A model generated the notes under the pieces. The model was not told where the DNA came from, did no database searches, and saw only the letters and a program-made list of their open reading frames with translations. From positions 1 to 64,000 of the forward strand of contig NZ_JAJBZH010000001.1 in assembly GCF_020551945.1 (NCBI RefSeq): a stretch of DNA of 64,000 nt. Direction: 5' to 3'. Of the stretch, positions 1-64,000 are shown piece by piece. The first letter of the stretch is position 1; every line of letters begins with the position of its first letter. A program made the position numbers and the translations under genes. The stretch comes from Cellulosimicrobium marinum (lineage in GTDB: Bacteria > Actinomycetota > Actinomycetes > Actinomycetales > Cellulomonadaceae).

Positions 1-245
1 TCCCACGTCCGGTCGCGCGAGAATCGCGCATGGCGCTTCCACACCGTCCACCACGGGCCGAACCGCTCGGGAAGATCACGCCACGCGACCCCGGTCCGAT
101 ACCGGTGAACGATCCCCTCCACGACCTGACGATGATCACGCCACGGACGCGACCTGCCCGAGACCTGCGGCATCAACCCGCCGATCACTGCCCACTGCTC
201 GTCCGACAACTCGCGACCACGATCCACGAGCGCACTCTGCAACAC
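1..245 (-). CDS. IS5-family transposase, N-terminal part (runs off window)
   Basis: Read on the minus strand, this gives about 81 residues of the N-terminal helix-turn-helix-like domain (DUF4096 type) of IS5-family transposases. Recognisable blocks are LSDEQW, PWRDHRQVVEGI, TGVAWRDLP and FGPWWTV, in the usual order. The catalytic DDE part lies beyond position 1. I took the GTG at 245 as the start; a second GTG at 227 is possible. The gene is oriented away from the injection-system operon, so it is not part of it. Frame and codon use look intact as far as visible. Confidence 0.75.
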   Translation of the reverse strand, partial: MLQSALVDRGRELSDEQWAVIGGLMPQVSGRSRPWRDHRQVVEGIVHRYRTGVAWRDLPERFGPWWTVWKRHARFSRDRTW

Positions 246-276
246 CTCAGCCTTGCGACTAAGGAGACACGCCCTA
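1..276 (-). mobile_element. IS5-family insertion sequence, end fragment
   Basis: The left 276 bases hold the 5-prime part of a transposase gene and about 30 bases of IS end beyond its start. The sequence GGAGACACGCCCTAG at 263-277 looks like the terminal repeat running into a CTAG target, a common target for IS427-group elements. The other end lies outside the window, so neither the inverted repeat nor a target duplication can be confirmed. Confidence 0.6.
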
Positions 277-349
277 GTCCGAGACCACATCACGCGACAC
301 GACGGCAAGACTCGTCCATCAAGCAGCAGATCACGTTTAGCAACAAGAT

Positions 350-631
350 CTAGTCCGCCGTGACTCGTCCTCGTTCGTCGATCCTGAGCCGGGCGGGGGC
401 GGTCTTGGAGGTCCGCAGCACCTCGTCGACGTGCGTGATCAACAGGGCGAGACCCGCCCACCGGGGGTCGCTGCCGGGCCAGATCACGTCGAGGTCGTCG
501 GCGACCACGCGGAAGTAGCGGTTCAGGTCCTCGTCTTCGGCGTCGAGGACGAGGCGGGTCGTACGGCACGCCGTCCCACCGGTGGAGCCGTGCCCGGCCG
601 ACGGCGACCCGTACGTCGTTGCCGTCTCCAC
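350..631 (-). CDS. Hypothetical protein, possibly 5-prime truncated
   Basis: Ninety-three codons with about 90 percent G/C at third positions, which supports coding. The C-terminal two thirds look like a folded small alpha/beta protein (blocks LVLDAEDEDLNRYF, VADDLDVIWPGSDP and HVDEVLRTSKTAPARL). The first 25 residues are low in structure, and the GTG start at 631 has no clear ribosome binding site, so the true start may be further inside or the gene may have lost its 5-prime end. I do not recognise the family. It sits between an IS end and the injection-system operon. Confidence 0.4.
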   Translation of the reverse strand: METATTYGSPSAGHGSTGGTACRTTRLVLDAEDEDLNRYFRVVADDLDVIWPGSDPRWAGLALLITHVDEVLRTSKTAPARLRIDERGRVTAD

Positions 632-839
632 CGGACTGGCGCGCGAACTGCTCCACGGCGTGGGGGCCCATCTGCCCGAGGGTACGCGGTGACGACGCTC
701 GTCGACGCCCGGTCCGTGATCCTCGACGAGCGTCCGTGGTCGGGCCTGCGAGGGCGGGGACGCCCCGCCGCCCGATCGGGCACCGACGTCTGCCCCGCCA
801 GGTAGCCGACCGGCCCTGAACAGGGTGTCGCCGTCGGGC
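632..839. other. Probable remnant sequence between IS-side gene and sheath operon
   Basis: No complete gene seen. On the plus strand a frame reading VVAVSTGLARELLHGVGAHL ends with TGA at 691-693, and a GTGA-overlapping frame continues for 38 codons to 805. Both have coding-like third positions but neither has a start or a full domain. They may be the broken ends of genes lost near the insertion sequence. Confidence 0.3.
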
Positions 840-861
840 CACGCTGGTCCTCACCAGCGTG
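840..861 (+). promoter_or_regulatory. Perfect hairpin just upstream of the sheath gene
   Basis: CACGCTGGT at 840-848 and ACCAGCGTG at 853-861 form a 9-bp perfect stem with the loop CCTC. It is followed by AGGAGG at 868-873 and the ATG of the sheath gene at 884. A 9-bp GC-rich stem six bases before the Shine-Dalgarno could be a leader-RNA control or mRNA-stabilising element, or an operator. It has no U-tract, so it is not a classical terminator. Confidence 0.55.
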
Positions 862-883
862 TTCTCTAGGAGGCGACGACGAC

Positions 884-2452
884 ATGACGACGTATCTCTC
901 GCCCGGCGTGTACGTGGAAGAGGTCGAGGCCGGCTCACGGCCCATCGAGGGGGTCGGCACGTCGGTCGCGGCGTTCGTCGGTCTCACGGCGAAGGGGCCG
1001 GTGAACGAGCCGACGCTCGTGTCGAACTGGTCCCAGTTCTCCCAGACGTTCGGCGACTTCCTGCCCGGCTCGTACCTCGCGCACGCGGTGTACGGGTACT
1101 TCCTCAACGGCGGCGGCAACTGCTACGTGGTGCGCGTCGGTGGCGCGGCACCCGCGGCGTCGGGCCGGGGCAGGGGGGCGACCAAGGCGATCGCGGCGGG
1201 CCCGCCCGAGGCAGCCCTCGGCGGGTACAGGGTGACGGCGCTCGACGGCGCGTCCACGGGCAAGCCGAAGAAGATCTCGGTGGAGGTCGCGGACGCGGGC
1301 GGCGACTCGGCGCCCGACGACCAGTTCAAGCTCGTGGTGAAGGTCGACGGCAAGGAGGCCGAGTCGTTCGACAACGTCACGACGAAGCGCGGCGCGGACA
1401 ACGTGGCGACGAAGGTGAAGGCCGACTCGAAGATCATCACGATCGAGGAGGTCGCGCAGGGCAGCGCGCTCGTCCGGCCCGACAAGGGTGCGGTCGAGCT
1501 GGTCGCCCCGGAGCCGGAGCCGGAGCCCCCCTCGACGCAGGACCTGAGCGCCGACGACTACATCGGCGACTCTGCGGACCGCACGGGCTTCAGCGGCCTG
1601 GAGGCGGTCGACGACGTGACGATCGTCGCGGTCCCGGACCTCGTGGCGGCGCTGGAGCAGGGCGCGATCGACCTGGAGACGTTCCAGGCGGTACAGCTCG
1701 CGATGATCGCGCACTGCGAGCTCATGGGGGACCGCATGGCGATCCTCGACCCGCCGCCGGGGCTCAACGCGCAGCAGGTGAAGGAGTGGCGCACCGACGG
1801 CGCGGGGTACGACTCGAAGTACGCGGCCCTGTACTGGCCGTACGTGAAGATCTTCGACCCGCTGTCGGGCACGAACCTGTTCGTGCCGCCGTCGGGTCAC
1901 ATGGCGGGCCTGTGGGCGCGCAACGACGGCGAGCGCGGCGTGCACAAGGCGCCCGCGAACGAGGTGGTGCGCGGGGCGATCACGCTCGCGACGACCATCA
2001 CGCGCGCGGAGAACGACCTGCTCAACCCGGTGGGGGTGAACTGCATCCGGGCGTTCCCGGGGCGGGGCGTGCGGGCCTGGGGGGCGCGCACCCTCTCGTC
2101 CGACCCGGCGTGGCGCTACATCAACGTGCGGCGCCTGTTCAACTACCTCGAGGAGTCGATCCTCGTGGGGACGCAGTGGGTCGTGTTCGAGCCGAACGAC
2201 CCCGCGCTGTGGGCGCGCATCCGCCGCACGATCGCGAGCTTCCTCGTCAACGAGTGGCGCAAGGGCGCCCTGTTCGGTCTCACCCCGGAGGAGGCGTTCT
2301 TCGTCAAGTGCGACGAGGAGACGAACCCTGCCGAGGGGATCGACGCCGGGCAGGTCGTGTGCCAGGTCGGGATCGCGCCGGTCAAGCCGGCGGAGTTCGT
2401 GATCTTCCAGCTGTCCCAGTTCTCGGGCGGCACGAGCCTCGTCGCCGAGTAG
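884..2452 (+). CDS. Contractile tail sheath protein (eCIS)
   Basis: 522 residues. The N-terminus SPGVYVEEV (residues 6-14) and the C-terminal core (about 260-522, with FNYLEESI, WVVFEPND and a GGTSLVAE end) are typical of phage-tail sheath proteins of the Afp/PVC/Streptomyces CIS type. Residues about 85-225 are an inserted, charged outer domain ending in a Pro-Glu stretch. The sheath forms the outer contractile cylinder around the tube. The start has AGGAGG 10 bases upstream. It is the first gene of an operon in which almost every following start overlaps the previous stop. Confidence 0.93.
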   Translation: MTTYLSPGVYVEEVEAGSRPIEGVGTSVAAFVGLTAKGPVNEPTLVSNWSQFSQTFGDFLPGSYLAHAVYGYFLNGGGNCYVVRVGGAAPAASGRGRGATKAIAAGPPEAALGGYRVTALDGASTGKPKKISVEVADAGGDSAPDDQFKLVVKVDGKEAESFDNVTTKRGADNVATKVKADSKIITIEEVAQGSALVRPDKGAVELVAPEPEPEPPSTQDLSADDYIGDSADRTGFSGLEAVDDVTIVAVPDLVAALEQGAIDLETFQAVQLAMIAHCELMGDRMAILDPPPGLNAQQVKEWRTDGAGYDSKYAALYWPYVKIFDPLSGTNLFVPPSGHMAGLWARNDGERGVHKAPANEVVRGAITLATTITRAENDLLNPVGVNCIRAFPGRGVRAWGARTLSSDPAWRYINVRRLFNYLEESILVGTQWVVFEPNDPALWARIRRTIASFLVNEWRKGALFGLTPEEAFFVKCDEETNPAEGIDAGQVVCQVGIAPVKPAEFVIFQLSQFSGGTSLVAE

Positions 2453-2514
2453 GCGCACCCACCACCGGCGGCGGCCACCCGCACCGGCATCCCACCTGAC
2501 AGAAGGAGCGCACC

Positions 2515-2961
2515 ATGCCTCTCCCCGACGCCCTCGACTCCTCGACCGCGAACGCGTTCATCGTGACCATCGACGGGATCCAGGTCCCGAAGGTCATCGA
2601 GGTCAGCGGCATCAAGGCCGAGGTCGAGAAGATCGAGCACAAGCAGCAGACGGCCGACGGCAAGTACGTCATCCGCCAGCTCATGGGTCGGCCGAAGGCC
2701 GGCGAGTTCACCGTGACGCGCGGCCTCACGGACAGCAAGACCATCTCCGACTGGCTGAAGTCCGTCATGCAGGGCGACGTCAAGGGGTCCCGCAAGACGG
2801 CGTCGGTCCAGTTCCTCGACTACGCGGGCACGAAGCTGCAGACGTACAACTTCGTCAACTGCTGGGTGTCGAGCATCGAGGTCTCGTCGATGAAGGCGGG
2901 CGCCACGGAGCCCGCGACGGAGAAGTTCACCGTCTCGTACGACGAGATGACGGTCGGCTGA
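2515..2961 (+). CDS. Tail tube protein, gp19/Hcp-like (first copy)
   Basis: 148 residues of the T4 gp19-like tail tube family, which stacks as hexameric rings inside the sheath. Visible features are the N-terminal FIVTIDGIQVPKV strand, KAGEFTVTRGL in the middle and the TEKFTVSYDEM end. GAAGGAG precedes the ATG. Being directly after the sheath and the better match to the family, it is the likely main inner-tube subunit; the second copy at 6341 is more likely the baseplate-proximal adaptor (inference from Afp-type systems that carry several tube paralogues). Confidence 0.9.
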   Translation: MPLPDALDSSTANAFIVTIDGIQVPKVIEVSGIKAEVEKIEHKQQTADGKYVIRQLMGRPKAGEFTVTRGLTDSKTISDWLKSVMQGDVKGSRKTASVQFLDYAGTKLQTYNFVNCWVSSIEVSSMKAGATEPATEKFTVSYDEMTVG

Positions 2962-3419
2962 TGCAGCGGGGCCCGGCCCTCGACACCCTGGACCGCGACC
3001 GCGCGGAGCAGGAGGGGCACGGCGCGCCGGGCCGGGTCGGGCCCGAGCCGTTGCGGACGGAGTTCGACTTCGAGCTGCCCCGCGGGTTCGTCGACGCCGA
3101 CGGCGTGCGGCACACGCGCGGCACGATGCGTCTCGCGACGGCGCGCGACGAGCTCCTGCCCCTGTACGACGCGCGCGTGCAGGAGAACGCCGCCTTCACG
3201 ACGGTCGTGCTGCTCAGCCGGGTCATCACGTCGTTGGGGTCGTTGTCGAGCGTGTCGACGAGCGTCGTGGAGAACATGTTCGCGTCCGACGTCGCGTTCC
3301 TCCAGGACTTCTACCGTCGCGTCAACGCGGAGGGGCACACGCGGGCGGCCGTGACGTGCCCGGAGTGCGAGCACCGCTTCACGATCGACCTCGCGGGCGG
3401 CCGCCTGGGGGAATCGTGA
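2961..3419 (+). CDS. CIS tail assembly protein
   Basis: 152 residues, ATG overlapping the tube stop by one base. Residues 33-110 (FDFELPRGFVDADGVRHTRG, then a helical stretch VVLLSRVITSLGSL) match the small proteins found after the tube gene in actinobacterial injection-system loci and in phages, where they are assigned as tail assembly chaperones. Near the C-terminus a CPEC pair could be half of a metal site. Function is by position and general resemblance only. Confidence 0.65.
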   Translation: MQRGPALDTLDRDRAEQEGHGAPGRVGPEPLRTEFDFELPRGFVDADGVRHTRGTMRLATARDELLPLYDARVQENAAFTTVVLLSRVITSLGSLSSVSTSVVENMFASDVAFLQDFYRRVNAEGHTRAAVTCPECEHRFTIDLAGGRLGES

Positions 3420-3574
3420 CGTACGCGACCGACCGCCTGTACGAGGAGATCGCGTACGTCGCCTACCACTTCCACTGGTCGCCGGACGACATCCTCGACC
3501 TGGAGCACGGCGTCCGGCAGCGGTACGTGCGGGAGATCGCGAAGATCAACACCCGCCTGGCCGAGGGGGGCTGA
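3416..3574 (+). CDS. Small eCIS protein, DUF6760-like
   Basis: 52 residues starting at a GTG that overlaps the previous stop (GTGA at 3416-3419). The sequence LYEEIAYVAYHFHWSPDDIL followed by a basic helix (RQRYVREIAKINTRL) matches the tiny conserved protein that follows the tail assembly gene in actinobacterial eCIS clusters. Together with the preceding gene it resembles the G/GT chaperone arrangement of phages, but without evidence of frameshifting here, since both have their own starts. Role unknown. Confidence 0.7.
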   Translation: MTYATDRLYEEIAYVAYHFHWSPDDILDLEHGVRQRYVREIAKINTRLAEGG

Positions 3575-3575
3575 C

Positions 3576-6344
3576 GTGCGCTGGCCGTGGCAGCGTCGCC
3601 CGGCACCGGCCGCCGCGTCACCGGGCGGGCAGCCGTCCGGTGGTGGGTCGTCGGGCGGGTCGTCGGGCGGCTCGTCGTCGGGTGGTCCGACGGCGGACGC
3701 ACCGGTCGCGGGGTGGGCGTACGTCCCGCCGCTGCAGCGCACGCTGGGCGACCTCGCGCTCACGACGTCGCCCGCGACCTTCCCGGCCCGCCTCGCCTCG
3801 TGGACGAGCCCGCGGTTCCTCGGCCGGATGAGCCACGCGGTGGACCCCCGCGCGCCGGCCGGCGTCGTCGACGGCGACGGCGCGGGACCCGTGCAGCGCG
3901 TCGTGATCGAGTCGCACGACGAGCTCGCGCTCCTCACCCCGGCGCTCCCCGTCGTCGACGGCCCGACCGCACCCGACCACGGGGGCGTGGAGGCCCGGCC
4001 CGGCAGGTTCACGGTCGCCGCGCCGCCGCCCGGCGCGGTCCCGGTGCGCGGCACCGCGGTGGTCGCGCGCGCCGTCGTGCCCGACGCCGTCACTCGCCCC
4101 TCCCCGGACGCGGCACCTGCGCTCCCACCGGCTCCCGCGGCCCCGCCTCTCGCGGCGACACCCGCGCCTCGACCCGCGCCGGGCGTGCCGGAGCACGCGC
4201 CGGGCCCGACGCCCCCTACGACGGGGACCGAGCTGCCCGTGCTCGCCGCGTCGCCCCCGGTCCAGCGCGCCGTCGACCCGGCCGCGTCGGACCGGAGTGC
4301 GGGCGCCGCGCCGGGGTCCGGCGCACCACGTCCGCGCACGGACGGTCCGGGCGGCCCGACGTCGGCCCGCCGCCTCGGTCTCGGCGCCCCCCTCGTGCCG
4401 TCCGGCCCGTCGCCGGTGCAGCGGCACGCCGACGGGGCGGCATCCCCTCCCGCCCCGTCGGTCGTGCCTCCGCTCGCCCCGCCGACGGAGCCGACCGGGC
4501 CGACGCCCCCGCTCTCGCCGTCGCCCGCACGCGCGACCGTCCCGACCTCCGCACCGACACTCGCCCGTCGGTCCGCCCCGGCCGCCACGCCGCCGCAGCC
4601 GTCGACGACCTCGGCCCTGGACGCCGGACCGTCGGTGCCGGTCGCCGCGGCACCACCGGTCGCGGCAGCACTCCCGGTCGCCCGGGCGGCAGCGGACCCC
4701 CCGTCGATCCCGGTGTCGGCGGCCTCCGAGGGTCCTCCGGGAGCGCCGGTTCCTCCGACAGACCCGGTTCCTCGGGCGGCACCTGCCTCGCCGCCGGCGG
4801 GGCAGGGACCGAGCGGGCCCGTGGTCAGCCGCGCCGTGAGCAGCCCGCTCCCGGGGATCGCGCCCTCCGCGCCGACCCTCGACCGGGCGGCGCCGGCGCT
4901 CCCGGGGGCCTCGGACGCCTCGTCCGTGGTCGTGCCCCTCCCACCCGGACCGACGGTGGCCTCCCCGGCGCTCGCACCGCTCGCGTCGGGCCCGACGGCG
5001 CCCCCGCCCGTCCCCTCGGCCTCCTCGACCGTGGCGCGCGCACCCCGCGCGACGGCCTCCCCGGCACCGAGCGTCGTCCCGGTGTCGCGGGCGGTCGCCC
5101 CCGCGGCGGTCTCTCGACCTCCGGCGGCGACCCCGCCCGGGCGGCAGCCGCTGCCGGTGCCGGGCAGCGACGTGCCCCGGCCCGGCGGCTCCGTCGACGT
5201 GGCCGGATCGGTGCCCGGGCCGCTGACCCGTCGAGGGAGCGCCGCAGCGGCCGGTGCGGTGGTCGGTTCGCCGTCCGGTGCGCCGACTCCGGAGCCGACC
5301 GGGCCGACCGGGCCGACCGGGCCGACCGGGACGGCCGGGAGTGCCGGGAGTGCCGGGAGTGCCGGGAGTGCCCGCGCCGGCGTGCCGGTCGCCGGACCAC
5401 GTCGGTCGAGCTCGACGCCCGGTCTCGCGGGCCCGGTGGCGGCGGTCTCCCGCGTCGCCGTCCGTCCCGCTCGCGCGACCCCGAGCGCCGTGGTCGCGGC
5501 CCCCACCCTCGGCGTCGCCGACCCCCGGTCCCGCACGCTGCCCGGCAGCCTCCCGTCGGGCAGGAGCCCGGATGCGGTCGTCCCGGGTCCGAGCGTCGCC
5601 GGGCGGGTGATCTCGCGCGCGGTGGCGGTCGATCCGGTGGTGCACGGTCCCGTCGTCCCCGGTCTCACGACACCCGTCCAGGCGTCGTCGACCCCGGCGC
5701 CGTGGAAGGTGGCACCGGCGAGCATGGTGTCGGCGAGCACCGCGTCGGCGAGCGCAGGGGCGCCGGTCGACGCGCGGACGGTCGGGCCGGTCGTCGCGCG
5801 GACGGTCGGGCCGGTCGTCGCACGTGACCCGGGGCCGCGGGCCTGGCTGGGCGCGCGCGCCGCGCGCCCGACGCTCGGGGGGCACCGCGCGGCGTCGTGG
5901 TCGACCACGGGCGTCGCCGCCGCACCGAACGGCGCGACGAGCCCTGCGCCGCCGCTCACGGTGGTGTCGCCCGCACCCCCGGCCGCTCGACCCGTGGCAC
6001 CGCTCGCTGTGCCGAGCGGCGGACCGGGCGCCGGCGTGCCCGGGCCGGGCACGGCCGGTGCGAGGGCCACGTCCGCGCCGGGCGTCGCGGCGTCGGGCAC
6101 CACGGCCCCACCACCCGCGACGACGACACCCGGCACGACCGCACCCGCGACGACCACACCCGGCACGACCACGACGGGGGGTGCGGCACCCGCGACGTCG
6201 GTCCGGGCGGCTGCGCTGACCGACCGCGAGCTCGACGAGCTGGTGCGCCGCCTCGCCGACCCGCTGCTGCGGCGCCTGCGGCGCGAGGTGCTCGTGGACC
6301 GGGAGCGGCTGGGGCAGCGCGTGGACCGGAGGTGGGCGCGATGA
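3576..6344 (+). CDS. Proline/alanine-rich eCIS protein, 922 residues
   Basis: Starts at GTG 3576, one base after the preceding stop. Residues 1-45 are basic then Gly/Ser-rich. Residues about 45-105 form the only folded-looking N-terminal block (GWAYVPPLQRTLGDLALTTS and on to HAVDPRAP). About 105-875 is low complexity dominated by Ala, Pro, Val, Ser and Thr, with a recurring short motif of V or L, then Q/S/A, then Arg (PVQRVV, PVQRAV, PVSRAV, VISRAV, VVARTV; about a dozen copies). The last 45 residues are an Arg-rich amphipathic helix (ELDELVRRLADPLLRRLRRE). The position between small assembly proteins and the second tube gene is conserved for large low-complexity proteins in this locus type. 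It could be a tape-measure-like ruler, a scaffold or a carrier of internal cargo. The reading frame is real: it is fixed by overlapping neighbours at both ends. Confidence 0.75.
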   Translation: MRWPWQRRPAPAAASPGGQPSGGGSSGGSSGGSSSGGPTADAPVAGWAYVPPLQRTLGDLALTTSPATFPARLASWTSPRFLGRMSHAVDPRAPAGVVDGDGAGPVQRVVIESHDELALLTPALPVVDGPTAPDHGGVEARPGRFTVAAPPPGAVPVRGTAVVARAVVPDAVTRPSPDAAPALPPAPAAPPLAATPAPRPAPGVPEHAPGPTPPTTGTELPVLAASPPVQRAVDPAASDRSAGAAPGSGAPRPRTDGPGGPTSARRLGLGAPLVPSGPSPVQRHADGAASPPAPSVVPPLAPPTEPTGPTPPLSPSPARATVPTSAPTLARRSAPAATPPQPSTTSALDAGPSVPVAAAPPVAAALPVARAAADPPSIPVSAASEGPPGAPVPPTDPVPRAAPASPPAGQGPSGPVVSRAVSSPLPGIAPSAPTLDRAAPALPGASDASSVVVPLPPGPTVASPALAPLASGPTAPPPVPSASSTVARAPRATASPAPSVVPVSRAVAPAAVSRPPAATPPGRQPLPVPGSDVPRPGGSVDVAGSVPGPLTRRGSAAAAGAVVGSPSGAPTPEPTGPTGPTGPTGTAGSAGSAGSAGSARAGVPVAGPRRSSSTPGLAGPVAAVSRVAVRPARATPSAVVAAPTLGVADPRSRTLPGSLPSGRSPDAVVPGPSVAGRVISRAVAVDPVVHGPVVPGLTTPVQASSTPAPWKVAPASMVSASTASASAGAPVDARTVGPVVARTVGPVVARDPGPRAWLGARAARPTLGGHRAASWSTTGVAAAPNGATSPAPPLTVVSPAPPAARPVAPLAVPSGGPGAGVPGPGTAGARATSAPGVAASGTTAPPPATTTPGTTAPATTTPGTTTTGGAAPATSVRAAALTDRELDELVRRLADPLLRRLRREVLVDRERLGQRVDRRWAR
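5294..5370 (+). repeat. Tandem 9-bp repeats inside the Pro/Ala-rich gene
   Basis: About four copies of GCCGACCGG (coding PTG) are followed by four copies of GCCGGGAGT (coding AGS). They are exact or nearly exact, so this stretch probably changes in copy number by slippage without shifting the frame. Confidence 0.85.
5775..5822 (+). repeat. Two tandem 24-bp copies inside the Pro/Ala-rich gene
   Basis: A 24-base unit beginning GCGCGGACGGTCGGGCCG occurs twice in tandem, coding two copies of the octapeptide ARTVGPVV. Like the 9-bp repeats upstream it keeps frame. A further imperfect duplication built on ACACCCGGCACGACC lies at 6125-6177. Confidence 0.8.
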
Positions 6345-6793
6345 CGACGATCCACGAGGAGACGACGCTCGCCGTCGGCATCCGGTACCGGATCCTCCTC
6401 GACGACTGGAACCTCGGCCTGTTCAGCGCGTGCTCGGGGCTCGGTGCGGAGGTCACGGTCGAGACGCGCGAGGAGGGCGGGAACAACGGTGCGGTGTGGC
6501 AGCTCCCCACGCGCCTGCGGTTCCCCAACGTCACCCTGACCCGGCCGCTCAACAAGGACAGCGCGAAGATCGGCGAGTGGTTCACCACGATGGTGACGAG
6601 CGGGTACCGGTTCGGGACGGCCACGATCGACGCGATGACGGCGTCCGGGACGGAGGTGGCCCGGTTCGGGCTCATGGGCGTGGTCCCGGTCCGGTGGTCG
6701 GGGCCCACCCTGTCCACGACGGACTCGAACGTCGTCGTGGAGTCCGTCGAGATCGCGCACCACGGCTTCGTGCCGCCGAAGGCCGGGGGGTGA
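6341..6793 (+). CDS. Second tail tube protein, gp19-like
   Basis: 150 residues, ATG overlapping the previous stop (ATGA). The pattern RYRILLDDWNLGLFSACSGL, NVTLTRPLNKDS and a C-terminal VVVESVEIAHHGF is that of tube-like proteins that cap the inner tube at the baseplate in Afp-type systems. It is diverged from the first copy at 2515, mainly sharing fold-level features (T-R-P/L strand, closing E-beta strand). Inferred role: junction between tube and spike. Confidence 0.85.
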   Translation: MTTIHEETTLAVGIRYRILLDDWNLGLFSACSGLGAEVTVETREEGGNNGAVWQLPTRLRFPNVTLTRPLNKDSAKIGEWFTTMVTSGYRFGTATIDAMTASGTEVARFGLMGVVPVRWSGPTLSTTDSNVVVESVEIAHHGFVPPKAGG

Positions 6794-7578
6794 GCGGCGT
6801 GGCGAACCCCGTCGGTCTCGACGCCGCGGCCTCCGGAGGCTCGGCCGCGAAGCTGGAGCACGCCTACCTGCTGCTGTTCGAGCCGTCGAAGGACGGCTCC
6901 CTCGCGAAGCCGGGGCCGGAGATCGGGCGGATCGCGTTCCAGTTCAACCCCACCGAGCTCGCGATGCAGAAGTCGGCCACGTGGACCCGGCCGACGAACC
7001 CCGGCAACCGGCGGTCGAGCCCGCCCCAGTTCCAGGGTCCGGAACCGTCACGGCTCACGCTGGAGATGTTCCTCGACGCGTCCCAGGAGCACGACGACGC
7101 CGTGGTCAAGGCCGCGGACAAGCTCTTCGCGAGCTGCGTGCCCACGTCCGCGTCGCACGACCAGCGCAAGGACTCCCCGCCGTGGGTGCTGTTCCGCTGG
7201 GGCAGCCTCACCGGGTTCCTCGCGTACGTGAGCAGCGTGGACGTCCGGTACACCCTCTTCACGTCGGGCGGGCTGCCCATCCGGGCCGTGTGCTCGGTGA
7301 CGCTCGAGGAGATCGCGGGCGAGTCGCCCCGGCAGAACCCCACGTCGGGCGGGCTCGTGCCGCACCGCGAGCACGTCGTCGTGCACGGCGACACCCTGGC
7401 GGGCATCGCGTACGGCGAGTACGGGGACCCGGCGCTGTGGCGGGCCGTCGCGCAGGCCAACCGCATCGACGACCCGTTCCGCCTGCGGGCGGGCGACCGG
7501 GTGCTGCTGCCCGCGGTGGAGGACCTGCGCGACCCCGCGGTGGGACGGCGTGCGGAGGTGGTGCCCCGTGCACGGTGA
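6790..7578 (+). CDS. LysM-domain baseplate/tube adaptor protein
   Basis: 262 residues from GTG 6790 (GTGA overlap). The N-terminal 170 residues have the block IAFQFNPTELAMQKSATW typical of contractile-injection tube/hub adaptor proteins (Afp7-like). A LysM fold occupies about 191-240 (HVVVHGDTLAGIAYGEYG then an ANRIDDP turn and DRVLLP end). In phage and eCIS baseplates this LysM protein sits between the tube and spike; there it is a structural rather than cell-wall-degrading part. Confidence 0.88.
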   Translation: MSGVANPVGLDAAASGGSAAKLEHAYLLLFEPSKDGSLAKPGPEIGRIAFQFNPTELAMQKSATWTRPTNPGNRRSSPPQFQGPEPSRLTLEMFLDASQEHDDAVVKAADKLFASCVPTSASHDQRKDSPPWVLFRWGSLTGFLAYVSSVDVRYTLFTSGGLPIRAVCSVTLEEIAGESPRQNPTSGGLVPHREHVVVHGDTLAGIAYGEYGDPALWRAVAQANRIDDPFRLRAGDRVLLPAVEDLRDPAVGRRAEVVPRAR

Positions 7579-9415
7579 GGAGCACAGCGCCCAGCTGGTC
7601 GTCACGGTCGACGGCGCCGAGCTCGCCGCCGACGTCGCGCCCCTGGTCACGTCCGTCGTCGTGGACGCGCGCCGGGACGCGCCCGCGATGTTCGCGCTCG
7701 ACCTGTCGGACGAGCACGGCACCGTGCTCGACAAGGCGGGCCTGCGCATCGGCGCGACGGTCGGGCTCGCGGTCCAGCTCGCCGGGTCGGGCGGCCCGCA
7801 GGACCTCCTCACCGCCGAGGTCACGTCCCTGGAGGCCGACATCGGCCCCGGCGGGCGGCGCACCACCGTGCGCGGTCTCGACGTCGCGCACCGCCTCGTC
7901 GCGCGCCGCCGCACCGCGACGTACGTGAACGTCACCGCGTCCGACGTCGTCCGCACGGTCGCGGGTGCGGCGGGCCTGCACGTCGGCCAGGTCGACGCGA
8001 CGTCGGACGTGCTGGAGCACCTGTGGCAGCCGAACGTCACCGACTGGGACCTGCTCCTGCGCCTCGCCGACCGGTACGGCGCCACCGTGACCGTCACGGC
8101 CGGCGCGCTCGACTTCCGGCTGCCCGCCGAGGCCCGCGGGGCGCCCGGCCCGACGGCGAGCGCCCGGCAGGACCCCACGGTCGTCGAGCAGGGCGTCAAC
8201 CTCCTCGCGCTGCGCGCGACCGTCGCCGCGGGCGAGCAGGTGCCCGAGGTGCAGGTGCGCGGGTGGGACCCCGCCGCGAAGCAGGCCGTGGTCGGCACGG
8301 CGCCCGCCGCGGCGCGCGGCGCCCAGCTCCCCGGCACCACCCCGAAGAAGCTCGCCGACGCGTACCGCGTGCCGCCGCTCGTCGTCGCCAGCACCCGGTT
8401 CACCACCGGGGCGCAGGCCACGAGCGAGGCGCGCGCCGTCGCCGACCGCCTGGGCAGCGCGCACGCCGAGCTCGACGCGACCGTCCTCGGCAACCCGCGC
8501 GTCGCCGTCGGGAGCCCGGTGGCGCTCGCGGGCTGCGGCGAGCCGTTCGACGGGCGGTACGTCGTCAGCGCGGTGCGTCACGAGCTGTCCGGCGACGGGT
8601 ACCGGACGCACCTCACGGTGTCGGACGCGTCGGACCGCTCGTCGTACGGGGTGCTGTCCGGCACGTCGGCGACGCCCGGGGCCGTGTCCGGGCCGGTGCC
8701 GGGCATCGTCAGCGGCACGAAGGACCCGCAGAACCTCGGCCGGGTCACCGTCAAGCTGCCCGTGCTCGACGACGGCCTCGTCACCCGGTGGGCGCGCGTC
8801 GTCCAGCCGGGGGCCGGGGCGGGCCGCGGCATGTTCGTGCTCCCCGAGGTGGGGGACGAGGTGCTCGTCGCGTTCGCGGAGGGCGACCTGGACCAGCCGT
8901 ACGTGCTCGGCGGGCTGTTCAGCACGAAGGACAAGCCGCCCGCGCCCGGCGGGGCGTCGGCGTACGTGAACGGCTCCGACGGGTCGGTGACGAGCCGCGC
9001 GCTGACGTCGCGCACGGGCATGTACGTGCAGTTCGTCGAGTCGCCCGACGCCGAGCGCCTCGTCGTGTCCGACAAGGACGGCAAGCAGACCCTCGTCCTC
9101 GTGCAGAAGCCGCAGGCCGGGGTCGAGATCACGTCGTCGGGCCCCGTCACGGTGAAGGCCGACAAGGCGGTCGAGATCACGGCCGCGCAGGACGTCACGT
9201 GCACGTCGACGTCGGGGAAGGTCACGGTGAAGGGCACGCAGGTCGCGCTTGAGGGCACGAGCGCGATCGAGCTCAAGGCCCCGAAGGTGTCCGTCACCGC
9301 CGACGCGCAGCTCGTCCTCAAGGGCGCCACGGCGACGCTCGACGGGACCGGCACGGCGGAGGTCACGTCCAGCGGCGTGACCACGGTGAAGGGGAGCCTC
9401 GTGAAGCTCAACTGA
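7568..9415 (+). CDS. VgrG/gp5-like baseplate spike protein
   Basis: 615 residues. I chose GTG 7568 because GGAGG lies about nine bases upstream; it overlaps the preceding gene by 11 bases. Residues 1-350 are the gp27-like hub domain, about 374-458 the OB-fold (VSGTKDPQNLGRVTVKLP, GDEVLVAFAEGDLDQPYVLG) and about 525-615 a regular beta-helix needle with repeated VTVKADK/VEITAAQ-type strands. No catalytic or toxin domain follows the needle. No PAAR tip gene is found next to it, so the sharpening tip is either absent or encoded elsewhere. Confidence 0.92.
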   Translation: MHGEEHSAQLVVTVDGAELAADVAPLVTSVVVDARRDAPAMFALDLSDEHGTVLDKAGLRIGATVGLAVQLAGSGGPQDLLTAEVTSLEADIGPGGRRTTVRGLDVAHRLVARRRTATYVNVTASDVVRTVAGAAGLHVGQVDATSDVLEHLWQPNVTDWDLLLRLADRYGATVTVTAGALDFRLPAEARGAPGPTASARQDPTVVEQGVNLLALRATVAAGEQVPEVQVRGWDPAAKQAVVGTAPAAARGAQLPGTTPKKLADAYRVPPLVVASTRFTTGAQATSEARAVADRLGSAHAELDATVLGNPRVAVGSPVALAGCGEPFDGRYVVSAVRHELSGDGYRTHLTVSDASDRSSYGVLSGTSATPGAVSGPVPGIVSGTKDPQNLGRVTVKLPVLDDGLVTRWARVVQPGAGAGRGMFVLPEVGDEVLVAFAEGDLDQPYVLGGLFSTKDKPPAPGGASAYVNGSDGSVTSRALTSRTGMYVQFVESPDAERLVVSDKDGKQTLVLVQKPQAGVEITSSGPVTVKADKAVEITAAQDVTCTSTSGKVTVKGTQVALEGTSAIELKAPKVSVTADAQLVLKGATATLDGTGTAEVTSSGVTTVKGSLVKLN

Positions 9416-9489
9416 CGCAGGCGGCCGGGGCGGCGCGCGACGGGCGGCCGACGGGCCGTGGACGGGTACGGCACGACGGAGGAGGGGAC

Positions 9490-9939
9490 GTGGGCGAGGA
9501 GTTCATCGGCGCGGGGATCGGGTTCCCGCTGCGCACCGACCGGACGGGCCGGCTCGCGCTCGTGCGCCGGACGCAGGAGATCGAGGAGAGCATCCGCCTC
9601 ATCCTCGCGACCGCGCCCGGGGAACGGCCCATGCGCCCCGAGTTCGGGTGCACCGTCCACGACTACGTGTTCGCGCCGGCCGACGCCGGCACGGCGGGCG
9701 ACATCGCGTACGCGGTGCGGGTGGCGCTCGACCGGTGGGAGCCGCGGGTCGACCTGCACGACGTGCTCGTCCGGTTCGACCACGTCGACTCCGGGGTGCT
9801 GTACATCGACGTGCGGTACGTGCTGCGTGGCACGAACGACCCGCGCAACCTCGTGTTCCCGTTCTACGTCATCCCGCGCGACCACCCGCTCGACACGACC
9901 GTCGACGCCCCCCTCGACGCCTCGGCGGGGGGTGCGTGA
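9490..9939 (+). CDS. Baseplate wedge protein, gp25/GpW family
   Basis: 149 residues from GTG 9490 with GGAGGAGGGG just upstream. Family features: the N-terminal GIGFPLRTDRTGRLALV, the EIEESIRLILATAPGERPMRP block with the Glu-Pro-Arg motif of gp25 proteins, and FGCTVHDYVF. The protein nucleates sheath assembly on the baseplate. A 74-base gap separates it from the spike gene, the largest gap in the operon after the sheath. Confidence 0.93.
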   Translation: MGEEFIGAGIGFPLRTDRTGRLALVRRTQEIEESIRLILATAPGERPMRPEFGCTVHDYVFAPADAGTAGDIAYAVRVALDRWEPRVDLHDVLVRFDHVDSGVLYIDVRYVLRGTNDPRNLVFPFYVIPRDHPLDTTVDAPLDASAGGA

Positions 9940-11882
9940 TGCTGCCCTCCCCGAACCTCGACGACCGCCGGTTCCAGGACCTCGTCGACGACGCGAAGCG
10001 CATGGTGCAGGCGCGCTGCCCGGAGTGGACCGACCACAACGTCTCCGACCCGGGCGTCACGCTCATCGAGACGTTCGCGTTCATGACGGACCAGCTGCTG
10101 TACCGGCTCAACCGGGTGCCCGACCGCCTCTACGTCGCGTTCCTCGAGCTGCTCGGCATCACGCTGCACCCCGCGACCGCCGCGACGGTCGACGTCGTGG
10201 TGCGCCTCACCGCGCCGCAGCCCGAGCCTGTCGTCGTCCCGGCGGGCACGGAGGTCTCGACGCTGCGCACCGAGCGGGACGACGCGGTCGTGTTCCGCAC
10301 GACGCGGACCCTCACCGTCCCGCCGCGCCACCGCACGGACCTGCTCACTCGCCCCGCCGGCGGCGACACCCGGCGTCGGACCGACGCCGTGACGACGGGC
10401 GAGCGGTTCCCCGCGTTCGCCGAGGCCCCGGCCGTCGGGGACGTGCTGCTCGTCGGCCTGGACGACGCCGCGCCGTCGTGCGTCGTCGCGCTGCGGTTCA
10501 CGTGCGACGTCCAGGGCGTGGGCGTCGACCCGCGCCGCCCCCCGCTCGTGTGGGAGGCGTGGGACGGCAGCCGCTGGGAGCGGTGCGACGTCGACTCCGA
10601 CGGCACGGGCGGGCTCAACCGGGCGGGCGACGTGGTGCTGCACGTCCCGGCGTCGCACGTCGCGTCCGTGGAGGACGGGCTGCGCGCGGGCTGGCTGCGC
10701 TGCCGGGTCGTCGAGCCGGAGGAGGGCGCACGCCCGTACAGCGCCCCGCCCGTGGTGCAGGACGTCGAGGCGTTCACCGTCGGCGGGACCGTCGAGGCCG
10801 TGCATGCCGAGGCCGTGACCGACGAGGTCCTCGGCACCTCCGAGGGGGTACCCGGGCAGACGTTCGTCCTCGCGCACCACCCCGTCGTCGCGGGTGACGA
10901 GCCGATGGTCCTGGAGGTCGCGACGGGCGACGGCTGGGAGCGCTGGACGGAGACGACGTCGTTCGCGGGAGCCGCACCGCAGGACACCGTCTTCACCGTG
11001 GACCGGGCCACGGGTGAGCTGCACCTGCCGCCCGCGGTGCGCGACGCCGACGGCTCCCTCGTGCTGCACGGCGCCGTCCCGCCCGCGGGTGCGCTGCTGC
11101 GCGTGCCCGGGTACCGCGTGGGCGGTGGTCCCACGGGGAACGTCGCCGCGGGCGCGATCCGGGTGCTGCGGGGCACCATCGGGTTCGTCGACCGGGTCGA
11201 GAACCGCCGGGCCGGCCACGGCGGCGTCGCGGCCGAGAGCGTCGACGAGGCGCGCGTGCGCGGCCCCCTCGCGCTGCGCACCCGTGACCGGGCCGTCACC
11301 GCCGAGGACTACGAGCAGCTCACGCGGTCCGTCGCCCCCGGTCTGGCGCGGGTCCGCTGCGTCGCCGACCCCGACGCCGCCGAGGGCGTGCGCGTGCTCG
11401 TCGTGCCTGCCGCCGCCGCGGACGACGACGGGCGCCGCCGCTTCGAGGACCTCGTGCCCGACGCCGACGTCGTCGCCCGGGTCGTGGACCACCTGGAGCC
11501 GCGCCGCACGCTCGGTGCCCGGGTCGTCGTCGGGCCGCCCCGCTACCAGGGCGTGACCGTCGTGGCGCGGGTGACCGCGCGCACGCGGTCGCGTCGGCCG
11601 GCCGTCGAGGCGGCGGCCCTGCGCGCGCTGTACGCGTACGTCGACCCGCTGGGCGGCGGTCTCGACGGCCGCGGCTGGCCCTTCGGGCGAGCCGTGCAGG
11701 CCGGGGAGGTGTTCGCCGTGCTCCAGCGGGTCGACGGCGTCGACACGATCGAGGACGTCAAGCTGTTCGCCGCCGACCCGCTCACCGGCGACCGCGGCGA
11801 ACCCGTGCAGCGCGTGCCCGTCGACCCCGACGCGCTCGCGTTCTCCTACCGGCACCAGGTCCGCGTCGTGGAGGGGTCGTGA
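9939..11882 (+). CDS. Baseplate protein J-like (Afp11 type)
   Basis: 647 residues, ATG overlapping the gp25 stop by one base. The start LPSPNLDDRRFQDLVDDA and the block WTDHNVSDPGVTLIETFA are hallmarks of the putative baseplate assembly proteins of eCIS. The C-terminal half has the gpJ-like core (RTRDRAVTAEDYEQLTRS, then RTLGARVVVGPP). With the gpI-like protein downstream it forms the wedges that hold the spike and trigger contraction. Confidence 0.92.
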   Translation: MLPSPNLDDRRFQDLVDDAKRMVQARCPEWTDHNVSDPGVTLIETFAFMTDQLLYRLNRVPDRLYVAFLELLGITLHPATAATVDVVVRLTAPQPEPVVVPAGTEVSTLRTERDDAVVFRTTRTLTVPPRHRTDLLTRPAGGDTRRRTDAVTTGERFPAFAEAPAVGDVLLVGLDDAAPSCVVALRFTCDVQGVGVDPRRPPLVWEAWDGSRWERCDVDSDGTGGLNRAGDVVLHVPASHVASVEDGLRAGWLRCRVVEPEEGARPYSAPPVVQDVEAFTVGGTVEAVHAEAVTDEVLGTSEGVPGQTFVLAHHPVVAGDEPMVLEVATGDGWERWTETTSFAGAAPQDTVFTVDRATGELHLPPAVRDADGSLVLHGAVPPAGALLRVPGYRVGGGPTGNVAAGAIRVLRGTIGFVDRVENRRAGHGGVAAESVDEARVRGPLALRTRDRAVTAEDYEQLTRSVAPGLARVRCVADPDAAEGVRVLVVPAAAADDDGRRRFEDLVPDADVVARVVDHLEPRRTLGARVVVGPPRYQGVTVVARVTARTRSRRPAVEAAALRALYAYVDPLGGGLDGRGWPFGRAVQAGEVFAVLQRVDGVDTIEDVKLFAADPLTGDRGEPVQRVPVDPDALAFSYRHQVRVVEGS

Positions 11883-12427
11883 GCGGCCGGGGCGCCGTGC
11901 CGGGCCTCGCGAGCCCCGTGCCGTTCGCGTCGCTCCTCCCGGGCGTGTACCTCGACGACGACCTGCTCGGCCGGTTCGTCGCCGCGTTCGACGACGCGCT
12001 CGCGCCCGTGTTCCTCACGCTCGACGGGCTGCACGGCTACGTCGACCCGTGGCTCGCGCCCCGCGACCACCTGGAGCGGGTCGCGGCGTGGGTCGGGGTC
12101 GACCTCGACCCCGCGTGGCCGACGTCGCGGTGCCGCGAGGTCGTCGCCGGCGCCGCCCGCACGCACCGGCTGCGCGGGACGGCGCGCGGCGTCGCCGAGG
12201 CGGTGCGCGCCGTCGTCGACGCCCAGGTCGACGTCACCGACACGGGCGGCGTCACGGGCTCGACCGAGCCGGGCGCCGACCTGCCCGGGTCACCCGGCCC
12301 CGCGTTCCACGTCCGGGTCGTCGCCGCCGACGCGACGACCGTCGACGAGCGGCGCGTGCGCGAGGTCGTCGCCGCCGCCCGCCCGGTGCACGTCCCGTTC
12401 ACGCTCGAGGTGGTGGAGGACCGATGA
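11879..12427 (+). CDS. Phage tail protein I-like (Afp12 type)
   Basis: 182 residues, GTGA overlap with the previous gene. PFASLLPGVYLDDDLLGRF near the start and the helical RTHRLRGTARGVAEAVRAVV segment match gpI/Afp12 baseplate proteins, which pair with the J-like protein in the wedge. Residues about 120-140 are a Gly/Ser/Pro linker. The end is a short beta region (RPVHVPFTLEVVED). Confidence 0.88.
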   Translation: MSGRGAVPGLASPVPFASLLPGVYLDDDLLGRFVAAFDDALAPVFLTLDGLHGYVDPWLAPRDHLERVAAWVGVDLDPAWPTSRCREVVAGAARTHRLRGTARGVAEAVRAVVDAQVDVTDTGGVTGSTEPGADLPGSPGPAFHVRVVAADATTVDERRVREVVAAARPVHVPFTLEVVEDR

Positions 12428-13593
12428 CGACCACGACGACATGCCCGACCTGCGGGCAGGCGAACGAGCCGGGCGAGGCGTTCTGCGGCGCCTGCGGCGC
12501 GTACCTGGAGTGGGACGACGTCGCGGCTCCCGCCCCGGCACCGGCCACCCCGGCCGTGCCCTCGGCGACCGTGCCCGCGGAGTCCGTGACGCCGGAGACC
12601 GCGCCCGCGAACAGCGTGCCGGCGCAGACCGTGCCCGCGACCAGCGTGCCCGCCGACCGCGTGCCCGACGCCGGTCCTCCCGTGACCGCGGACGTGACCC
12701 CCGCGGACGTGGCCCCCGCGGACGTGCCCGCGCAGGCCGCGCCCGCGCCGTCGGGGGAGCCCGCGCCGTCGGGCGGGGAGCCGGAGGCCGTGCTGCCCGG
12801 CGTGCCGCGCCCACGACCCGCGCCGCGCCGGGCCGAGACGCAGGAGCCGGAGCCGGAGGCCGGCGACCTGGTCTGCGGGGCGTGCGGCGCCGGCAACGTC
12901 CCGACGCGGCACTTCTGCCGTCGCTGCGGCGCGTCGCTCGCGGACGCGCGCGTGCAGGGGCGCCGGTCCTGGTGGCAGCGCCTGTGGCACCCGGAACCCC
13001 GGACCGCGCCCACGGCGGGCACCCGGCCGAGGCGTCGCCGCCGCTTCCCCACGAAGACGGTGGTCACGCTCGTCGTGCTCGCGGGCCTCGGGGTCGCCGC
13101 GTACGCGCTGCGCGGCCCCATCGGCGACGGCGTCGTCACGGTGCGCGACCGGCTGCAGGGGAACGAGGTCTACAACCCCGTCGCCGTGCGGGCGTCCAGC
13201 GAGGCGCCCGAGCGTCCCGCCTCCCAGATCGTCGACGGCACCAACGACCTCGCCTGGTCGCCCGCGGAGCCTGGGGACGGCGTCGGGCAGAGCGTCGTGC
13301 TGACGTTCGACCAGCCGTTCCGGCTCGTGCACCTCGTCGTCATCGGCGGCGCGTCGACCGTCCAGGAGGAGTACCTGCAGGGCTCGAGCCCGCGCGCCCT
13401 CGACGTCACCGTCACCCGGTCCGACGGCACGACCGCGCAGCAGCGCGTCACCCTCGACGACGTCCCCGGGCCGCAGGAGGTCGAGGTCGGTCAGGACGAC
13501 GTCACGTCCGTGCGCCTCACGATCGTGTCGACCTTCCGGGCGACTCCCGAGACGTCCGTGGCGATCGCGGAGGTGGAGTTCCGGGGGCGGTGA
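12424..13593 (+). CDS. Zinc-ribbon, single-pass membrane protein with extracellular discoidin/NADase-type domain; last eCIS gene
   Basis: 389 residues, ATGA overlap with the gpI-like gene, so translationally coupled to the injection system. Order: zinc ribbon 1 (C7, C10, C21, C24); a Pro/Ala/Val-rich disordered segment about 32-140; zinc ribbon 2 (C151, C154, C165, C168); a very basic stretch RPRRRRRFPTK; one membrane helix about 211-231; then a beta-sandwich at about 245-389 with the VRASSEAPERPASQIVDG start of discoidin-like or NADase-type glycan-binding domains. The positive-inside rule puts the ribbons in the cytoplasm and the sandwich outside. It is a good candidate for docking the cytoplasmic particle to the membrane. 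The 3-prime end overlaps the convergent regulator gene by 77 bases. Confidence 0.85.
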   Translation: MTTTTTCPTCGQANEPGEAFCGACGAYLEWDDVAAPAPAPATPAVPSATVPAESVTPETAPANSVPAQTVPATSVPADRVPDAGPPVTADVTPADVAPADVPAQAAPAPSGEPAPSGGEPEAVLPGVPRPRPAPRRAETQEPEPEAGDLVCGACGAGNVPTRHFCRRCGASLADARVQGRRSWWQRLWHPEPRTAPTAGTRPRRRRRFPTKTVVTLVVLAGLGVAAYALRGPIGDGVVTVRDRLQGNEVYNPVAVRASSEAPERPASQIVDGTNDLAWSPAEPGDGVGQSVVLTFDQPFRLVHLVVIGGASTVQEEYLQGSSPRALDVTVTRSDGTTAQQRVTLDDVPGPQEVEVGQDDVTSVRLTIVSTFRATPETSVAIAEVEFRGR

Positions 13594-16558
13594 CCGGAGC
13601 CGGCACGCCGAGCTCGCGCAGCACGGCCGCGTACTCGCGGGCGGCGCGCGACGCGGCCGCCTGGTCCCCCAGCGCGGTCAGCGTCCGCACGAGCACGCGC
13701 CACGGCGTGTCCGCCCAGGGGTACAGCTCGACGCTGTGCCGCGCGGCGGTGGACGCGCGGCTCACGTCGCCCGCGCGCTCGCACGCGACCGCGAGCCGCT
13801 CCGCGGCGCCCGCCGCCTGGACGACGTACCGCTCGCGCAGGGGCAGCACCCACTCCGTCGTCCCCTCCTCCGGCAGGAGGTCGCCGCCGTACGCGTCGAG
13901 CGCGACCTGCCAGGCGGCCACGGCGTCGGCCGGGTCGTCACGCTCGAGACGTCGTGCGCGGGCGACGCGCTGCTCGAACCGCGTGACGTCGCAGTCGGAG
14001 CCGGGGGCGAGACGCAGGACGTAGCTCTCCCCGTCCCGCTGCAGCAGGCCCTCGGAGCGGGGCGGACCGTCGGGCGAGAGAGCCCGGCGGGCGGCGGACA
14101 CGTTGACGTGCAGGCCGTGCAGGCCGGACTCGAGGTCCGCCTCGCCCCACAGCGCCCGCGCGAGCTGGTCGCGGTGCACGGCGCGGCCCGCGTGCACGGC
14201 GAGGAACCGCAGCGTCCGACGCGCCCGCGGGCGCAGCCGGGACTGGTCGACGACGCGCCCGTCCACCGTGATCTCGGCGCGGCCGAAGCAGCGCACGGTG
14301 AGCACGGGCGAGCCCGCCCGCAACCGGACGAGCGTCGGCCGCGTCTGCTCCGGGGGCAGCTCGGCGTCCGTGTCGTCCGTGTCGCCGGCGTCGGCGGGCA
14401 GGGGGGACGGCCCGGCCGCCCGCGCGGCGCCGTCGGCGTCCTGGGTCGTCCAGGAGCGCGGGTCGGTCGACATGCCCGCCGCGCGCGCCGTCGAGGCGGC
14501 GAGCCGCATCAGCTCGTCGTGCTCGCGCGGCCTGCACCCGGCCAGCGCGACGTACGCGACCGCGAGCGCGCCGGGGACGTCGGCGCGGCGCGCGAGGGAC
14601 TCCGCCTGCTCGGCCTGCGGCAGGGCGTCGGGCAGGCCCGCGTGCACGGCGGCGACGGCGAGCCAGGCACGAGCCCACGCCTCCAGCGCGCCCGCCTCAC
14701 GGTCGCGGCACCGCCGGGCGAGCTCGTCCCAGTCGAGCGCCGTCGCACGCCCGGACCGTGCCCGGGCCACGACGCGCGCGCCCGTCACGAGCAGCGCGCT
14801 CCACAGGTCCTGGTCGCGCTCGCACGCCGCGACGACGCGGTCCACCTCGCGAGGGTCCGCGTCGTCGTCGAACGCGGTGACGACGCCGTACGTGATCCGG
14901 GCCAGCCAGAACCGCCCGCGTCGCTCCGCCTCCGCATGGATGCGGTCGAGCGTCGGGCCGACCTCGGCGTCCGGGACGCCGCCCGTGAACACCGTGGAGA
15001 GGAGCTGGGCGAGGAGCATCATCGTCGCGTCCGCGTCGAGGTCTCCCGCCGCCTCCCGCAGCAGCTCGCCCGCCCGGACCTGGTCGCCCGCCACGAGCAG
15101 CGCCGCGCCCGCGGAGAGGTTGCGCCCCCGGGCGACCGTCCCCACCGAGCGCGCGACCGTGACGGGAGAACCCGCCGCCGCCGCGATCACCACGTGCGAC
15201 CAGTGCGTCATGGCGGGTGCGTCCGGGCCGGGCCGTGGCCGGCGAGGGCCCGTGCCGTGCATCGCCTCGACGATCCTGCGGAGCGCGTCGAACGCGTCGC
15301 GGTCGACGTCCGCCCGACCCGAGGCCTCGGCGACGACCCGCGCCGCCTCCGCGACCCGCCCGTCCGTGCCGAGCTCGCGCAGGTGCGCGACGAGCACCGC
15401 GCCGTCCGCGGCGACGAGCTCGGGCGGGAACGTCGACCCCCACTCGCGCTCGCCGCGGTCCCACACCTCCGCCGACGAGCGCAGCAGCCGCCGCACCCCG
15501 TCGAGGTCGTGCGCACGGGCCCGCGCGCGCAACGCCTCCGGTGCGGCGCCGTCGGCCTCCAGGACGGTGGCCGCGTCGGCGAACGAGCGCCGCGCCTGCT
15601 CGACCGTCAGCTCGTCCGCGACGGCGGTGACGAGGTGCCGGCGCAGCACCCGGTGCACCCGGAACGCCCGGTCCTCGACCGGACGCACGAGCGTCGTCGC
15701 ACGCGCCAGGCGGTTGAGGACGTCCGCCGAGTCGGACCGCCCGCAGAGCGCGTCGCACCGGGAGGGCGTGAGCAGCTCCAGCGCGGCGGTGTCGTGGAGG
15801 AACCGCTGCAGGTCCACCGGGAGCGTCGCGAGGACCTGCGTCGACAGGTACTCCCAGGCGAAGCGCTGACGCCGCGACAGCCGGCGGATCGCCCGGCGGG
15901 TCTCGCCGGGCAGGTCGTCGGCCACGGCCAGGGCGAACAGCTCCAGCGCCGCGGCCCACCCCTCGGTGTGCCACGTGAGCGCCGCGACGTCCTCGTGCTC
16001 GAGCGCCACGCCGTAGCGCTCGCGGAACAGGCGCTCGACCTCCCACGCCCGGAACCGCAGGTCCGCGTCGGTCACCGTGACGGGAGCGGCCAGCTCGAAC
16101 CGCGCGAGGCTGCGGGGGAGGGGCCGCCGGGACGCGACGACCACCGAGACCTGGGGCGGGACGTCGGCGAGCAGGGCGGAGAGCGCGGTCTCGCCCGGCG
16201 TGCCGATCGCGTGGTGCGCGTCGTCGACCACGACCAGCAGGGGGTCGTCGCGGTCGAGCACGACCTGGGCGAGGTGGGCGACCTGCCCGGTGCCCGCCGA
16301 CGCCGGGCCCTGCGGCGGGTGCGTCGCGCCACGCACCCGTCCGGTGCCGTCCGTGGCGAAGCGGACCTGGACGACGTCGCGCGGGTCGCGCTGCGCGACC
16401 TGAGCGAGGAGAGCCGACTTGCCGGAGCCCTGCGCCCCGACGACGAGGCCCACGCCGGCGCCGTCGAACCGGCGCAGGAGGCGCGGGCGCAACAACCCGG
16501 GGACGACCGGGGCGGCGTGCAGGGGCCGGGGTGCGTGGCTGTCAGGACCTGCAGTCAT
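13517..16558 (-). CDS. STAND-type ATPase regulator with C-terminal SARP (BTAD) domain
   Basis: 1013 residues from ATG 16558. Residues 41-48 are a P-loop (GAQGSGKS), about 100-108 a Walker B (VVVDDAHH), followed by a MalT/LuxR-like STAND helical region and a long TPR-like middle. About 750-835 is an OmpR-type winged helix (LTVRCFGRAEITVDGR, RARRTLRFLAVHAG, LWGE) and about 840-1000 the bacterial transcriptional activator domain. This is the large SARP architecture of actinobacterial pathway regulators, but with the DNA-binding part at the C-terminus. It converges on the injection-system operon and overlaps its last gene; regulation of that operon is inferred only from position. Confidence 0.85.
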   Translation of the reverse strand: MTAGPDSHAPRPLHAAPVVPGLLRPRLLRRFDGAGVGLVVGAQGSGKSALLAQVAQRDPRDVVQVRFATDGTGRVRGATHPPQGPASAGTGQVAHLAQVVLDRDDPLLVVVDDAHHAIGTPGETALSALLADVPPQVSVVVASRRPLPRSLARFELAAPVTVTDADLRFRAWEVERLFRERYGVALEHEDVAALTWHTEGWAAALELFALAVADDLPGETRRAIRRLSRRQRFAWEYLSTQVLATLPVDLQRFLHDTAALELLTPSRCDALCGRSDSADVLNRLARATTLVRPVEDRAFRVHRVLRRHLVTAVADELTVEQARRSFADAATVLEADGAAPEALRARARAHDLDGVRRLLRSSAEVWDRGEREWGSTFPPELVAADGAVLVAHLRELGTDGRVAEAARVVAEASGRADVDRDAFDALRRIVEAMHGTGPRRPRPGPDAPAMTHWSHVVIAAAAGSPVTVARSVGTVARGRNLSAGAALLVAGDQVRAGELLREAAGDLDADATMMLLAQLLSTVFTGGVPDAEVGPTLDRIHAEAERRGRFWLARITYGVVTAFDDDADPREVDRVVAACERDQDLWSALLVTGARVVARARSGRATALDWDELARRCRDREAGALEAWARAWLAVAAVHAGLPDALPQAEQAESLARRADVPGALAVAYVALAGCRPREHDELMRLAASTARAAGMSTDPRSWTTQDADGAARAAGPSPLPADAGDTDDTDAELPPEQTRPTLVRLRAGSPVLTVRCFGRAEITVDGRVVDQSRLRPRARRTLRFLAVHAGRAVHRDQLARALWGEADLESGLHGLHVNVSAARRALSPDGPPRSEGLLQRDGESYVLRLAPGSDCDVTRFEQRVARARRLERDDPADAVAAWQVALDAYGGDLLPEEGTTEWVLPLRERYVVQAAGAAERLAVACERAGDVSRASTAARHSVELYPWADTPWRVLVRTLTALGDQAAASRAAREYAAVLRELGVPAPVTAPGTPPPRSPRTSRESPGRSTRS

Positions 16559-16597
16559 CGCGTCGGCGCCCCTTCGTCCTCGAGACCGGCCCGTCTC

Positions 16598-16603
16598 ATG
16601 ATA
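16598..16603 (-). promoter_or_regulatory. Putative -10 element of the SARP regulator gene
   Basis: Read on the minus strand this is TATCAT (TANNNT), about 40 bases before the ATG at 16558. No convincing -35 is visible. The gap of about 130 bases to the divergent aminotransferase gene must carry both promoters. Confidence 0.35.
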
Positions 16604-16692
16604 GGGAGCGGCCCTCAACCGGTCCTGGTACGTGCCGGGGGCACCCGATCGGCACGACCGGCGGACGTCGGGTGGTGGCATGCTTGTCGACC

Positions 16693-17775
16693 GTGGCCCA
16701 CGAACCCCGCGTCCCCCTGCGTCCCGCCGTCGCCGCACTGCCGGCCTACGTCCCCGGGGGCCGCGTCGCCCCGGGCGCCGCCGCGTTCAAGCTCTCGTCC
16801 AACGAGAACCCGTACCCGCCGCTCCCGTCCGTCGTCGCCGCGATCGCCGATGCCGCCGCCGACGTCAACCGCTACCCCGACATGTACGCCACCGAGCTCG
16901 TCGAGGCGCTCGCGGGCCACCTGGACGTCACGCCGGGCGAGGTCGTCGTGGGCAACGGCTCCGTCGCGGTCCTCGCGCACGTGCTGCAGACCGTGCTGGA
17001 GCCGGGCGACGAGGTCGTCTACCCGTGGCGCTCCTTCGAGGCGTACCCCATCGCGGTCGCCGTCGCGGGCGGCACGTCGGTGCAGGTGCCGCTGCTCGAC
17101 GGCGCGCACGAGCGGGGCCGCCTCGACCTGCCCGCGATGGCCGCGGCGGTCGGCGAGCGCACACGCGTGGTCCTCGTGTGCACGCCCAACAACCCCACCG
17201 GTCCCGCGGTGCACCGCGACGAGCTCGACGCGTTCCTCGCCGCCGTCCCGTCCGACGTCCTCGTCGTGCTCGACGAGGCCTACCTCGAGTTCGTGCGCGA
17301 CCCGCAGGCCCCCGACGGCCTCGCCGTCTACGCCCAGCACCCGAACGTCGTGCTGCTGCGCACGTTCTCCAAGGCGTACGGGCTCGCGGGCCTGCGCGTC
17401 GGGTACGCCGTCGCTCGCCCCCGCCTCGCCACCGGCATCCGCGCGGTCTCCACGCCGTTCGGCGTGTCCCACGTCGCGCAGCGCGCCGCCCTCGCGTCCC
17501 TCGACGCGCGCGACGAGCTGCTCGCCCGCGTCGAGCACCTCGTCGACGACCGCACCCGCCTCGTCGACGGCCTGCGCGACCAGGGCTGGGAGCTGCCCGA
17601 GACCCACGCCAACTTCGTCTGGTTCGACCTCGGCGAGCGCACCGTCCAGCGCGCCGAGGAGGCCCGCGCCGCAGGTGCGATCGTCCGCCCCTTCGCGGGC
17701 GAGGGCCTGCGCGTCAGCGTCGGCGAGCCCGAGGCCACCGACCTCTTCCTGCGCGTCAGCGCGACCTGGCGCTAA
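16693..17775 (+). CDS. hisC: Histidinol-phosphate / aromatic aminotransferase
   Basis: 360 residues of the class I/II PLP aminotransferase family, HisC/Pat branch. KLSSNENPYPPLPSV near the N-terminus, the PNNPTGPAV loop, DEAYLEF and the PLP lysine K227 in TFSKAYGLAGLRVGY are all present. I chose GTG 16693 since it gives the usual length; a CATGCT hexamer eight bases upstream would allow a leaderless transcript. It stands alone, away from other his genes, which slightly favours the phenylalanine/aromatic aminotransferase (Pat) assignment over histidine synthesis; sequence alone does not separate these. Confidence 0.88.
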   Translation: MAHEPRVPLRPAVAALPAYVPGGRVAPGAAAFKLSSNENPYPPLPSVVAAIADAAADVNRYPDMYATELVEALAGHLDVTPGEVVVGNGSVAVLAHVLQTVLEPGDEVVYPWRSFEAYPIAVAVAGGTSVQVPLLDGAHERGRLDLPAMAAAVGERTRVVLVCTPNNPTGPAVHRDELDAFLAAVPSDVLVVLDEAYLEFVRDPQAPDGLAVYAQHPNVVLLRTFSKAYGLAGLRVGYAVARPRLATGIRAVSTPFGVSHVAQRAALASLDARDELLARVEHLVDDRTRLVDGLRDQGWELPETHANFVWFDLGERTVQRAEEARAAGAIVRPFAGEGLRVSVGEPEATDLFLRVSATWR

Positions 17776-18272
17776 AGCCTGTCGACACCGTGCTGCCCGG
17801 GGTCGAGCTGGAGCAGCAGGTACTCCGTCACGCCGAACACCTGCCCGACGACGCGTTCCCGGGTGGACAGCAGCGGTGCGGCCTCGGCGCGGCCGAGCAC
17901 GCGCGGCGAGGTGACGCGGACCGTCTCGCCGTCCGTCGTCAGCTCGCCGCCGCCCGCGGCGAGGACGTTGCGGGCCCAGTCCGTGCCCGAGCCGTAGGGC
18001 AGGGTCACGACGAACCCGGCGGGCGTCCGTTCGACGCCGATCGGTGTCGCGTAGGCGCGGCCGGACGTCCGGCCCACGTGGTGGACGACGGCGTGCGCGT
18101 CGCCCGGCCGGCCCGACCGGGCGACCGCCCGGTCCCGGAACGCCCGTTGGCGCTCGTGGAGGAAGCGGATGCCCGGCTCCCACCGGGTGCGCAGGATCAG
18201 GACGAGCGCCGCCATCGCCGCGAGCGCCAGTGCCGCGGCCGCGCCTGCCAGGCCGAGGATCCGTCGGAGCAT
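17772..18272 (-). CDS. Deazaflavin-dependent nitroreductase family protein (DDN-like)
   Basis: 166 residues from ATG 18272, preceded by GGGAGA. An N-terminal membrane helix (residues about 5-27, ILGLAGAAAALALAAMAALV) is followed by HHVGRTSGRAYATPIGVERT and FVVTLPYGSGTDWARNVLAA, the signature of F420-dependent DDN-type reductases and relatives. Likely a membrane-anchored flavin/F420 oxidoreductase; substrate unknown. Its stop overlaps that of the convergent aminotransferase by four bases. Confidence 0.85.
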   Translation of the reverse strand: MLRRILGLAGAAAALALAAMAALVLILRTRWEPGIRFLHERQRAFRDRAVARSGRPGDAHAVVHHVGRTSGRAYATPIGVERTPAGFVVTLPYGSGTDWARNVLAAGGGELTTDGETVRVTSPRVLGRAEAAPLLSTRERVVGQVFGVTEYLLLQLDPGQHGVDRL

Positions 18273-18341
18273 CGCTGTCTCCCTCGTTCGGTCCGTCCGC
18301 ACCAGCGTAGGGCGCCGTCGCCGGGCCGGCCGGGCGGCCGG

Positions 18342-18590
18342 CTACCGCGTCGTCGGGCTGTCGTCGAGGTCTGCCCCGAGCGCGTCGACGTCCGCGCGGC
18401 TCAGCGGGACGACGTCGCGGAGGGACTCCCCGCGGACCCACCGTCGGCGTCGCGCCCGGCCCTCGGGGACGAGCAGGACCCCGGTCGGTCGGCCCTCGGC
18501 TGTGATGGCGACCGCCTGCCCGGCCTCCAGGACGTCGTGGACGACCGCCTGCGGGTTCCGGCTCAGCTCGTCGATCCCGACCGTCTGCAT
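18342..18590 (-). CDS. Phd/YefM-family antitoxin, no toxin next to it
   Basis: 82 residues. IDELSRNPQAVVHDVLEAGQ and ITAEGRPTGVLLVP match the DNA-binding N-terminus of Phd/YefM antitoxins; the C-terminal 30 residues (DVVPLSRADVDALGADLDD) would be the toxin-binding tail. No RelE, Doc or PIN toxin gene is found on either side, so it is an orphan or serves a distant partner. Confidence 0.8.
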   Translation of the reverse strand: MQTVGIDELSRNPQAVVHDVLEAGQAVAITAEGRPTGVLLVPEGRARRRRWVRGESLRDVVPLSRADVDALGADLDDSPTTR

Positions 18591-18686
18591 CTCGCGAGGC
18601 TACCGCCGCCGCGACGGCCGACCCGCGCCGTCGGGCCCGGTGTCTCCAGGTTGCCCGACCTCTGGGCCGGGAGAACACTCGACGGT

Positions 18687-18953
18687 ATGGACGGTGTGGA
18701 GTACGACCAGTTCGTGGACGAGTACGGGTGGCTGTTCGGCGGGGCGGCGCTGGTGATCTACCTCGTGGTCGCGTTGCTGTTCCTCGTGGCGTACGTGCGG
18801 ATCATCCAGAAGGCCGGGTACTCGGGCTGGTGGATCCTCATCGCGCTCGTGCCGGTGGTGAACGTGGTGATGTTCCTGGTGTTCGCGTTCTCGCGCTGGC
18901 CGGTGCTGCGCGAGCGCGACGCGCTGAGGTCCGGCGGGCCGTACCCCCGCTGA
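18687..18953 (+). CDS. Small two-helix membrane protein, DUF5684-like
   Basis: 88 residues. Two hydrophobic helices at about 17-39 and 47-68 enclose the motif IIQKAGYSGWW, which recurs in small actinobacterial membrane proteins (DUF5684/signal-peptidase-like annotations). It has no catalytic residues. Function unknown. A putative -10 and ribosome site are not obvious upstream; the ATG lies only 96 bases from the divergent antitoxin start. Confidence 0.65.
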   Translation: MDGVEYDQFVDEYGWLFGGAALVIYLVVALLFLVAYVRIIQKAGYSGWWILIALVPVVNVVMFLVFAFSRWPVLRERDALRSGGPYPR

Positions 18954-19030
18954 GGGGCAGCTGTTGGAGGTTCTCTCCAAAGCGGTGCGGGGGACGTTGG
19001 CCGACACGTCGGGGGCGCTCCCTACGGTGT

Positions 19031-19056
19031 CGTAGCCTACGCTTGCGTAGGCTACG
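19031..19056 (+). promoter_or_regulatory. Perfect 11-bp inverted repeat, likely operator of the E1-E2 operon
   Basis: CGTAGCCTACG at 19031-19041 and CGTAGGCTACG at 19046-19056 with a CTTG spacer. Further half sites CCTACG (19021) and CGTAGG (19061) flank it. CTACG/CGTAG palindromes of this type are usual for TetR-family repressors in actinobacteria. No TetR gene lies nearby, so the regulator would act in trans. The start codon of E1-alpha is 94 bases downstream. Confidence 0.65.
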
Positions 19057-19149
19057 GAGACGTAGGTTCCGACGGCGCCCGGTCACCCGGACGCCTCCTT
19101 GCCCCCGAGCGCGGCGGCCACCGGCCGGTGCGCACCGAAGGAGAATCGC

Positions 19150-20349
19150 GTGACGGACGACGCGAGGAACACCACGAGCACGCCCGACCTCCCGGACCTC
19201 GCCGGCGGGCCCGACGACGCACCCCTCGTCCAGCTCGTCACGCCCGCCGGGGCCCGGGTCACCACGCCCGAGACGGACGCCTACCGTGAGCGCGTCGCGC
19301 ACCTCGACGCCGCGGCCCTGCGGGGCCTGTACCGCGACATGGTGCTCACGCGGCGCTTCGACGACGAGGCGACGTCGCTCCAGCGCCAGGGCGAGCTCGG
19401 CCTGTTCGCGCAGTCGCGCGGGCAGGAGGCCGCCCAGATCGGCTCCGGCCGCGCGCTCGCCGCGCAGGACTACGTCTTCCCGTCCTACCGCGAGCACGGG
19501 GTGTCGCACGTGCGCGGCATCGACCCGGTCGACCGCCTGCGGCTGTACCGCGGGGTCGACCACGGCGGCTGGGACCCCACGGTGCACAACGTGCACCTGT
19601 ACACGCTCGTCATCGGCTCCCACGCGCTGCACGCGACCGGGTACGCGATGGGGGTCCAGCGCGACGGCCTCGTCGGCACCGGTGACCCGGACCGCGACAC
19701 GGCCGTCGTGGCGTACTTCGGCGACGGCGCGACGTCCCAGGGCGACGTCAACGAGGCGCTCGTGTTCGCGGCCGTGAACAACGCGCCCGTCGTGCTCTTC
19801 TGCCAGAACAACCCGGGGGCCAGCTCCGAGCCCACGACGAAGCAGACGCGCGTCCCGCTCTACCGCCGCGGCGGCGGGTTCGGCGTGCCGAGCGTGCGCG
19901 TCGACGGCAACGACGTCCTCGCGTGCTACGCGGTGACGGCCGAGGCGCTGGAGCGCGCCCGGTCCGGCGGCGGCCCGACGTTCGTCGAGGCGTTCACCTA
20001 CCGCATGGGCGCGCACACGACGTCGGACGACCCGACGAAGTACCGCTCGCGCGCGCAGGAGGACTACTGGCGTCGGCGCGACCCCATCGACCGCCTGGAG
20101 GCGCTGCTGCGCGCCGAGGACGCGTGGGACGAGGCGTTCGCCGCCGAGGTCGCCGCCGAGGCCGAGGCGCTGGGAGAGCGGCTCCGGACGGGGACGCGCG
20201 CGCTGGCCGCCCCGCCCGCGCAGTCCATGTTCGACCACGTCTACGGGACCCCCCACGCGGTCGTCGAGGCCGAACGGGCGTGGTTCGCCGAGTACGAGGA
20301 GTCGTTCGCGGCGGACGACGCCGTCGCCGGGCAGGAGGCCACACGATGA
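19150..20349 (+). CDS. pdhA: 2-oxoacid dehydrogenase E1 component, alpha subunit
   Basis: 399 residues from GTG 19150 with GAAGGAG seven bases upstream. Thiamine diphosphate/Mg site: GDGATSQGDVNEALVFAAVN (about 191-210) and NNPGASSE. RRFDDEATSLQRQGELGLF and SYREHGV are typical E1-alpha blocks. Pyruvate versus branched-chain oxoacid specificity cannot be told from the sequence; heteromeric E1-alpha/beta enzymes in actinobacteria, which use homodimeric AceE for pyruvate, often act on branched-chain acids. First gene of a three-gene operon under the 19031 palindrome. Confidence 0.9.
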   Translation: MTDDARNTTSTPDLPDLAGGPDDAPLVQLVTPAGARVTTPETDAYRERVAHLDAAALRGLYRDMVLTRRFDDEATSLQRQGELGLFAQSRGQEAAQIGSGRALAAQDYVFPSYREHGVSHVRGIDPVDRLRLYRGVDHGGWDPTVHNVHLYTLVIGSHALHATGYAMGVQRDGLVGTGDPDRDTAVVAYFGDGATSQGDVNEALVFAAVNNAPVVLFCQNNPGASSEPTTKQTRVPLYRRGGGFGVPSVRVDGNDVLACYAVTAEALERARSGGGPTFVEAFTYRMGAHTTSDDPTKYRSRAQEDYWRRRDPIDRLEALLRAEDAWDEAFAAEVAAEAEALGERLRTGTRALAAPPAQSMFDHVYGTPHAVVEAERAWFAEYEESFAADDAVAGQEATR

Positions 20350-21338
20350 GCACCACGAAGACGCTCACCCTCGCCAAGGGCATCAACGAGGGCCTGCGGC
20401 GCTCGCTGGAGACCGACCCGAAGGTCCTGCTCATGGGCGAGGACATCGGCGCGCTCGGCGGCGTGTTCCGCGTGACCGACGGGCTGCAGAAGGACTTCGG
20501 GGAGGACCGCGTCGTCGACACCCCGCTCGCGGAGTCCGGCATCCTCGGCACCGCGATCGGCCTCGCGCTGCGCGGTTACCGGCCCGTGTGCGAGATCCAG
20601 TTCGACGGGTTCATCTTCCCCGCGTACGACCAGATCACGACCCAGCTCGCGAAGATGCGCTACCGCTCCGGCGGGAGGCTCGAGGTGCCCGTCGTGATCC
20701 GCGTGCCGTACGGCGGCGGGATCGGCGCGGTCGAGCACCACAGCGAGAGCCCGGAGGCGCTGTTCGCGCACACCGCCGGGCTGCGCGTCGTGTCGCCGTC
20801 GACGCCGCAGGACGCGTTCACGATGATCCAGGAGGCGATCGCGTCGCCCGACCCGGTGCTGTTCTTCGAGCCGAAGGGCCGCTACTGGGAGAAGGGCGAG
20901 GTCGACCTCGGCGGCCGGGGCGAGGGCGCGCGCGTCCTCGACCGCGCCCGCGTGCTGCGGTCCGGCACGGACCTCACGCTCGTCGCGTACGGCCCGACGG
21001 TCGCGACCGCGCTGCGTGCCGCCGCCGCCGCGGAGCAGGAGGGCCGCAGCGTCGAGGTCGTCGACCTGCGCGCCATCTCCCCGCTCGACACCGCGACCGT
21101 GGTGGAGTCCGTGCGCCGGACGGGACGCTGCGTCGTCGTGCACGAGGCGCCGTCGTACCTCGGGTCGGGCGCCGAGGTGGCTGCGCGCGTCACGGAGGAG
21201 TGCTTCTACTCGTTGGAGGCGCCCGTGCTGCGCGTCGGCGGGTTCCACACGCCGTACCCCGTCGCGAAGATCGAGCACGACTACCTCCCGAGCCTCGACC
21301 GCGTGCTCGACGCCGTCGACCGCGCGTTCGCGTACTGA
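20346..21338 (+). CDS. 2-oxoacid dehydrogenase E1 component, beta subunit
   Basis: 330 residues, ATGA overlap with E1-alpha. GEDIGALGGVFRVTDGL, DTPLAESGILGTAIGLALRG and IGAVEHHSESPEALFAHTAG are family blocks; the transketolase C-domain follows (VVDLRAISPLDTATV). It completes the E1 heterotetramer that decarboxylates the oxoacid and loads the acyl group on E2. Confidence 0.92.
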   Translation: MSTTKTLTLAKGINEGLRRSLETDPKVLLMGEDIGALGGVFRVTDGLQKDFGEDRVVDTPLAESGILGTAIGLALRGYRPVCEIQFDGFIFPAYDQITTQLAKMRYRSGGRLEVPVVIRVPYGGGIGAVEHHSESPEALFAHTAGLRVVSPSTPQDAFTMIQEAIASPDPVLFFEPKGRYWEKGEVDLGGRGEGARVLDRARVLRSGTDLTLVAYGPTVATALRAAAAAEQEGRSVEVVDLRAISPLDTATVVESVRRTGRCVVVHEAPSYLGSGAEVAARVTEECFYSLEAPVLRVGGFHTPYPVAKIEHDYLPSLDRVLDAVDRAFAY

Positions 21339-21386
21339 CGCGGCCGCGCGAGCGCCAGGGACCCGGAAGCACCAGGAGGACACGCA

Positions 21387-22799
21387 GTGCCGACGTACGA
21401 GCAGTTCAAGCTCCCCGACGCGGGTGAAGGTCTCACCGAGGCCGAGATCGTGCACTGGCACGTCGGCGTCGGCGACCGCGTCACGGTCAACGACACGATC
21501 GTCGAGATCGAGACGGCGAAGTCGCTCGTCGACCTGCCCTCGCCCTTCACCGGCGTGGTCAGCGAGATCCTCGTCCCCGAGGGCGTGACGGTCGAGGTGG
21601 GCGTGCCCATCGTCGTCGTCGACACCGACCCCGACGGCACCGCCCCGGCTCCCGTCGCGCCCGCCGCGACCGTGCCCGACGGCGCGGACGCGGCCCCCGC
21701 TCGCACCGCACCCGCCGCGAGCGAGGGCGGCGGGTCCGGGTCCGTGCTCGTCGGCTACGGCACCGTCGAGCCGGGGACCGCGCGCCGTCGTCGCCGCACC
21801 GCCGCGCCCACCGACCTGTCAGCACCCCAGGGGTCCGGAGACCGACCGGCGGCTGACAGCTCGGCAGGGGAGCGCGCCGTCGGGCACGTGCACCTGCCCG
21901 TGCTCGCGAAGCCGCCGGTGCGCAAGCTCGCGAAGGACCTCGGGCTCGACCTCACGAGCGTCGCCGGCACCGGGCCGGGCGGCATCGTCACGCGCGAGGA
22001 CGTCCTCGCCCACCACGAGCAGGCGAAGGCGCAGCCGCTCGCGACGTACGCCGACGACGACCAGCCGTGGCTCGCGTCCGGCACCGTCACGCCCGACGGT
22101 CGACGCACGCGCGTCCCCGTGAAGTCCGTGCGCAAGCGCACCGCCGAGGCGATGGTCACGAGCGCGTTCACCGCCCCGCACGTCACCGTGTTCCACACCG
22201 TCGACGTCACGAGGACGATGCGGCTGGTGCGCACGCTGCGCGAGGACCGCGCGTTCACCGACGTGCGCGTCACACCCCTGCTCGTCACCGCCAAGGCGCT
22301 GCTCCTCGCCGTGCGCCGCCACCCCGAGATCAACGCGAGCTGGGACGACGCCGCGCAGGAGATCGTCTACAAGCACTACGTGAACCTCGGGATCGCGGCC
22401 GCCACGCCGCGCGGGCTCGTCGTGCCGAACATCAAGGACGCGCACCGCCTCGACCTGCACGGCCTCGCGAGCGAGATCGCCGACCTCACCGCGACCGCGC
22501 GCGCCGGCCGGACGTCGCCGACCGACATGTCCGACGGCACCATCACCATCACGAACGTCGGCGTGTTCGGCATCGACACCGGCACCCCGATCCTCAACCC
22601 GGGCGAGGCGGCGATCCTCGCGTTCGGCGCGATCCGCGAGCAGCCGTGGGTGCACAAGGGCAAGATCCGCAAGCGCTGGGTCACGCAGCTTGCCCTGAGC
22701 TTCGACCACCGCCTCGTCGACGGCGAGCTCGGCGCCCGCTTCCTGTCCGACGTCGCGAAGGTGCTCGAGGACCCCGCCCGCGGCCTGGTCTGGGGCTGA
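21387..22799 (+). CDS. Dihydrolipoamide acyltransferase (E2), one lipoyl domain
   Basis: 470 residues. Lipoyl domain 1-80 with lipoyl-lysine K45 in IETAKSLVDLP; Ala/Pro-rich linker; peripheral subunit-binding domain about 170-206 (PPVRKLAKDLGLDLTSVAGT); catalytic domain to the end with H441 in SFDHRLVDGELGARF. AGGAGGA precedes the GTG. No E3 gene follows, so lipoamide dehydrogenase must be encoded elsewhere. The linker carries one of the 44-bp palindromic elements (residues 144-158, LSAPQGSGDRP), which adds length to a flexible segment without harm to either domain. Confidence 0.93.
   Translation: MPTYEQFKLPDAGEGLTEAEIVHWHVGVGDRVTVNDTIVEIETAKSLVDLPSPFTGVVSEILVPEGVTVEVGVPIVVVDTDPDGTAPAPVAPAATVPDGADAAPARTAPAASEGGGSGSVLVGYGTVEPGTARRRRRTAAPTDLSAPQGSGDRPAADSSAGERAVGHVHLPVLAKPPVRKLAKDLGLDLTSVAGTGPGGIVTREDVLAHHEQAKAQPLATYADDDQPWLASGTVTPDGRRTRVPVKSVRKRTAEAMVTSAFTAPHVTVFHTVDVTRTMRLVRTLREDRAFTDVRVTPLLVTAKALLLAVRRHPEINASWDDAAQEIVYKHYVNLGIAAATPRGLVVPNIKDAHRLDLHGLASEIADLTATARAGRTSPTDMSDGTITITNVGVFGIDTGTPILNPGEAAILAFGAIREQPWVHKGKIRKRWVTQLALSFDHRLVDGELGARFLSDVAKVLEDPARGLVWG
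21816..21859 (+). repeat. 44-bp palindromic coding element, copy A (in E2 linker)
   Basis: Begins CTGTCAGC and ends GCTGACAG, with an inner region CCCCAGGGGTCC. Read in frame as LSAPQGSGDRPAAD plus the next Ser. One of four copies of identical length (21816, 26925, 28136, 31543), all in the same translation frame. Confidence 0.85.
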
Positions 22800-22803
22800 C
22801 CGG

Positions 22804-22977
22804 GGAGAAGTACCGCAGTCCCGCGAGGGAGAACCGCAGTGTTCCGAGGTAGAACGCTGGTGCGGTGGACCGGGGTCGGGCGGCCGCGCACGACCACCGT
22901 TCTACTTCGCGAGACTGCGGTTCTACGTCGGCCAACCGGGGTTCTCTCTCGCGGTACCGGGGTTCTCTCCTTCGCGG
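22804..22977. repeat. Intergenic palindromic repeat array (GCGAGGNAGNACCGCNGT family), copy 1
   Basis: Three units of an about 18-base word (GAAGTACCGCAGT, GCGAGGGAGAACCGCAGT, CGAGGTAGAACGCTGGT) are followed by four units in inverse orientation (ACCGTTCTACTTCGCGAG, ACTGCGGTTCTACGTCG, ACCGGGGTTCTCTCTCGCGG, ACCGGGGTTCTCTCCTTCGC). The whole array can fold on itself. It fills most of the 309-base gap between E2 and the nitrate transporter; sister arrays lie at 35317 and 60530. Confidence 0.8.
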
Positions 22978-23018
22978 CCCGGCTCTCACAGGTGAGCGTG
23001 GCGCGGTGTGCGGAAGAC

Positions 23019-23072
23019 CTCACACGGGGTTTACGACCCGCGGCGGCCGACGAAACACGGCGTTCCTAACGT
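23019..23072 (+). promoter_or_regulatory. Degenerate GlnR-type box and -10 before the nitrate transporter
   Basis: CTCAC, TTTAC, CGGCG and GAAAC are spaced by exactly six bases (23019-23056), the layout of actinobacterial GlnR boxes, but only the first and last words fit the consensus well. Ten bases after GAAAC follows TAACGT (23067-23072). The clear box before nirB has the same ten-base distance to TAGCGT, which supports this weaker site as nitrogen control of the transporter. Confidence 0.5.
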
Positions 23073-23108
23073 CCATGTCACTGACAGGACCCGCCCGGAG
23101 GAGACGCC

Positions 23109-24575
23109 ATGTCCGCGCCCACGAGCCCCACCACCCACGAGGGTGAGCAGTCCGCACAGCCCACCGCGGCCCGCACCGTCGGCGGGCCCGCCACGACGAC
23201 CGCCGCCCCCACGACCACGGCGGCCCCCGCGCGCCGGTCCGGCCGGTGGATCGACCACTGGGACCCCGAGGACCCGACGTTCTGGCGCGACGGCGGCCGC
23301 CGGGTCGCTTCGCGCAACCTGTGGATCTCGGTGTTCGCGGAGTTCCTCGGCTTCGCCGTGTGGGCGCTGTGGTCGATCGTCGTGCCGCAGCTCCCCGCGG
23401 CCGGGTTCGCCCTGACGGTCGACCAGCAGTTCTGGCTCATCGCCGTCCCGAGCCTCGTGGGTGCGACGCTGCGCATCCCGTACACGTTCGCCGTGCCGGT
23501 GTTCGGGGGGCGGAACTGGACGGTCGTGTCGGCGCTCCTGCTGTTGCTCCCGACCGCCGCGCTGGCGGTCGTCGTGCAGAACCCGGAGACGCCGTTCGGC
23601 CTCATGCTCGGCGCGGCGGCGCTCGCCGGGTTCGGCGGGGGCAACTTCGCGTCGTCGATGGCGAACATCTCGTTCTTCTACCCGGAGAAGGAGAAGGGCA
23701 AGGCGCTGGGGCTCAACGCGGCGGGCGGCAACCTCGGGACGGCGGCCGTGCAGCTCGCCGTGCCGCTCGTCATCGTCGCCGGTGCGGGCATCGCGCTCGA
23801 GCGCGCGGGCCTCATGATGATCCCGTTCATCGTGCTCGCCGCGTTCCTCGCGTGGCGCTTCATGGACAACCTGTCCACCGCGAAGGCCGACCCGCGCTCG
23901 TTCGCCGCGGCCACCCGCACCCGGCACACGTGGATCATCTCCTTCCTCTACATCGGCACGTTCGGGTCGTTCATCGGCTACGCGGGCGCGTTCCCCATGC
24001 TGCTCAAGGGCCAGTTCCCCGAGGTGACGCTGTCGATCGCGTTCCTCGGCGCGCTCGTCGGGTCGGTCACGCGCCCGCTCGGCGGGATCATCGCGGACCG
24101 TGTCGGCGGCACGCGCGTCACCATCGCGTCGTACGGGGTCATGGCGCTCGGTGCGTTCGGCGCGATCCAGGCGCTGCAGTCGCACAGCTTCGGCCTGTTC
24201 TTCGGCTCGTTCCTCGTGCTGTTCGTCGCCACCGGGATCGGCAACGGCTCGACGTACCGGATGATCCCCGCGGTGTTCCAGGCGAGCGCGGTGCCCGGCG
24301 GCGCGATCGACGGCGCGGCGGGCGTCGACCCCGCCGTCCTCGACGCGGCCCGCGCCCGGGCCCGCAAGGCCGCCGCGGGATGCATCGGCATCGCGGGCGC
24401 GGTCGGCGCGTTCGGCGGGTTCCTCATCCCGCGCGGGTTCGCCGCGTCGACGAGCCTCACCGGCTCGCTCGTCCCCGCGCTGTGGGTGTTCATCGGGGTC
24501 TACGCCGTCATGGCGGTCGTCGCCTGGGCCGTGTACCTGCGCAAGGGGTCGGCGCTCGCGTCGGCCGGCATCTGA
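23109..24575 (+). CDS. narK: Nitrate/nitrite transporter, NarK/NasA family MFS
   Basis: 488 residues with GGAGGA before the ATG. A Thr/Ala-rich N-terminal tail (about 45 residues) precedes 12 predicted membrane segments. The two nitrate signature motifs of the family are visible: GFGGGNFASSMANISFFYP in TM5 and GSFIGYAGAFP/TGIGNGSTYRMIP in the second half. It brings nitrate into the cell for the reductase encoded next door (16-base gap). First gene of the eight-gene assimilation run. Confidence 0.93.
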   Translation: MSAPTSPTTHEGEQSAQPTAARTVGGPATTTAAPTTTAAPARRSGRWIDHWDPEDPTFWRDGGRRVASRNLWISVFAEFLGFAVWALWSIVVPQLPAAGFALTVDQQFWLIAVPSLVGATLRIPYTFAVPVFGGRNWTVVSALLLLLPTAALAVVVQNPETPFGLMLGAAALAGFGGGNFASSMANISFFYPEKEKGKALGLNAAGGNLGTAAVQLAVPLVIVAGAGIALERAGLMMIPFIVLAAFLAWRFMDNLSTAKADPRSFAAATRTRHTWIISFLYIGTFGSFIGYAGAFPMLLKGQFPEVTLSIAFLGALVGSVTRPLGGIIADRVGGTRVTIASYGVMALGAFGAIQALQSHSFGLFFGSFLVLFVATGIGNGSTYRMIPAVFQASAVPGGAIDGAAGVDPAVLDAARARARKAAAGCIGIAGAVGAFGGFLIPRGFAASTSLTGSLVPALWVFIGVYAVMAVVAWAVYLRKGSALASAGI

Positions 24576-24590
24576 GCGCGGGACCGCACC

Positions 24591-26986
<2,396 letters not shown>

Positions 26987-26990
<4 letters not shown>

Positions 26991-28786
26991 GACGCGTCGT
27001 CGTGATCGGGCACGGCATGGTCGGTGCGCGGTTCGCCCAGGACCTCGTCGCGCACGCCGGGTCGTCGGCGGCCGCGGTCGAGGTCACGGTGCTCGGCGCC
27101 GAGGAGTACGAGCCGTACAACCGCGTCCTGCTCAGCGAGGTCGTCGCGGGCAAGGTCGACGTCGCGGCGATCGGGCTCCCCGCGGCCGACGACCCGGCCG
27201 TGACGGTGCGTCGCGGCACGGAGGCGATCGCCGTCGACCGGACGGCGCGGCGCGTCGTCACCGCGGACGGCGCGTACCCCTACGACGCGGTGGTCCTCGC
27301 CACCGGTGCGGCGGCGCGCGTGCCCGACGTCGCGGGCCTCGCCGACCGGCCGGGCGGGCTCCCGCGCGGCGTGCACGCCCTGCGCACGCTCGACGACGCG
27401 CGCGAGATCGTCGCCGCGTCGGTCAACGCGCGCAGCGCCGTCGTCGTCGGGGCGGGCGTCCTCGGCCTGGAGGTGGCGTGCGGTCTGGCGCGGCGCGGTG
27501 TGCCGGTGAACGTCGTGCACGGGGGCCCGAGCGCGATGGACCGTCAGCTCGACCCGGCCGCGGGGACGGTGGTCGAGCGCACCCTCGCGCGGCTCGGCGT
27601 GCGGACGTGGACGGGGGCGCGCACCGAACGGGTCGACGTCGACGCCGCCGGGCGCGTCCACGGGCTCGCGCTGCGCGTCCCCGACCCGCGCCACCCGGAC
27701 CCGGGCGCTCTCCGCGACGTCGAGCTCGACGCCGACCTCGTCGTCCTCGCGTGCGGCACGGTCCCCGAGACCCGGCTCGCGCGGGCCGCGGGGCTGACGG
27801 TGGACCGGGGCGTCGTCGTCGGCGCGGACCTCGCGAGCCCGGACGACCCGCGCGTCTTCGCGATCGGCGACTGCGCCCAGCCGCCCGAGGGCGGGACAGG
27901 ACTGATCGCGCAGGGGTGGGAGCAGGCCCGGCGGCTCGCCGCCGACCTCGCGGCGCGCCTCGCCGCGCTCTCCGCTCCCGCGGCGCGGGCCGGCGTCTGG
28001 CGGGGCGAGGAACGACCGGGCGGCGTCAGGCCCGACGGCGCGCCCCGCCCCCCGCGCGTGCGACTCACCGACCCGGGGCGTCCGAGCATGGCGCTGCGCC
28101 TCGCGACACGCGTCGTGGCCCGCCCGGTCATGGACCTGTCAGCGCCCCAGGGGTCGCGGGACCGTCGGAGCGCTGACAGCTCGCCGGGGCCCGGGGCGCT
28201 CCCGACGGACGTCGTGCGGGTCAAGGCGCACGGGCTGGAGATTGTGACGATGGGGGTGTGCGGCGCGCGACGCGACCCGGACCCCGCGCACCGCACGGTG
28301 ACTCTGAGCGATCCGGCGTCGGGCCGGCACGTCGAGGTCGTCGTCGCGGACGGGCTGCTCGTGGGGGCGACGTGCGTCGGCGCACCCGACGTCGGCGCCG
28401 ACCTCACCGCGACGTACACCCGTCGCCTGCCGGTGCCCTCCGACCCGGCCCAGCTCCTGCTGCGCCCGGTCGCGCAGGCGCCCGCGCCGGCGACGACGCC
28501 CACCCTCATGCCGGACCGCACCACCGTGTGCCAGTGCAACGGCGTGACCAAGGGCGACCTCGTGGGCTGCTGGCGCGACGGCGCACGGTCGGTCGACGAC
28601 CTCGCCCGTGCGACGCGCGCCACGACGGGATGCGGCGGGTGCAAGGACGTCGTGTGCGGGCTCGTCGACTGGCTCGCGTCGGCCGACCCCGAGCAGACGT
28701 CCTCACACGACGACGGCACGGCGGGTGAGAAGACCGTTACGGACGGGCAACGACCGGTGCACGGTCGCGAAATCGCGGCTCCGTAG
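26987..28786 (+). CDS. FAD-dependent NAD(P)H oxidoreductase with BFD-type [2Fe-2S] domain (NasB-like electron donor)
   Basis: 599 residues, ATGA overlap with the nitrate reductase. Rossmann FAD motif VVIGHGMVGARF at the start, second nucleotide motif AVVVGAGVLGLEVA about 145-160, and FAIGDCAQPPEGG. The C-terminal 75 residues hold a BFD-like iron-sulfur site (C515, C517, C549, C552; VCQCNG and GCGGC). It most likely passes electrons from NAD(P)H to the nitrate reductase. A 44-bp palindromic element lies at residues 384-398, between the FAD part and the C-terminal part. The last 15 codons contain the GlnR-type box of nirB. Confidence 0.87.
28136..28179 (+). repeat. 44-bp palindromic coding element, copy C (in NasB-like protein)
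   Basis: CTGTCAGCGC at the left and GCGCTGACAG at the right form a perfect 10-bp stem, the cleanest of the four copies; the interior CCCAGGGGTCGCGGGACC can pair again. Encodes LSAPQGSRDRRSAD plus Ser in the same frame as the other copies. Confidence 0.87.
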
Positions 28787-28789
28787 CGT
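28736..28789 (+). promoter_or_regulatory. GlnR box and -10 element upstream of nirB
   Basis: GTTAC (28736), GCAAC (28747), TGCAC (28758) and GAAAT (28769), each separated by six bases, fit the actinobacterial GlnR consensus of alternating GTnAC and GaAAC words on an 11-base period. TAGCGT at 28784-28789 is a suitable -10, placing the start about 35 bases before the nirB GTG. The box lies inside the end of the upstream gene. Confidence 0.78.
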
Positions 28790-28831
28790 CGTCGGTGGAC
28801 GACTCGCCCCCGCTCACCCCAGGAGCCCGCC

Positions 28832-31513
28832 GTGACCGGACCCCAGAACGATCCTGCACCCGCCCCGGGCGCGCCCGCGCCCCGGCACCTCGTCGTCGTC
28901 GGCGGCGGCATGGTCGCCCAGCGACTCGTCGAGGCGCTGCGCGCCCGTGACGGCGTGGGTGCCTGGCGCATCTCGGTGTTCGCCGAGGAGCCGCGGAAGC
29001 CGTACGACCGCGTGGCGCTCACGAGCTACTTCTCGGCGCGCGACGCCGAGGAGCTCACCCTGGGCGACCCGACGCTGTGGGACGACCCGCTCGTCACGCT
29101 GCACCGCGACTGCGCCGTCACGGCGGTCGACCGCGAGACGCGGACCGTCACGGACCGGCTCGGGCGCGTCCACGCCTACGACGAGCTCGTCCTCGCCACC
29201 GGCTCGAGCGCCGCCATGCCGCCGATCCCGGGCAACGACCTGCCCGGCGTGTTCGTGTACCGCACGATCGACGACGTCGCGGCGCTGCGCGGCTGGGTCG
29301 AGGAGAAGCGTCGCGCGGCGACGACGGAGGGTGGCTGGGAGCGGCCGGTCCGCGGTGCGGTGATCGGCGGTGGCCTGCTCGGCCTGGAGGCCGCCGGCGC
29401 GCTCAAGGCGCTCGGCGCGCAGGCGACGGTCATCCAGTTCGGCACGCACATGATGGACGCCCAGATCGACCTCGGCGGCGGCGAGGCGCTCAAGCGCCTC
29501 ATCAACGGCATGGGCATCGCGGTCCGCTGCAACACCGGGACCAAGGAGATGAAGGTCTCCAGGCGCTCCGGGCACGTCGGCCGGCTCGACTTCGCCGACG
29601 GCGGCCGGCTCGACGTCGACGTGGTCGTCGTCGCGACCGGCGTGCGCCCGCGCGACGAGCTCGCCCGCGCCGCCGGCCTGGAGATCGGGGAGCGCGGCGG
29701 CGCCGTCGTCGACCTCGCGTGCCGCACCGCCGACGAGCACGTGTGGGCGGTCGGCGAGGTCGCGTGCATCGAGGGCCGGTGCATCGGTCTCGTCGCGCCG
29801 GGCTACGCGATGGCGGAGGTCGTCGCGGACCGCCTGCTCGGTGGCGAGGCCACCTTCCCGGGCGCCGACACCGCGACCAAGCTCAAGCTCCAGGGCGTCG
29901 ACGTCGCGAGCTTCGGCGACGCGTTCGGCCGCACCGAGGGCGCGATGGAGCTCGTCTGGGCCGACCCCGTCGCCGGCGTCTACAAGAAGCTCGTCCTGTC
30001 CGACGACGCGCGCACCCTCCTCGGCGGCGTGTTCGTCGGCGACGCCTCGCCGTACGCGTCCCTGCGCCCGATGCTCGGCGCGGAGCTCCCCGGCGACCCG
30101 GGCGCGTTCCTCCTGCCCGAGGGGTCGGGCGGCGGCGCCCCGTCGCTGGAGCTCCCCGACGACGCGACCGTCTGCTCGTGCAACAACGTCAGCGCCGGGA
30201 CCGTCCGCGGCGCTGTCACCGAGCACGCGTGCACCGACCTCGCCGGCGTCAAGGCGTGCACCAAGGCCGGGACGTCGTGCGGGTCGTGCCTCCCGCTCGT
30301 CAAGAAGATCACGACCACCGAGCTCGCCCGGGCCGGCGTCGAGGTGTCGAACGCGCTGTGCGAGCACTTCGAGCTGTCGCGCGCCCAGCTGTTCGACGCC
30401 GTGCGCGTCGCCGAGCTCCACACGTTCAGCGAGATCATCGGGCGGTTCGGCACCGGGCGCGGGTGCGACATCTGCAAGCCCGTCGTCGCGTCGGTCCTCG
30501 CGTCGCTCGGCAACGGGCACATCCTCGACGGCGAGCAGGCCACCCTGCAGGACACCAACGACCACGTCATGGCGAACATGCAGAAGGACGGCACGTACTC
30601 CGTCGTCCCGCGCATCCCCGGTGGCGAGATCACGCCCGACGGGCTGCTCGTCATCGGGCAGGTCGCCAAGGACTTCGGCCTGTACACGAAGATCACCGGC
30701 GGCCAGCGCATCGACATGTTCGGCGCGCGCATCGAGCAGCTCCCGCACATCTGGCGCCGGCTCGTCGAGCACGGCTTCGAGTCCGGTCACGCGTACGGCA
30801 AGTCGCTGCGCACCGTGAAGTCGTGCGTCGGGTCGACGTGGTGCCGGTTCGGCGTGCAGGACTCCGTCGGCATGGCCGTCGAGCTCGAGCTGCGGTACCG
30901 CGGCCTGCGCTCGCCCCACAAGCTCAAGCTCGGGGTGTCGGGCTGCGCGCGCGAGTGCGCCGAGGCCCGCGGGAAGGACGTCGGCGTCATCGCGACGGAC
31001 AAGGGCTGGAACGTCTACGTCGGCGGCAACGGCGGGTTCACGCCGCGGCACGCGCAGCTGCTCGCCGAGGACCTGACCTCCGAGGAGCTGATCCGGACCA
31101 TCGACCGGTTCCTCATGTACTACATCCGTACCGCCGACCGCCTGCAGCGCACCGCGGCGTGGGTGGAGGACTACGAGGGCGGGCTCGACGCGATCCGCGA
31201 GGTCGTCGTCGAGGACTCGCTCGGGATCGGGGCCGACCTCGACGCGGCGATGGCCCGCCACGTCGACGTCTACGAGGACGAGTGGCGGGCCGTGCTCGAG
31301 GACCCCGAGAAGCTGCGCCGGTTCGGGTCGTTCGTCAACGCGCCCGCCGAGGCCGACCCCGACCTCGCGTACGTCACCGAGCGCGGCCAGATCCGCCCCG
31401 CGACGGCCGCCGAGCGCGCCGCCGCCCTCGAGGCAGCCCGCGCCGCGGGCACCGAGCCCGTCCCCGCCGGCCCCGTGGTCATCGCCGGCTCCACCCTGGA
31501 GGTCCGTCGATGA
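28832..31513 (+). CDS. nirB: NAD(P)H-dependent nitrite reductase, large subunit
   Basis: 893 residues from GTG 28832 with CAGGAG upstream. N-terminal FAD/NAD(P) part (VVVGGGMVAQRLVEAL; GAVIGGGLLGLEAAGAL), two BFD-like [2Fe-2S] segments (VCSCNNVSAGT, TKAGTSCGSCLP), and the C-terminal siroheme/[4Fe-4S] part with C665, C671 (SCVGSTWCRFG) and C705, C709 (SGCARECAEA). It reduces nitrite to ammonium by six electrons. It starts a sub-operon under its own GlnR box and is coupled by ATGA to nirD. Confidence 0.96.
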   Translation: MTGPQNDPAPAPGAPAPRHLVVVGGGMVAQRLVEALRARDGVGAWRISVFAEEPRKPYDRVALTSYFSARDAEELTLGDPTLWDDPLVTLHRDCAVTAVDRETRTVTDRLGRVHAYDELVLATGSSAAMPPIPGNDLPGVFVYRTIDDVAALRGWVEEKRRAATTEGGWERPVRGAVIGGGLLGLEAAGALKALGAQATVIQFGTHMMDAQIDLGGGEALKRLINGMGIAVRCNTGTKEMKVSRRSGHVGRLDFADGGRLDVDVVVVATGVRPRDELARAAGLEIGERGGAVVDLACRTADEHVWAVGEVACIEGRCIGLVAPGYAMAEVVADRLLGGEATFPGADTATKLKLQGVDVASFGDAFGRTEGAMELVWADPVAGVYKKLVLSDDARTLLGGVFVGDASPYASLRPMLGAELPGDPGAFLLPEGSGGGAPSLELPDDATVCSCNNVSAGTVRGAVTEHACTDLAGVKACTKAGTSCGSCLPLVKKITTTELARAGVEVSNALCEHFELSRAQLFDAVRVAELHTFSEIIGRFGTGRGCDICKPVVASVLASLGNGHILDGEQATLQDTNDHVMANMQKDGTYSVVPRIPGGEITPDGLLVIGQVAKDFGLYTKITGGQRIDMFGARIEQLPHIWRRLVEHGFESGHAYGKSLRTVKSCVGSTWCRFGVQDSVGMAVELELRYRGLRSPHKLKLGVSGCARECAEARGKDVGVIATDKGWNVYVGGNGGFTPRHAQLLAEDLTSEELIRTIDRFLMYYIRTADRLQRTAAWVEDYEGGLDAIREVVVEDSLGIGADLDAAMARHVDVYEDEWRAVLEDPEKLRRFGSFVNAPAEADPDLAYVTERGQIRPATAAERAAALEAARAAGTEPVPAGPVVIAGSTLEVRR

Positions 31514-31962
31514 GCGTCGTGTCGCACCCCGTGCCCGCCGACCTGTCAGCAGCCAGCGGGTCCCCCGGTCGCCCGGGCGCTGACGACGCCGAGGGGACCG
31601 TCGTCTGGGAACGCGTGTGCCTCCTGCGGGACCTCGCCGTCGAGCGCGGCGCGGCAGCCCTCGTCGGCGGGGCGCAGGTGGCCCTCTTCCGTCTCCCCGA
31701 CGACACCGTGCGCGCCGTCCAGCAGCGCGACCCGTACTCCGGGGCGAACGTCATGTCGCGCGGCATCGTGGGCACGCGCGCAGGTGTACCGACGGTCGCC
31801 GGGCCGATGTACAAGCAGGTCTTCGACCTCGCGACCGGGCGCTGCCTCGAGGCCGCCGGGTACGTCCCCGTCCAGGGCCTCGCCCCCGACCTGGCGACGT
31901 GGCCCGTCGAGGTGCGGGACGGCGTCGTGCACGTGGCGTCCCGTCCGGACGGTGCGTCGTGA
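31510..31962 (+). CDS. nirD: Nitrite reductase small subunit
   Basis: 150 residues, ATGA overlap with nirB. Rieske-like fold without cluster ligands, as usual for NirD: VWERVCLLRDLAVERGAAAL, VQQRDPYSGANVMSRGIVG, YKQVFDLATGRCLE. It associates with NirB. Residues 12-26 of the otherwise dispensable N-terminal tail are encoded by the fourth 44-bp palindromic element, making this NirD about 25 residues longer than typical. Confidence 0.93.
   Translation: MSVVSHPVPADLSAASGSPGRPGADDAEGTVVWERVCLLRDLAVERGAAALVGGAQVALFRLPDDTVRAVQQRDPYSGANVMSRGIVGTRAGVPTVAGPMYKQVFDLATGRCLEAAGYVPVQGLAPDLATWPVEVRDGVVHVASRPDGAS
31543..31586 (+). repeat. 44-bp palindromic coding element, copy D (NirD N-terminus)
   Basis: Left end CTGTCAGC intact, right end GCTGAC then GA instead of AG, so this copy is partly decayed. 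Encodes LSAASGSPGRPGAD in the same frame and same length as the other three. Confidence 0.75.
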
Positions 31963-33257
31963 CCACGCTGCTGGGCCTCGACCTCGCCGGCCGGACCGTC
32001 GTCGTGGCGGGCGGCGGCCCGGTCGCGGCCCGGCGGGCCCGGGCCATGTGGGCCGACGGCGCCCGCGTGCGCGTCGTCGCACCGCAGCTGTGCGAGGACC
32101 TCCACGAGCTCGTCGCGTCCTTGAGTGCGGGCCGTTCGTCGTCGACCCGGCCCGGCGACGACAGATCCCCCGCACCCACCGGGGGGTCGGGCGGGTGCAT
32201 CGACTGGGCGCCCCGCGAGGTCCGCGAGTCCGACGTCGCCGACGCCTGGCTCGTCCTCGCCGCCACCGACGACACCACGACCAACCGCGACGTCGCCCGC
32301 TGGGCCGAGGCGCGCCGCGTGTGGTGCGTCAACGCCGGCGCCGCGCACGAGGGCACCGCCCGCACGCCCGCGACGACGCACAGCGGTGACGTGCTCGTCG
32401 GCGTCGTCACGGACACGCGCGGGGCCGTCGACCCGCGTCGCGCACGCGCCGTGCGGGACGCCGTCGCCGAGCACCTGCGCTCCGGCGGGGCCGACCAGCG
32501 CCGCCGACGCCCCGTCCCCGGCGGGACCGGGAAGGTCACCCTCGTCGGCGGAGGCCCCGGCGCCGTCGACCTCCTCACCCTCCGCGGACGACGCGCCCTC
32601 GCCGAGGCCGACGTCGTCGTCACCGACCGGCTCGGCCCCGTCGACGTGCTCGACGAGCTCGCACCCGGCGTCGAGGTGATCGACGTCGGCAAGACACCCG
32701 GCCACCACCCCGTCCCCCAGCACGAGATCAACGCGATCCTCGTCGAGCAGGCGCAGCGCGGCCGCGCCGTCGTCCGGCTCAAGGGCGGCGACCCGTTCGT
32801 CTACGGGCGCGGCGGCGAGGAGGTCGTCGCGTGCCGCGAGGCCGGCGTGCCCGTCGACGTCGTCCCCGGCATCTCCAGCGCGCTCAGCGTCCCCGCGCTC
32901 GCCGGCATCCCCCTCACCCATCGCGGCACCGTCGCGGCGTTCCACGTGATCAGCGGCCACGACGGCCTCGACGACGCCGCCCTGGTGTCCGTGCGCGACC
33001 GCGCCGCTACGCTGGTCGTCCTCATGGGTGTCACGCAGCTCGCACGCATCACGGCCCAGGCCCTCGACGCCGGGGCCGACCCCGCGCTGCCCGTCGCCGT
33101 CGTCGAGAACGGCTCCACGCCGCGCCAGCGCGTCACCCGCGCCCCGCTCGCCGAGATCGTCGAGCACGCCGCCCGGGTCGGAGTCCGGGCACCGGCCGTC
33201 GTCGTGGTCGGCGACGTGGCCGCGGAGGGGCGGCTCGACCCGGCGACGGTCGCGTGA
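31959..33257 (+). CDS. cobA: Siroheme synthase-like fusion: precorrin-2 dehydrogenase plus uroporphyrinogen-III C-methyltransferase
   Basis: 432 residues, GTGA overlap with nirD. Residues 1-165 are the NAD-binding Met8/CysG-N part (VVVAGGGPVAARRARAMW, AWLVLAATDDTTTNRDV); from about 186 comes the SAM methyltransferase (VTLVGGGPGAVDLLTLRG, VIDVGKTPG, RLKGGDPFVYGRGGEE, GISSALSVPALAGIPLTHRG). Makes precorrin-2 and sirohydrochlorin. A Ser/Gly/Pro insert at about 50-70 interrupts the Rossmann part at a loop. Chelation is supplied by the CbiX-like protein two genes on. Confidence 0.92.
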   Translation: MTTLLGLDLAGRTVVVAGGGPVAARRARAMWADGARVRVVAPQLCEDLHELVASLSAGRSSSTRPGDDRSPAPTGGSGGCIDWAPREVRESDVADAWLVLAATDDTTTNRDVARWAEARRVWCVNAGAAHEGTARTPATTHSGDVLVGVVTDTRGAVDPRRARAVRDAVAEHLRSGGADQRRRRPVPGGTGKVTLVGGGPGAVDLLTLRGRRALAEADVVVTDRLGPVDVLDELAPGVEVIDVGKTPGHHPVPQHEINAILVEQAQRGRAVVRLKGGDPFVYGRGGEEVVACREAGVPVDVVPGISSALSVPALAGIPLTHRGTVAAFHVISGHDGLDDAALVSVRDRAATLVVLMGVTQLARITAQALDAGADPALPVAVVENGSTPRQRVTRAPLAEIVEHAARVGVRAPAVVVVGDVAAEGRLDPATVA

Positions 33258-34396
33258 GCAGCACCACCGACCCCCGCGCAGAGCGCACCCCGCTCGGCCA
33301 GGTCATGGCCGGGTGCACCGTCCTCGTCACCGCCGACCGACGCAAGAGCGAGCTCGCCGCCGCCCTGCAGCGCCGCGGCGCCGAGGTGCGGCACGCCCCC
33401 GCGCTGAGCATGATCCCGCACGCCGACGACGACCAGCTTCTCGCCGGGACGCGTGACCTCGTCGAGCACCCGCCCGACGTCGTCGTCGTCACCACCGGGA
33501 TCGGGTTCCGCTCCTGGGTCGAGGCCGCCGACGCGCACGGCATCGCCGAGCGGCTCCTCGAGGTGCTCGCCGACGCCCGCCTCGTCGCCCGCGGCCCCAA
33601 GGCACGCGGTGCGATCCAGGCCGCCGGGCTCACCGCCGACTGGGTCGCCGAGTCCGAGACGTCCGCCGAGATCGCCGACGTCCTCCTCGGCGAAGGGGTC
33701 GCCGGGCTGCGCATCGCCGTCCAGCACCACGGTGCCGGGGCCGACGGCCTCGACGTCGTCTTCGCCGAGGCGGGCGCCGACGTCGCGAGCCTCGTCGTCT
33801 ACCGGTGGGGGCCGCCGCCCGACCCCGACGTGGTCCGCGCCTCCGTCGAGGCAGCCGCCTGCGGCGAGATCGACGCCGTCGTGTTCACCTCCGCACCCGG
33901 CGCGGAGGCGTGGCTCTCCGCCGCGGAGGAGCACGGCGTGGGACGCCTCGTCGTGTCCCGGTTCCGCGACGGCACGATGGTCGCGGCCGCGGTCGGGCCC
34001 GTCACCGCCAAACCGCTCGAGCACCGCGGCGTCACCCCCCTGCAGCCCGAGCGTGGCCGCCTCGGCGCGCTCGTGCGCACCCTCGTCGCCCACTACGAGC
34101 AGGCCGAGACCGTCGCGCTCGCCACCGTCGCGGGGGCGCTGCAGATCCGCTCCCGCGTCGCCGTGCTCGACGGCGACGTGCTGCCGTTGTCCCCGAGCGC
34201 GCTCGAGGTCCTCCGCCTCCTCGCGGCACGCCGCGGCGACGTCGTGACACGCGACGACGTGCTCGACGTCCTCCCCGGCGACTCGCGCGACCCCCACGCC
34301 GCCGAGGTCGCCGTCGCCCGCCTGCGCGAGGCCGCCGGACGGCGCGACCTCGTGAAGACCGTCGTCAAGCGCGGATACCGATTGGAGCTCGCATGA
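33254..34396 (+). CDS. Uroporphyrinogen-III synthase fused to a winged-helix DNA-binding domain
   Basis: 380 residues, GTGA overlap. Residues about 18-270 are the HemD fold (VTADRRKSELAAALQRRGAE, VVVTTGIGFRSWVEAA, IDAVVFTSAPGAEAWL). Residues about 285-380 are an OmpR/PhoB-type winged helix (LSPSALEVLRLLAARRGDVV, VLPGDSRDPHAAEVAVARL, VKTVVKRGYRLELA). The fusion is known in actinobacteria (Rv0260c type). It may couple tetrapyrrole supply to nitrite reductase expression; DNA targets are not known from sequence. Confidence 0.9.
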   Translation: MSSTTDPRAERTPLGQVMAGCTVLVTADRRKSELAAALQRRGAEVRHAPALSMIPHADDDQLLAGTRDLVEHPPDVVVVTTGIGFRSWVEAADAHGIAERLLEVLADARLVARGPKARGAIQAAGLTADWVAESETSAEIADVLLGEGVAGLRIAVQHHGAGADGLDVVFAEAGADVASLVVYRWGPPPDPDVVRASVEAAACGEIDAVVFTSAPGAEAWLSAAEEHGVGRLVVSRFRDGTMVAAAVGPVTAKPLEHRGVTPLQPERGRLGALVRTLVAHYEQAETVALATVAGALQIRSRVAVLDGDVLPLSPSALEVLRLLAARRGDVVTRDDVLDVLPGDSRDPHAAEVAVARLREAAGRRDLVKTVVKRGYRLELA

Positions 34397-35304
34397 GCAC
34401 GGAGATCCTGGCCTTCCCGTCCGGCACGCCCGCGGCACGCACCGCACCCGGGGCGGGCGGTGGGGCCGCAGGGTCGGCGGGCGCCCCGCCCGTGCTCGTC
34501 GGATGCTCCCACGGCACGAACGACCCCACCGGCCGCGCCGTGATCCGCGCGCTGCTCGACGACGTCCGCGCCGCCCGCCCCGACCTCGACGTCCGCGAGG
34601 CGTTCGTCGACGTGCAGCAGCCCGAGGTCGCCGACGTCGTCACCTCCGTCGTCGCGCCGGGTGCCGGCTCGGCGTCGGGCGGCGTGGTGCCGGGCGACGT
34701 GGTGCCGGGCGACGCCGTGGTGGTGCCGCTGCTGCTCTCGGGCGGGTTCCACGTCGGCGTCGACATCGCGGAGTCCGTCGCCGACCGCGGCCCCGGCGCC
34801 GGCCGGGCCGCCGCCGCGGCCCCCCTCGGCCCCGACGACCGCCTCGCCGACCTCCTCGCCGACCGCCTCGCCGAAGCCGGCCTGCGGCCCGGCGACGCCG
34901 TCGTGATCGCCGCCGCCGGCTCCAGCCGCCCCGGCGCCGCGCGCGACGTCGAACAGCTCGCCACCGCCCTGCGCGAGCGCGTCCCGAACGACGTGAGCGT
35001 CGGCTACGGCGCCATGGCGAAGCCGTCCGTGCCCGACGCCGTTGCCGCCGCCCGCACGTCGCTCACCGACGCCTCGGGTGAGGCGGGCGCCCCCGGCGAG
35101 CGCGCGGCGTCGGGCACGGCGGGCGAGGGCGGGCCGCGCGTCGTCGTGGCCGCGTACCTCCTCGCGCCGGGATACTTCTACGACCGCGTGCTGGAGGCGG
35201 GGGCGGACGTCGTGACGGCGCCGCTCGCCCCGGACCCTCGCCTCACGTCGATCGTCCTCGACCGCTACGCCGACGCCGCCGCGACCCTCGCCCCCGCGCC
35301 GTAG
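34393..35304 (+). CDS. Sirohydrochlorin chelatase, CbiX-like
   Basis: 303 residues, ATGA overlap. The chelatase N-motif with metal histidine is VLVGCSHGTNDPTGR; the second domain begins VVIAAAGSSRPGAARDVEQL and ends YLLAPGYFYDRVLEAGADVV. It inserts iron into sirohydrochlorin to finish siroheme for NirB. Two Gly/Ala/Pro-rich loops (about 90-105 and 235-250) lengthen it. Last gene of the operon; a palindromic repeat array follows. Confidence 0.88.
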   Translation: MSTEILAFPSGTPAARTAPGAGGGAAGSAGAPPVLVGCSHGTNDPTGRAVIRALLDDVRAARPDLDVREAFVDVQQPEVADVVTSVVAPGAGSASGGVVPGDVVPGDAVVVPLLLSGGFHVGVDIAESVADRGPGAGRAAAAAPLGPDDRLADLLADRLAEAGLRPGDAVVIAAAGSSRPGAARDVEQLATALRERVPNDVSVGYGAMAKPSVPDAVAAARTSLTDASGEAGAPGERAASGTAGEGGPRVVVAAYLLAPGYFYDRVLEAGADVVTAPLAPDPRLTSIVLDRYADAAATLAPAP

Positions 35305-35316
35305 TGGGGTAGCCCG

Positions 35317-35553
35317 GCGAGGAAGTACCGAGGTCGCGCGAGGGAGAACCGTGGTCGTGACGAGCGCACGTCGGGCGGCCGCGCCGGGTCTACCATCCGC
35401 GCCGCTCGTTCCTCGCGTTGCTCCCGCCAGACCCGCCACGACCCGGCACGGCCGCCCGACCTGAGCTCGAGCGTGGGCGCACCTCGGCGGACCTCGGTGC
35501 TACCTCGACGGACCTTGGTTCTCCCTCGCGCGGCGAGGGTTCTCGCTCGGGGT
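35317..35553. repeat. Intergenic palindromic repeat array, copy 2, with an embedded 60-bp element
   Basis: Forward units GCGAGGAAGTACCGAGGT and GCGAGGGAGAACCGTGGT, a centre of about 130 bases, then inverse units ACCTCGGTGCTACCTCG, ACCTTGGTTCTCCCTCGC and GGGTTCTCGCTCG. Same family as 22804-22977. The centre contains the separate element at 35386-35445. The array sits between two converging genes (CbiX-like ends 35304, MFS ends 35562), where it may also stop transcription. Confidence 0.78.
35386..35445 (+). repeat. 60-bp dispersed element, intergenic copy
   Basis: Starts GGGTCTACCATCCG and contains CGCTCGTTCCTCGCG and CTCCCGCCAGACCCGCCACG. A near-identical 58-bp copy lies inside the thioredoxin-NHL gene at 61916-61973; the two differ only in two small patches near the middle. 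The outer GGGTCT and AGACCC can pair. Confidence 0.85.
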
Positions 35554-35561
35554 CGGGCGGG

Positions 35562-36971
35562 TCAGGGCGTGACGAGGGGGCGGGTGCGGGGGGCCAGGAG
35601 GGCGACGCCGGCGGCGAGGAGCACGGTGACGCCGAAGCAGACGACGTACGCCGCGAGACCGAGCGACGCGTGCAGCGCCCACAGGAGGGAGCCCGTGACG
35701 GCGAGGGCGGTGGCGGCGGCGACGGCGTCGGACACCTGGAGCGCCGAGCTGTTGGCGCCCTGCTCCGCGACGGGCGACAGCTCGAGCGTGAGCACGGAGA
35801 GCGTCGGGTGCGTCATGCCCATCCCGAGGCCGGCGAACGTCCACGCGATCATCCCGACGACGGGCGGGACGGCGGTCCACGCGAGCAGCGCCGCGCCGCC
35901 GACTCCGACGGCGACGAACGTGCCCCCGAGCCGCACGTATCCCGCGTGCGCGAGGCCCCACGTGACGCGGCCGCGCAGCCACGACCCGGTCGACCAGCCG
36001 ACCGCGCCGAACGTGAGCACGGCACCGGCGAGCGAGGGCGCGAGCCCCCGCTCGTGCGACAGCAGGAGCGGGAGCAGCACCTCGGCGCCGGTGAACGCCG
36101 CCGCGACGAGACCGCGGATCGCGACGACGCTCGGCAGGCCGCGCGCGGCCCGCGTCGTCCCCGGCGGGAGGAGTCGCGGCACCGCGAGCGCGACCGCGGC
36201 GAGCGCCCCGGCGAGGAGCGCCACGAGCCCGACGCCGCGCAGCTGGCCCGCGTAGTTGAGCGCCCCGATGCCGACCGCGGCGACGACGGCCCACCCGAGC
36301 GACGCGTGGCGTGCCGACCTGTCGAGGTGCGGGGCGCCGTCGGGCACTCCCTGGCCGGTGCCGCGCGCCGCGTGCAGCCCGGGCCGCATGAGGACGAGCG
36401 CGGGGAGCGCGAGGACGGGGACGGCGAGGAACACCCACCGCCAGCCGACGTGCTCGACGACGAGCCCCGCGATCGCGGGTCCGACGATCGACGGGACCAC
36501 CCAGGCGGCGGCGAACGCCGCGAAGACACGGGGGCGGGCGTCGGCGGGGAACACGCGTGCGACGAGCACGTAGAGCGCGACGATGTACAGGCCGGTCCCG
36601 ACGCCCTGGAGCACGCGCCCGGCGACGAGGACGAGCATGTCCTGCGCGAGGCCGGCGACGAGGAGCCCGGCGAGGAACAGCCCGACGCCCGTCCACAGGG
36701 GGGTGGTGGGGCCGGCGCGGTCGGACCACCGTCCGGACGCGACCATCCCGACGACGCTCGACGCGAGCGACCCCGCGAACGCGAGCGTGTAGAGGGTGAG
36801 GCCGTCGAGCGCGACGGCGACCGTCGGCATGGCGGTGGCGACGGCGAGCGCCTCGAACGCGCCGAGGAAGACGAACGCGACCATGCCGACCAGGACGGCG
36901 CGCTGCGTCCCGGGGGCGAGCGGCACGCCGTCGTCCGTCCCGACGGTCCGCGCGCTCTGCGGTTGCGTCAT
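35562..36971 (-). CDS. MFS multidrug exporter, SoxR-linked
   Basis: 469 residues from ATG 36971 with AGGTGGAG upstream. Fourteen-segment-type MFS layout; the TM1-TM2 region FVFLGAFEALAVATAMPTV, the loop GRWSDRAG and the TM4-5 block RVLQGVGTGLYIVALYVLVA are typical of DHA2/EmrB-like drug exporters. It is divergent from soxR, with a SoxR box and a 19-base-spaced promoter in between, so redox-cycling compounds or toxic quinones are likely inducers and perhaps substrates (inference). Confidence 0.88.
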   Translation of the reverse strand: MTQPQSARTVGTDDGVPLAPGTQRAVLVGMVAFVFLGAFEALAVATAMPTVAVALDGLTLYTLAFAGSLASSVVGMVASGRWSDRAGPTTPLWTGVGLFLAGLLVAGLAQDMLVLVAGRVLQGVGTGLYIVALYVLVARVFPADARPRVFAAFAAAWVVPSIVGPAIAGLVVEHVGWRWVFLAVPVLALPALVLMRPGLHAARGTGQGVPDGAPHLDRSARHASLGWAVVAAVGIGALNYAGQLRGVGLVALLAGALAAVALAVPRLLPPGTTRAARGLPSVVAIRGLVAAAFTGAEVLLPLLLSHERGLAPSLAGAVLTFGAVGWSTGSWLRGRVTWGLAHAGYVRLGGTFVAVGVGGAALLAWTAVPPVVGMIAWTFAGLGMGMTHPTLSVLTLELSPVAEQGANSSALQVSDAVAAATALAVTGSLLWALHASLGLAAYVVCFGVTVLLAAGVALLAPRTRPLVTP

Positions 36972-37099
36972 CTGCTCCACCTCTCCGGCCGGTCCGACCG
37001 TCACCGTACGGCGCGGCACGGCTCCGCCAGGAGGGGATTTCCGGGCGGGGCGGCGGTCGCCGGCGCGGCCCGGTCGGGCGACGCCCTGCTAGTCTCGAA

Positions 37100-37117
37100 C
37101 CTCAACAAACGTTGAGG
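37100..37117. promoter_or_regulatory. SoxR box between soxR and the MFS exporter
   Basis: CCTCAACAAACGTTGAGG: both arms (CCTCAA, TTGAGG) are identical to the enterobacterial SoxR box and the total length of 18 bases is the same. On the minus strand TTGACC overlaps its edge, and 19 bases later GAGACT could be the -10, the long spacer expected of MerR-family activation, pointing at the exporter gene. Confidence 0.82.
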
Positions 37118-37154
37118 TCAAGCGCTCGGTCCGCCGGGCAGGGGGAGGGGTGCG

Positions 37155-37619
37155 GTGCCCGACGAGGTCCCGAGCGCCGAGCTGAGCGTCGGCCAGCTTG
37201 CCGCGCGCAGCGGCGTCGCGGTCTCCGCCCTCCACTTCTACGAGCGCGAGGGGCTGATCCGCAGCCGACGCACGCCCGGCAACCAGCGCCGCTTCGCGCG
37301 CGAGACCCTGCGGCGGGTCGCGTTCATCCGCGCGTCGCAGCGGGTCGGCATCCCGCTCTCCCGCATCCGGGACGCGCTCGCCACGCTCCCCGGGGACCGC
37401 ACGCCCACGGCGAAGGACTGGCACCGCCTCTCCGCCGGGTGGCACGCGGACCTCGATGCCCGCATCGAGCAGCTCACGCGCCTGCGCGACCACCTCACCG
37501 ACTGCATCGGCTGCGGGTGCCTGTCCCTGCGGCGGTGCGTGCTCGTCAACCCCGACGACACCCTCGGCGACGAGGGTCCGGGCCCCCGCACCCTGCTCGT
37601 CGAGGGCCTGGACGGCTGA
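37155..37619 (+). CDS. soxR: Redox-sensing MerR-family activator SoxR
   Basis: 154 residues from GTG 37155 (GGGAGGGG upstream). N-terminal MerR helix-turn-helix (LSVGQLAARSGVAVSALHFY), dimer helix, and the [2Fe-2S] cluster ligands C117, C120, C122 and C128 in CIGCGCLSLRRC, which is diagnostic for SoxR. In non-enteric bacteria SoxR directly controls efflux and redox genes without SoxS; the divergent exporter and the box at 37100 fit this. Confidence 0.95.
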   Translation: MPDEVPSAELSVGQLAARSGVAVSALHFYEREGLIRSRRTPGNQRRFARETLRRVAFIRASQRVGIPLSRIRDALATLPGDRTPTAKDWHRLSAGWHADLDARIEQLTRLRDHLTDCIGCGCLSLRRCVLVNPDDTLGDEGPGPRTLLVEGLDG

Positions 37620-37659
37620 CCGCGCCGGGTCAGGCCGCGCCGGGTCAGGCCGCGCCGGG

Positions 37660-39474
37660 TCAGGAGTACGCGGTCGCCTGGAGCGCGAACAGGTCGGCGT
37701 ACACGCCGCCGGCGGCGACGAGCGTGTCGTGGGTGCCGTGCTCGCGCACGCGCCCGCCGTCGAGCACGACGATGGTGTCGGCGTCGCGCACGGTGGAGAA
37801 CCGGTGGGACACGAACAGCGTGACGCCGCCCGCGGCCTCCCCGGTGCGCCGCGCGGAGTCGGTGAACCGCTCGAACAGGGCGTGCTCGGCGGACGCGTCG
37901 AGCGCCGACGCGGGCTCGTCGAGGACGAGGAGCAGCGGGTCGGTGCGCAGCAGGGTGCGGGCGAGGCCGAGCGTCTGCCACTGCCCGCCCGAGAGCTGGG
38001 TACCGTCCGCGTACCCGGTGCCGAGCACCTGGTCGAGCCCGTCCTCGGACCGTTCGACGATGCGTCGTGCCCGGGCGGCGTCGAGGGCCTCCCAGAGCGT
38101 GGCGTCGTCGTCCAGGCGGTCGACGCGGCCGATCCCGACGTCCTCGCGCAGCGTGAGCTCGAGCCGGGCGAAGTCCTGGAACAGCGTCGCGACGCGCGCG
38201 TACCACGCCGCCGGGTCGAGCGTGGCGAGGTCGACCCCGTCGACGAGGACCCGCCCCGACGTCGGCCGGTACAGGCCGCACAGGAGCTTGACGAGGGTCG
38301 ACTTCCCGGCACCGTTCTCCCCGACGAGCGCGACGGTGGACCCGGCGGGCAGGTCGAGGGTGACGCCGTCGAGGACGGGCCGGGCCGCGCCCGGGTAGGA
38401 GAACGTGACGTCCTCCAGGCGGATGCCCGCGGCGAGACGCGCGGGAAGGGCGCCGGGCTCGTCGCCGGTCTCCGCCGCGGCGGGCGTGCCCGACGGCGCG
38501 GGCACCGGTCCGGCGTCCGCGGCCAGCGCGCGCAGGTGCTCGACGACGCGGCCCGCGCCCTGCAGCGTGCCGAGCAGCGCGAGCGCACCCGAGACCTGCA
38601 CGCTCACCTGCACCGCGAGCGTCACCACGAGCACGACCTGCCCGACGGCGGCGGTCCCCGACGCGGCGTCGCGCACCACGAGGAGGACAGCCGTGCCGTA
38701 CGCGAGCGCGAACCAGACCTGCCCCGCGGCGCGCAGGACCGCCGCCCGGCGGTGCGCCGACGCGAGGCGGTCCGTGGTGCGACCCCAGGCGGTGCGCTGG
38801 CGCGCCGAGACGAGGTGCTTCGCCCCGAAGAGGCGCAGCTCCTTCGCCGACGCGCTCGTGGTCCCCACCGACACGAGGTGGCGGGACAGGCGGACGTCGT
38901 CCGCGACGTCGTCCCGGGCCGCGTCCATGACGTGCTGCGCGCGGCCGGCGAGCCACACGGGCGGCAGCGCGGCGAGCGGCAGGAGCAGGAGCCACGGCTC
39001 GACGAGCCCGAGGATCACCGTCGTCACGACGACCTGCAGCGTCATGCCCCCGAGCTGCAGGGTCGACTCCAGCGCGCCGCGCACGCTCTGCAGACCCTCG
39101 GTGACGACGGTGAGCCGCCGCACCCGGTCGGGGTCGTCGAGCTGCGCGAGGTCGGACGACCCGTGGGTGAGCCCGGCGACCTCGTCGAGCAGCTCCGCCT
39201 GCTGGAGGTCGGCGAGCTCGAAGTACGACAGGTGCGCGAAGTGGGCCATCATCAGCTCGGCGACGAGCAGCGCCGCGAGCGCGGCCGCGAGCCAGACGGC
39301 GCGTGCCGTGTCCGCGTCGAGCGCGGCGTCGGTGAACCCGCCGAGCGCGACGCCGACGAACGGTGCGGCGAGGTACCCGAGGGTGAGGAGCACGACGGCG
39401 ACGAGCAGGCGGCGGCGGTCGGTGCGCCAGCCGTGCGCGAGCATGAAGGACGCGGCGGTCAGGACACGGTTCAT
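37660..39474 (-). CDS. ABC exporter, fused membrane and ATPase domains (second subunit)
   Basis: 604 residues from ATG 39474, ATGA overlap with the upstream subunit. Six-helix transmembrane domain about 20-310, then the nucleotide-binding domain: Walker A GENGAGKST, Q-loop FQDF, signature LSGGQ, Walker B LLLVLDEP, H-loop SHRF. The pair forms a heterodimeric type IV exporter of lipid, peptide or drug. No dedicated substrate gene lies nearby. Confidence 0.9.
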   Translation of the reverse strand: MNRVLTAASFMLAHGWRTDRRRLLVAVVLLTLGYLAAPFVGVALGGFTDAALDADTARAVWLAAALAALLVAELMMAHFAHLSYFELADLQQAELLDEVAGLTHGSSDLAQLDDPDRVRRLTVVTEGLQSVRGALESTLQLGGMTLQVVVTTVILGLVEPWLLLLPLAALPPVWLAGRAQHVMDAARDDVADDVRLSRHLVSVGTTSASAKELRLFGAKHLVSARQRTAWGRTTDRLASAHRRAAVLRAAGQVWFALAYGTAVLLVVRDAASGTAAVGQVVLVVTLAVQVSVQVSGALALLGTLQGAGRVVEHLRALAADAGPVPAPSGTPAAAETGDEPGALPARLAAGIRLEDVTFSYPGAARPVLDGVTLDLPAGSTVALVGENGAGKSTLVKLLCGLYRPTSGRVLVDGVDLATLDPAAWYARVATLFQDFARLELTLREDVGIGRVDRLDDDATLWEALDAARARRIVERSEDGLDQVLGTGYADGTQLSGGQWQTLGLARTLLRTDPLLLVLDEPASALDASAEHALFERFTDSARRTGEAAGGVTLFVSHRFSTVRDADTIVVLDGGRVREHGTHDTLVAAGGVYADLFALQATAYS

Positions 39475-41432
39475 CGGGCTGCTCCTGAGGTCGTCGCGGT
39501 CGCCGGGGTCGTCTCGCCGGGCTCGGATCCGGCGTCGGGATCGGCTTCGGGGTCGTCGCGGAACCGACGCGCCTGGAGCGTGAAGAGCTCCGCGTACCGG
39601 CCGCCGAGGGCGAGCAGCGTGGCGTGGTCGCCCTGCTCGACGACGCGGCCGTGCTCCACGACGACGATCCGGTCGGCGTGCCGCACGGTGGAGAAGCGGT
39701 GGGAGATGACCACGCTCGTCACCTCGCGGCCGCGCGCGACCTGCGCGACGGCGTCGTGCGCGAGGAAGCGCTCGAAGAACTCGGCCTCGGCGCGCACGTC
39801 GAGCTGCGCCGTCGGCTCGTCGAGGACGAGCACGTGCGCGCCGCCCGCCACGGCGAGGAGGGCGCGGGCGAGCGCGACGCGCTGCCACTGCCCGCCCGAC
39901 AGGTCGCGCCCGCCCGCGTACCCGCCGGACAGGACGGTGTCGAGGCCGTCGTCGAGCCCGTCGACCACGTCCTCGGCGCCCGCGGCGCGCACGGCGGCGG
40001 TGAGCGCGGCGGCGTCCCCGCGCAGGTGCGGGGCGCCGACGGCGACGTTGTCCGCGGCGGGCAGCTCGAGGCGCACGTAGTCCTGGAAGATCAGGGCGAG
40101 GCGGTCCTGCCAGGCCCGCACGCCCGTGCCGCTTAGGTCCTCGCCGTCCACGGTGATGCGGCCCCGCGTCGGCTCGTAGGCGCGTGCCAGGAGCTTGACG
40201 AGGGTCGTCTTGCCGGCGCCGTTGAGGCCGACGATCGCCGTCGACCCGCCGCGGACGAGCTCGAGGTCGAGCCCCTGGAGGACCCAGGGGCCCTCGTCGG
40301 TGTACCGGAACCACACGTCCTCGAACCGGACCGTGCCCGTCGGCGTGGAGTCGCGCACCGTGGGGCGGACGGGCTGCTGCCGGGCCCCCCGGGCGAGGCG
40401 GTCCTCGAACCGCTGGAGGGCGTCGAACGACTGGAGACCGAACTGGGTCTCGACGTCGCACTCGGGGAAGTACGCGCCGAACCGCATCGGGACGAGGACG
40501 GCCTGGAGCGCGACGCCCAGCGCGAAGAGGTCGAGGGCGCCCGACGACGCGTCGAGCGCGACGAGGACGAGCACCGCGGCGCCGCCGGCGAGGCCGACGC
40601 TCGCGAAGCCGACGAAGGGCCACAGCTGGAGGCGCCGGTTGACCGCCCACTGCGGTTCGAGGAATGCGAGGGTGTCGGCCCGCAGGCGGCCGCGCAGCCA
40701 GCCGAGCACGCCGAGCAGGCGCACGTCCTTGGTGAGCGCGGGGGTCGTGAGCACGTCGCGCAGGTAGGACATGCGGCGGCGTGCGGGGCCGAGCCCGGAC
40801 CACGTCGCGGCGAGCCGGCCCAGCGTGCCGCGCACGCCGAAGCGCATGACGAGGGCGGTGGCGAGGATGACGAGCCCGGCGAGGGGCGAGACGACGACGC
40901 CCACGAGCGCCGCGGCGCCGAGGAGCTGCACGTACCGGCCGACGAGCGGGAGGAGGGCTCCCGCGGCGTCGCCGGGGGAGCGGGCCTGGCGGGCGAACGC
41001 GGCGCGGGCGTCGGCGACGACGTCGAGCGCCTCCGGGTCGTCGAGCAGCGCCAGGGGTGCCTGGGAGAGCGCGGCGTCGAGGAGCCGGTCGATGCAGTGC
41101 TGGTCCACCCGGCGCGCGATCGTCTCGACGACGCCCGCCTGGAACGGGGCGAGGAGCTGCTGGACGACGAGCACGGCGACCGCGACCGCGAACGTGGGCA
41201 GCAGGGCGTCGCCCTCGGGGGAGCCGTCGGCGGCCGCGGGCACGAGGTGCAGGACGCGGCCCATGAGGACGATGAACGCGAGCGGCAGGACCCCCAGGAG
41301 GACGCTGAGGGCGAACCCGGCGAGGACCGTGGGGTACCCGGCGCGGGGGAGCAGGCGCCACATCGTCGTCCAGCGGCTCACGCGGGCACCCGCCGCGCTC
41401 GTCGGTCGGTCGTGCGTGGACGTCGTCGACAT
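39471..41432 (-). CDS. ABC exporter, fused membrane and ATPase domains (first subunit)
   Basis: 653 residues. Membrane domain about 30-330; nucleotide-binding domain with Walker A GLNGAGKTT, FQDY Q-loop, LSGGQ signature, HVLVLDEP Walker B and SHRF. Both subunits keep complete ATPase motifs, so neither site is obviously degenerate. A 20-residue acidic/Thr/Ala tail ends the protein. The gene follows the Bat-like operon by 129 bases on the same strand and could be read through from it. Confidence 0.9.
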   Translation of the reverse strand: MSTTSTHDRPTSAAGARVSRWTTMWRLLPRAGYPTVLAGFALSVLLGVLPLAFIVLMGRVLHLVPAAADGSPEGDALLPTFAVAVAVLVVQQLLAPFQAGVVETIARRVDQHCIDRLLDAALSQAPLALLDDPEALDVVADARAAFARQARSPGDAAGALLPLVGRYVQLLGAAALVGVVVSPLAGLVILATALVMRFGVRGTLGRLAATWSGLGPARRRMSYLRDVLTTPALTKDVRLLGVLGWLRGRLRADTLAFLEPQWAVNRRLQLWPFVGFASVGLAGGAAVLVLVALDASSGALDLFALGVALQAVLVPMRFGAYFPECDVETQFGLQSFDALQRFEDRLARGARQQPVRPTVRDSTPTGTVRFEDVWFRYTDEGPWVLQGLDLELVRGGSTAIVGLNGAGKTTLVKLLARAYEPTRGRITVDGEDLSGTGVRAWQDRLALIFQDYVRLELPAADNVAVGAPHLRGDAAALTAAVRAAGAEDVVDGLDDGLDTVLSGGYAGGRDLSGGQWQRVALARALLAVAGGAHVLVLDEPTAQLDVRAEAEFFERFLAHDAVAQVARGREVTSVVISHRFSTVRHADRIVVVEHGRVVEQGDHATLLALGGRYAELFTLQARRFRDDPEADPDAGSEPGETTPATATTSGAAR

Positions 41433-41535
41433 CCAGGTCCCCCTCCTGCAGGCCGGGCGTCGTCCACGACGACGCCTCGCGGCAGGGGAGCCCCGTCTCC
41501 CCTGCGCGGGAGGGTACCGACATCCGGCATATCGT

Positions 41536-41557
41536 CAGTAGTCTTTATCAACTACTG
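41536..41557 (-). promoter_or_regulatory. Inverted repeat upstream of the ABC exporter genes
   Basis: CAGTAGT and ACTACTG separated by the A/T-rich CTTTATCA, in the 129-base gap before the exporter. It lacks a U-run, and the A/T-rich centre (TTGATAAAG on the minus strand) fits an operator or promoter better than a terminator. Confidence 0.45.
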
Positions 41558-41561
41558 GACC

Positions 41562-42659
41562 TCACCAGTTCCGCGGGCTGTCCCCACCCGACCCGGAGCC
41601 CCCGCCGGGCTCGTCGCCGTAGAGGTCGCGGTACTCCTGCTGCTGACGGTCCGCCTCGTCGCGCGCCCGCGAGTTCTGCTCCTCCAGACGCTCCTGCCGC
41701 TCCTGCTCCTCGCGCTCGGCCTGGCGCTGCCCCTCGCCGCCGGAGCCGTCGCCCTCCGCGCCGTCCTGCCCGTCGCCCTCGGCGTCGGACGCCTCGCCCT
41801 GCTCCCCGGCGTCGGACCCCTCGCCGTCCTCGGACCCGTCGCCGCCCTCGGACCCGGCGGAGCCCCCGCCCGGCGGCGGCTCGCCCGCGGCGTCGTCCTG
41901 CCCGTCCCGTGCCTGCTGCTGCTTGTCCTCGACGCGCTGCTGCGCCGCCTCCGCCTGGTCCTGCTCCTCCTGGGTGCGGTCCGACTCGCCGCAGTCGGGC
42001 CAGCCGCGCACCTGCTCGGCCGTCGCGAACGACCGCTCGGCGTAGGCGTACCAGTCCTGCGTCTTCTGGCGGAGCAGGTCGACGTCGGGCTCCGTCCCGT
42101 CGCCGTACGGGTCGAGCACGTCCTCGTCGTAGGGCTGCCCGGCGTCGCGGGCAGCGAGGGCGTCCTCGACGGCGCGGAGCTCGGCCGCCTCCTCGTCGGC
42201 CTGCGCGAGCTCGTCGTCGCCCGTGAGCTCGTACGCGAGCGCGAGGTTCGTCTGGACGGCGCAGCGGACCTCGGGCGTCTCGCCCTCCGCGAGCTCGTAG
42301 GCCCGGTGGAGGGACGTCGTCGCGTCGTACAGCGACCACGTGTTCTGCTCGGCCGCGAGGGCGGTACCGGTGTTGAAGTGCGCCTTCCACGGGTCGACGA
42401 GGTTGAGCGTGCGCTGCGCGCCGTACGTCCCGGCCGCGTCGGCGTACGCGCCGTCGTCGTAGTCGTGGCGCGCGAACGACGCGAGGGGCGCGAGGAGGGC
42501 CAGCTTGAACCCGAAGAGGACCAGCGCCAGCACGAGCGGCAGCGTCCCGAGGACCCACCAGCCCCGACGGCGCAGGCGCGCCCGGCGCATCGCGGCGGCC
42601 GGGTGCGTGGCCGGACGCCGGCCGTTGGGCGGGGGGACGGGGGGCGGCGACCAGCTCAT
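41562..42659 (-). CDS. TPR-containing membrane protein with acidic disordered tail (BatB/BatC-like)
   Basis: 365 residues from ATG 42659, ATGA overlap with the VWA gene. A basic N-terminus (RRARLRRRGWW), one membrane helix at about 39-57, then a helical repeat region (FNTGTALAAEQNTW, VQTNLALAYELTGDDELA) like the TPR units of BatC proteins, then a Gly/Asp/Glu/Gln-rich coiled or disordered tail (about 240-365). Last gene of the MoxR-DUF58-VWA cluster; presumably a periplasm-side partner in a membrane stress or chaperone complex. Confidence 0.75.
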   Translation of the reverse strand: MSWSPPPVPPPNGRRPATHPAAAMRRARLRRRGWWVLGTLPLVLALVLFGFKLALLAPLASFARHDYDDGAYADAAGTYGAQRTLNLVDPWKAHFNTGTALAAEQNTWSLYDATTSLHRAYELAEGETPEVRCAVQTNLALAYELTGDDELAQADEEAAELRAVEDALAARDAGQPYDEDVLDPYGDGTEPDVDLLRQKTQDWYAYAERSFATAEQVRGWPDCGESDRTQEEQDQAEAAQQRVEDKQQQARDGQDDAAGEPPPGGGSAGSEGGDGSEDGEGSDAGEQGEASDAEGDGQDGAEGDGSGGEGQRQAEREEQERQERLEEQNSRARDEADRQQQEYRDLYGDEPGGGSGSGGDSPRNW

Positions 42660-43726
42660 CGGCGCACCTCCCGGCGGTCGGGGCGGCCCGGCAGCACGAG
42701 GCCGCGGCGCGCCTCGCGCCCGAGGTACCACGCCTCGACGGCGAGCAGCCCGGCGAGGACGAGCGCGAGCGGCCACACGACGGGCCGGTACGAGGTCACG
42801 TCCCGTCGCCCGTCCGCGGCGACCTGCTCCGGGTCGACGTCCGCGACGAGCGACGCGACCTCCGTCGGCGCGTCGCGGTGCACGTACGGCACGCCGAGCT
42901 GGTCGGCGAGACCGGTGAGCGTCTCCTCGTCGAGGTGCGACACGGCGCGCGCGGGCTCGCCGTCCTCGCTCGGCAACGACCAGTCGACGATGTACTCGGC
43001 GTCGGCCGGGTCGACGTCGGGGTCGTACTCCTTCATGGGGCCTCCCTCGGCGGTGCCGTAGCCGAGCACGGCGCCGCCGTCGACGAGCGGGGCGAGCTCG
43101 GCGAACGAGCGCGGCTCGCCGTCGGCGGTCTGCTCGCCGTCGGTGAGGAAGAAGACGAGGCGCAGGTTCGCGGGGTGCTGCTCCGCGGAGCCCTCGAGCG
43201 CGGCGGTGAGCTCCGCGAGCGGCCGGTCCGTGAGCGACCCCTGCGAGTAGCGCGTGATCTCCCGATCGAACGTCCGTGCCCACGACGCGACCGCGCGCGC
43301 GTCGGTGGTGAGCGGGAGCTGGCGCGACGCCTGCGAGTCGAACGAGATCACCGAGTACCGGGCGCCGGGGATGGACTCGGCGAGCGCGACGACGTCGTGC
43401 CGGACGCCGTCGAGGCGCTCCTGCCCGCCCTCCGGGCCGTAGTCCTCCGCGGCCATCGAGCCGGTGCGGTCGACGACGAACACCATGTCGACGTTCGCGA
43501 CGGACGTGTCGCGGTCCGTCGAGACCACGGACGGGCCGAGGCCGATCAGCGCGAGCACGACCACGGCTCCCGTGCGCCGCACCCAGGCCGCGCGCGGGGC
43601 ACCCGGGCGCGGGGCGCCGTCGGGCCCGGGGCGTCCCGCGACGACGGCCTGCCACCCCGTGAGCACCAGCAGGGGGACGACGAGGAGCAGCAGCGCCCAC
43701 ACGGGCACGAGCGGCTGGAGGGTCAT
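42656..43726 (-). CDS. VWA-domain membrane protein (BatA/B-like, second copy)
   Basis: 356 residues from ATG 43726. Membrane helices at about 8-28 and 53-68 and at the C-terminus (about 318-338) frame a von Willebrand A domain. The MIDAS is VVDRTGSM (D86), with T in place of the usual S at the second position. Paired with the preceding VWA gene, as in Bat operons. Confidence 0.85.
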   Translation of the reverse strand: MTLQPLVPVWALLLLVVPLLVLTGWQAVVAGRPGPDGAPRPGAPRAAWVRRTGAVVVLALIGLGPSVVSTDRDTSVANVDMVFVVDRTGSMAAEDYGPEGGQERLDGVRHDVVALAESIPGARYSVISFDSQASRQLPLTTDARAVASWARTFDREITRYSQGSLTDRPLAELTAALEGSAEQHPANLRLVFFLTDGEQTADGEPRSFAELAPLVDGGAVLGYGTAEGGPMKEYDPDVDPADAEYIVDWSLPSEDGEPARAVSHLDEETLTGLADQLGVPYVHRDAPTEVASLVADVDPEQVAADGRRDVTSYRPVVWPLALVLAGLLAVEAWYLGREARRGLVLPGRPDRREVRR

Positions 43727-43748
43727 CGGGCCCCACCTCCCGGCGCGC

Positions 43749-44864
43749 TCACTGCCGCACCCGCCACGCCACGACGAGCAGCAGCCCGACCCCGGCGACC
43801 GTGACGCCGAACCACGCCGCGGGGGTGTCGGTGACGATCACCTCGGGCGACGCGTCGAGCTCGACGGCCTGCTGCGCGACGACGTCGTCCACCATGCCCT
43901 GCACCGCGGCGGGGTCGTCGGCGAGGAAGTACAGGCCGCCGCCCGCCTCGACGGTCTGGCGGTACTCCGACTCCTCCGGGGTGCCCTCGTAGCGCTGCGA
44001 CCCGCCGAAGATGCCGTGCAGGGTGATGTCGCGCGACGACACGAGCTCGGCGGCCTGGGGCAGCGTGTAGATGGGCTGCCCGGACACGTAGTTGTCGGTC
44101 GCGAGGATGATCGACCGGGACCGCTCCGTGTCCTGCGCGTCGAACTGCAGCGCACAGCTCGCCAGGCCGTCCCCGATGAGGCTCGCGCCCGCGAGGTTCG
44201 CGGTCGTGCCCGCCGTGAACTGCGCGAACTCGAGGATCTGCGCGTCGTCGCTGCCGCCCGTGTAGTCGAACTCGGCGGGGTCCTCGTCGAGCGCGTCGAT
44301 GCCGGCCTGCAGCTCCTCGTGGACGAGCGCGTAGTCGTTCGTCAGGGGGAACACGGTCCGCGAGGACGAGTTGAAGATCGACAGCGCGATCCGCTCCCCC
44401 TCGAAGCTGTCCACCATCTCCTGGAACACGCGCAGCACCGCGCCGTCGTACGCGATCATCGAGCCGGACACGTCGAGGCACAGCACGATGTCGCGCGTGC
44501 CGAGGCGGTCCACCACGACGTCGGTCTGCGCGGGCCGGGCCGCCACCGCGCCCGCCCCCACGACCGCGACGAGCAGCCCGAGCGCCGTCGCGCCCTGGAG
44601 GAGCCGGTAGCGCCGCACCCACGCGCCGACCTCGGGGACGTCCGCGAGGTAGTCGGAGTTCGCCACCCACAGCACGTCGGCCGCGCGCTCGCGCGCCCGG
44701 CGGCGGGCGAACCACCACCCGGCGCCCGCGACGGCGAGGACCGCGACGACGACGCCCGCCCACACCCACGGCCACAGGACCGCCGGGTCCTGGGGGCCGG
44801 GCACGGGCGCGTCGTCCGCGGCGAGCACGACGGCGCGCGCGAGACCTCCGGCGGGCAGGCTCAC
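43749..44864 (-). CDS. VWA-domain membrane protein (BatA-like)
   Basis: 371 residues from GTG 44864 (GTGA overlap). Helices at about 28-48 and 84-103, a VWA domain with canonical MIDAS LDVSGSM (about D130), and a closing C-terminal helix ending AWRVRQ. The sequence IFNSSSRTVFPLTNDYALV and IILATDNYVSG are typical of actinobacterial Bat-type VWA proteins. Acts in a membrane complex driven by the MoxR ATPase. Confidence 0.87.
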   Translation of the reverse strand: MSLPAGGLARAVVLAADDAPVPGPQDPAVLWPWVWAGVVVAVLAVAGAGWWFARRRARERAADVLWVANSDYLADVPEVGAWVRRYRLLQGATALGLLVAVVGAGAVAARPAQTDVVVDRLGTRDIVLCLDVSGSMIAYDGAVLRVFQEMVDSFEGERIALSIFNSSSRTVFPLTNDYALVHEELQAGIDALDEDPAEFDYTGGSDDAQILEFAQFTAGTTANLAGASLIGDGLASCALQFDAQDTERSRSIILATDNYVSGQPIYTLPQAAELVSSRDITLHGIFGGSQRYEGTPEESEYRQTVEAGGGLYFLADDPAAVQGMVDDVVAQQAVELDASPEVIVTDTPAAWFGVTVAGVGLLLVVAWRVRQ

Positions 44865-45364
44865 CACGTCCGCACCACCTCCCGGGCGCGCGCGATCGAG
44901 TCCTCGGCGTCCGTCGCGGCCGCGGTCCGGTCGGCCGCGTGGTCCGCGAACGACGGGCGGTAGTACCGCGCCACGAGGCGCGTGAGCCGGTCGGCGTGCG
45001 CGAGCTGCTGGATCTCCGACAGCGTCATCGTCGAGGCGTCCTGACCCGTCCGGCCCGTCGCGAACCCGCGCACCTCCGCCGACAGGGCGAGGTGGAGCGC
45101 GCGGTCGTCGAGCTCGCCCGCGCGGAACCGGGCCGCGACCGCGTCGAGCCGCTCCTCGTACTCGCGCCGCAGCGCGCCGTACGGGTCCAGCGGCCCGGCG
45201 GGCGAGGGCGGCGGGGGAGCGGAGGCCGCCTTCTCGGCCGCGCCGGCGCGCGTCAGCCACACGACGAGGAACACGACCGCGGCGGCGGCGAGCAGCAGCC
45301 CCACCCCGGCGGCCGTCCACCACCCCGAGTAGGCGGCCGGGTCCACGAGCTCATCGACGGGCAC
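44861..45364 (-). CDS. Membrane protein between DUF58 and VWA genes (DUF4381-like)
   Basis: 167 residues. I chose GTG 45364 because GGGAGG lies eight bases upstream; it overlaps the DUF58 gene by 14 bases. One membrane helix at about 14-36, then a helical cytoplasmic part (YEERLDAVAARFRAGELDDR, EVRGFATGRTG, EIQQLAHADRLTRLVARYY). The position and layout match the small DUF4381-like component of MoxR-VWA operons. Role unknown. Confidence 0.75.
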   Translation of the reverse strand: MPVDELVDPAAYSGWWTAAGVGLLLAAAAVVFLVVWLTRAGAAEKAASAPPPPSPAGPLDPYGALRREYEERLDAVAARFRAGELDDRALHLALSAEVRGFATGRTGQDASTMTLSEIQQLAHADRLTRLVARYYRPSFADHAADRTAAATDAEDSIARAREVVRTW

Positions 45365-46253
45365 GCTTCTGCCTCCCCAGGAGCTCGACGAAGCGCGGCA
45401 GGACGTCGGTCGTCCCCTCGACGAGGACCGACTCGACCGCCACGCGCCGCAACCGGTCCTCGACCTCCGCACGGCGGCGCGCCACGGCCCCCGCGGCTGC
45501 GTCCGCGAGCGCCGCCCGGCCGCGCAGGAACGGCGGCAGGCGCAGGCTGCCGTCGACGTCCCGCACGTCGCGGTGGGCGGCCGCGGGGCCCCGCACGGCG
45601 ACGGGCGAGGCGTCGGCGACGCGCACCGCCATGACCTCGTGGCGGGCGCGCAGGGACCGCAGGAGCGTCTCGTGCTCCGCGGCGGGGCGCGCCTCGTCGG
45701 TCACGACCACGACGAGGGAGCGGCGGCGGAACGCCGACCGCGCCCGGTCGAGGGGACGCGCGAGGTCGCTCGCCGGGGCGTCGGGGCGCCACCGGCCCTC
45801 GACCGTGCGGAGCAGCACCTCCAGGTCCTGGGTCGAGGCGCGCGGCGGGAGCTGCACGACGCCGCCCGCGTCCCCGGCGACGAGCGCGATCCGGTCCCCG
45901 CGGTCGCGGGCGAGGTGCGCGACGAGCGCGCAGCACAGGCTCGCGACCTCCGCCTTCGTCTCCCCGCTCGGGGCGGCCGCACCCATGGGGCGGCCCGTGT
46001 CGACGACGAGCACGAGGTTGAGGTTGGACTCGCGCACGAACCGGCGGACCACGGGGATGCCGGCGCGGGCCGACGACTTCCAGTCGATGTCGCCGACGTC
46101 CTCGCCGGGGGCGTACAGGTGGAGGTCGTCGAAGTCCTGCCCGTGGCCCTTGGAGATCGAGCGGTGACGCCCCTCGAGCAGGCCGGAGGCCCGGCGCGCG
46201 ACCGGGAGGTCGAGCCGGGCCCGGACCTGGGCGAGTCGGGAGACGTCGGGCAC
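45351..46253 (-). CDS. DUF58 protein of MoxR-VWA operon
   Basis: 300 residues from GTG 46253. The DUF58 core motif with GRHRSISKGHGQDFDDLHLY and APGEDVGDIDWKSSAR is present, followed by a VWA-like fold (NLVLVVDTGRPMG, DRARSAFRRRSLVVVVTDEA). Follows MoxR by 29 bases. DUF58 proteins act with MoxR ATPases and VWA partners in protein or metal-cofactor maturation at the membrane. Confidence 0.9.
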   Translation of the reverse strand: MPDVSRLAQVRARLDLPVARRASGLLEGRHRSISKGHGQDFDDLHLYAPGEDVGDIDWKSSARAGIPVVRRFVRESNLNLVLVVDTGRPMGAAAPSGETKAEVASLCCALVAHLARDRGDRIALVAGDAGGVVQLPPRASTQDLEVLLRTVEGRWRPDAPASDLARPLDRARSAFRRRSLVVVVTDEARPAAEHETLLRSLRARHEVMAVRVADASPVAVRGPAAAHRDVRDVDGSLRLPPFLRGRAALADAAAGAVARRRAEVEDRLRRVAVESVLVEGTTDVLPRFVELLGRQKRARR

Positions 46254-46282
46254 GGGGGCGTCCTCGGGGGTGCGGGGGCCGC

Positions 46283-47281
46283 TCAGGGCGTGGGGACGGC
46301 GTCGAACACGGCGTCGACGAGCTGCTCGGTGGGGACGTTGTCCGCGAGCGCGTCGAACGTGCGCACGATGCGGTGGCGCAGCACCGAGTACCGCACGGCC
46401 TTGATGTCGTCGGGGACGACGAACGCGCGGCCCGCGAGGACCGCGAGCGCCTGGCCGACGCGCATGAGGGCGATGCCGCCGCGCGGGGACGCGCCGACGC
46501 GCACGTGCCGGTCCAGCCCGGGGACGGGGCGCGGCCCGGACAGGCGGGTCGTGTTGACGACGTCGACGACGTACCGCTTGATCGAGTCGTCCACGTACAC
46601 GTCGTCGACGAGGCGGCGCAGGAACCGGACGTCGTCGAGCGTGACGGGCTGGGCGCTGATCGGCTCGCTCATCCGCCCGGTCGCGACGCGCTGCAGGATC
46701 TCGAGCTCTTGGTGCGGCGTCGGGTACGTGAGCACCTCCTTCATGAGGAAGCGGTCCATCTGGGCCTCGGGCAGCACGTACGTGCCCTCCTCCTCGATGG
46801 GGTTCTGCGTCGCCAGCACCATGAACGGGTCGGGCAGCGGGTAGTTCTCGCCGCCGATCGACGTCTGCTTCTCCTGCATCGCCTCGAGCATCGCGGACTG
46901 CGTCTTCGCGGAGGACCGGTTGATTTCGTCGAGCAGCACGACGTTCGCGTGCACCGGCCCGAGCTGGGTGGTGAACTTCCCGGTCGCGTAGTTGTAGATC
47001 TGCGTGCCGACGATGTCGTTCGGCATGAGGTCGGGCGTGCACTGGATGCGGTGGAACCGGCCGTCGATCGCTGCGGCGAGGGTCTGCGCGGCGGTGGTCT
47101 TCGCGAGGCCCGGCACGGACTCCAGGAGGACGTGGCCCCCGGCGAGCAGCGTCGAGACGAGGGCGGTGCGCAGCGCCTCCTGCCCGACGACGCGCTGGTC
47201 GAACACCTGCCCCACCCGCTTGAGGAGGTGCCCGGCGCGGTCGAGGTCCGCGGTCGAGATGCTGCCGTGCCCTGCGGCCAT
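46283..47281 (-). CDS. MoxR-family AAA+ ATPase
   Basis: 332 residues from ATG 47281 (GGAGGG upstream). Walker A in VLLESVPGLAKTT (about 51-63), Walker B VVLLDEINRSSAKTQ, sensor 1 ATQNPIEEEGTY, sensor 2 region VGASPRGGIALMRVGQAL. First gene of the minus-strand Bat-like operon; the 138-base gap to the divergent CopD-CtaG gene must hold its promoter. Confidence 0.95.
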   Translation of the reverse strand: MAAGHGSISTADLDRAGHLLKRVGQVFDQRVVGQEALRTALVSTLLAGGHVLLESVPGLAKTTAAQTLAAAIDGRFHRIQCTPDLMPNDIVGTQIYNYATGKFTTQLGPVHANVVLLDEINRSSAKTQSAMLEAMQEKQTSIGGENYPLPDPFMVLATQNPIEEEGTYVLPEAQMDRFLMKEVLTYPTPHQELEILQRVATGRMSEPISAQPVTLDDVRFLRRLVDDVYVDDSIKRYVVDVVNTTRLSGPRPVPGLDRHVRVGASPRGGIALMRVGQALAVLAGRAFVVPDDIKAVRYSVLRHRIVRTFDALADNVPTEQLVDAVFDAVPTP

Positions 47282-47407
47282 GGGGTCGCCCTCCGGGTCG
47301 TGTCGGTGCGGGTGCTCACGCACCGTGCGGACGGCCGGGGGCCTCGCGCCCCCCGGCGAACCCGGCCCAGTATGCCAGCGCGGGTCCGGGCGGCGTGCCC
47401 GTGCGCC

Positions 47408-47413
47408 TACCCT
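47408..47413 (+). promoter_or_regulatory. Putative -10 giving a leaderless CopD-CtaG transcript
   Basis: TACCCT (TANNNT) ends six bases before the GTG start at 47420, and no Shine-Dalgarno is present. This is the arrangement of leaderless mRNAs, which are common in actinobacteria. Confidence 0.4.
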
Positions 47414-47419
47414 GGTCGC

Positions 47420-49468
47420 GTGACCTCCACCGCCGTGCGCCGCGCTTCGTCCGCCGCACGCCCCGCCAACCCGTGGTGGCTCGTCCTCGCGGGCCCGTTC
47501 GCCGTCGTCGTCGCCGTGCTGGCGGTGGTCGGGGCGGGGTCGTTCTCGGGGGCCTTCTCGGCGATCGAGGGGTTCAGCGACCCGGGCGCGCTGGTGCGCT
47601 GGGGCACGCCGGTGGTCACGGTCCTCACGGAGCTGTCGGTCGCGCTCGCGCTGGGCTCCCTCGTCCTCGCGGCGTGCGTGCTGCCGCCGGGGGACGCGCT
47701 GCGCCGCGCGCTCGGCGTGGCGGGCGTGGCGTCGGCGTCGTGGGCGGTCCTCGCCGTCCTCCAGGTGGTGCTGCGGTACTCGTCGATCTCCGGCACCGCG
47801 ATCACGAACCCGACCTTCGGGGACCAGCTCGGCCTGTTCGTCTCCCAGGTGAGCCTGGGGCGCAGCTACCTCGCCGTCGTCGTGGTCGCGGCCGTGACGT
47901 CCGCGCTGGCGCTCGCCGTCCGCTCGGCCACGGGCGCGCTGTGGACGGCCGCCGTGGCCCTCGTCGCGCTGGGCCTGCAGGCCAACACCGGTCACGCGGC
48001 AGGCGCGGCCTCGCACGAGCTCGCGGTGTCGACGATGTTCCTCCACCTCGCGGGCGCCGCCCTGTGGGTCGGCGGGCTGGGGACGCTCGCCGTCGTGCGG
48101 GCGCGCGGCGGCCTCGTCCGCGACGGGTTCGCCGACGCCGTCTCGCGCTACTCCGCCATCGCGCTGTGGTGCTACGTCGCCGTCGCCGTCTCGGGCGTCG
48201 TCAACGCGAGCATCCGCATCGACACCCTCGCCGGCCTCGGCACCGACTACGGCATCCTCCTGCTCACCAAGGTCGCGCTCATCATGGTGCTCGGCGCCGT
48301 CGGCTTCGCGCACCGCGAGCTCGTCGTGCGCCGGCTGCGCGGACCGAGGGCCGGGACGACGAAGGACGGGGCGGGCGACGCGACGCGGTGGCTGTTCTGG
48401 CGCCTCGTCGCGGTCGAGCTCGCGATCATGGGCGCCGTGTCCGGCGTCGCGGTCGCCCTCGGGTCGACGGCACCGCCCGTCCCGCAGACGGAGATCAGCG
48501 ACCCCACGCCCGCGGAGATCGTCACGGGCCACCCGCTGCCCCCCGAGCCGACCCTCGCCCGCTGGTTCACCGAGTGGCGCTGGGACGTGCTGCCCGCGTT
48601 CGCGTGCGTCGCGGCGTTCGTCGTCTACCTGGCCTGGGTGCGGCGCCTCGCCCGCCGCGGCGACCGCTGGCCCGTGGGCCGCACCGTGTCGTGGTGCGCG
48701 GGCGTCGTCGTGCTGTTCTGGGTGACGTCGGGCGGTCCGGCGACGTACGGGCACGTGCTGTTCAGCGGGCACATGGTGCAGCACATGGTCCTCGCGATGG
48801 TCGTGCCGATCCTGCTCGTGCTCGGCGCGCCCGTCACCCTGCTGCTGCGGGCCGTCCCGCCGCGCAAGGACGGGTCGCGGGGACCGCGCGAGTGGGTGCT
48901 CGCGCTCGTCACGTCCCGCGTGGGGCAGTTCTTCGCCCACCCGGTCGTCGCGGCCGTGAACTTCGCCGGCTCGATGATCGTCTTCTACTACACGCCGGCC
49001 TTCGAGCTCGCCCTGACGACGTATGCCGGGCACCTGCTCATGCTCCTGCACTTCACGCTCGCGGGGTACCTGTTCGCGAACGCGCTCGTCGGGATCGACC
49101 CCGGCCCGCACCGCCCGCCCTACCCGCAGCGCCTCCTGCTGCTGTTCGCCACGATGGCCTTCCACGCGTTCTTCGGCGTCGCGCTGACGTCGGGCGAGGT
49201 GCTGCTCGTCCCCGAGTGGTTCGGGCTGCTCGGCCGCGAGTGGGGCCCGAGCGCCATCGAGGACCAGCAGCGCGGCGGCGGTGTCGCGTGGGGCATCGGC
49301 GAGCTGCCGACCCTCGCCCTCGCGATCGTCGTCGCCGTCATGTGGACACGCTCGGACGAGCGCGAGGCCCGGCGTCACGACCGTCAGGCGGACCGCGACG
49401 GCGACGCCGAGCTCGGCGAGTACAACGCGATGCTCGCGAAGATGGCGGAGCGCGACGACCGCCCCTGA
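47420..49468 (+). CDS. CopD - CtaG-like fusion membrane protein
   Basis: 682 residues from GTG 47420. The first half has CopD-type copper-resistance features (NTGHAAGAASHELAVSTMFL, HLAGAALWVGGLGTL); the second half is the CtaG-like cytochrome oxidase assembly domain (FSGHMVQHMVLAMVVPIL, YAGHLLMLLHFTLAGYLF, PEWFGLLGREWG). About 15 membrane helices. His and Met residues in these motifs probably bind copper. The fusion is common in actinobacteria; it supplies copper to respiratory oxidase or handles copper stress. Confidence 0.92.
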   Translation: MTSTAVRRASSAARPANPWWLVLAGPFAVVVAVLAVVGAGSFSGAFSAIEGFSDPGALVRWGTPVVTVLTELSVALALGSLVLAACVLPPGDALRRALGVAGVASASWAVLAVLQVVLRYSSISGTAITNPTFGDQLGLFVSQVSLGRSYLAVVVVAAVTSALALAVRSATGALWTAAVALVALGLQANTGHAAGAASHELAVSTMFLHLAGAALWVGGLGTLAVVRARGGLVRDGFADAVSRYSAIALWCYVAVAVSGVVNASIRIDTLAGLGTDYGILLLTKVALIMVLGAVGFAHRELVVRRLRGPRAGTTKDGAGDATRWLFWRLVAVELAIMGAVSGVAVALGSTAPPVPQTEISDPTPAEIVTGHPLPPEPTLARWFTEWRWDVLPAFACVAAFVVYLAWVRRLARRGDRWPVGRTVSWCAGVVVLFWVTSGGPATYGHVLFSGHMVQHMVLAMVVPILLVLGAPVTLLLRAVPPRKDGSRGPREWVLALVTSRVGQFFAHPVVAAVNFAGSMIVFYYTPAFELALTTYAGHLLMLLHFTLAGYLFANALVGIDPGPHRPPYPQRLLLLFATMAFHAFFGVALTSGEVLLVPEWFGLLGREWGPSAIEDQQRGGGVAWGIGELPTLALAIVVAVMWTRSDEREARRHDRQADRDGDAELGEYNAMLAKMAERDDRP

Positions 49469-49470
49469 CG

Positions 49471-49545
49471 CCGACCACGAGGTTGGTGTCGTTCTCGCGC
49501 CCATCACGGCACCGACGTCGTTCTCGACGGCGAGGAACCTCGTGC
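49471..49545. repeat. Dispersed GAGCACGAGGT-family repeat, copy 1
   Basis: Contains CGACCACGAGGTTGGTGTCG, TCGTTCTCGACGGCGAGGA and ACCTCGTGCTCGCG. Related copies lie at 50658 and 53096. The stop codon of the minus-strand AbiEi-like gene (49504) falls inside it, so the last residues of that protein are repeat-derived. Confidence 0.6.
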
Positions 49546-50508
49546 TCGCGAGAGGTGACGGCGGACGACGGCGACCATCCGGCCCGGAGACGACGCGCCC
49601 GGAGCGGTGAGGTCGCGGCCGGTGAACCGCAGCAGGTCGACGCCGCCGTGCCCCACGAGGTCGTTCTGCCTGCTGCGGTCGCGCAGCAGCGCCTCCGGGA
49701 CGCTGTGCACGTCGACGCCGTCGAGCTCCGCGAGCAGCCACCGCCCACCGGGCAGACGCCAGCCGAGGTCCCCGCGCCCGAGGAGGCGCCCGTCGTCGCG
49801 CACCTCCACCTGCAGCGCGTCGGGAGCCAGCCGCGCGTCGGAGCAGTCGAGCCGGGCGAAGGTCTCCAGCGGGGACTCCGACCGCGCGTCGGCCTCGTCC
49901 CACCAGGCGTGGGTGCGCGCGACGCCGCGGCGCCCCCGGGCGAGGTCGTGCGCGCGCGACAGGCCGTCCGCGTCCAGCAGGCGGCGGTGCAGGGCGCTGT
50001 CCATCGCGGCCACCGCCCGCCGGCGGCCCATCTCCGGGACGGACTGCGCCAGGGCCCAGTCCGGCGTCGCGACGAGGTGCCCGTCGACGCGCGTGACCGT
50101 CATGCCGTCGTCGAACTGGCGCAGCGCGACGCCGTCCCGGGAGAGAGCGGCGCGGCCTCCAGGGAGCGCGACCTGCGGGCGCACGTCCGCCGCGACCCCC
50201 TCCACCCCGTGCAGCACGAGCGCGCAGGGCCCGACGGCGATCGCGTCCTCCCCGAACGCGAGCAGCCCGAGCAGGGCGGACCGTCGCCGCACGTGGTCGT
50301 GCACGCCGGGACCCGTCCGGCGCCGGACGGGGGTCGTCCGCGTGTCGTAGACGCCGCGTGTCGGGCGGGTCCACCGGCCCTGGGCGACGAGCCGTCCGCG
50401 CCGGTGGGCACCGACGCCGTGCTCGTCGCACTGGGCCGCCGAGAGCAGCCCCTCCTGCGCGGACGCGACGGCGAGCAGCTCGGCGGGGACGGCGGTGAGG
50501 GTGCGCAC
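49504..50508 (-). CDS. AbiEi-like protein with DUF559-type C-terminal domain
   Basis: 334 residues from GTG 50508. Residues 1-60 hold the AbiEi-type winged helix (VASAQEGLLSAAQCDEHGV, RWTRPTRGVYDTR). The middle has VALPGGRAALSRDGVALR and LVATPDWALAQSVPEMGR. The C-terminal third looks like the Vsr/DUF559 nuclease fold (ESPLETFARL, GDLGWRLPGGRWLLAELDG). Actinobacteria carry many such stand-alone genes; no AbiEii toxin is adjacent, so a toxin-antitoxin role is doubtful. Confidence 0.8.
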   Translation of the reverse strand: MRTLTAVPAELLAVASAQEGLLSAAQCDEHGVGAHRRGRLVAQGRWTRPTRGVYDTRTTPVRRRTGPGVHDHVRRRSALLGLLAFGEDAIAVGPCALVLHGVEGVAADVRPQVALPGGRAALSRDGVALRQFDDGMTVTRVDGHLVATPDWALAQSVPEMGRRRAVAAMDSALHRRLLDADGLSRAHDLARGRRGVARTHAWWDEADARSESPLETFARLDCSDARLAPDALQVEVRDDGRLLGRGDLGWRLPGGRWLLAELDGVDVHSVPEALLRDRSRQNDLVGHGGVDLLRFTGRDLTAPGASSPGRMVAVVRRHLSRARGSSPSRTTSVP

Positions 50509-50657
50509 GTCCCGATGCCAGCACGTCCTGCGCGCACCGCTTCGTGCGGCGCGGGCGTCCTGTGGACGACGGTCGCGGAACCGGGCCTGTGGACGGCGAG
50601 CGGCGGGGCTGCGCAAGGGCGGGGCTGCGGGTGGCGCGTGCCCGCGAGAACGGGACT

Positions 50658-50725
50658 GCTCGCCGTCGAGCACGGGCTTGCTGCCGCCAAGTGCCTCAGA
50701 ACGACGGCAACCTCGTGTTCGGCGG
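50658..50725. repeat. Dispersed GAGCACGAGGT-family repeat, copy 2 (inverted pair)
   Basis: GCCGTCGAGCACGGGC on the left and AACCTCGTGTTCGGCGGC on the right form an imperfect palindrome in the 247-base gap between the AbiEi-like gene and the S9 peptidase gene. It ends about 30 bases before the peptidase GTG, so it may lie in the peptidase promoter or leader. Confidence 0.55.
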
Positions 50726-50755
50726 CGTCCGGGGTGGCCGTGATAGGACGTACCC

Positions 50756-53077
50756 GTGAGTAACGACGCCGCGAGCACGCCCTCTCCCGACCGTGGCACG
50801 ACGCCACCGACACCGTTCCACGACCTCGACCACTACCTCGCGGTCCCGCGCGTGGCGGGCCTGGCGCTCTCGCCGGACGGCTCTCGCCTCGTCACCACCG
50901 TGCAGACGCTCGACGAGAAGCGCACCGGCTACCGCACCGCGCTGTGGGAGGTCGACCCGTCGGGTGCCGCCCCGGCGGGTCGCCTGACGCGCAGCCGCAA
51001 GGGCGAGGCCGGCGCGACGTTCACCGCGCAGGGCGACGTGCTGTTCACCTCCGCGCGGCCGGACCCGGACGCCTCCGCCGACGACGACCCGAAGGCCGCG
51101 CTGTGGCTCCTGCCCGCGCGGGGCGGCGAGGCCCGCGTGGTCGCGACGGCGCCCGCGGGCGTGGGCTCCCCGCTCGCCGCCACGGACGCGCCCGTCGTCT
51201 CCGTCGCCGCCGACGTGCTGCCCGGCGCGACCAACCTCGCGCACGACGCGACGCTGCGCACCGCCCGCAAGGACGCGAAGGTCGCGGCGATCCTGCACGA
51301 CGCCTACCCGGTCCGGCACTGGGACCACGACCTCGGGCCCGGCCGACCGCACCGCTTCGTCGCCGACCTCACGGCGCTCGCCGACGAGCCGGCGCGTCCG
51401 CTCCCGACCGAGACGGCCCCGGACGCCGCCCCCGAGACCGGTGCCGCCGCCCCGGACGCGACGCACGACGCCCACGACCCCCGGCTCCTCGACCTGCGGG
51501 ACGTGAGCCGCGGCGTCGGGCAGGACGGCCCGGGCCGGGCGCTGTGGGAGCACTCGGCGGACCTGTCCGCGGACGGCACGACGCTCGTCACGACGTGGCA
51601 GGTGCCGGGTCCGGGGGCCTCGACGCGCAGCACGCTCGTCGCGGTCGACACGGCGACGGGCGCGCGTCGCACGCTCGTCGACGAGCCGGGCGCGCAGGTG
51701 CACGGTCCCCGCATCTCGCCCGACGGCGCGTTCGTCGCGTTCGTCCGCGAGACGCTGACGACGCCGCAGCAGGCGCCGGAGGAGACGCTCGCCGTCGTGC
51801 CGCTGCACGCGCCCGACGGCCGCGCCGGCCACGACGGCGGGCACGACGACGCCCCCACGACGCGTGCGGAGAACCACGCGACCCCGCGGACCCTCGTGCC
51901 GCACTGGGACCGCTGGCCGACGTCGGTCCGCTGGCTCCCGGACGGCTCGGGCCTGCTCGTCACGGCCGACGACGACGGCCGCGGCCCGGTCTTCCTCGTC
52001 GCGTTCTCCCCGGACGCGCGGGGCGAGCAGCCCACCGCGGAGCGCGTCACCGCCGACGACGCCGTGTTCACGGACGTCCAGGTCGCCCCCGACGGGCGCA
52101 CGTTCTACGCCCTGCGGTCGAGCTACCGCGAGCCCGCGCACCCCGTCCGCGTCGACCTCGGCGCGTTCCTCGACGCGGGCGCGCCGGGCGAGCGTGCACC
52201 GGTGCCCGCCACGGCGCTGCGCGGCCCGGTGGCGACCCCGGACCTGCCGGGCACGCTCGTCGAGGTGGAGACCGCGGCGTCGGACGACGTGCGCGTGCGC
52301 GCCTGGCTCGCGCTGCCCCACGGGGCGTCCGCGGAGAACCCCGCGCCGCTCCTGCTGTGGATCCACGGCGGCCCCCTCGGGTCCTGGAACACGTGGAGCT
52401 GGCGCTGGAACCCGTGGCTCATGGTCGCGAAGGGCTACGCGGTGCTGCTCCCGGACCCGGCGCTGTCCACCGGGTACGGGCAGGACTTCGTGCAGCGCGG
52501 CTGGGGGCGCTGGGGGCAGGAGCCGTACACCGACCTGATGGCCGTCACCGACCACGTCGAGACGTTGCCCGAGGTCGACGCGACGCGGACCGCCGCGATG
52601 GGCGGGTCGTTCGGCGGGTACATGGCGAACTGGGTCGCCGGGCACACCGACCGCTTCCGGGCCGTCGTCACGCACGCGAGCCTGTGGGCGCTCGACCAGT
52701 TCGGCCCCACCACCGACCACGCGTACTACTGGCAGCGCGAGATGACGTCCGAGATGGCGCTGGAGAACAGCCCGCACCGGTTCGTCGGCGACATCGTCAC
52801 CCCGATGCTCGTCATCCACGGCGACAAGGACTACCGCGTGCCGATCGGCGAGGGGCTGCGCCTCTGGTACGAGCTGCTCGCGGACTCCGGCCTGCCCGCC
52901 GCGCCCGACGGGTCGACCGTGCACCGGTTCCTCTACTTCCCCGACGAGAACCACTGGGTGCTCAGCCCTCAGCACGCCAAGGTCTGGTACCAGGTGGTGC
53001 TCGCGTTCCTCGCGGAGCACGTGCTCGGTACCGCGCCGGGCGACGGCGACGCCGTCCTGCCGACGACGCTCGGCTGA
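50756..53077 (+). CDS. S9-family prolyl oligopeptidase / acylaminoacyl peptidase
   Basis: 773 residues from GTG 50756. N-terminal beta-propeller (about 20-480), then an alpha/beta hydrolase domain with S618 in GGSFGGYMANW, D692 in IHGDKDYRVPI and H733 in ENHWVL. The acidic loop at about 225-245 is unusual in length. No signal peptide, so cytoplasmic. It cleaves short peptides. Confidence 0.93.
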   Translation: MSNDAASTPSPDRGTTPPTPFHDLDHYLAVPRVAGLALSPDGSRLVTTVQTLDEKRTGYRTALWEVDPSGAAPAGRLTRSRKGEAGATFTAQGDVLFTSARPDPDASADDDPKAALWLLPARGGEARVVATAPAGVGSPLAATDAPVVSVAADVLPGATNLAHDATLRTARKDAKVAAILHDAYPVRHWDHDLGPGRPHRFVADLTALADEPARPLPTETAPDAAPETGAAAPDATHDAHDPRLLDLRDVSRGVGQDGPGRALWEHSADLSADGTTLVTTWQVPGPGASTRSTLVAVDTATGARRTLVDEPGAQVHGPRISPDGAFVAFVRETLTTPQQAPEETLAVVPLHAPDGRAGHDGGHDDAPTTRAENHATPRTLVPHWDRWPTSVRWLPDGSGLLVTADDDGRGPVFLVAFSPDARGEQPTAERVTADDAVFTDVQVAPDGRTFYALRSSYREPAHPVRVDLGAFLDAGAPGERAPVPATALRGPVATPDLPGTLVEVETAASDDVRVRAWLALPHGASAENPAPLLLWIHGGPLGSWNTWSWRWNPWLMVAKGYAVLLPDPALSTGYGQDFVQRGWGRWGQEPYTDLMAVTDHVETLPEVDATRTAAMGGSFGGYMANWVAGHTDRFRAVVTHASLWALDQFGPTTDHAYYWQREMTSEMALENSPHRFVGDIVTPMLVIHGDKDYRVPIGEGLRLWYELLADSGLPAAPDGSTVHRFLYFPDENHWVLSPQHAKVWYQVVLAFLAEHVLGTAPGDGDAVLPTTLG

Positions 53078-53095
53078 GCCGCACTGAATCCTGCT

Positions 53096-53176
53096 GCCGA
53101 GCACGAGGTTCCTCGCCGCCGAGCACGAGGTCGATGTCGTTGTCGACGCGTTGACGACATCAACCTCGTGCTCGGC
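53096..53176. repeat. Dispersed GAGCACGAGGT-family repeat, copy 3: 23-bp inverted repeat
   Basis: A direct copy GCCGAGCACGAGGT (53096-53109) is followed by two 23-base arms (53118-53140 and 53154-53176) that are inverse complements with one mismatch, around a 13-base loop centred on GTCGAC. The convergent genes on both sides (stops 53077 and 53208) make it a likely shared transcription stop, although it has no T-run. Confidence 0.85.
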
Positions 53177-53207
53177 GACCGGCGGGAGGACGCGTCCGCC
53201 GCGACCG

Positions 53208-53420
53208 TCAGGCGACGGGGACCGGTTGGAGCGTCGGTGTCGTCGCGACCCGCCAGCGCCGCACGAGACGGCGGTCGGCCGCGCCGCGCGCCGCGTCCCG
53301 CAGGCACCGCTGCGTGGACTCGCGGTGCTCGAGGAGCGCGGTGCGGTCGTGCTCCAGCGCCCACAGCAGGGCGGCGCGGACGTCGGTACGGGCGGGCGAG
53401 GCAGGCAGGGTGTCGGACAT
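53208..53420 (-). CDS. Small hypothetical protein
   Basis: 70 residues from ATG 53420 with GAGAAGGA upstream. Mostly helical and charged (RAALLWALEHDRTALLEHRE, RCLRDAARGAADRRLVRRW). No family recognised. Stands alone between the S9 peptidase and the hydrolase gene. Confidence 0.55.
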   Translation of the reverse strand: MSDTLPASPARTDVRAALLWALEHDRTALLEHRESTQRCLRDAARGAADRRLVRRWRVATTPTLQPVPVA

Positions 53421-53542
53421 GGTCCTTCTCGTCATCGATGGTCGCTCGTGCGGCCGGAGGCCGCTTCCACCCGACAAGACGGAGAAAGCTGCCGTCCGTG
53501 ACGTGACTTCCGTGACTTTTCTGCACGAGGTGCCCGGCCGTG

Positions 53543-54316
53543 TCACCGCCCGGCGCGGCCCGACCGCGCGGTCACCGCGGCGACGAGCACGGCGGCGAGG
53601 TCCGCGGGGCGCGAGAGCATCGGCCAGTGGCCCGTCGGGAGGTCGACGTACGTGAGGTCCGTGAGCTCGCCGAGCTCGGTGTGCAGCGGCGGGCCGGGGT
53701 TCGCGAGCTCGGCGAGCACCGCGGACGGGATGGACGAGCAGACGGCGGTCGTCGGCACGTCGAGGCGTGCCGGGTCGGACACGCGCACCGGCCCGCGGGC
53801 GACGGGACCCGGCTGCGGGACCGCGCACTCGCGGAAGCGGGCCAGCGCGTCGTCGTCGAGGCCGTCGGTGCTCGATCCCTGCTCCGCGAGCTCGTCCCAC
53901 GACGGCAGCGGGACCTCCGCGGCGTCGGCGGGCAGCGTGGGGTTCAGGGCGGCGCCGTCCACGAGGGGACCGGTGTCGACGTAGACGACGCGCGCGATGC
54001 GCCGCGGGTCGCGGTCGGCGACCTGCTGCACGACCGGGCCTCCGCCGCTGTGACCGACGAGCACGACATCGCCCTCCAGCCCGTCGACGAGCCGCGCCAC
54101 CGCGTCCACGTGGTCGTCGCGCGTGACGCGGGCCCGGTCGGCCGCGGTGTCCTGGGGCCGCAGGCCGGGGAGCGTGACGGCGTGCGGGACGAGCCCGGCG
54201 GCCCGGAGGTGGGGGACGACGTCGTCCCACGCCCAGGCGCCCAGCCAGAACCCCGGGACGAGGACGACGTGGACGGCGCCCTCCGGTGCGATCTCGTGCG
54301 TGCTGTTCTCGGTCAT
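53543..54316 (-). CDS. Alpha/beta hydrolase
   Basis: 257 residues. HVVLVPGFWLGAWAWDDV is the oxyanion strand region, S90 in LVGHSGGGPVV the nucleophile and H230 in LPTGHWPMLS the catalytic histidine. Similar to actinobacterial salicylate-esterase-like or alpha/beta fold hydrolases. Divergent from the WYL regulator at 54388 with an inverted repeat between them, so probably its target. Confidence 0.9.
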   Translation of the reverse strand: MTENSTHEIAPEGAVHVVLVPGFWLGAWAWDDVVPHLRAAGLVPHAVTLPGLRPQDTAADRARVTRDDHVDAVARLVDGLEGDVVLVGHSGGGPVVQQVADRDPRRIARVVYVDTGPLVDGAALNPTLPADAAEVPLPSWDELAEQGSSTDGLDDDALARFRECAVPQPGPVARGPVRVSDPARLDVPTTAVCSSIPSAVLAELANPGPPLHTELGELTDLTYVDLPTGHWPMLSRPADLAAVLVAAVTARSGRAGR

Positions 54317-54337
54317 GGCTCCACCCTCGCACCGCCC

Positions 54338-54359
54338 TGGTGACACCGGTCTGTCACCA
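54338..54359. promoter_or_regulatory. Inverted repeat between hydrolase and WYL regulator
   Basis: TGGTGACA and TGTCACCA with a six-base spacer CCGGTC, centred in the 71-base divergent gap. Its location suggests the operator of the WYL/YafY-type regulator controlling both genes. Confidence 0.65.
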
Positions 54360-54387
54360 TGGTTCGACACGTGCGGGGGAGGATCGG

Positions 54388-55206
54388 ATGAACAGGACCG
54401 AGCGGCTCTACGCGATCGCGGAGGAGCTCCGGCGCTCCGGCCCCACCGGGACGACCGGACCGCGCCTCGCGGCCGCGCTCGAGGTGAGCGAGCGCACGAT
54501 CAAGCGCGACGTCGCGGCCCTCCAGCAGGCGGGTCTGACGATCTGGGCGCAGGCCGGACCGGGCGGCGGCTACGTCCTCGACCCGAGCGCGACGCTGCCG
54601 CCCGTGAACTTCACGCCCGGCCAGGCGGTCGCCGTCGCCGTCGCGCTCGCCACGCTGCCGCCCGGGAGCCCGTTCGCGGTCGACGCTTCCGCCGCGCGCG
54701 GCAAGGTGTGGGACGCGCTCGGCGCGGGCGACCGTGCGCGCGCCGAGGCGCTCGCGGCGCGGGTCTGGGTGCGCCGCGCGCCGGCGGCCGGTGCGGGCGC
54801 ACCCGACGCCGAGGTGCCCGACGGCGCGCCCGCGGCCCGCGACGTCGTCCCGCCCGGGGGAGGGGGCGTCGTCGGGCAGGCCCGCACGCACCTGGGGGTG
54901 CTGCGTGCGGTGGAGCAGTCGATCGCGACGTCGCGCGTCCTCGCGATCCGGTACACGGACGGGCGGGGGGAGCGGACGTCGCGGCGCGTCGACCCGGTGC
55001 TCCTCGCGCACACCGAGGACCGCTGGTACCTCGTAGCCTGGTGCCACCTGCGCGAGGGGATCCGCTGGTTCCGGCTGGCGCGGGTCGACCGCGCCGACCT
55101 CACGACCGAGTCCTACGAGCCTCGGCCGGTCACGGAGGTCGGCGAGCCGCCGCCGGGCGCCGCTCCCGTCGCCGCGGGCGCGGGGTCGGTCGGTGACAGC
55201 ACCTGA
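54388..55206 (+). CDS. YafY-type transcriptional regulator with HTH and WYL domains
   Basis: 272 residues, GGGGGAGGA before the ATG. Winged helix at 1-65 (LAAALEVSERTIKRDVAALQ), central PGGGYVLDPSATLPPVNF, and C-terminal WYL domain (RVLAIRYTDGRGERTSRRVD, RWYLVAWCHLREGIRWFRL). A second, truncated copy of its first half is found at 58538; the stretch between the two copies holds the glycosyltransferase-acyltransferase-MATE cassette. Confidence 0.92.
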   Translation: MNRTERLYAIAEELRRSGPTGTTGPRLAAALEVSERTIKRDVAALQQAGLTIWAQAGPGGGYVLDPSATLPPVNFTPGQAVAVAVALATLPPGSPFAVDASAARGKVWDALGAGDRARAEALAARVWVRRAPAAGAGAPDAEVPDGAPAARDVVPPGGGGVVGQARTHLGVLRAVEQSIATSRVLAIRYTDGRGERTSRRVDPVLLAHTEDRWYLVAWCHLREGIRWFRLARVDRADLTTESYEPRPVTEVGEPPPGAAPVAAGAGSVGDST

Positions 55207-55617
55207 CACCGATCTGGCCGACGCGTCCCGGGCCCTCTTCCACGACCCGGGAGGGGTTTGTTAGCATTGCTCGCGAACGGCGCCGACGGTCGTCCATCTC
55301 GACATGCCGCCGTGACCAGGGGAACCCGTGGCGACATTTTCGCCTACCCAACAATGGCATTGGTATCCCCGCCAGAGCGACATTCCGTGGACATTCGTCA
55401 GCGCGCAAAGAGTGGTGAAGGCGCTGGTCACGGCGTCGCTCCGTGGATAGTGTGGATGTCGCCCCACCCAAGGATGGGCTGGTCGGGCCGTTGAGCGCGC
55501 AGCGGCCGGGAAGAAAGCCCATCCCTGAATTCTCGGTCGCACCATGCCACGAGCAGTCGTGCGCCCACCCCGGCCATGCACGTGTTTTCCACCGTCGTAC
55601 GGGCCGGAGACCTCGCC
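55207..55617. other. 411-base noncoding region before the glycosyltransferase cassette
   Basis: No gene supported. Base composition is clearly less GC-rich than the surroundings (for example TTTGTTAGCATTGCTCGCG at 55257 and ACATTTTCGCCTACCC at about 55332), and short frames here have poor third-position bias. It probably holds the promoter and a long leader of the glycosyltransferase operon, or is transferred DNA. No clean hairpin or tRNA was seen. Confidence 0.5.
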
Positions 55618-56532
55618 ATGAGCACCGAGATCAGTGTCGTCATTCCCACGTACAACCGCGCACAGCTCTTGCACCACACCCTGGAGGCCCTGCGCCGCCA
55701 GAACCTCGACCGCGACCGGTTCGAGGTCGTCGTCGTCGACGACGGCGGGAGCGACCACAGCGAAGAGGTGGTGCGGTCCTTCGCCGACCACCTCGACGTG
55801 AAGTACTACTGGCAGGAGGACGCCGGGTTCCGCGCCGGCAAGGCCCGCAACATCGGCACGGCGATCGCGTCCGGCCGGTACGTCGTCTACGTCGACACGG
55901 GCGTGCTCCTCGGGTCCCGGACCCTCCAGACGCACCTCGACATCCACCGGAGGGCCGCGTACCCCACGGTCGTCGTCGGCTACGTGTACGGGTTCGAGGC
56001 CGACGAGCAGGTGCTCGACGAGCTCGCCCGCGGCATCGACCCCGGCGACGCCGACGCCGCGATCGGGCTCCTGCACGAGCGTGGTGCGTTCGACGTGCGG
56101 GAGAAGCAGTACCAGGAGCTCGGCGAGATCATCGCGGGCTGGCCCGCGCCGTTCGACATCTTCTGGACGTGCCACGTCTCGGCCGAGCGCGAGCAGGTGC
56201 TCGCCGCGGGGATGTTCGACGAGTCGTTCACCGGGTGGGGCGGGGAGGACGTCGACCTCGGGGTGCGCCTGTTCCAGCGCAACAACCTCTTCGTCATGGA
56301 CCGGTCCGCCCGCTCGTTCCACTGGCCGCACGAGAAGGAGGTCGCGGACCTGCGCGAGTCGTCCGCCAACGCCGCCGACCGGATCCACGAGAAGTACGGG
56401 CTGTGGGTGACGAGCTTCTACGGCAAGGACCTGCAGGACGAGAAGTACTCGCTCAACAAGGTCATCCGCATCTTCACCGGGCACGGCGCGACGGGCACGG
56501 TCCTCACGCCCGCGCGAGGAGACCGCCGATGA
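55618..56532 (+). CDS. Family 2 glycosyltransferase with C-terminal galactosyltransferase-like domain
   Basis: 304 residues. I chose ATG 55618 (GGAGA nine bases before) over an in-frame ATG at 55576. GT-A motifs: VVIPTYNRAQLLHHTLEAL, VVVVDDGGSD (DDG), YVDTGVLLGS in place of DXD; the C-terminal block FTGWGGEDVDLGVRLF is the Glyco_transf_7C acceptor-side motif. No membrane segment. ATGA overlap with the acyltransferase gene. The substrate is probably a sugar nucleotide and a small acceptor that is later acetylated and exported. Confidence 0.88.
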   Translation: MSTEISVVIPTYNRAQLLHHTLEALRRQNLDRDRFEVVVVDDGGSDHSEEVVRSFADHLDVKYYWQEDAGFRAGKARNIGTAIASGRYVVYVDTGVLLGSRTLQTHLDIHRRAAYPTVVVGYVYGFEADEQVLDELARGIDPGDADAAIGLLHERGAFDVREKQYQELGEIIAGWPAPFDIFWTCHVSAEREQVLAAGMFDESFTGWGGEDVDLGVRLFQRNNLFVMDRSARSFHWPHEKEVADLRESSANAADRIHEKYGLWVTSFYGKDLQDEKYSLNKVIRIFTGHGATGTVLTPARGDRR

Positions 56533-57179
56533 CCGCCCGCTACGACAACGAGTACCCCTGCCGCCCCGACTGGCCGCTCGTCGGCGGCACCGTCACCGAC
56601 GCGCTGACGAAGAGCGGCGTCGTCGTGGGGGAGGGCACGACGTTCGTCGGCGTCCCGCGCGTCGCGTTCACGCAGGTGACCGACGACGAGCTGGGTGTCC
56701 GCACGGTCGCGCGGGAGGACTTCCGGGGCGTCGTGCGGGTCGGGAGCGGCTGCTACGTGGACTCGGGCGTCACGCCGGCGTTCCACAGCCAGCCCGTGAA
56801 GCTCACGTCGGTCAAGGTCAACGACCGCCCGGCCGGGCGCGTCGTGATCGGCGACGACGTGGTGCTGCAGGGCGTCGCGGTCGTCGCGTACGAGCTCGTC
56901 GAGATCGGCGACGGGGCCATGTTCGGCCCGCTCGTGACGATCATGGACAGCAGCGGCCACCCCCTGCGGGACCGGGGCGGGGCCCGGGAGGCGGAGCGCA
57001 TCACGTCCGCGCCCGTCCGGGTCGGCGAGGGGGCGTGGGTCGGGACCGGCGCGACGATCCTCAAGGGCGTCGAGGTCGGCGCGGGCAGCGTCGTCGGCGC
57101 CCAGAGCGTGGTCTACGAGTCCGTGCCCGACGGCTGCGTCGTCGTGGGCAACCCCGCGCGCGTCGTCAAGCGGTTGTGA
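56529..57179 (+). CDS. Left-handed beta-helix acyltransferase (hexapeptide repeat)
   Basis: 216 residues. Hexapeptide repeats (VVIGDDVVLQGVAVVA, VRVGEGAWVGTGATILKGVE, VGAGSVVGAQSVVYESV) and the typical end VVVGNPARVVKRL. Resembles O-acetyltransferases of sugar or antibiotic tailoring (CysE/LacA/WbbJ group). GTGA overlap with the MATE gene means the three genes are translated together. Confidence 0.9.
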   Translation: MTARYDNEYPCRPDWPLVGGTVTDALTKSGVVVGEGTTFVGVPRVAFTQVTDDELGVRTVAREDFRGVVRVGSGCYVDSGVTPAFHSQPVKLTSVKVNDRPAGRVVIGDDVVLQGVAVVAYELVEIGDGAMFGPLVTIMDSSGHPLRDRGGAREAERITSAPVRVGEGAWVGTGATILKGVEVGAGSVVGAQSVVYESVPDGCVVVGNPARVVKRL

Positions 57180-58531
57180 ACGGCGTCGCCCGGCCGCTGC
57201 TCGCCGTCGCGCTCCCCGTGGCGGCGCAGACGGTGTTCTTCTCCAGCAAGGGCCTCGTCGACGCGGCGATGCTCGGGTCGCAGGGCGAGGTCGACGTCGC
57301 CGCGGTGGGCCTCGCCGCCCGGGCGATGTTCGTCGCGACGATGTTCGTCGTGGGCCTGTCCGTCGGGGTGGCGCAGCTCGGCGCGCAGATCCAGGGGGGT
57401 GCGGGGCCCGACCGGGACGCGCGGCTGCGCCGCACGGTCCGGCTCGGGTGGGCGGTCTCGCTCGCCGCCGGGGCGGCCGTCGCCCTCCTGTTCCTCGTGT
57501 TCCCGCGGGCCGTGATGGGGCTCGGGACGGACTCCCCGGAGGTGGTCGACGCCGGGGCGGAGTTCCTGCGGCTCGTCAGCGTGCCGTACCTCCTCCTCCC
57601 GTACACCACCGCGGTCGGCGCCGGGCTGCGGGTCTCCGGGGCCGCCGCGACCGGCATGGTGTACGCGTGCCTCGGCGTCGTGCTCAACGTCGCCGCGAAC
57701 GCCGTCCTCATCACCGGGCTGGGTCCCGTGCCGGCGCTCGGCATCACCGGCGCCGCGTACGGCACGGTGCTCAGCGCCGTCGTCGAGACCGCGCTCCTCG
57801 CTCTCCACCTGCGGTGGCGGGGCCACGTGCTCGCCGCGCTCGGCCGCGACGCCCGGGCGGGCGTGCGGCGCGACGACCTCGCCCCCTTCCTGCGGCTCGC
57901 CCTCCCTGCCGCGACGAACAGCACCCTGTGGGCGCTGGGCACCTTCGCGTTCTACGCCGTCGTCGGCGGCATGTCCGTCACGAGCGCGACGGCGCTCGCG
58001 ATCCTTTCCCCGGTCGAGTCCCTCGCCCTCGCATTCTCCGTCGGCCTCGCCAACGGGGCCTCCGTCCTCGTGGGCGCGCGCCTCGGCGCGGGCGAGCGGG
58101 AGGAGGCGTACGCGCTCGGGCGCACCCTCGTCGTCGTGAGCGTGGTCACCGGGGTCGTCACGTGCGTCCTCGTGCGACTCCTCAAGGTGCCCGTCCTCGG
58201 GCTGTTCCCCGGGGTGAGCCCGGAGAGCCTCGACCTCACCGGCACCCTCTACGACGTCATGGTCGCCGGGTTCGTCCTCAAGAGCGTCGCCATGACGATG
58301 GTCCTCGGCGTCCTGCGGTCCGGCGGCGAGGCGCGCTTCTGCCTCCTGCTCGACGTCACCGCCCAGTGGGTGCTCCTCCTCCCGCTCGCGCTGGTGCTCC
58401 GGTTCGTGCTCGACGCCGACCCGGTCCTCGTGTTCGCCCTGCTCCTCGTCGAGGAGGCGTTCCGCCTCGTCGTCGCGGCGCGCCGGATCCGCTCGCGCCG
58501 GTGGCTCGTCCGGCTCGTCCCGGCCGGATGA
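57176..58531 (+). CDS. MATE-family exporter
   Basis: 451 residues from GTG 57176, twelve membrane segments in two similar halves. MATE blocks include LPVAAQTVFFSSKGLVDAAM, VGLSVGVAQLGAQIQGG, LVSVPYLLLPYTTAVGAGLR and ILSPVESLALAFSVGLANGA. The last gene of the cassette; likely exports the glycosylated/acylated product or a related compound. Confidence 0.92.
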   Translation: MNGVARPLLAVALPVAAQTVFFSSKGLVDAAMLGSQGEVDVAAVGLAARAMFVATMFVVGLSVGVAQLGAQIQGGAGPDRDARLRRTVRLGWAVSLAAGAAVALLFLVFPRAVMGLGTDSPEVVDAGAEFLRLVSVPYLLLPYTTAVGAGLRVSGAAATGMVYACLGVVLNVAANAVLITGLGPVPALGITGAAYGTVLSAVVETALLALHLRWRGHVLAALGRDARAGVRRDDLAPFLRLALPAATNSTLWALGTFAFYAVVGGMSVTSATALAILSPVESLALAFSVGLANGASVLVGARLGAGEREEAYALGRTLVVVSVVTGVVTCVLVRLLKVPVLGLFPGVSPESLDLTGTLYDVMVAGFVLKSVAMTMVLGVLRSGGEARFCLLLDVTAQWVLLLPLALVLRFVLDADPVLVFALLLVEEAFRLVVAARRIRSRRWLVRLVPAG

Positions 58532-58537
58532 ACCCCG

Positions 58538-58939
58538 ATGAACCGGACCCAACGGCTGGAGGCCCTCGCCGGTGAGCTGCGCCGTGCCGGGCGCACCGGC
58601 ACGACCGGCACACGCCTCGCCGCCGCCCTGCACGTCAGCGCCCGCACCATCAAGCGCGACGTAGCCGCCCTCCAGGAGAACGGCCTCGCGATCCGCGCGC
58701 AGGCCGGGCCGGGCGGCGGGTACGTCCTCGACCCCTCGGCGCCCCTGCCGCCGGTGCGCTTCACGCCCGCCCAGGCCGTCGCCGTCGCCGTCGCGCTCGC
58801 CGCGCTCCCCACGGGCAGCGCCGTGGACGGCGACGCGCACTCCGCGCGCGGCAAGGTGTGGGACGCGCTCGGCGCGAGCGACCGGCACCGAGTCGCCACG
58901 CTCGCCGCCCGCGTGCGGCGAGCGCCTCCGCGTCGCTAG
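58538..58939 (+). pseudogene. Truncated YafY-type regulator (HTH half only), paralogue of 54388
   Basis: 133 residues that align end to end with the first 130 of the 272-residue regulator: MNRT-RL, GTTG-RLAAAL, RTIKRDVAALQ, AQAGPGGGYVLDPSA, ARGKVWDALGA. The WYL domain is missing; the frame ends in RRAPPRR-stop. It could still bind the same DNA as a shortened repressor, or be a remnant. It starts seven bases after the MATE stop. Confidence 0.75.
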
Positions 58940-58948
58940 CGTCGGGGG

Positions 58949-59320
58949 ATGGTGCACATCGGGCTGGACGACGCCGTCGCACGCGAGCGGGACGGCTGGG
59001 ACGCGCTGTGCGGGTCGCGCGGCGGCGCGTTCTACGGCGAGGCGATGACCGACGACGGCCTCATGGTCCTCGTCGACGGCAGCGTCCTGGACCGCGACGC
59101 GGTCGTCGCGAGCCTCGACGACGCACCGCCGTGGGACACCTACGCGCTGCACGACCCCCGTCTGCTCCGGCCCGGGCAGGACGTCGTGACCCTCGTCTAC
59201 CGGGCCGTCGCCCGGCGCGCGGGCGCCCCGCCGTTCGAGGCGACGATGACGAGCACGTACCGCCTCGTCGACGGCGCCCTGCGCCTCGTCCTCTACCAGC
59301 AGACCGCGACCGCCACCTGA
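58949..59320 (+). CDS. NTF2-like / DUF4440 family protein
   Basis: 123 residues. DDAVARERDGWDALCGSRG and FYGEAMTDDGLMVLVDGSVL are typical of the SnoaL/DUF4440 group, with RAGAPPFEATMTSTYRLVDG near the end. Ten bases after the truncated regulator. Such proteins are small cone-shaped folds used for diverse ligands; substrate unknown. Confidence 0.75.
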   Translation: MVHIGLDDAVARERDGWDALCGSRGGAFYGEAMTDDGLMVLVDGSVLDRDAVVASLDDAPPWDTYALHDPRLLRPGQDVVTLVYRAVARRAGAPPFEATMTSTYRLVDGALRLVLYQQTATAT

Positions 59321-59440
59321 GTCGGTCCCCGAGGCCGCCGCAGGCGCGCGCCCCGCGTGTCGCCTCCCCGGGTGTGGGTGGTCTCGGCCAGGATCACCAG
59401 GTCAGACGGCGCAGGCAGGGCGACGACGAGGACGGTGCGC

Positions 59441-60526
59441 ATGGACCAGCAGAAGGCGCGGGAGATCAAGACGCAGCTCGCGGACTACGCGCGCGAGCTC
59501 GCCGAGCGCAGCGGCGCGCCCGGCATCGAGGCCAGCGGGGTGCCCGACGACGCGGCGCACCTCGTGCGCTCGCCCACCCTCGCGCTCGGTCTCGCCCCGC
59601 GCGACGACGGCGGGTACGCCATCGCCGTCCGGTACCGCCTCGGCGTCCCCGCCGCGCGCAGCATCGCGCGCAAGGTCGCGTCCGAGGCGGGCGACACGGT
59701 CGACGTGCGCCGCACCGGCCGGATCCGCCCGCTCGCCGGGCCTCCGGGTCGCGCCGGAGGGTCGGGTCGGGCCGGGGGGCCCGGCGCGGCTGTGCGCCCG
59801 CCCGTCGTCACGGCGCTCGCGGCGGGGGAGACGGACCGTGTGCGCCCTTTGCGTCCCGGGGTGTCGGTCGCGCACGTCGACGTCACCGCGGGCACGCTCG
59901 GGGCGTTCGTCCGGGCCACGACCCCGGTCGAGGGTGCACCGGACGACGCGGTCTACGCGCTCTCGAACTGGCACGTGCTCGCGGGGTCGACGACCGCGCG
60001 GGTGGGGGACGTCGTCGTGCAGCCGGGCCCCGCCGACGGGGGCGGTGCTCCCGCGGACCGCGTGGGGACGCTCGCGCGGGTCGTGCCGCTGGAGGCCGGT
60101 GTCACGCAGACGGTCGACGGCGCGATCGCCCTCCTGGACGACCCGGACGTCGACCCGACGTACCCCGTCGGGCGCGTCACGACGACCGCACGCGCGGAGG
60201 GCGGCGAGGCCGTCGGGAAGATCGGCCGCACGACCGCGGTGACGGCGGGGCGCGTGACCGCGATCGAGCTCGACGACGTCGTCGTGGGCTACGGCGACGA
60301 GCTCGGCGCGCTGCGGTTCGACGACCAGATCGAGGTCGAGTCGACCGGGACCGGCCCGTTCTCCCGCGGCGGCGACTCGGGCTCGCTCGTCTACCGCGAG
60401 GACGGCGTCGCGCTCGGCCTGCTGTTCGCCGGCTCCGAGACCGGCGGGTCGAACGGCACCGGCCTGACCTACTGCAACGCCATCGACACCGTCCTCGACC
60501 AGCTCGGCGTCACCCTGCTCCCCTGA
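59441..60526 (+). CDS. Trypsin-fold serine protease-like protein, probably intracellular
   Basis: 361 residues from ATG 59441; no signal peptide. An N-terminal domain (about 1-95, with VRSPTLALGLAPRDDGGYAI) is joined by a Gly/Arg/Pro linker to a chymotrypsin-like domain with H178 (LSNWHVLAG), D226 (TVDGAIALLD) and S313 (RGGDSGSLVY), a complete triad. The lack of an export signal suggests a role inside the cell. Confidence 0.82.
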   Translation: MDQQKAREIKTQLADYARELAERSGAPGIEASGVPDDAAHLVRSPTLALGLAPRDDGGYAIAVRYRLGVPAARSIARKVASEAGDTVDVRRTGRIRPLAGPPGRAGGSGRAGGPGAAVRPPVVTALAAGETDRVRPLRPGVSVAHVDVTAGTLGAFVRATTPVEGAPDDAVYALSNWHVLAGSTTARVGDVVVQPGPADGGGAPADRVGTLARVVPLEAGVTQTVDGAIALLDDPDVDPTYPVGRVTTTARAEGGEAVGKIGRTTAVTAGRVTAIELDDVVVGYGDELGALRFDDQIEVESTGTGPFSRGGDSGSLVYREDGVALGLLFAGSETGGSNGTGLTYCNAIDTVLDQLGVTLLP

Positions 60527-60529
60527 CCC

Positions 60530-60606
60530 GCGAGGTGAACCCAGGTTCACCGGGGAAGGCCCCAGTCCGCGAGGTAGTACCGGGGCCCGCGAAGTAGTAC
60601 CGCAGT
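60530..60606. repeat. Intergenic palindromic repeat array, copy 3 (forward units only)
   Basis: Units CGCGAGGTGAACCCAGGT, GCGAGGTAGTACCGGGG and GCGAAGTAGTACCGCAGT in the same orientation. The inverse half found in the arrays at 22804 and 35317 is not seen here, so this copy seems shortened. Confidence 0.75.
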
Positions 60607-60679
60607 TCACGGGCGAGGACCCGGCTCTCCTCGACGCGCGCGCGAACCAGGCGGACAATGGCCCCAGGAGGTGGTGTGC

Positions 60680-60931
60680 GTGGCGACCCTCGAACGAGCC
60701 CGCGCGGCCAAGACGACGCTCCGCGCCGAGATCGCCGACACCGACGGGGTGACCGGCGTCGGCCTGACCCGCCACGGCCCGACGGCGCGGCCGCACGACA
60801 CCGCGGACCGCACCCCCGCGGAGGACTGGATGCTGCGCGTCAACGTCACGTCGCAGGACGTCGACGTCCCCGCGTCCGTCGACGGGGTCGACGTCGAGGT
60901 GCGCGTCGTCGGAGCCGTCACGCCTCTGTGA
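60680..60931 (+). CDS. Small protein resembling the N-terminal domain of the upstream protease
   Basis: 83 residues. GTG 60680 chosen because AGGAGG lies at 60666-60671. GVTGVGLTRHGPTARPHDTA and LRVNVTSQDVDVPASVDGVD have the beta-hairpin pattern (VESVDGVPVEV-like) often seen in front of trypsin-fold domains of actinobacteria. It may interact with the protease encoded just upstream, but this is speculative. Confidence 0.6.
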   Translation: MATLERARAAKTTLRAEIADTDGVTGVGLTRHGPTARPHDTADRTPAEDWMLRVNVTSQDVDVPASVDGVDVEVRVVGAVTPL

Positions 60932-60979
60932 CCATGTTCGTCGACCGCGACGGGCGCTGGAGGCCGCGACAATGAGCGG

Positions 60980-63169
60980 GTGACCACCTCACCCCATCGC
61001 CTCCCCCGCGTCCGCGCCTCCGAGCTCGTCGGCCGCGGCTGGCTCAACACCGGCGGGCGCGACGTCACCCTCGCCGACCTGCGCGGAAAGATCGTCCTCG
61101 TCGACTTCTGGACCTTCTGCTGCATCAACTGCCTGCACGTCCTCGACGAGCTGCGCGAGCTCGAGGAAGCCCACCGGGACGAGCTGGTCATCGTCGGCGT
61201 CCACTCGCCCAAGTTCGCCCACGAGGCCGACCCCGACGCGCTCGCCGCCGCCGTCGAACGCTACGACGTCCACCACCCCGTCCTCGACGACCCCGAGCTC
61301 GTCACCTGGTCCGCGTACACCGCGCGCGCCTGGCCCACCCTCGTCGTCATCGACCCCCAGGGCTACGTCGTCGCGCAGATGGCGGGGGAGGGGCACGCGT
61401 CCGCCATCGCCGCGCTCGTCGACGAGCTCGTCGCGGAGCACGACGCCAAGGGCACGCTCCACCGCGGCGACGGCCCCTACGTCGCCCCTGCCCCGACGTC
61501 GGGCACCCTGCGCTTCCCCGCCACGGCGATCGAGCTGCCGACCGGGAACCTGCTCGTCGCCGACGCCGGCCACCACTCGCTCGCCGAGCTCCTGCCCGAC
61601 GGCGAGACCCTCGTCCGGCGCATCGGCACCGGCGAGCGCGGGCTCGTCGACGGCGCGCCCGACGCCGCCCGGTTCAACGAGCCCAACGGGCTCTGCCTCG
61701 TCCCGGACGACCTGCGCGCGACGCTCGGGTACGACGTGCTCGTCGCCGACACCGTCAACCACGCGCTGCGCGGCGTGCGCCTCGCGGACGGCGACGTGAC
61801 GACCGTCGCGGGGACCGGTCACCAGTACATGGTGGGCGCTGTGGACAACGTGCTGCCGGCGCGTACTGGTGCTGGGGACGGGGGCGGGTCCGGGACCGAG
61901 GTCGGTGGTGGCGGCGGGTCTACCATCCGGTCGCTCGTTCCTCGCGACCTCCCGCCAGACCCGCCACGACCCGCCACCACCACCGACCCCGCCCCCTCCG
62001 CGTCCATGCTCGTCCGGTCCGACGGTCCGGCCGCGAGGGTCGAGGCCGGGTCCGTTCCCGCGGCCCGGAGGCAGAAGCTGTCGTCGCCGTGGGACGTGGT
62101 GTGGTCGGGCGGCCTCGGGGTGTTCGTCGTGGCGATGGCGGGGAACCACACGCTGTGGGCGTTCGACGCGGTGGCGGGTGCGGTGCGGCTGCTCGCCGGG
62201 ACGATGAACGAAGGGCTCGAGGACGGGCCGGGGGAGACGGCGTGGTTCGCGCAGCCGTCCGGCCTCGCCGTCGCGGACGACGGGGCGATCTGGGTCGCGG
62301 ACTCCGAGACGTCCGCGCTGCGGCGGGTCGCGCCCGTGGACGGTGTCGGGGTAGAGGTGCGGACCGCCGTCGGGCAGGGGCTGTTCGACTTCGGGCACCG
62401 GGACGGGCCCGCCGCGCAGGCGCTCATGCAGCACCCGCTCGGGGTCGCGACGCTGCCCGACGGCAGCGTCGTCGTCGCGGACACCTACGACGGCGCGCTG
62501 CGGCGCTTCGTCCCCGCGCCCGGGACGGACGCCGGTGGCGAGGCGGCCGGGGGCGTCGGCGACCACACGGCCGGCACGCGCGTCGCGGGCGAGATGACGA
62601 CCCTGGCGACGGGCCTCGCGGAGCCGAGCGGCGTCGTCGTGCAGGCCGGAGCTGCCGCGGACGGGACGCCGCAGGTGCACCTGCTCGTCGTGGAGTCCGC
62701 CGCGCACCGGCTCACGCGCGTCGCCCTGCCCGCGGACCTCGCGGGCGAAGTGCTCGACGGCGGCGCCCACCGTACCCAGCGCCCCGTCACCGACGTCGAG
62801 GGCGGGCCGCTGCGCCTCGACGTGCCGTTCCTCCCGGCACCCGGGCAGAAGCTCGACGACCGGTTCGGGCCGTCCACCAGCCTGAGCGTCTCCGCGAGCC
62901 CGCCCGAGCTCCTGCTCGGCGGCGCGGGCGACGGCACGGACCTGTGGCGCGACCTCGTCGTCAACCCCGAGGTGACCGAGGGCGTGCTGCACGTGACCGC
63001 CAAGGCCGCGTCGTGCGACGTCGTGCCGCTCGGCCCCGACGGCGAGCCCGACCCCGACGTGTTCCCCGCCTGCCACCTCGCGCAGCAGGACTGGGGCGTG
63101 CCCGTGCGGGTCGTCGACGCCGGCGAGCCCGGCGAGGACCCGACGCTCACCCTCCCGCTGCGCGGCTGA
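60980..63169 (+). CDS. Thioredoxin-like / NHL-repeat protein
   Basis: 729 residues from GTG 60980. Thioredoxin-like domain 1-150 with the redox pair in FWTFCCINCLHVL (CINC), then NHL beta-propeller repeats (GNLLVADAGHHSLAELLPDG, VLVADTVNHALRGVRLADG, AVADDGAIWVADSETSALR, DGSVVVADTYDGALRRF). A C-terminal beta region follows. Residues about 292-360 are a Gly/Ser/Pro/Arg-rich insertion between blades; it is coded in part by a 58-bp dispersed element (61916-61973). No signal peptide. Confidence 0.9.
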   Translation: MTTSPHRLPRVRASELVGRGWLNTGGRDVTLADLRGKIVLVDFWTFCCINCLHVLDELRELEEAHRDELVIVGVHSPKFAHEADPDALAAAVERYDVHHPVLDDPELVTWSAYTARAWPTLVVIDPQGYVVAQMAGEGHASAIAALVDELVAEHDAKGTLHRGDGPYVAPAPTSGTLRFPATAIELPTGNLLVADAGHHSLAELLPDGETLVRRIGTGERGLVDGAPDAARFNEPNGLCLVPDDLRATLGYDVLVADTVNHALRGVRLADGDVTTVAGTGHQYMVGAVDNVLPARTGAGDGGGSGTEVGGGGGSTIRSLVPRDLPPDPPRPATTTDPAPSASMLVRSDGPAARVEAGSVPAARRQKLSSPWDVVWSGGLGVFVVAMAGNHTLWAFDAVAGAVRLLAGTMNEGLEDGPGETAWFAQPSGLAVADDGAIWVADSETSALRRVAPVDGVGVEVRTAVGQGLFDFGHRDGPAAQALMQHPLGVATLPDGSVVVADTYDGALRRFVPAPGTDAGGEAAGGVGDHTAGTRVAGEMTTLATGLAEPSGVVVQAGAAADGTPQVHLLVVESAAHRLTRVALPADLAGEVLDGGAHRTQRPVTDVEGGPLRLDVPFLPAPGQKLDDRFGPSTSLSVSASPPELLLGGAGDGTDLWRDLVVNPEVTEGVLHVTAKAASCDVVPLGPDGEPDPDVFPACHLAQQDWGVPVRVVDAGEPGEDPTLTLPLRG
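61916..61973 (+). repeat. 58-bp dispersed element, copy inside the thioredoxin-NHL gene
   Basis: Nearly identical to the intergenic element at 35386-35445, here read in frame as STIRSLVPRDLPPDPPRP. The flanks GGTCGGTGGTGGCG and CGCCACCACCGACC are inverse complements, so the whole 61898-61987 stretch can form a long hairpin in DNA or mRNA. Confidence 0.85.
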
Positions 63170-63193
63170 CACGGGGACCGGCCGGCAGGCGGG

Positions 63194-63658
63194 TCAGCCC
63201 CAGGTGAGCAGCTCCTCGCCATGGGCGGCCCACGCGCCGACCTCCGCGAGAGGCGTCACGTCACCGGGCGAGCCCTCCAGGGCGACCACCGGGCAGACCG
63301 CCGACCGGCCGCCCGCCCGCACCGCCTGCGGGTCCCACGTCACGAGCACGGTGCCGCGCTCCACGTGGTCGCCCTGCGCGACGTGCGTCGTGAAGCCCTC
63401 GCCACCGAGCTTGACGGTGTCGATGCCGAGGTGGACGAGGACGGCGCGACCGTCGTCGTGCTGCACGACGAACGCGTGCGGGTGCAGCTTGACGACCGTC
63501 CCCGTGACGGGGGCGACGGCCACCCCGCCCTGAGCGTCGTCGGGCTCGACCGCGAGGCCCGGCCCGACGAGCCCCGCCGAGAACACCGGGTCGTCGACGT
63601 CGCTCACGTCGACGACGGTCCCCGTGACGGGCACGAGGACGGTCAGGGGCGCCGCCAT
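63194..63658 (-). CDS. PTS glucose-type EIIA component
   Basis: 154 residues from ATG 63658. IIA-Glc/Crr fold: VTGTVVDVSDVDDPVFSAG, then H61 (KLHPHAFVVQ) and the phosphorylated H76 in AVLVHLGIDTVKL. Overlaps the EIIB stop by one base. Receives phosphate from HPr and passes it to EIIB; sugar specificity (glucose, N-acetylglucosamine or a beta-glucoside) would be set by the EIIC outside the window. Confidence 0.92.
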   Translation of the reverse strand: MAAPLTVLVPVTGTVVDVSDVDDPVFSAGLVGPGLAVEPDDAQGGVAVAPVTGTVVKLHPHAFVVQHDDGRAVLVHLGIDTVKLGGEGFTTHVAQGDHVERGTVLVTWDPQAVRAGGRSAVCPVVALEGSPGDVTPLAEVGAWAAHGEELLTWG

Positions 63659-63888
63659 CAGCGCAGGTCCTCGATGTCGGAGGCGATGTTGTCCGCGTCC
63701 GGGCCGACGATGACCTGGATCGCGGCGCCGGTCCGCACGACGGCGATCGCCCCTGCCGCGGTCAGCGCGGCGTCGTCGACGAGCGCCGGGTCCTCGACCT
63801 CGACGCGCAGGCGCGTGATGCACGCCTCCAGGTCGACGACGTTCTCGTCGCCGCCGAGGCCGCGGAGGATCTGCTCTGCCTTGCTCAC
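63658..63888 (-). CDS. PTS glucose/N-acetylglucosamine-type EIIB component
   Basis: 76 residues from GTG 63888. The phospho-cysteine is C23 in NVVDLEACITRLRVEV, the classic EIIB signature; LGGDENV and VIVGPDADNIASDI are also family-typical. A free-standing EIIB upstream of EIIA on the minus strand; the 112 bases between its start and the window edge contain no further gene and presumably the promoter or the end of the next gene. Confidence 0.93.
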   Translation of the reverse strand: MSKAEQILRGLGGDENVVDLEACITRLRVEVEDPALVDDAALTAAGAIAVVRTGAAIQVIVGPDADNIASDIEDLR

Positions 63889-64000
63889 GGGGTGCTCCTC
63901 GTGTCCGTCCGGCGGGAGCCGGTCAGGTGTCCCGGCCGGCTGCCGTGCCGGTCGGGTGCGCGGGGTGCGCGGGGTTTCTGATGCCGCGGGCGCCGAGCCG

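Follow-up and report, generated by a model that had tools for sequence, protein, structure and literature searches.

The question raised by this locus is what kind of sequence can lie both in the gap between two genes and in frame inside a third. The window, a stretch of 64,000 nucleotides from Cellulosimicrobium marinum, holds two copies of such a sequence, which a first-pass annotation had placed at 35386 (intergenic) and at 61916 (within a thioredoxin-NHL gene) and described as a dispersed unit of 58 to 60 bp able to enter coding sequence without breaking it. Both copies are found at these places and the host is indeed a thioredoxin-NHL gene, but the element is larger, spanning 61900 to 61988 (copy A, in the gene) and 35370 to 35460 (copy B, between convergent genes ending at 35304 on the plus strand and at 35562 on the minus strand). 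The conserved unit is a folded structure and not a 58-bp repeat. We found no earlier description of the element in the open-licence literature searched.

Anatomy of the element

The features of the two copies and their surroundings are as follows.

60980-63169, + strand: host gene of copy A, thioredoxin-like domain and NHL propeller, 729 aa (Pfam NHL, Thioredoxin_8, AhpC-TSA, Redoxin)
61900-61916, + strand: outer stem P1, 5' arm, GGTCGGTGGTGGCGGCG, pairing with 61972-61988
61917-61920, + strand: P1 closing GGTC, pairing with GACC at 61968-61971
61921-61929, + strand: conserved unpaired TACCATCCG, from aligned copies
61930-61948, + strand: inner stem P2 (GTCG/CGAC) with conserved loop CTCGTTCCTCG at 61934-61944
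61949-61967, + strand: conserved unpaired CTCCCGCCAGACCCGCCAC, from aligned copies
61972-61988, + strand: outer stem P1, 3' arm
35319-35356, + strand: 21-nt repeat GAGGNAGNACCNNGGTC, two units, upstream of copy B
35370-35386 and 35444-35460, + strand: P1 arms of copy B
35387-35390 and 35440-35443, + strand: closing GGTC/GACC of copy B
35400-35404 and 35416-35420, + strand: P2 arms of copy B, with the loop at 35405-35415
35490-35527, - strand: 21-nt repeat GAGGNAGNACCNNGGTC, two units, inverted, downstream of copy B

A 25-base probe from the conserved 3' half, allowed up to 3 mismatches, matches the window only at the two copies and never matches in 100 shuffles. The 14-base GGGTCTACCATCCG is not above chance at the same tolerance (5 window matches, shuffle mean 7.1); its two exact matches are the element copies. 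The inverse arms said to border the gene copy are present in both copies, where they form the outer stem P1, interrupted in the gene copy by a single C.A mismatch (61912/61976).

The consensus consists of an outer stem of variable sequence, closing GGTC/GACC, unpaired TNCCATCCG, an inner stem of 2 to 5 bp, the loop CTCGTNCCTCG and finally unpaired CTCCCGCCAGACCCGCCAC or close variants of it. The three unpaired stretches are nearly invariant, P2 is variable, and P1 is self-complementary but varies in sequence between copies. On the minus strand, i.e., the complement of the plus strand given here, the loops are G/A-rich (GTGGCGGGTCTGGCGGGAG, CGAGGNACGAG and CGGATGG). Across 33 aligned copies, 92.8% of 747 cells are paired versus 67.4% after shuffling, pairing falls to 41 to 48% when the partners are slid by 1 to 3 columns, and 21 of the 23 pair positions vary on both sides. 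The P1 closing pairs also covary between copies (GACC/GGTC, GGGC/GCCC, CGTC/GACG, AGTC/GACT and GATC/GATC). Counted strictly to the first break, P1 length has quartiles of 13, 21 and 27 bp (178 elements), and with the closing four bases included the stem has quartiles of 17.5, 26 and 29 (199 distinct elements); about 1 in 20 elements scores a stem of ≤2 bp under the length rules, partly owing to bulges.

Several sets used here carry a selection of their own. Loci fetched with the covariance model are biased towards pairing, and in the regex-based sets the search itself imposes conserved loops. Some regex sets placed a light requirement on P1 (3 of 4 closing bases, or 1 of 3), and those used for mismatches, the cross-genus comparison and stem lengths placed none; the mismatch context table and the spacer counts derive from the set requiring 1 of 3.

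Separately, we observe inverted element pairs about 230 to 390 bp apart at five loci (L097, L100, L107, L113 and L215). The 21-nt repeat GAGGNAGNACCNNGGTC flanks the intergenic copy left and right in inverted arrays and also occurs without an element, for example at 22825 to 22950; it has 12 matches in the window at up to 2 mismatches, with 3.7 expected, and arrays of this type flank many element copies in three further genomes of the genus (G002, G004 and G012).

Copy number and distribution

The genome-wide search that the annotation had proposed as a check shows that it understated its case. In the source genome (G000; 3.83 Mb, 14 contigs), BLAST detects at least 44 places, of which 40 reach 49 bases or more; this search scored only 40 of its 101 initial candidates. 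With a covariance model trained on 33 copies, the same genome yields 87 matches at E ≤ 0.01, the last being a reverse-strand echo of another. All 17 Cellulosimicrobium genomes (G000 to G016) carry model matches, 12 to 85 per genome at E ≤ 0.001, as do 46 of 150 genomes in 11 of 25 genera of a family sample, these 17 included, and 30 of 396 genomes in 15 of 110 genera of an order sample. A phylum sample served as specificity control and yielded matches in 2 of 396 genomes, namely the source genome and one of the same order. The genus and wider searches capped the candidates scored in each genome and applied stricter filters to samples of more than 40 genomes. A chance repeat is rejected on the basis of genomic copy number, the 25-base probe against shuffles, covariation and the specificity seen in the phylum sample.

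The element loops also occur in Actinomyces, Luteimicrobium, Isoptericola, Oerskovia, Antribacter and a Jatrophihabitans MAG, there on long stems of different sequence, so that loops, but not stems, are common to several genera. These cross-genus loci were fetched by loop letters only, and the genus list is a minimum. Of 34 such loci (33 from outside Cellulosimicrobium and a viral one), 25 fit the core pattern with equal P2 arms. In 24 of the 25 usable non-Cellulosimicrobium loci the P1 score exceeds the 95th percentile of shuffled arms, the exception being an Antribacter locus (L289). Among the nine loci that failed the core pattern, L220, L221 and possibly L219 (Microbacterium) still pair by eye, and L213 and L315 look like chance. 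The cross-genus structural alignment was too gapped (177 columns) and was excluded from the pair counts, and no cross-genus model was built. Two loci labelled Sphaerisporangium cinnabarinum ATCC 31213 (L225 and L244, both among the 25) hold Cellulosimicrobium-like copies, and the record name is possibly wrong.

No element match was found in phages, and plasmids gave one partial match covering 49% of the query, further partial matches at E ≤ 1 being left out of the assessment; carriage by phages or plasmids thus has no support from these searches. Against Rfam 15, none of 17 loci matched a family above the gathering threshold (two microRNA matches over elements fell far below their gathering scores), and a known RNA family is set aside as the identity at that threshold and for those loci.

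The insert in the thioredoxin-NHL gene

The element in the NHL gene lies within a linker lacking predicted structure (residues 284 to 364, pLDDT <50) between propeller strands of the AlphaFold model. This model rests on 15 sequences and has a mean pLDDT of 65.1, and the low pLDDT of the linker is no more than suggestive. Full-length matches to the gene occur in four genus genomes (G000, G013, G015 and G016) and in none of the remaining 13; the insert is carried by 4 of 17 genomes, absent in 12 and unresolved in one (G014). Among the 12 element-less genes, nine linkers were read directly, that of G010 separately, and those of G003 and G001 as empty partners.

The linker is 91 aa (G015) and 97 aa (G000) long in carriers versus 48 to 51 aa in nine non-carriers, which gives an insert of about 43 to 49 residues relative to element-less orthologues, not the 70 residues first claimed. 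At the DNA level, comparisons of carriers with empty sites give net inserts of 99 to 177 bp. The same linker holds the element in two genomes of a second genus (G038 and G072). G000 and G013 have their arms in common; the other carriers have different arms that self-pair over most of their length. The inserted peptide is nearly constant among carriers (S[T/A]IRSLVP[R/H]DLPPDPPRPA). We regard the NHL copy as a passenger in a linker predicted by the model to be disordered, a view that shares the modest lead of the mobile-element reading to which it belongs.

Two results would have refuted the first-pass annotation, an insert present in all orthologues and a lack of other copies, and neither was obtained, with 12 of 17 genus genomes lacking the insert and dozens of copies elsewhere.

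Copies inside other genes

Residence in coding sequence is not confined to the NHL gene. Of 218 scored rows, 43 lie inside open frames, 26 in sense and 17 in antisense orientation; 7 of the 43 belong to the NHL gene, and 12 edge rows were set aside. The source genome contributes 15 of the coding rows, in 14 genes. Besides the NHL gene, 9 of these 14 hosts were scanned with Pfam (L141, L195, L196 and L201 were left out), and all nine have domains: a branched-chain permease, a glycosyltransferase, a GntR-aminotransferase, LigD, UvrD/PcrA, a biotin carboxylase, DNA polymerase III alpha (two in-frame rows), a P-type ATPase and an ABC transporter. These counts support the claim of a dispersed element that enters coding sequence without breaking it. 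Gene calls come from a custom codon-usage caller, and the absence of internal stops follows from its design. The context counts hold some copies twice, through overlapping loci and because G002, G015 and G016 also entered as named genomes.

In eight antisense coding rows the reading frame is the same, and the product in each case is a variant of KGVAGLAGATRGTSGADGSPS as part of a different protein. Four of these rows are from the source genome (L195, L196, L197 and L199), L228 and L285 are from Cellulosimicrobium, L234 is from Actinomyces ruminicola, and the eighth is L296. As a separate observation, one DNA polymerase III alpha gene of the source genome, within locus L193 (contig C10, 86302-91825), holds three model matches, two on the plus and one on the minus strand, and is still open.

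Position relative to genes

Outside genes, the element has a positional preference, which the annotation had missed along with the covarying stems with fixed loops and the strand asymmetry. The 163 intergenic rows comprise 63 tandem sense, 62 convergent, 36 tandem antisense and only 2 divergent rows; as a baseline, 15 of 91 gaps of ≥120 bp at the source-genome loci are divergent. In convergent gaps, 54 of 62 rows are closer to the stop of the gene that is sense to the plus strand and 8 to the other gene. From that stop to the element core the median distance is 72 nt in tandem sense and 82.5 nt in convergent rows. Both the scarcity of divergent rows (2 of 163) and the lean of convergent rows towards the sense stop (54 of 62) place the copies at gene 3' ends. 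This placement may reflect selection against upstream insertions, as has been argued for pneumococcal repeats through selective loss (PMC3049150), or a function in the 3'-UTR; it is compatible with either.

T is more frequent after the stem on the plus than on the minus strand (mean of 2.4 versus 0.7 in 12 nt), and only 3 of 199 elements have ≥6 T in these 12 nt. An intrinsic terminator is rejected as the identity of the element for lack of a T-tract after the stem. In the one window stretch scanned, 35250 to 35600, there was no T-rich terminator and no promoter-like site. Spacers ahead of the element do not generally hold a terminator hairpin of their own: over 101 of them, the longest hairpin averages 4.7, versus 4.1 after shuffling. 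At one orthologous site (L318:5181), five of six carriers have, by eye, a terminator-like hairpin upstream of the element. Nothing clear emerged with respect to replication-strand bias, which was judged by hand on part of the matches, taking position 1 as the origin, and carries no weight here.

History at single sites and probable amplification

Presence and absence vary at two orthologous sites, the NHL linker and L318:5181. At L318:5181, the element follows the same gene in six species (G000, G003, G010, G012, G013 and G016) with at least three stem types, and is lacking in eight genomes (G001, G002 and G004 to G009), two of which (G005 and G008) have a short terminator-like hairpin in its place. 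G011 and G015, with longer unread sequence, and G014, which is partial, were not counted. At L317:1544, the orthologous copies of G009 and G005 differ by two compensatory changes, and those of G002, G010 and G015 show uncompensated mismatches.

The same 93.2-bit score recurs at many sites in G002, G004, G005, G006, G007 and G012. In 19 aligned copies from G002, G004 and G012, the whole palindrome is identical, the nearest flanks are related (including the 21-nt repeats) and the outer sequence is mostly different. Some of the 19 are orthologous to each other. These identical copies probably stem from recent amplification. Independently, we note that the element also forms part of a longer repeat, about 220 bp in size (L317:6207-6435), which occurs dozens of times across G002, G004 to G009, G011, G012 and G014.

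In 48 comparisons of carriers with empty sites, the 5' arm scored above 95% of unrelated arms in 2, which is the chance level, and the 3' arm in none; the arms are therefore very probably not derived from the target sequence. Neither a target-site duplication nor a clean end could be defined, as flank motifs are weak and the empty-site alignments leave the ends unfixed.

The strand inferred to fold

A strand that is kept foldable tolerates G.U or G.T wobbles and not the reciprocal A.C mismatches. The stems are largely intact (77 internal mismatches versus 3341 pairs), and the internal single P1 mismatches on the plus strand comprise 45 A.C versus 7 G.T (178 elements), or 41 versus 7 when only unique contexts are considered (P = 6e-7, without correction for phylogeny). 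Each of the five larger context classes shows more A.C than G.T, with ratios of 12:2 in tandem sense, 14:1 in convergent and 10:1 in CDS sense rows; the excess is weak in tandem antisense (5:2) and CDS antisense (3:1). P2 mismatches on the plus strand are C.T/T.C in 22 cases and G.A/A.G in none, meaning G.A on the minus strand, an excess that is partly due to common descent of one subfamily. The non-wobble mismatches in P1 (9 C.T/T.C, 5 G.A/A.G) lean weakly to the minus strand. Control hairpins, found as plain hairpins at 42 of 221 element-free gene ends, lean the opposite way (7 G.T, 3 A.C; small numbers).

Because A.C is in excess over G.T on the plus strand, we infer that its complement, the minus strand, is likely to be the one maintained. 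Mismatch data cannot separate DNA from RNA; since the bias is independent of the direction of transcription, we lean, with limited confidence, towards single-stranded DNA as the folded form.

A proposed mobile palindrome and its rivals

The multicopy state, fixed loops with free self-complementary stems, strand asymmetry, patchy orthologous presence, preference for 3' flanks and in-frame residence are all observed directly. The reading that we favour, as somewhat more likely than not, is a dispersed, non-autonomous, MITE-like palindrome of Actinomycetales whose conserved unit is a folded single strand. In this reading, a trans-acting enzyme, not identified here, would recognise the loops of the minus strand in its folded state and copy the hairpin into new sites, the single-stranded DNA form and the insertion chemistry being inferred. 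The stems would drift, constrained only to keep pairing, and selection would purge insertions that fall in front of genes or disrupt a reading frame, leaving the copies behind genes and those that keep the frame within linkers. Y1_Tnp (PF01797), the only enzyme class searched, was found in 0 of 17 genus genomes and 1 of 150 family genomes, and mobilisation of the RAYT type is unlikely because of its absence from all 17. Several points weigh against this reading. Target-site duplications, clean ends and a mobilising enzyme are lacking so far, and phages gave no match and plasmids a partial one. Resident copies retain pairing via compensatory change, which a dead selfish copy would not need, although three genomes have uncompensated mismatches at the site concerned (L317:1544). 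The orientation, closeness to the sense stop and higher T content after the plus-strand stem hint at a role in the 3'-UTR. The P1 non-wobble mismatches support the minus strand only weakly.

This role is the serious rival. A cis-acting hairpin in the mRNA of the upstream gene could terminate, protect or process the transcript, with the fixed C-rich loops binding protein or RNA and spread being secondary. It remains possible and is favoured by the median distances of 72 and 82.5 nt, the 54 of 62 convergent rows, the ratio of tandem sense to antisense (63 versus 36), the scarcity of divergent rows (2 of 163 versus 15 of 91 gaps), the compensatory changes at a resident site (L317:1544) and the somewhat commoner T after the plus-strand stem. 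It is opposed by mismatches that favour the other strand even where the plus strand is the mRNA strand (12:2 in tandem sense, 10:1 in CDS sense), by the few control hairpins at gene 3' ends (7 G.T, 3 A.C), which lean the other way, by the missing T-tract (3 of 199) and by the 43 of 218 rows within open frames in both orientations. A multicopy family of structured small RNAs transcribed from the minus strand would account for the purine-rich loops and for mismatches that read as G.U and G.A on that strand. We consider it unlikely, however, as no promoter-like site was seen in the sole stretch scanned (35250 to 35600 of the window), the weak flank motifs show none that is evident, 17 loci lack an Rfam match at threshold and the asymmetry persists in tandem sense rows, where the minus strand is antisense.

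Two further rivals explain the stems by the way they are kept or made. Template-switch correction could keep stems perfect without selection while gene conversion fixes the loops, as the long perfect stems (77 mismatches versus 3341 pairs) might suggest; yet the loops are common across genera, beyond the reach of conversion within one genome (loop letters were the search key there), and P2 covaries too, which makes this account very improbable. In a snap-back model, the 5' arm would be target sequence and the 3' arm a copy of it made at each insertion. Most source-genome loci do have different stems, and some alignments suggested a match of the 5' arm to the empty site and a snap-back origin of the 3' arm, but the 48 comparisons (5' arm 2, 3' arm 0 in the top 5%) did not support it, and identical stems occur at many sites. 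The model is highly unlikely.

Comparison with known systems

In-frame palindromic elements have been described from Rickettsia and Wolbachia. How such elements move is not known to be settled. The Rickettsia palindromic elements (RPE) are multicopy palindromes of about 100 to 150 bp that are found between genes and in frame in conserved genes, where the peptide inserts are tolerated (PMC2229807, PMC10969869). The present element resembles them on both counts, being a multicopy palindrome of roughly 100 to 150 bp that lies in frame in conserved protein genes, but it comes from a different phylum, its stems are sequence-free with loops fixed across genera, and it has an inferable folding strand and a preference for gene 3' ends. 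SPRITE of Streptococcus pneumoniae is likewise a hairpin repeat enriched between convergent genes and near CDS 3' ends (PMC3049150); SPRITE itself is AT-rich and combines a duplex of 18 bp with a uridine-rich tract (PMC3049150), whereas the stem here is GC-rich, the T-tract is absent and copies also lie within genes.

REP/BIME sequences are short multicopy extragenic hairpins moved by RAYT (Y1) transposases. The present element is also a short multicopy hairpin, but no Y1_Tnp is present in the 17 element-bearing genus genomes, and a RAYT/REP identity is rejected for want of this transposase. ERIC, Correia and other bacterial MITEs are small, non-autonomous, foldback elements that are sometimes fused in frame (PMC2229807); they differ from the present element in that its stem sequence is not conserved and terminal inverted repeats and target duplication are not demonstrated. 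In integron attC sites, one folded strand is recognised and the stem is largely sequence-free. The likeness lies in these two features, one-strand recognition being only proposed here, and the present copies are dispersed and do not form cassette arrays. By analogy, the element would work like RPE and MITEs and is placed like SPRITE; membership in none of these groups is demonstrated, and there are no data on sequence homology to RPE.

Implications

A bolder reading holds that recognition rests almost wholly on how one strand folds and on the letters of its loops, the stems being of any self-complementary sequence, that the mover is an unidentified non-Y1 enzyme of Actinomycetales, and that insertion occurs in frame into replication and repair genes. 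Taken jointly, these claims are tentative, and we judge that the balance tips against them. A family of such elements in free-living, high-GC actinobacteria would offer culturable hosts, many copies, natural empty sites and a folding strand inferred from mismatches. The mover of such elements, and their tolerance inside enzymes, would become testable there, and the copies in the genes for DNA polymerase III alpha, UvrD/PcrA and LigD bear on the growth of linkers in core enzymes.
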